This document shows positions 1-10,768 of a stretch of DNA of 10,768 bases, in pieces. This DNA comes from Gemmatimonadota bacterium (GTDB lineage: Bacteria > GCA-2686955), in NCBI GenBank assembly GCA_002686955.1, contig NYZA01000178.1, positions 1 to 10,768 on the forward strand, in the 5' to 3' direction. Made by a program: the position numbers and the translations under genes. The first letter of the stretch is position 1; every line of letters begins with the position of its first letter. The notes under the pieces were generated by a model. It was not told the DNA's origin. It worked only from the letters and a program-made list of their open reading frames with translations, and made no database searches.

Positions 1-16
1 AACGTTCTAGGCTCAT
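1..16 (-). CDS. Start of a further gene, truncated by the window edge (possibly mcsB-like)
   Basis: An ATG at 16..14 on the minus strand opens a frame reading M-S-L-E-R before the window ends. It is preceded by GGAGG with a 6-nt spacer (GGAGG-ACACCG-ATG), a textbook ribosome binding site, and lies 37 bp after the stop of the McsA-like gene on the same strand. Five codons say nothing about function. In many bacteria the gene after mcsA encodes the protein-arginine kinase McsB, so that is the first hypothesis, from context only. Confidence 0.5.
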
Positions 17-53
17 CGGTGTCCTCCACCGGAGCCGCGGCGGGACACGGTGC

Positions 54-635
54 TCATTCCTTGTTGGCCTTCAGCTCGGTTTCCAACTCGCGGATTCGAT
101 CTCTGAGTCGCGCGGCCTGCTCGTAGGCTTCTCGCCCCACCGCCTCACGGAGCTCGCCCTTCAGGAGGCTCAAGACTTTGGACGGATCGGTCGCCTCGAC
201 CGCTCCGCCGCTCTCCTCGATCAAGGTCGGGGTCTTGCCGCGATGTCGCCCCTCGCTGTGGATCCTGCGGAGCAGCTCGGCGACCTCGAGCTCGAAGGTG
301 TCGTAGCAGATCGCGCAACCCAGCAGCCCTTTGCGTCGAATATCGGCGTAGGCGCTGCCGCAGCTAGGGCAACGGTTCCGCCTAGCGGCACGGCCCTCCT
401 CCAGGCGACGCATGAAGCTCTGCGCCGTGAGACTTCCTGTCGAAGCCATCGGAGTGGGTGCCGGATCGACCGGCTGCTGGGCCTTCGAGTCCGGAGAATC
501 GGGACTGTTGGGAGAGAGACCGCTCAAGTCGGCGCAGGGGCCGCAGAGCCAACGTTCTACAGTTCCCTCGGTCGAGATCTCGCGCACCACGACCCGGGCT
601 TCACGATCTCCGCACGCTTCACATTGCCGGCTCAC
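54..635 (-). CDS. mcsA: McsA-like zinc-finger/UVR-motif protein (putative protein-arginine kinase activator)
   Basis: This is a 193-residue protein with the McsA layout. Four CxxC motifs (C5/C8, C31/C34, C89/C92, C107/C110) would bind two zinc ions. A Ser/Pro-rich linker (about 38-66) separates the two pairs. The segment CPSCGSAYADIRRKGLLGC through RRIHSEGRHRGK is typical of the family. A UvrB/UvrC (UVR) motif at about 157-188 ends the protein. In Firmicutes McsA activates the arginine kinase McsB, which marks proteins for ClpCP; the role here is inferred by homology. The GTG start at 635 is chosen because GAGGAGG lies just upstream (645..639). An upstream in-frame start at 701 would overlap lolD by 29 bp, lacks family-like sequence and adds only a 22-residue low-complexity extension. 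The gene follows lolD by 37 bp. Neither ctsR nor clpC is visible, so the regulatory context differs from the Firmicutes operon. It could instead be a generic UVR-motif protein. Confidence 0.85.
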   Translation of the reverse strand: MSRQCEACGDREARVVVREISTEGTVERWLCGPCADLSGLSPNSPDSPDSKAQQPVDPAPTPMASTGSLTAQSFMRRLEEGRAARRNRCPSCGSAYADIRRKGLLGCAICYDTFELEVAELLRRIHSEGRHRGKTPTLIEESGGAVEATDPSKVLSLLKGELREAVGREAYEQAARLRDRIRELETELKANKE

Positions 636-638
636 TTG

Positions 639-645
639 CCTCCTC
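639..645 (-). promoter_or_regulatory. Ribosome binding site GAGGAGG that fixes the mcsA-like GTG start
   Basis: GAGGAGG on the minus strand sits 3 nt before the GTG at 635, or 6 nt if the first GAGG pairs with the 16S rRNA. It lies in the gap after lolD and supports a start at 635 rather than the upstream in-frame codon at 701. Confidence 0.7.
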
Positions 646-672
646 GCACGACCAACTCCCCCCCAACCGAGA

Positions 673-1401
673 TCATACCCCCGGATTCGACTGAACGCCA
701 CGCTCGCCGAACAAGGCCGCCGACTCGAGCCGGCCCCCGGATAGAACGAGATGCCGATCGGCCCGTCCCGCCAACTCCCGGTCGTGGGTGACCAGCACCA
801 TCGAACGGCCCTCGTTTCGAACGGTATCCAGGAGAAGGGACTGAACCGAAGCCGCGGTGGCGGTGTCGAGGTTGCCGGTTGGTTCGTCGGCCAGTACGAG
901 TGAGGGACGATTCATCATCGCGCGCGCCAAGGCGACCCGCTGGCGCTCCCCGCCCGAGAGGGTCGCCGGGCTGTGGTCCGCGCGATCGGCCACGCCCACG
1001 CCGCGAAGCAGCTCCATCGCCCGCGCGCGCTCGACCACCGTGAGCTTGCCCCGGATCATCGCCGGCATCATGACGTTTTCGAGCGCGTTGAACTCGCCCA
1101 GCAGATGGTGGAATTGAAAGACAAAGCCGATGAATTCGCTTCTGAGGCCCGCGCGCTCCGCGGGGGTCAGCGTGCCTGCATCCCTTCCCGCGAGCTCGAT
1201 TCGTCCATCGGTGGGGCTGTCGAGTAATCCGCACAGGTTGAGCAGAGTCGATTTCCCCACACCCGATTCCCCCGTGATCGCCACGATTTCGCCGACCTGC
1301 AACTCCAAGTCGACACCGCTCAAGATCGCAAGAGAGCCGCCGGAGGGCGTGCGGAAGCGTCGTTTGACCGCCTCCAGTCTCATGAGCCGAGAACTACTCA
1401 T
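673..1401 (-). CDS. lolD: LolD-type ABC transporter ATPase (lipoprotein release)
   Basis: A 242-residue ABC ATPase that would power transfer of lipoproteins from the inner membrane to the periplasmic carrier. All nucleotide-binding motifs are present: Walker [10 protein letters not shown] (44-52), Q-loop Q96 in VFQFHHLL, signature LSGGERQ (148-154), Walker B LVLADEP (168-174), D-loop GNLD (176-179) and switch histidine H206. [19 protein letters not shown] is characteristic of the LolD/MacB/FtsE-like branch, and the adjacent LolC/E-type permease favours LolD. The ATG at 1401 overlaps the end of the permease gene by 8 bp and has GAGGCG about 7-9 nt upstream, so the two are translationally coupled. 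A second in-frame ATG at 1383 lacks a ribosome binding site. The last ~15 residues beyond the usual LolD end are low-conservation tail. The stop is TGA. Confidence 0.92.
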
Positions 1402-2629
1402 GTCGAATCGCCTCGACAGGAGAGAGAGACGCTGCCTGCCGCGCTGGGTAGATCGTTGCCAAAAAACTGATCAGAATCGACACGCCGGCCACCAGCGCGA
1501 AATCGCCGGCCTGGGTCAGCACCGGAAGAGTCTCGACCAAGTACACATCGCCCGGCAGCTCGATGAAGCGCCAACGATCGAGGATCTGGTTGCTCAGATA
1601 CCCCAATCCGGCACCAAGAGTCGTGCCGACGATTCCGATCATGAGCCCCTGCCACATGAAAACACGAGCGACCGTTCGAGCCGTGGCCCCCATCGCCGTG
1701 AGAATCCCGATCGCCCGCGTCCGCTCGCTCACCATCATGATCAAAGTGCCCACGATATTGAAGGCGGCTACGATCACGATCAAGGCTAATACCACCGCCA
1801 AGGCGAACTTCTCCAACTTGAAGGCATTGAAGAGACTCGAGTTGAGCGAGATCCAATCGTTGGTGAAGTAGTCCATGCTGCCCAGATGTGCCTGCACCGC
1901 CGCACCGACCTCGCGCGCCGAGTAGATATCGTGCAGCTTGGCTTGTATGCCGGTGACTCGACCCTGCATTCGTAGCATCTTCTGCGCGGCATCGATTCGA
2001 ACGAAAGCATAGGTCGCATCGTATTCGTACATACCGGCGTCGAAGATCCCGACGACCTGAAATCGCGAGAGCCGCGGAACCATACCCAGGGGCGTGCGCG
2101 CTCCCTTGAAGGGCGAGGCGAAGGTCAACTCATCTCCGATATGCGCGCGCAAAGTGGATGCCAGCACCTTCCCCAACACAACACCGGGCAACCCGGCTTC
2201 CTCGGTCGTGGACAAGAACACTCCATCTCGAATCTGTGTCGGGAGATCCGACACACGTGACATGCCTTCGGGATCTACACCCCAAAGAACGACACCTTCC
2301 GAGCGATCCCCTTTGGATGCCAATGTTCTCGTATAGACGAATGGCGACGCCGCATCGACGCCGGCCACTTCCTCGATTCTTCGCGCCGTCGAGTCGGGCG
2401 CCGCGATCCCCTCGAAACGATGAAAGACGATTACGTGGGGGGCGCCAGCGAGGATCTTCTCTCTCACCTCGGTCTGAAAACCGTTCAATACCGACAAGAT
2501 CACGATCAGCGCCCACACACCGACGACCACACCGCCCACCGAAATGAATGCGATCACGCCGATCATGCGCGCCTGCTGTCTATTGAGGAGCATGCGCAGG
2601 GCCAGTCGCAACTCATTCGAGAAAGGCAT
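1394..2629 (-). CDS. LolC/LolE-family lipoprotein-releasing permease
   Basis: This 411-residue inner-membrane protein matches the LolC/LolE family in length and topology. TM1 is at about 24-48, a large periplasmic domain spans about 50-270, and three further TMs lie at about 275-299, 326-346 and 377-396. The cytoplasmic coupling region reads TLIMMVSERTRAIGILTAMGA (295-315), the hallmark that contacts LolD. The C-terminus [18 protein letters not shown] is also typical. The N-terminus MPFSNELRLALRML matches family starts, supporting the ATG at 2629 although no clear Shine-Dalgarno is present; lysS ends 4 bp upstream, so coupled initiation is likely. Only one such permease gene lies beside lolD here, whereas E. 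coli has lolC and lolE flanking lolD. Either a homodimer (LolF-like arrangement) or a second gene elsewhere is possible, so I give no C-versus-E symbol. Confidence 0.9.
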   Translation of the reverse strand: MPFSNELRLALRMLLNRQQARMIGVIAFISVGGVVVGVWALIVILSVLNGFQTEVREKILAGAPHVIVFHRFEGIAAPDSTARRIEEVAGVDAASPFVYTRTLASKGDRSEGVVLWGVDPEGMSRVSDLPTQIRDGVFLSTTEEAGLPGVVLGKVLASTLRAHIGDELTFASPFKGARTPLGMVPRLSRFQVVGIFDAGMYEYDATYAFVRIDAAQKMLRMQGRVTGIQAKLHDIYSAREVGAAVQAHLGSMDYFTNDWISLNSSLFNAFKLEKFALAVVLALIVIVAAFNIVGTLIMMVSERTRAIGILTAMGATARTVARVFMWQGLMIGIVGTTLGAGLGYLSNQILDRWRFIELPGDVYLVETLPVLTQAGDFALVAGVSILISFLATIYPARQAASLSPVEAIRHE

Positions 2630-2633
2630 GGCG

Positions 2634-4139
2634 CTAGTCTTGGCCGTCGTCCGTTTCCGGCCGCATGGCGGGAAAGAGCAAGACGTCTCTGATCGAATGC
2701 TGGTCGGTCATGAGCATGACCAGACGATCCACCCCGATTCCGAGGCCCCCCGTCGGCGGCATACCGTGCTCAACCGCTCTGAGGAAATCCTCGTCGACCG
2801 GATGGGCCTCTTCGTCCCCCGCTGCACGGGCGGCGGCCTGCTCTTCGAATCGTGCCCTCTGTTCCTGGGGGTCGTTGAGCTCCGAGAAAGCATTCGCGAA
2901 CTCCATGCCTCTGATGAAGAGCTCGAAACGTTCCACTCGGCCCGATCCGTCCCGCTTCTTCTTGGCGAGTGGCGACATCTCTTGCGGATAGTCGACCAGG
3001 AAGACCGGTCCCTCGAGATGCGGCTCCACCAACTCTCGCAGCAAGATATCGAGTAGCCGGGCCCATATCTCATCGCCCTCCACTTCGATTCCGTTGCGAC
3101 GGCACGCATCGATGAGATCGTCATTTGTCGCATCGAGATCGATCCCCGCCCATTGCCGTAGCGCGTCGTCCATGCTGAGGCGCTCGAAGGGTGGCGTGAG
3201 ATCGATCGGCTGGCCCGCGTAAGAGATGGTCGTCGATCCGTGAAGCTCCATCGCCGCGACCGATACGATTTCCTCGGTCAACTCCATCATGGTTTCGTAG
3301 TCGGCGAAGGCCTGGTAACACTCGAGAGCGGTGAACTCTGGATTGTGCGTGCGGTCCATGCCTTCGTTACGAAAGTTCTTCGCGATCTCGTAGACCCTGT
3401 CGATCCCACCGACAATCAGGCGCTTGAGGTACAGCTCATCGGCGATTCGAAGATAGAGACGCGCATCGAGGGCATTGTGATGCGTGACGAATGGGCGTGC
3501 CGCGGCGCCGCCGTAGATCGGCTGCAGAGCCGGTGTTTCCACCTCCACGAATTCGCGCGCGTCCAAGAACCGGCGTATGCACCTGATGAGACTGGCTCGG
3601 GCGCGGAAGACATCCCTCACTTCGGGGTGTATGGCGAGATCGACATAGCGCCGACGATATCTCATCTCTTTATCGCTTACTTCGTCGAAAACCTCGGCAT
3701 CACCCGATGCGCCGGTTGCTTTGCGCTTTACTACGGGCATCGGTCGAAGCGCCTTCGCCAAAACGCGAAGCTGCCGCACCTCGAGGGTCTGATGACCGGT
3801 GCGCGTTACGAAGAGAGTGCCCTCCGCACCGATGATGTCTCCCAAATCGAGCAGTTTGACCAATGCGAAATCGTCGCCAATATTGTCACGGCGAATATAG
3901 AGCTGAATCGTCGTTGTTCTATCGAGGATGTTCGCGAACCCCGCCTTGCCTTGGATCCGCTTCGAAGTCAGTCTGCCCGCCAGGCGTACCGTGGTGCCTT
4001 CGCCGGAGAGCGAATCGAAATTCTCGAGCGCTTCCGCGGCCGTATGTGTGAGGTCGTAATCGTGTGGATAGGGCTCCACGCCGAGCTCGCGAATGCGCCG
4101 GAGCTTGTCCGCGCGATCTTGCATTAGTCGATCTTCCAT
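2634..4139 (-). CDS. lysS: Lysyl-tRNA synthetase, class II
   Basis: This 501-residue enzyme charges tRNA-Lys with lysine in the cytoplasm. Residues are numbered from the GTG at 4142. An N-terminal OB-fold anticodon-binding domain covers about 50-135 (VRLAGRLTSKRIQGKAGFANI). The class II catalytic core follows, with motif 2 FRNEGMDRTHNPEFTALE (257-274) and motif 3 GLGIGVDRLVM (466-476). VETPALQPIYGGAAARPF and the family signature SPLAKKKRDG are also present. The segment between LRPMP and RYRRRY is 24 residues against 11 in the E. coli enzyme, an insertion of about 13 residues. Two adjacent starts exist, GTG at 4142 and ATG at 4139; neither has a strong ribosome binding site, and I prefer the ATG. 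prfB ends 18 bp upstream, the same prfB-lysS order as in E. coli. The stop is TAG, 4 bp before the Lol permease. Confidence 0.96.
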   Translation of the reverse strand: MEDRLMQDRADKLRRIRELGVEPYPHDYDLTHTAAEALENFDSLSGEGTTVRLAGRLTSKRIQGKAGFANILDRTTTIQLYIRRDNIGDDFALVKLLDLGDIIGAEGTLFVTRTGHQTLEVRQLRVLAKALRPMPVVKRKATGASGDAEVFDEVSDKEMRYRRRYVDLAIHPEVRDVFRARASLIRCIRRFLDAREFVEVETPALQPIYGGAAARPFVTHHNALDARLYLRIADELYLKRLIVGGIDRVYEIAKNFRNEGMDRTHNPEFTALECYQAFADYETMMELTEEIVSVAAMELHGSTTISYAGQPIDLTPPFERLSMDDALRQWAGIDLDATNDDLIDACRRNGIEVEGDEIWARLLDILLRELVEPHLEGPVFLVDYPQEMSPLAKKKRDGSGRVERFELFIRGMEFANAFSELNDPQEQRARFEEQAAARAAGDEEAHPVDEDFLRAVEHGMPPTGGLGIGVDRLVMLMTDQHSIRDVLLFPAMRPETDDGQD

Positions 4140-4157
4140 CACTCCGATACTCTCGAT

Positions 4158-5259
4158 CTACGATTCGGTCTTCGAAAGCAGATAGGCCCGCACGAAAGCG
4201 TCGAGCTCCCCGTCGAGCACTGCTTGGATGTTGCCGGTTTCATGTGCCGTTCGATGGTCCTTTACCATTGTGTATGGGTGCAGCACGTACGAACGGATCT
4301 GATTCCCCCAGGCGATCTCCGTCTTGGAATCCTCGAGCGCTTGCCGTCTTTGCGCCTCTTCTTCCTGGGCCCTTTGGTACAGTCGAGCCGCGAGGATCTT
4401 CATCGCCGATGCTCGGTTTCTGAGTTGCGAGCGTTCGGTCTGGCATGTGACGACTATATTCGTGGGCAGATGTGTGAGCCTGACCGCGGAGGATGTCTTG
4501 TTGACGTGTTGGCCGCCTGCACCCGAAGCGCGATAGGTGTCGACACGCAGGTCGGATTCCTGAATATCGATCTTCACATCGTCGTCGACCTCCGGATACA
4601 CGAAAACCGAGGCGAACGATGTCTGCCGCCGAGAAGAGGAATCGAAGGGACTGATTCGAACGAGTCGATGAACGCCGCATTCTGCCTGCAAATTGCCGTA
4701 GGCGTTCTCTCCTGTGACCTGAATTGCTGCACCCTTGATGCCGGCTTCTTCGCCGGGTTGCAGGTCGAGGATATCGACCTTCCAATCGCGAGATTCGAAC
4801 CAACGAGTGTACATTCGCAGGAGCATTTGAGCCCAATCGTCGGCATCGGTGCCGCCCGCCCCGGAGTTTATGGTGAATACGCCATTTCTGTGGTCGTCTG
4901 GACCGTCGAGCAGACTGTCGACCTCGAAGGTGTCGACCCTCGGCCCGAGCGCCTCGACGTCGGCGGCGACTTCGGCCATCGCGGATTCGTCCTCCTCTTC
5001 GGAGGCCAGCCCGAAGAGCACCTCGGCGTCGTCGGCCGCCGCGGCCAACTCGCTCCACCGCCCGATTGCGCGACGATGCATGCCGGCTTCGGCGATCGTC
5101 TTGCGAGATTGCTCCTGATCGTCCCAGAAGCCGGGCTCCGCCATCAGACCCTCCAGACGGGCCAGCTCGCTTTCCCGTTTTGGGATGTCAAAGATACTCC
5201 TGGAGCCGAACGATCTTCTTCTTGATCTCGGCCAGTCGAAGCTCGGTCTCACGTGACAT
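4158..5259 (-). CDS. prfB: Peptide chain release factor 2, made by programmed +1 frameshifting
   Basis: RF2 recognises UGA and UAA stop codons and triggers peptide release on the ribosome. The zero frame starts at the ATG at 5259 (AGAGGA lies 8 nt upstream). It encodes 23 residues, MSRETELRLAEIKKKIVRLQ then EYL, and meets TGA at 5190..5188. Slipping +1 at CTT-TGA-C continues as D-IPKRESELARLEGLMAEPGFWDD, giving a 366-residue protein, close to the 365 of E. coli RF2. In that numbering the stop-codon-reading SPF tripeptide is at 203-205 and the catalytic GGQ at 248-250 (GAGGQHVNKT). A straight open frame reaching back to 5312 exists, but its first 41 residues look nothing like RF2 and include the last bases of coaE. 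The frameshift is therefore the real arrangement, not an error. The gene's own terminal stop is TAG, which RF2 does not read. Confidence 0.96.
5187..5201 (-). promoter_or_regulatory. Programmed +1 frameshift site of prfB (AGGAG-TAT-CTT-TGA-C)
   Basis: On the minus strand the sequence reads AGGAGTATCTTTGAC. An internal Shine-Dalgarno (AGGAG) lies three bases before the slippery CTT, followed by the in-frame TGA and a C. Spacing and the TAT-CTT-TGA-C core are the same as in the E. coli prfB site, with AGGAG in place of AGGGGG. When RF2 is scarce, termination at the UGA is slow and ribosomes slip +1 to make more RF2; this is the established autoregulatory loop. Both frames join correctly only through this shift. 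Confidence 0.95.
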
Positions 5260-5261
5260 GC

Positions 5262-5289
5262 GGTTCGTCCTCTTTGGTGGGTTCGTCCT
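5262..5289 (-). repeat. Short direct repeat in the prfB leader carrying a duplicated AGGA
   Basis: AGGACGAACC occurs twice on the minus strand (5289..5280 and 5271..5262) with an 18-bp period, within the 49-bp gap between coaE and prfB. The copy nearer the gene supplies the AGAGGA ribosome binding site; the farther copy carries another AGGA. It may be a local duplication or a standby ribosome site. No function is shown. Confidence 0.6.
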
Positions 5290-5308
5290 AGGGAAAGACG
5301 AATGATAC

Positions 5309-5929
5309 TCAAACCGGTCGATCGTTGGGGTCCAGGATCGTCCGAACGAAACGGGCAACCTCGGCGCGAAGATCTCGGCGGGATCCGGAGTTGTCGATCA
5401 CATGCTGCGCTCTGGTGACCTTCTCTTGCAGAAGGATTTGCGCCGCGATGCGTGCCTCTACCTCTGCTTCGGTGAAACCGCGCCCCTTCACGAGCCGGCG
5501 AATTCGAAGCTCACGAGGGCAGTCCACCACCACGATTCTAGGGTAGTCGCCTTCACGCCCCGATTCGAAAAGAAGCGGAATGTCGAGAACGATGATCTCG
5601 TGCTTCCCCGATGCCATGAGCGCATTCAGGTGCGCCGCCATCCGCTGTCCTACATAGGGATGAATGATCGATTCCAGGGCGTGTTTCGCGCCGGGATCAG
5701 CGAATACGATCTCCGCCACACGCTCGCGATCGAGCGATCCGTCCTCTTGCAACGCCTTCTCCCCCAGAATCGCCACCGCCCGCGCCAGCCCGTCGGTACC
5801 GGGGGCCACGGCCTCTCTCGCCAGCTTATCCGCGTCGATCACCGCGCAACCCAAAGCGCGCAGCTCCTCGCAGGCCGTGCTCTTGCCGCTACCGAACCCG
5901 CCCGTGAGAGCTACGACCTCCGCACTCAT
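5309..5929 (-). CDS. coaE: Dephospho-CoA kinase
   Basis: This 206-residue P-loop kinase phosphorylates the 3'-hydroxyl of the ribose in dephospho-CoA, the last step of coenzyme A synthesis. The Walker A motif is GGFGSGKST (10-18), followed by VIDADKLAREAV around 31-41 with the D-x-D pair of the family. IIHPYV (88-93) and LDIPLLFES (115-123) are further CoaE signatures, and the length is typical. The start is the ATG at 5929, which overlaps the polA stop as ATGA and has GGAGG seven bases upstream. An in-frame TTG at 5947 would add six residues and has no such support. prfB follows after 49 bp. polA-coaE coupling by a 4-bp overlap implies co-translation from one message. Confidence 0.95.
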   Translation of the reverse strand: MSAEVVALTGGFGSGKSTACEELRALGCAVIDADKLAREAVAPGTDGLARAVAILGEKALQEDGSLDRERVAEIVFADPGAKHALESIIHPYVGQRMAAHLNALMASGKHEIIVLDIPLLFESGREGDYPRIVVVDCPRELRIRRLVKGRGFTEAEVEARIAAQILLQEKVTRAQHVIDNSGSRRDLRAEVARFVRTILDPNDRPV

Positions 5930-8607
5930 CCGTGCGCCTCCAACCAATTTCCCCCCACTCCGGTGTCGACCTCGAGCGGTACATCGATCTCGAACGCTCC
6001 GACCATCTCGTCACGCACGATGCGAACCAAAGGCTCCATCTCCTCTTCCGCGGCATCGAAGACCAACTCGTCATGCACCTGCAAGGTCATCACACTTTGA
6101 AGCGATTCGTCGCGCAATCGCCGGTCGATCCGGATCATCGACACTTTGATCAGGTCGGCGGCCGACCCTTGGATCGCGGTGTTCACCGCGGCCCGTTCGG
6201 CGAATTCACGAATCTGTCGGTTCCTGTCGTTCAACTCCGGGAGATAGCGACGGCGTTTGAGCATGGTCGTGACGTATCCCTCTTTTCGGGTTCGAGAAAC
6301 GGTCTCGTCCACGAACTCGCGAATCCTGGGGAAGCTGCGGAAATACGCATCTATGAACTCCGCCGCATCCTCGATCGAGATATCCAATCGACTGGAAAGG
6401 CCGAAGGCTCCCATCCCGTAGATGATGCCAAAGTTCACGGTCTTGGCGCGACGCCGGAGCGCTCCGTCCACCGCATCGGGCTCGACACCGAAGATCCTCG
6501 CCGCGGTGGCGCGATGCACGTCCTCACCGCCGGCGAACGCCTGCTTCAGGTGTTCGTCCCCCGAGAGGTGGGCGAGGATCCGAAGCTCTATCTGAGAGTA
6601 GTCTGCGGTCAGCAGAACCCGCCCCGGTCCTCGGGCCACGAAGGCCTCGCGGATCTTCCGGCCCTCGTCGGTTCGAATCGGGATGTTTTGCAGATTCGGA
6701 TCGGAGGAGGAAAGACGCCCGGTGGCGGCAACGGTCTGGTGAAAGCTGGTGTGAATCCTGCCCGTGCGCGGATTGACCAGCCGCGGGAGCGCATCGACAT
6801 AGGTCGATCGGAGCTTCACGAGCTCGCGGTTTTCGAGAATCAGCCGGGGGACCTCGTGCTCGTTGGCCAAAACCGCGAGAACGCTCGCGTCGGTCGAATA
6901 GCCGGTCTTGGTCTTCTTCGTCGGCTTCAGGCCGATCTTGTCGAAGAGGATGTGCTGAAGCTGCTTGGGCGAGTTCACATTGAAGCTCTCGCCGGCGGCT
7001 TCGTGAATCTGTTTCTCTAGAGCGATCGAACGCTCACCGAGCTCCCGCGAGAGAGCTTTCAACCTCTCGACCGCGATCGCCACGCCCTCGGCCTCCATCC
7101 GGGCGAGCACGGGGATCAGGGGGATCTCGACCTCCCGAAAAAGGGGCGCGAGCTCCTTCTCGTCGAGCTGAGGCAAGAAGATGTCACGGAGTCTGTGAGT
7201 GACGACCGCGTCTTCGGCGGCATATTCAGCTGCTTTGCCCACAGCCACTTCGTCCATCGTCATCTGGCCGCCGCGGCGCTCCCCGATCAGCGACGAGATC
7301 GGAATCATGCGGTGGCCGAGATGGCGCATGGCGAGAAAGTCCAGTCCGTGTTGGCGGGAGCTTGCGTCGAGCAGATACGAGGCGATCATCGTGTCGCAGT
7401 CGATCCCTCGGATCGGCAGATCGGCGCGCTCCAGCAGATGCAAGTCGTACTTGATGTTCTGACCACATTTGCCGATCGCCGGATCGGCGAGGACCGGCCC
7501 CAGAACTTCTCGAATCGTCGCCGGATCGGCGCTCGGCCCCTCGCGATGCCCCACGGGAATGTAGATGCCTCTCGCGCCGTCGACGGAGAGGGAGATGCCA
7601 ACCAGCTCGGCGCGAGTCGGATCGATGTCGGTCGTTTCGGTGTCGAGGGTCACCGATCCCGCTGCTCGAATCTCGTTGGCCACAGCCTCGAGAGCCGGTC
7701 GATCCGTAGCGATTTCGAAAAGGAGCTCCATCCCCTCCACCTCGAGGCCGATCCGTTCCATCAAGCTGTGTGACTCGAGCCCGACCACGAGCTCCCGGAG
7801 TCGATCCTCGTCCCGTCCGCCGATCCGCACCGCTTCGAGATCTAGATCGACCGGCGCGTCTCGATCGATGACGACCAGCTCCAAGGAGAGTCGCGCGAGA
7901 TCCGCATGTGTCGCCAACTTCTCCCCAAGCCTGCCCTTGATCTCGGGCGCGTGCTTCAAAACCGACGCCACATCGCCGTACGTCCGAACGAGCTTGATCG
8001 CCGTCTTCATTCCGACGCCGGGAACGCCCGGTACGTTGTCGGCTGAATCGCCCGCCAGCGCGAGCACGTCCACGACATGCTCCGGAGGAACTCCGAAGCG
8101 CTCCTCTACTTTGACGCTGTCGAACACGACCCCCGGCTCACCCGATCTGGGTGGAGTGAGCACGGAGGTGCGTGGCGTGACGAGCTGGTAGAAGTCTTTG
8201 TCGCTCGTAACGAGAAAAACGTCGAGTCCGGCACTCTCTCCTTGACGGGCAAGGCTGCCCATGAGGTCGTCCGCTTCGTACCCCTCCTTTTCGAGAATCG
8301 GCACCCCCATGGCGAGCACCATCTCGCGCATCTGCTCCAGCTGCGCTCGCATCTCGTCGGGCATCTTCGCGCGCGTGCCTTTGTACTCGGGGAAGATCTC
8401 GTGCCGAAAGGTCTTGCCTTTGTCGAGAACGAAGGCCAGGTGATCCGGCCGGTGCTTCTCGAGGAGATCGAGCACACCGTGGGTCACGCCGTAAACGGCG
8501 CTGATGTTCTGACCCTTGGCGTTCGTAAGCGGCTGCCTGATGAACGCGTAGTAGGCACGATAGGCGAGGGCGTATCCATCGATCAGGTAGAGCGTCGGGC
8601 GGGGCAT
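5926..8607 (-). CDS. polA: DNA polymerase I with 5' nuclease, 3'-5' exonuclease and polymerase domains
   Basis: This 893-residue polymerase serves Okazaki fragment processing and repair synthesis. The 5' nuclease domain (1 to ~290) has LIDGYALAYRAYYAF, YEADDLMG (110-117), TSDKDF (134-139) and GDSADNVPGVPGVG (186-199). The proofreading domain appears active: DTE (322-324), NIKYD with D388, and YAAED with Y462 and D466 match the DEDDy set. The polymerase domain has motif A LTADYSQIELR (D669), the O-helix with K722, F726 and Y730 (RRRAKTVNFGIIYG), and motif C QVHDE (D846, E847). Phe at the O-helix discriminator position is as in E. coli. The ATG at 8607 is chosen because homology begins there (MPRPTLYLIDG) and GGAG lies 5 nt upstream. 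The open frame reaches back to 8700 through the preceding terminator, which is not credible. It is the first gene of the housekeeping run. Confidence 0.97.
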   Translation of the reverse strand: MPRPTLYLIDGYALAYRAYYAFIRQPLTNAKGQNISAVYGVTHGVLDLLEKHRPDHLAFVLDKGKTFRHEIFPEYKGTRAKMPDEMRAQLEQMREMVLAMGVPILEKEGYEADDLMGSLARQGESAGLDVFLVTSDKDFYQLVTPRTSVLTPPRSGEPGVVFDSVKVEERFGVPPEHVVDVLALAGDSADNVPGVPGVGMKTAIKLVRTYGDVASVLKHAPEIKGRLGEKLATHADLARLSLELVVIDRDAPVDLDLEAVRIGGRDEDRLRELVVGLESHSLMERIGLEVEGMELLFEIATDRPALEAVANEIRAAGSVTLDTETTDIDPTRAELVGISLSVDGARGIYIPVGHREGPSADPATIREVLGPVLADPAIGKCGQNIKYDLHLLERADLPIRGIDCDTMIASYLLDASSRQHGLDFLAMRHLGHRMIPISSLIGERRGGQMTMDEVAVGKAAEYAAEDAVVTHRLRDIFLPQLDEKELAPLFREVEIPLIPVLARMEAEGVAIAVERLKALSRELGERSIALEKQIHEAAGESFNVNSPKQLQHILFDKIGLKPTKKTKTGYSTDASVLAVLANEHEVPRLILENRELVKLRSTYVDALPRLVNPRTGRIHTSFHQTVAATGRLSSSDPNLQNIPIRTDEGRKIREAFVARGPGRVLLTADYSQIELRILAHLSGDEHLKQAFAGGEDVHRATAARIFGVEPDAVDGALRRRAKTVNFGIIYGMGAFGLSSRLDISIEDAAEFIDAYFRSFPRIREFVDETVSRTRKEGYVTTMLKRRRYLPELNDRNRQIREFAERAAVNTAIQGSAADLIKVSMIRIDRRLRDESLQSVMTLQVHDELVFDAAEEEMEPLVRIVRDEMVGAFEIDVPLEVDTGVGGNWLEAHG
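5937..5941 (-). promoter_or_regulatory. coaE ribosome binding site GGAGG inside the polA end
   Basis: GGAGG lies seven bases before the coaE ATG at 5929, within the last codons of polA. It fixes the coaE start and shows that coaE can recruit ribosomes itself despite the ATGA overlap. Confidence 0.75.
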
Positions 8608-8636
8608 TCGCACTCCGAGAGCGGGTTGGGACTCGA

Positions 8637-8665
8637 ATCGTAGCGCGGTGCTCGCATTGGTACAA
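8637..8665 (-). promoter_or_regulatory. Weak candidate sigma-70 promoter for the polA run
   Basis: On the minus strand TTGTAC (8665..8660) and TACGAT (8642..8637) are separated by 17 bp. They match the sigma-70 consensus at 3 of 6 and 4 of 6 positions. A transcript would start near 8630, about 20 nt before the polA ATG. The upstream box overlaps the T-tract of the preceding terminator. The position is right but the match is modest, and the real promoter could differ. Confidence 0.3.
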
Positions 8666-8709
8666 AAAAACCCCCCCGGCCGGGAGCCCGTTGCTCCCAA
8701 CCGGGGGGG
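8664..8709 (-). terminator. Strong intrinsic terminator after the secreted repeat protein
   Basis: On the minus strand a hairpin begins with nine bases CCCCCCCGG (8709..8701) pairing perfectly with CCGGGGGGG (8679..8671). A 2x2 internal mismatch follows, then GGGAGC paired with GCTCCC, closing a 5-base loop (8692..8688). Seven T residues follow directly (8670..8664). It lies 18 bp after the stop at 8728 and separates the repeat-protein gene from polA. Confidence 0.92.
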
Positions 8710-8727
8710 ACCCGGGTGCGTCGCTTC

Positions 8728-9699
8728 TCAACCGTCGCTGGCGTTGGATGAGGTGCGCCGCCCACGGCGGCGGGTGTTCGCGCGGTTCTTGCGCTTCTTC
8801 ACGTGATCGTCGCGGTTCCGCCAGGCCTTTCGGGCCTCTTCGGGATTCTGCTTCGCCTTGTCGTAGCCCTTCTTCGATTTCTCCGGGTTGTCCCAGGCCT
8901 TCTTGGTGGCGCCGGGGTGCTTCGCGGCATCTTTGGTGACGGCCTTGCCGGCGCGAGGGTTCTTGGACGCCGCGTCGATCGCCTTCTTCGAGCGCGCCTC
9001 GTTCCGCCAGGCCGCCTCTACCTGGTTCGGGTGGGTGTCGGCATAGTTGTTGACCCTCTTGGAATACTCGGGGAAGCGCTCCCCGTGCTCCAGGATGTAG
9101 CGGGTCTTGGCCTCGGAGTTCCAAACGTCGTCGCGCCATTCCGGATGGTGCTTCAGCAGCTCCGCCTCTTCGCGGGCCAACGCCGGATTCCGCTTCGCAT
9201 GGTCCACGAAGTACCCGGTCTTGCGCTTGTCGCCCAAGAGAGCGCGGAACTGCTCGGGATGCCGCTCCAGATCGCGTACGACCGCGCGGGTTTGTTCCGG
9301 ATTCCGCTCGTAGTAGTGGCCGACCTTTTTGGTCATACCCGGGTTCTGGTACATCAACTTCACCGCGTCCGGGCGATCGTTGAAGTAGCGGATCGCTTCC
9401 TGGGTTCGTGCCGGGTACTTGGAGAGAGCCGCGTTCCCCTCGCGGAAATAGCCGGGGTTGTTGTTCAGCTTCTCGATGACGTCGGGGCGAGCGGCGAGCT
9501 CCAATGCGTGCTCCCGCGTCTCCGCCGGCCACTTGTTCAGAGCTTGAATGTAGCGCTCGCGTGCGATCGCCGAGTCGGAGAGCTTCATGTCGTCCGGGTT
9601 GGCGGAGTCGGCCGCCCAGGCGCCGGTGGACAGGGCCAGCAGGCTGCCGCATATGAGCAAGATCCGGCTCGTCTCATGCATGAATCTGATCGGTCTCAT
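8728..9699 (-). CDS. Secreted 38-residue tandem-repeat protein with a basic C-terminal tail, function unknown
   Basis: I do not recognise this 323-residue protein. The N-terminus is a Sec signal peptide (basic n-region, hydrophobic RILLICGSLLALSTGAWA, likely cleavage after A29 before ADSAN). C17 follows Ile and is not in a proper lipobox, so a lipoprotein is unlikely. From P58 to N285 there are exactly six 38-residue repeats without an insertion or deletion. Prolines mark each repeat at +0 (58, 96, 134, 172, 210, 248), +14 (72, 110, 148, 186, 224, 262) and, in repeats 1, 2 and 6, +24 (82, 120, 272). Between prolines the segments look helical and rich in Arg, Lys and Glu, so an alpha-solenoid is likely. 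Another partial unit begins at P286, followed by a strongly basic tail (KKRKNR, RRRGRR; 301-315). The ATG at 9699 is supported by GGAGA upstream and by the signal peptide; an ATG at 9774 would bury the signal peptide internally. A strong terminator follows. Location in periplasm or outside the cell is inferred. Confidence 0.85.
   Translation of the reverse strand: MRPIRFMHETSRILLICGSLLALSTGAWAADSANPDDMKLSDSAIARERYIQALNKWPAETREHALELAARPDVIEKLNNNPGYFREGNAALSKYPARTQEAIRYFNDRPDAVKLMYQNPGMTKKVGHYYERNPEQTRAVVRDLERHPEQFRALLGDKRKTGYFVDHAKRNPALAREEAELLKHHPEWRDDVWNSEAKTRYILEHGERFPEYSKRVNNYADTHPNQVEAAWRNEARSKKAIDAASKNPRAGKAVTKDAAKHPGATKKAWDNPEKSKKGYDKAKQNPEEARKAWRNRDDHVKKRKNRANTRRRGRRTSSNASDG
8845..9528 (-). 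repeat. Coding tandem array: six units of 114 bp (38 residues)
   Basis: The array covers residues 58-285 of the secreted protein. Each 38-residue unit divides at prolines into 14 + 10 + 14 residues. The sub-units resemble one another, for example PEQTRAVV (134-141) and PEQFRALL (148-155), so the unit probably arose from an older repeat of about 13 residues. Units 3-5 have replaced the third proline (positions 158, 196 and 234). The dipeptide HP opens sub-unit 2 in units 3-6, and RP in units 1-2. AW(R/D)N recurs at 230-233, 268-271 and 292-295. Units are diverged in sequence but identical in length. Confidence 0.9.
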
Positions 9700-9794
9700 G
9701 ATTTCTTCTCCAAAAGAAGGGCTTTCCAATGCGTGATGAGCGGGATTCACTGGCGGCGCAGTGCGTTCATCCATCCAGTTGCGGATTCGCAGGT

Positions 9795-9823
9795 CTCATG
9801 CCACCGGCGGTGATCTCAGTCAA
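9795..9823 (-). promoter_or_regulatory. Candidate promoter of the secreted repeat protein, with a palindrome in the spacer
   Basis: On the minus strand TTGACT (9823..9818) is a 5-of-6 match to the -35 consensus. CATGAG (9800..9795), 17 bp on, is only a 3-of-6 match to -10. The spacer contains an 11-bp palindrome with CACCG/CGGTG arms (9812..9802), placed where a regulator would block or assist RNA polymerase. The leader to the ATG at 9699 would be about 90 nt. The rest of the 230-bp gap (9700-9929) shows no gene and no convincing terminator. Confidence 0.35.
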
Positions 9824-9929
9824 GTCCTTATGCTGTAAGAACTCCAGGCGCGAGGCCTACGAGGTTCCGGCCGTCGTGGACTCCGCGCTGAGACAGCCTA
9901 TGTCCTCTCTCCGACACGGATGCGGAAGC

Positions 9930-10652
9930 TCAAGCCTCCACCGGCCGCCGGAAACGATAGCCGATCCCGTGAACGGTCTCGATCACCTCGGATTCCCCGA
10001 GTGCGGCCCGGAGCTTCTTTCGCACGCGGGTGACGTGGGTATCGACAGTCCGGTCGATCCCAACGAAGTCCATACCCCAAACGGCATTGAGCAGCTCTTG
10101 GCGGCTGAACACGCGACCTGGCCGCTGCGCCAGATGCACGAGCAGGTCGAACTCCTTGCCGGTCATCGAGAGCTCACCGCCGCCGTGGACGACGATCCGC
10201 TGATCGAGATCGATGTCGGTCCCTTCGCCCAGGGGGATGATTCGGTATGCCGCTTTGGTGACTCGCGCGCGGCGAAGCAGAGCCCGCACTCTTGCCCGAA
10301 ACTCTCTGGCTCCAAAGGGCTTGGTGAGGTAGTCGTCCGCGCCCACTTCGAGCCCGAGAACCACGTCGACCTCCTCGGCCAACGCCGTCAACATCAGGAT
10401 CAGATCTCGCTGCCCCCGTTCCTCTCGCAGGCGCCGGCAGACATCGAGTCCGCTCAGGCCGGGGAGCATGAGATCGAGCACGATGAGCTCGGGCTCCTGC
10501 TCTTGAACCACATCGAGAGCCTCCGCGCCGGTCTCGCACTCGATCACTTGGCATCCCGATGCCTCTAGATTCATGCGAATGATCGAACGAACCTGCGGCT
10601 CATCTTCGACGACGAGCACGAGCGGCCGCCCTGCTTCATGGCTTTCTTTCAA
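9930..10652 (-). CDS. OmpR/PhoB-family response regulator
   Basis: This 240-residue two-component regulator has an N-terminal receiver domain (about 10-125). Its acidic pair is E16/D17, the phospho-acceptor D60 (LIVLDLMLPGLSG), the switch T89 and the conserved K111 (YLTKPF). A winged-helix DNA-binding domain (about 137-236) follows, with recognition helix DRTVDTHVTRVRKKL (200-214) and the wing ETVHGIGYRFRRP. It would bind DNA when phosphorylated by a histidine kinase. The start is TTG at 10652: GAGGG lies 5 nt upstream, and no in-frame ATG precedes the receiver domain. No kinase follows; the next gene on the strand is the secreted repeat protein 230 bp on. The kinase may lie upstream beyond the window or elsewhere. 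Targets cannot be told from sequence, and the specific PhoB/CreB/other assignment is left open. Confidence 0.93.
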   Translation of the reverse strand: MKESHEAGRPLVLVVEDEPQVRSIIRMNLEASGCQVIECETGAEALDVVQEQEPELIVLDLMLPGLSGLDVCRRLREERGQRDLILMLTALAEEVDVVLGLEVGADDYLTKPFGAREFRARVRALLRRARVTKAAYRIIPLGEGTDIDLDQRIVVHGGGELSMTGKEFDLLVHLAQRPGRVFSRQELLNAVWGMDFVGIDRTVDTHVTRVRKKLRAALGESEVIETVHGIGYRFRRPVEA

Positions 10653-10657
10653 AGTAA

Positions 10658-10662
10658 CCCTC
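10658..10662 (-). promoter_or_regulatory. Ribosome binding site GAGGG for the TTG start of the response regulator
   Basis: GAGGG on the minus strand ends 5 nt before TTG at 10652. With no in-frame ATG ahead of the receiver domain, this site decides the unusual start codon. Confidence 0.6.
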
Positions 10663-10732
10663 GACTAGTGGGGTGTGGCAGAAATCTCTTTCATATCTAC
10701 GTGGTTAGTCGGAGTGAGTTTCCAGCGTCCCG

Positions 10733-10748
10733 TGGCAAGAGCGTGCCA
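10733..10748. promoter_or_regulatory. Inverted repeat TGGCA-N6-TGCCA upstream of the response regulator (candidate operator)
   Basis: TGGCA and TGCCA are perfect inverted arms around six bases, about 80 bp upstream of the response-regulator start. The symmetry suits a dimeric regulator. No clear sigma-70 promoter is visible between it and the gene; the remaining upstream sequence (10663-10768) shows no supported coding region. Confidence 0.3.
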
Positions 10749-10768
10749 AGTTCTCGAGGACTCGATCG

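Follow-up and report, generated by a model that had tools for sequence, protein, structure and literature searches.

A candidate new family of exported helical tandem-repeat proteins with a 38-residue unit in a Gemmatimonadota bacterium

The closest described systems to the protein reported here are helical tandem-repeat proteins and exported helical proteins of the bacterial envelope. TPR, PPR and Sel1-like proteins repeat helical units of roughly 31-44 residues in tandem, with two helices in each. The ARM repeat, of 42 residues, has three helices (PMC11514114), a short H1 followed by H2 and H3 packed antiparallel. Among envelope proteins, the chaperones Spy and CpxP are exported, all-helical and co-regulated with envelope stress genes, and they form, together with the DegP protease, a textbook case of joint targets of Cpx envelope-stress regulation (PMC6737893). 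A DUF3106 (PF11304) helical region, encoded next to one of the relatives described below, is also exported and has short proline-opened helices.

In this report, we describe a protein of 323 residues encoded in a stretch of 10,768 nucleotides (the window) from a 4.28 Mb draft genome of a Gemmatimonadota bacterium, a phylum represented by two genomes in the collection searched. It is best read as founding a rare new family of exported helical tandem-repeat proteins. Its features are listed in Table 1. The start codon ATG is preceded by GGAGAAG, a Shine-Dalgarno-like sequence, and the Sec signal peptide proposed by the initial annotation is recognizable by eye (MRPIRFMHETSRILLICGSLLALSTGAWA, followed by ADS). 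All five family members combine such a signal sequence, again judged by eye, with a basic C-terminus, and the N-terminus is hydrophobic in every relative. The last 50 residues carry a net charge of +13 in the window protein and of +9 to +17 in four relatives. By eye, neither a surface anchor nor a sorting signal or lipobox could be seen.

Table 1. Features of the repeat gene and its neighbours in the window
Feature	Coordinates	Strand	Basis
38-residue repeat protein gene, 323 aa, exported	8728..9699	-	open reading frame
Sec-type signal sequence, residues 1-29 (AWA/AD), no lipobox	9613..9699	-	translation read by eye
Unit 1, residues 56-93, KWPAETREHALELAARPDVIEKLNNNPGYFREGNAALS	9421..9534	-	periodicity, unit alignment
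Unit 2, residues 94-131	9307..9420	-	periodicity, unit alignment
Unit 3, residues 132-169	9193..9306	-	periodicity, unit alignment
Unit 4, residues 170-207, RNPALAREEAELLKHHPEWRDDVWNSEAKTRYILEHGE, best conserved	9079..9192	-	family alignment
Unit 5, residues 208-245	8965..9078	-	periodicity, unit alignment
Unit 6, residues 246-283	8851..8964	-	periodicity, unit alignment
Partial seventh unit (P286) and polybasic tail KKRKNRANTRRRGRRTSS	8731..8850	-	charge count
OmpR/PhoB-type response regulator (Response_reg + Trans_reg_C), upstream neighbour	9930-10652	-	domain match
Intrinsic terminator-like hairpin, 17 bp stem then T7	8671..8709	-	consensus match only
polA (DNA polymerase I), downstream neighbour, beyond terminator	5926..8607	-	gene order shared with sister genome

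Prolines recur in 38-residue steps at positions 58, 96, 134, 172, 210, 248 and 286. A second series lies 14 residues further on in all six units (72, 110, 148, 186, 224 and 262) and a third, at +24, is present in units 1, 2 and 6 only (82, 120 and 272); these positions agree exactly with the ladder first read from the sequence. An equally spaced proline ladder of 7 steps was observed, against a maximum of 5 in 2000 shuffles (steps of 10-60). Likewise, self-similarity (BLOSUM62) stands out at lag 38 (z = 14; score 0.99, whereas 500 shuffles reached at best -0.09 at any lag), with echoes at lags 76 and 114 and also at 14 and 24. Pairwise identity between the units of the window protein amounts to 5-14 of 38 residues.

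The sister genome (G001), the other of the two from this phylum, whose contigs match the public MAG JALXCG01 labelled 'Gemmatimonadetes bacterium', encodes an ortholog (L002/L005) that is 61% identical to the window protein, and two paralogs, L003 and L004 (57% and 36%), which bring the number of copies to three. The order response regulator, repeat gene, polA is identical in the window and at the ortholog's locus (L005). The paralogs lie elsewhere in unrelated surroundings, with no response regulator adjacent. L004 (L004:1386-2132 / L007:3798-4547) has its own arginine-rich tail and lies downstream of two genes named by eye, one for an RpoD-like sigma factor and the other DUF2064-like. Comparison of the window gene with its ortholog (NG86) gives dN 0.33 and dS 1.6; the resulting dN/dS of about 0.2, a rough ratio since dS is near saturation, argues that the gene is retained by purifying selection. 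The initial annotation held that the units had diverged strongly while their length remained unchanged, which is true of the window protein, the ortholog and L003 but not of L004. In this paralog the 38-residue step is kept for prolines 108, 146 and 184, and about 6 residues are gone between units 1 and 2 (prolines 38 and 108 are 70 residues apart, vs 76 for two full units), so that unit length is not absolute across the family.

Two AlphaFold runs (4 and 5 sequences) agreed in predicting three short helices per unit, at residues 59-69, 72-80 and 84-92 in unit 1 and 97-107, 110-118 and 120-132 in unit 2. Over residues 41-155, pLDDT values lie mostly at 70-94 (block means mostly 76-94 over 41-150); they fall from about residue 158 and stay under about 50 through most of 227-300, with pTM values of 0.39-0.45. 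Because the alignment is 4-5 sequences deep, the low values have no bearing on order or disorder. The models support a unit of three helices (A-B-C), predicted with confidence throughout units 1 and 2 and over much the greater part of unit 3. Structure prediction, which had been recommended as a check on a presumed regular solenoid, therefore bears out helices that fall on the units over residues 41-155, but not a superhelix over the full length, the C-terminal half being of low confidence. Searching the PDB for similar folds with both models, confident only for 41-155, gave no Foldseek match at E <= 0.001, and the best VIA-align match (Z 4.2, 73 residues, rmsd 3.1), obtained with a partly low-confidence model, lies below the tool's informative level. 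Given such models, the lack of a PDB fold match is not taken as a sign of a new fold.

Sequence searches of Pfam, NCBIfam, PHROGs and the PDB assigned the window protein to no family, in line with the initial impression that no TPR, PPR or other familiar repeat signature was present. The Pfam families of TPR, PPR, HEAT, ARM, Sel1, PUF and ANK repeats gave no match to the window protein (E up to 10), to four aligned members (E up to 1) or to the distant relative P0001 described below (E up to 0.1), and the profile search built from the aligned units, another of the proposed checks, returned no PDB sequence match. Hits to the BID T4SS effector domain (E 0.0055, 16.7 bits vs a cut-off of 45), to DUF535 (E 0.0068) and to phrog_1241 (E 5.5e-4, confined to the G184 protein and covering 31 of its residues) were discarded as noise. 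Our literature search, with most subscription journals outside its scope, yielded no paper on such a 38-residue repeat and none naming DUF3106. The likeness to ARM repeats is one of architecture, with three helices, predicted ones in the present case, in units of about 40 residues; the unit here has 38 residues rather than 42, helix-opening prolines and predicted helix lengths of about 12, 8 and 12. TPR, PPR and Sel1-like repeats differ in having two helices per unit and other signatures.

A family profile of four sequences detected one distant relative in 386 genomes, P0001 in a genome of another small phylum (G184), with an E value of 1.7e-17 obtained before P0001 entered the profile. This protein of 160 residues carries a signal sequence and has a basic end; between them lie two perfect 38-residue units. 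Its unit prolines (P39, 53, 77, 91 and 101) show the same 14+24 spacing as those of the window protein, and the core NPALAxE...KxHPxWR...W is common to P0001 and the window family. The six window units and the two G184 units align without gaps over 38 columns, P3 and P17 being invariant, and a unit profile recovers both G184 units, which were themselves part of that profile. Conservation over five members is best in unit 4 and its flanks (F164, P172-A175, E177, K183, HP 185-186, WR 188-189, W193, P210, A220, HP 223-224 and W231); the motif of unit 4 is the one that the window protein and P0001 have in common. Beyond its two units, P0001 continues in 10-residue HP steps at 125, 135 and 145 (L010:1804-1866; KHPGMAKWVK/NHPAKAGWIK/NHPVAAKKVI), in which the middle segment of the unit may have multiplied independently.

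The family was found in 3 of 666 genomes (G000-G665) by profile searches covering small and large phyla, and a scan of 84,980 species by short peptide patterns retrieved the sister genome only. No unit-bearing genes beyond those already known were detected in G000, G001 and G184 (next best E 0.028). Origin from a mobile element or phage was considered and rejected, with no match in plasmids (one chance match, E 0.01), phages or IMG/VR.

In G184, the repeat gene belongs to a same-strand run (contig 67, L014:4519-12399) that opens with genes for an ECF sigma factor and a zf-HC2 anti-sigma factor. The zf-HC2 gene is followed by two small exported-looking proteins, a FecR+DUF3106 protein and the repeat protein, past which are a LiaF-like protein (under the Pfam cut-off), a protein resembling a small outer-membrane barrel by eye and, last, a PDZ-containing protease of the HtrA/DegP type. 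LTEEQ and LSPVQQ stretches can be seen by eye in the first of the small exported-looking proteins, which has no Pfam match; the neighbour at L014:5984 gave no Pfam match to Spy/CpxP (LTXXQ). The FecR+DUF3106 neighbour (L014:6989-8383) contains a FecR domain and three DUF3106 stretches, with short helices opened by LPPE/LPPW, and represents a separate kind of proline-opened helical repeat: DUF3106 (L010:15-1220, in the adjacent gene) has other unit lengths, and profile comparison lends no support to kinship with the 38-residue repeat (hhalign probability 0.1%). The run is an apparent envelope-stress cluster, and its genes for the sigma factor, anti-sigma factor, FecR/DUF3106 protein, LiaF-like protein and HtrA suggest a role in envelope stress. 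This cluster is a single instance, beside a distant relative that matches only part of the window protein, and no stress genes flank the window copy.

The window copy has other company. The nearby response regulator mentioned in the initial annotation lies on the same strand, 230 nt upstream of the repeat gene (249 nt in the sister genome), and the gene pair is conserved in the sister genome. A pattern scan found no terminator in the gap between the two genes and confirmed the one ascribed to the repeat gene itself. Neither in the window nor at L005 does a histidine kinase gene adjoin the response regulator. The neighbouring polA is probably without functional link to the repeat gene; past it, all on the minus strand, are coaE, prfB, lysS, genes for a MacB/FtsX-like (LolC/E-type) permease and an ABC ATPase, and a UVR-motif gene.

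The export signal, the predicted helices, the basic tail and the stress genes accompanying the distant relative together lead us to propose a periplasmic stress factor. That the rare helical-repeat family acts like Spy or CpxP in the envelope-stress response is the most likely role, held tentatively and at somewhat less than an even chance. The comparison with Spy and CpxP concerns the way of working only: the repeat protein has no LTXXQ Pfam match, consists of tandem 38-residue units, differs in length and is not a member of that family. The fuller proposal is rather doubtful as a whole: an undescribed class of exported solenoid, in which every 38 residues form three proline-capped helices, would act in little-studied phyla as an extended periplasmic chaperone or scaffold tied to envelope-stress regulation. 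Each unit would form three short helices (about 12 + 8 + 12), with a proline (in NP or HP) as the usual N-cap. Once the protein is exported through Sec and its signal sequence removed, its units would stack over the full length into an elongated helical array residing, we infer, in the periplasm, where the polybasic C-terminus might tether it to anionic surfaces of the envelope such as LPS phosphates, peptidoglycan or nucleic acid. Produced on envelope damage, the protein could then cradle misfolded or exposed envelope proteins in the manner of a chaperone, and might feed back on the neighbouring response-regulator system.

Other readings of the same evidence have to be weighed. The protein could be a structural or adhesive helical rod, on or shed from the cell, in which the repeats are a spacer or binding surface rather than a chaperone and the tail binds matrix nucleic acid or polysaccharide. 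The Sec signal and the basic tail of all members would suit such a rod, as would the expansion to three copies in G001 together with the shortened L004 and the short G184 form, a pattern common among binding or spacer repeats; we nevertheless consider it unlikely, since anchoring or sorting signals were not apparent by eye, conservation peaks in the middle of the protein (unit 4) and not in the tail, and the G184 relative adjoins stress genes. Alternatively, regulator and repeat gene might form one operon, the repeat protein being a periplasmic ligand or inhibitor of the sensor of the OmpR-type regulator. Their same-strand order in two genomes and the lack of a terminator in the gap by pattern scan are compatible with this role, which appears improbable with no kinase gene adjacent and no regulator beside paralogs L003 and L004; two related genomes, moreover, are weak evidence for a functional link. 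The shared order could also stem from a chromosomal segment that both related genomes inherited from a common ancestor, a point that also bears on the periplasmic stress factor.

A further alternative concerns the fold and is compatible with any of these functions: the units may derive from a known class of helical repeats (HEAT/ARM-like, Sel1-like or PUF-like) and have diverged past sequence detection. ARM geometry, with its three helices in 42 residues (PMC11514114), is similar in kind. Such descent seems improbable too, as neither the four aligned relatives nor the G184 protein matched in Pfam, the unit profile and the partly low-confidence models found no significant PDB counterpart, and no ARM, Sel1, TPR or PPR signature was seen.

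It is uncommon to meet a new regular helical repeat unit, and units that differ at 60-85% of their positions while keeping a constant length are useful for solenoid design rules. The phyla concerned have seen almost no experimental work. If the stress link is true, an extended repeat protein would join the mostly small periplasmic stress factors of the Spy/CpxP type.
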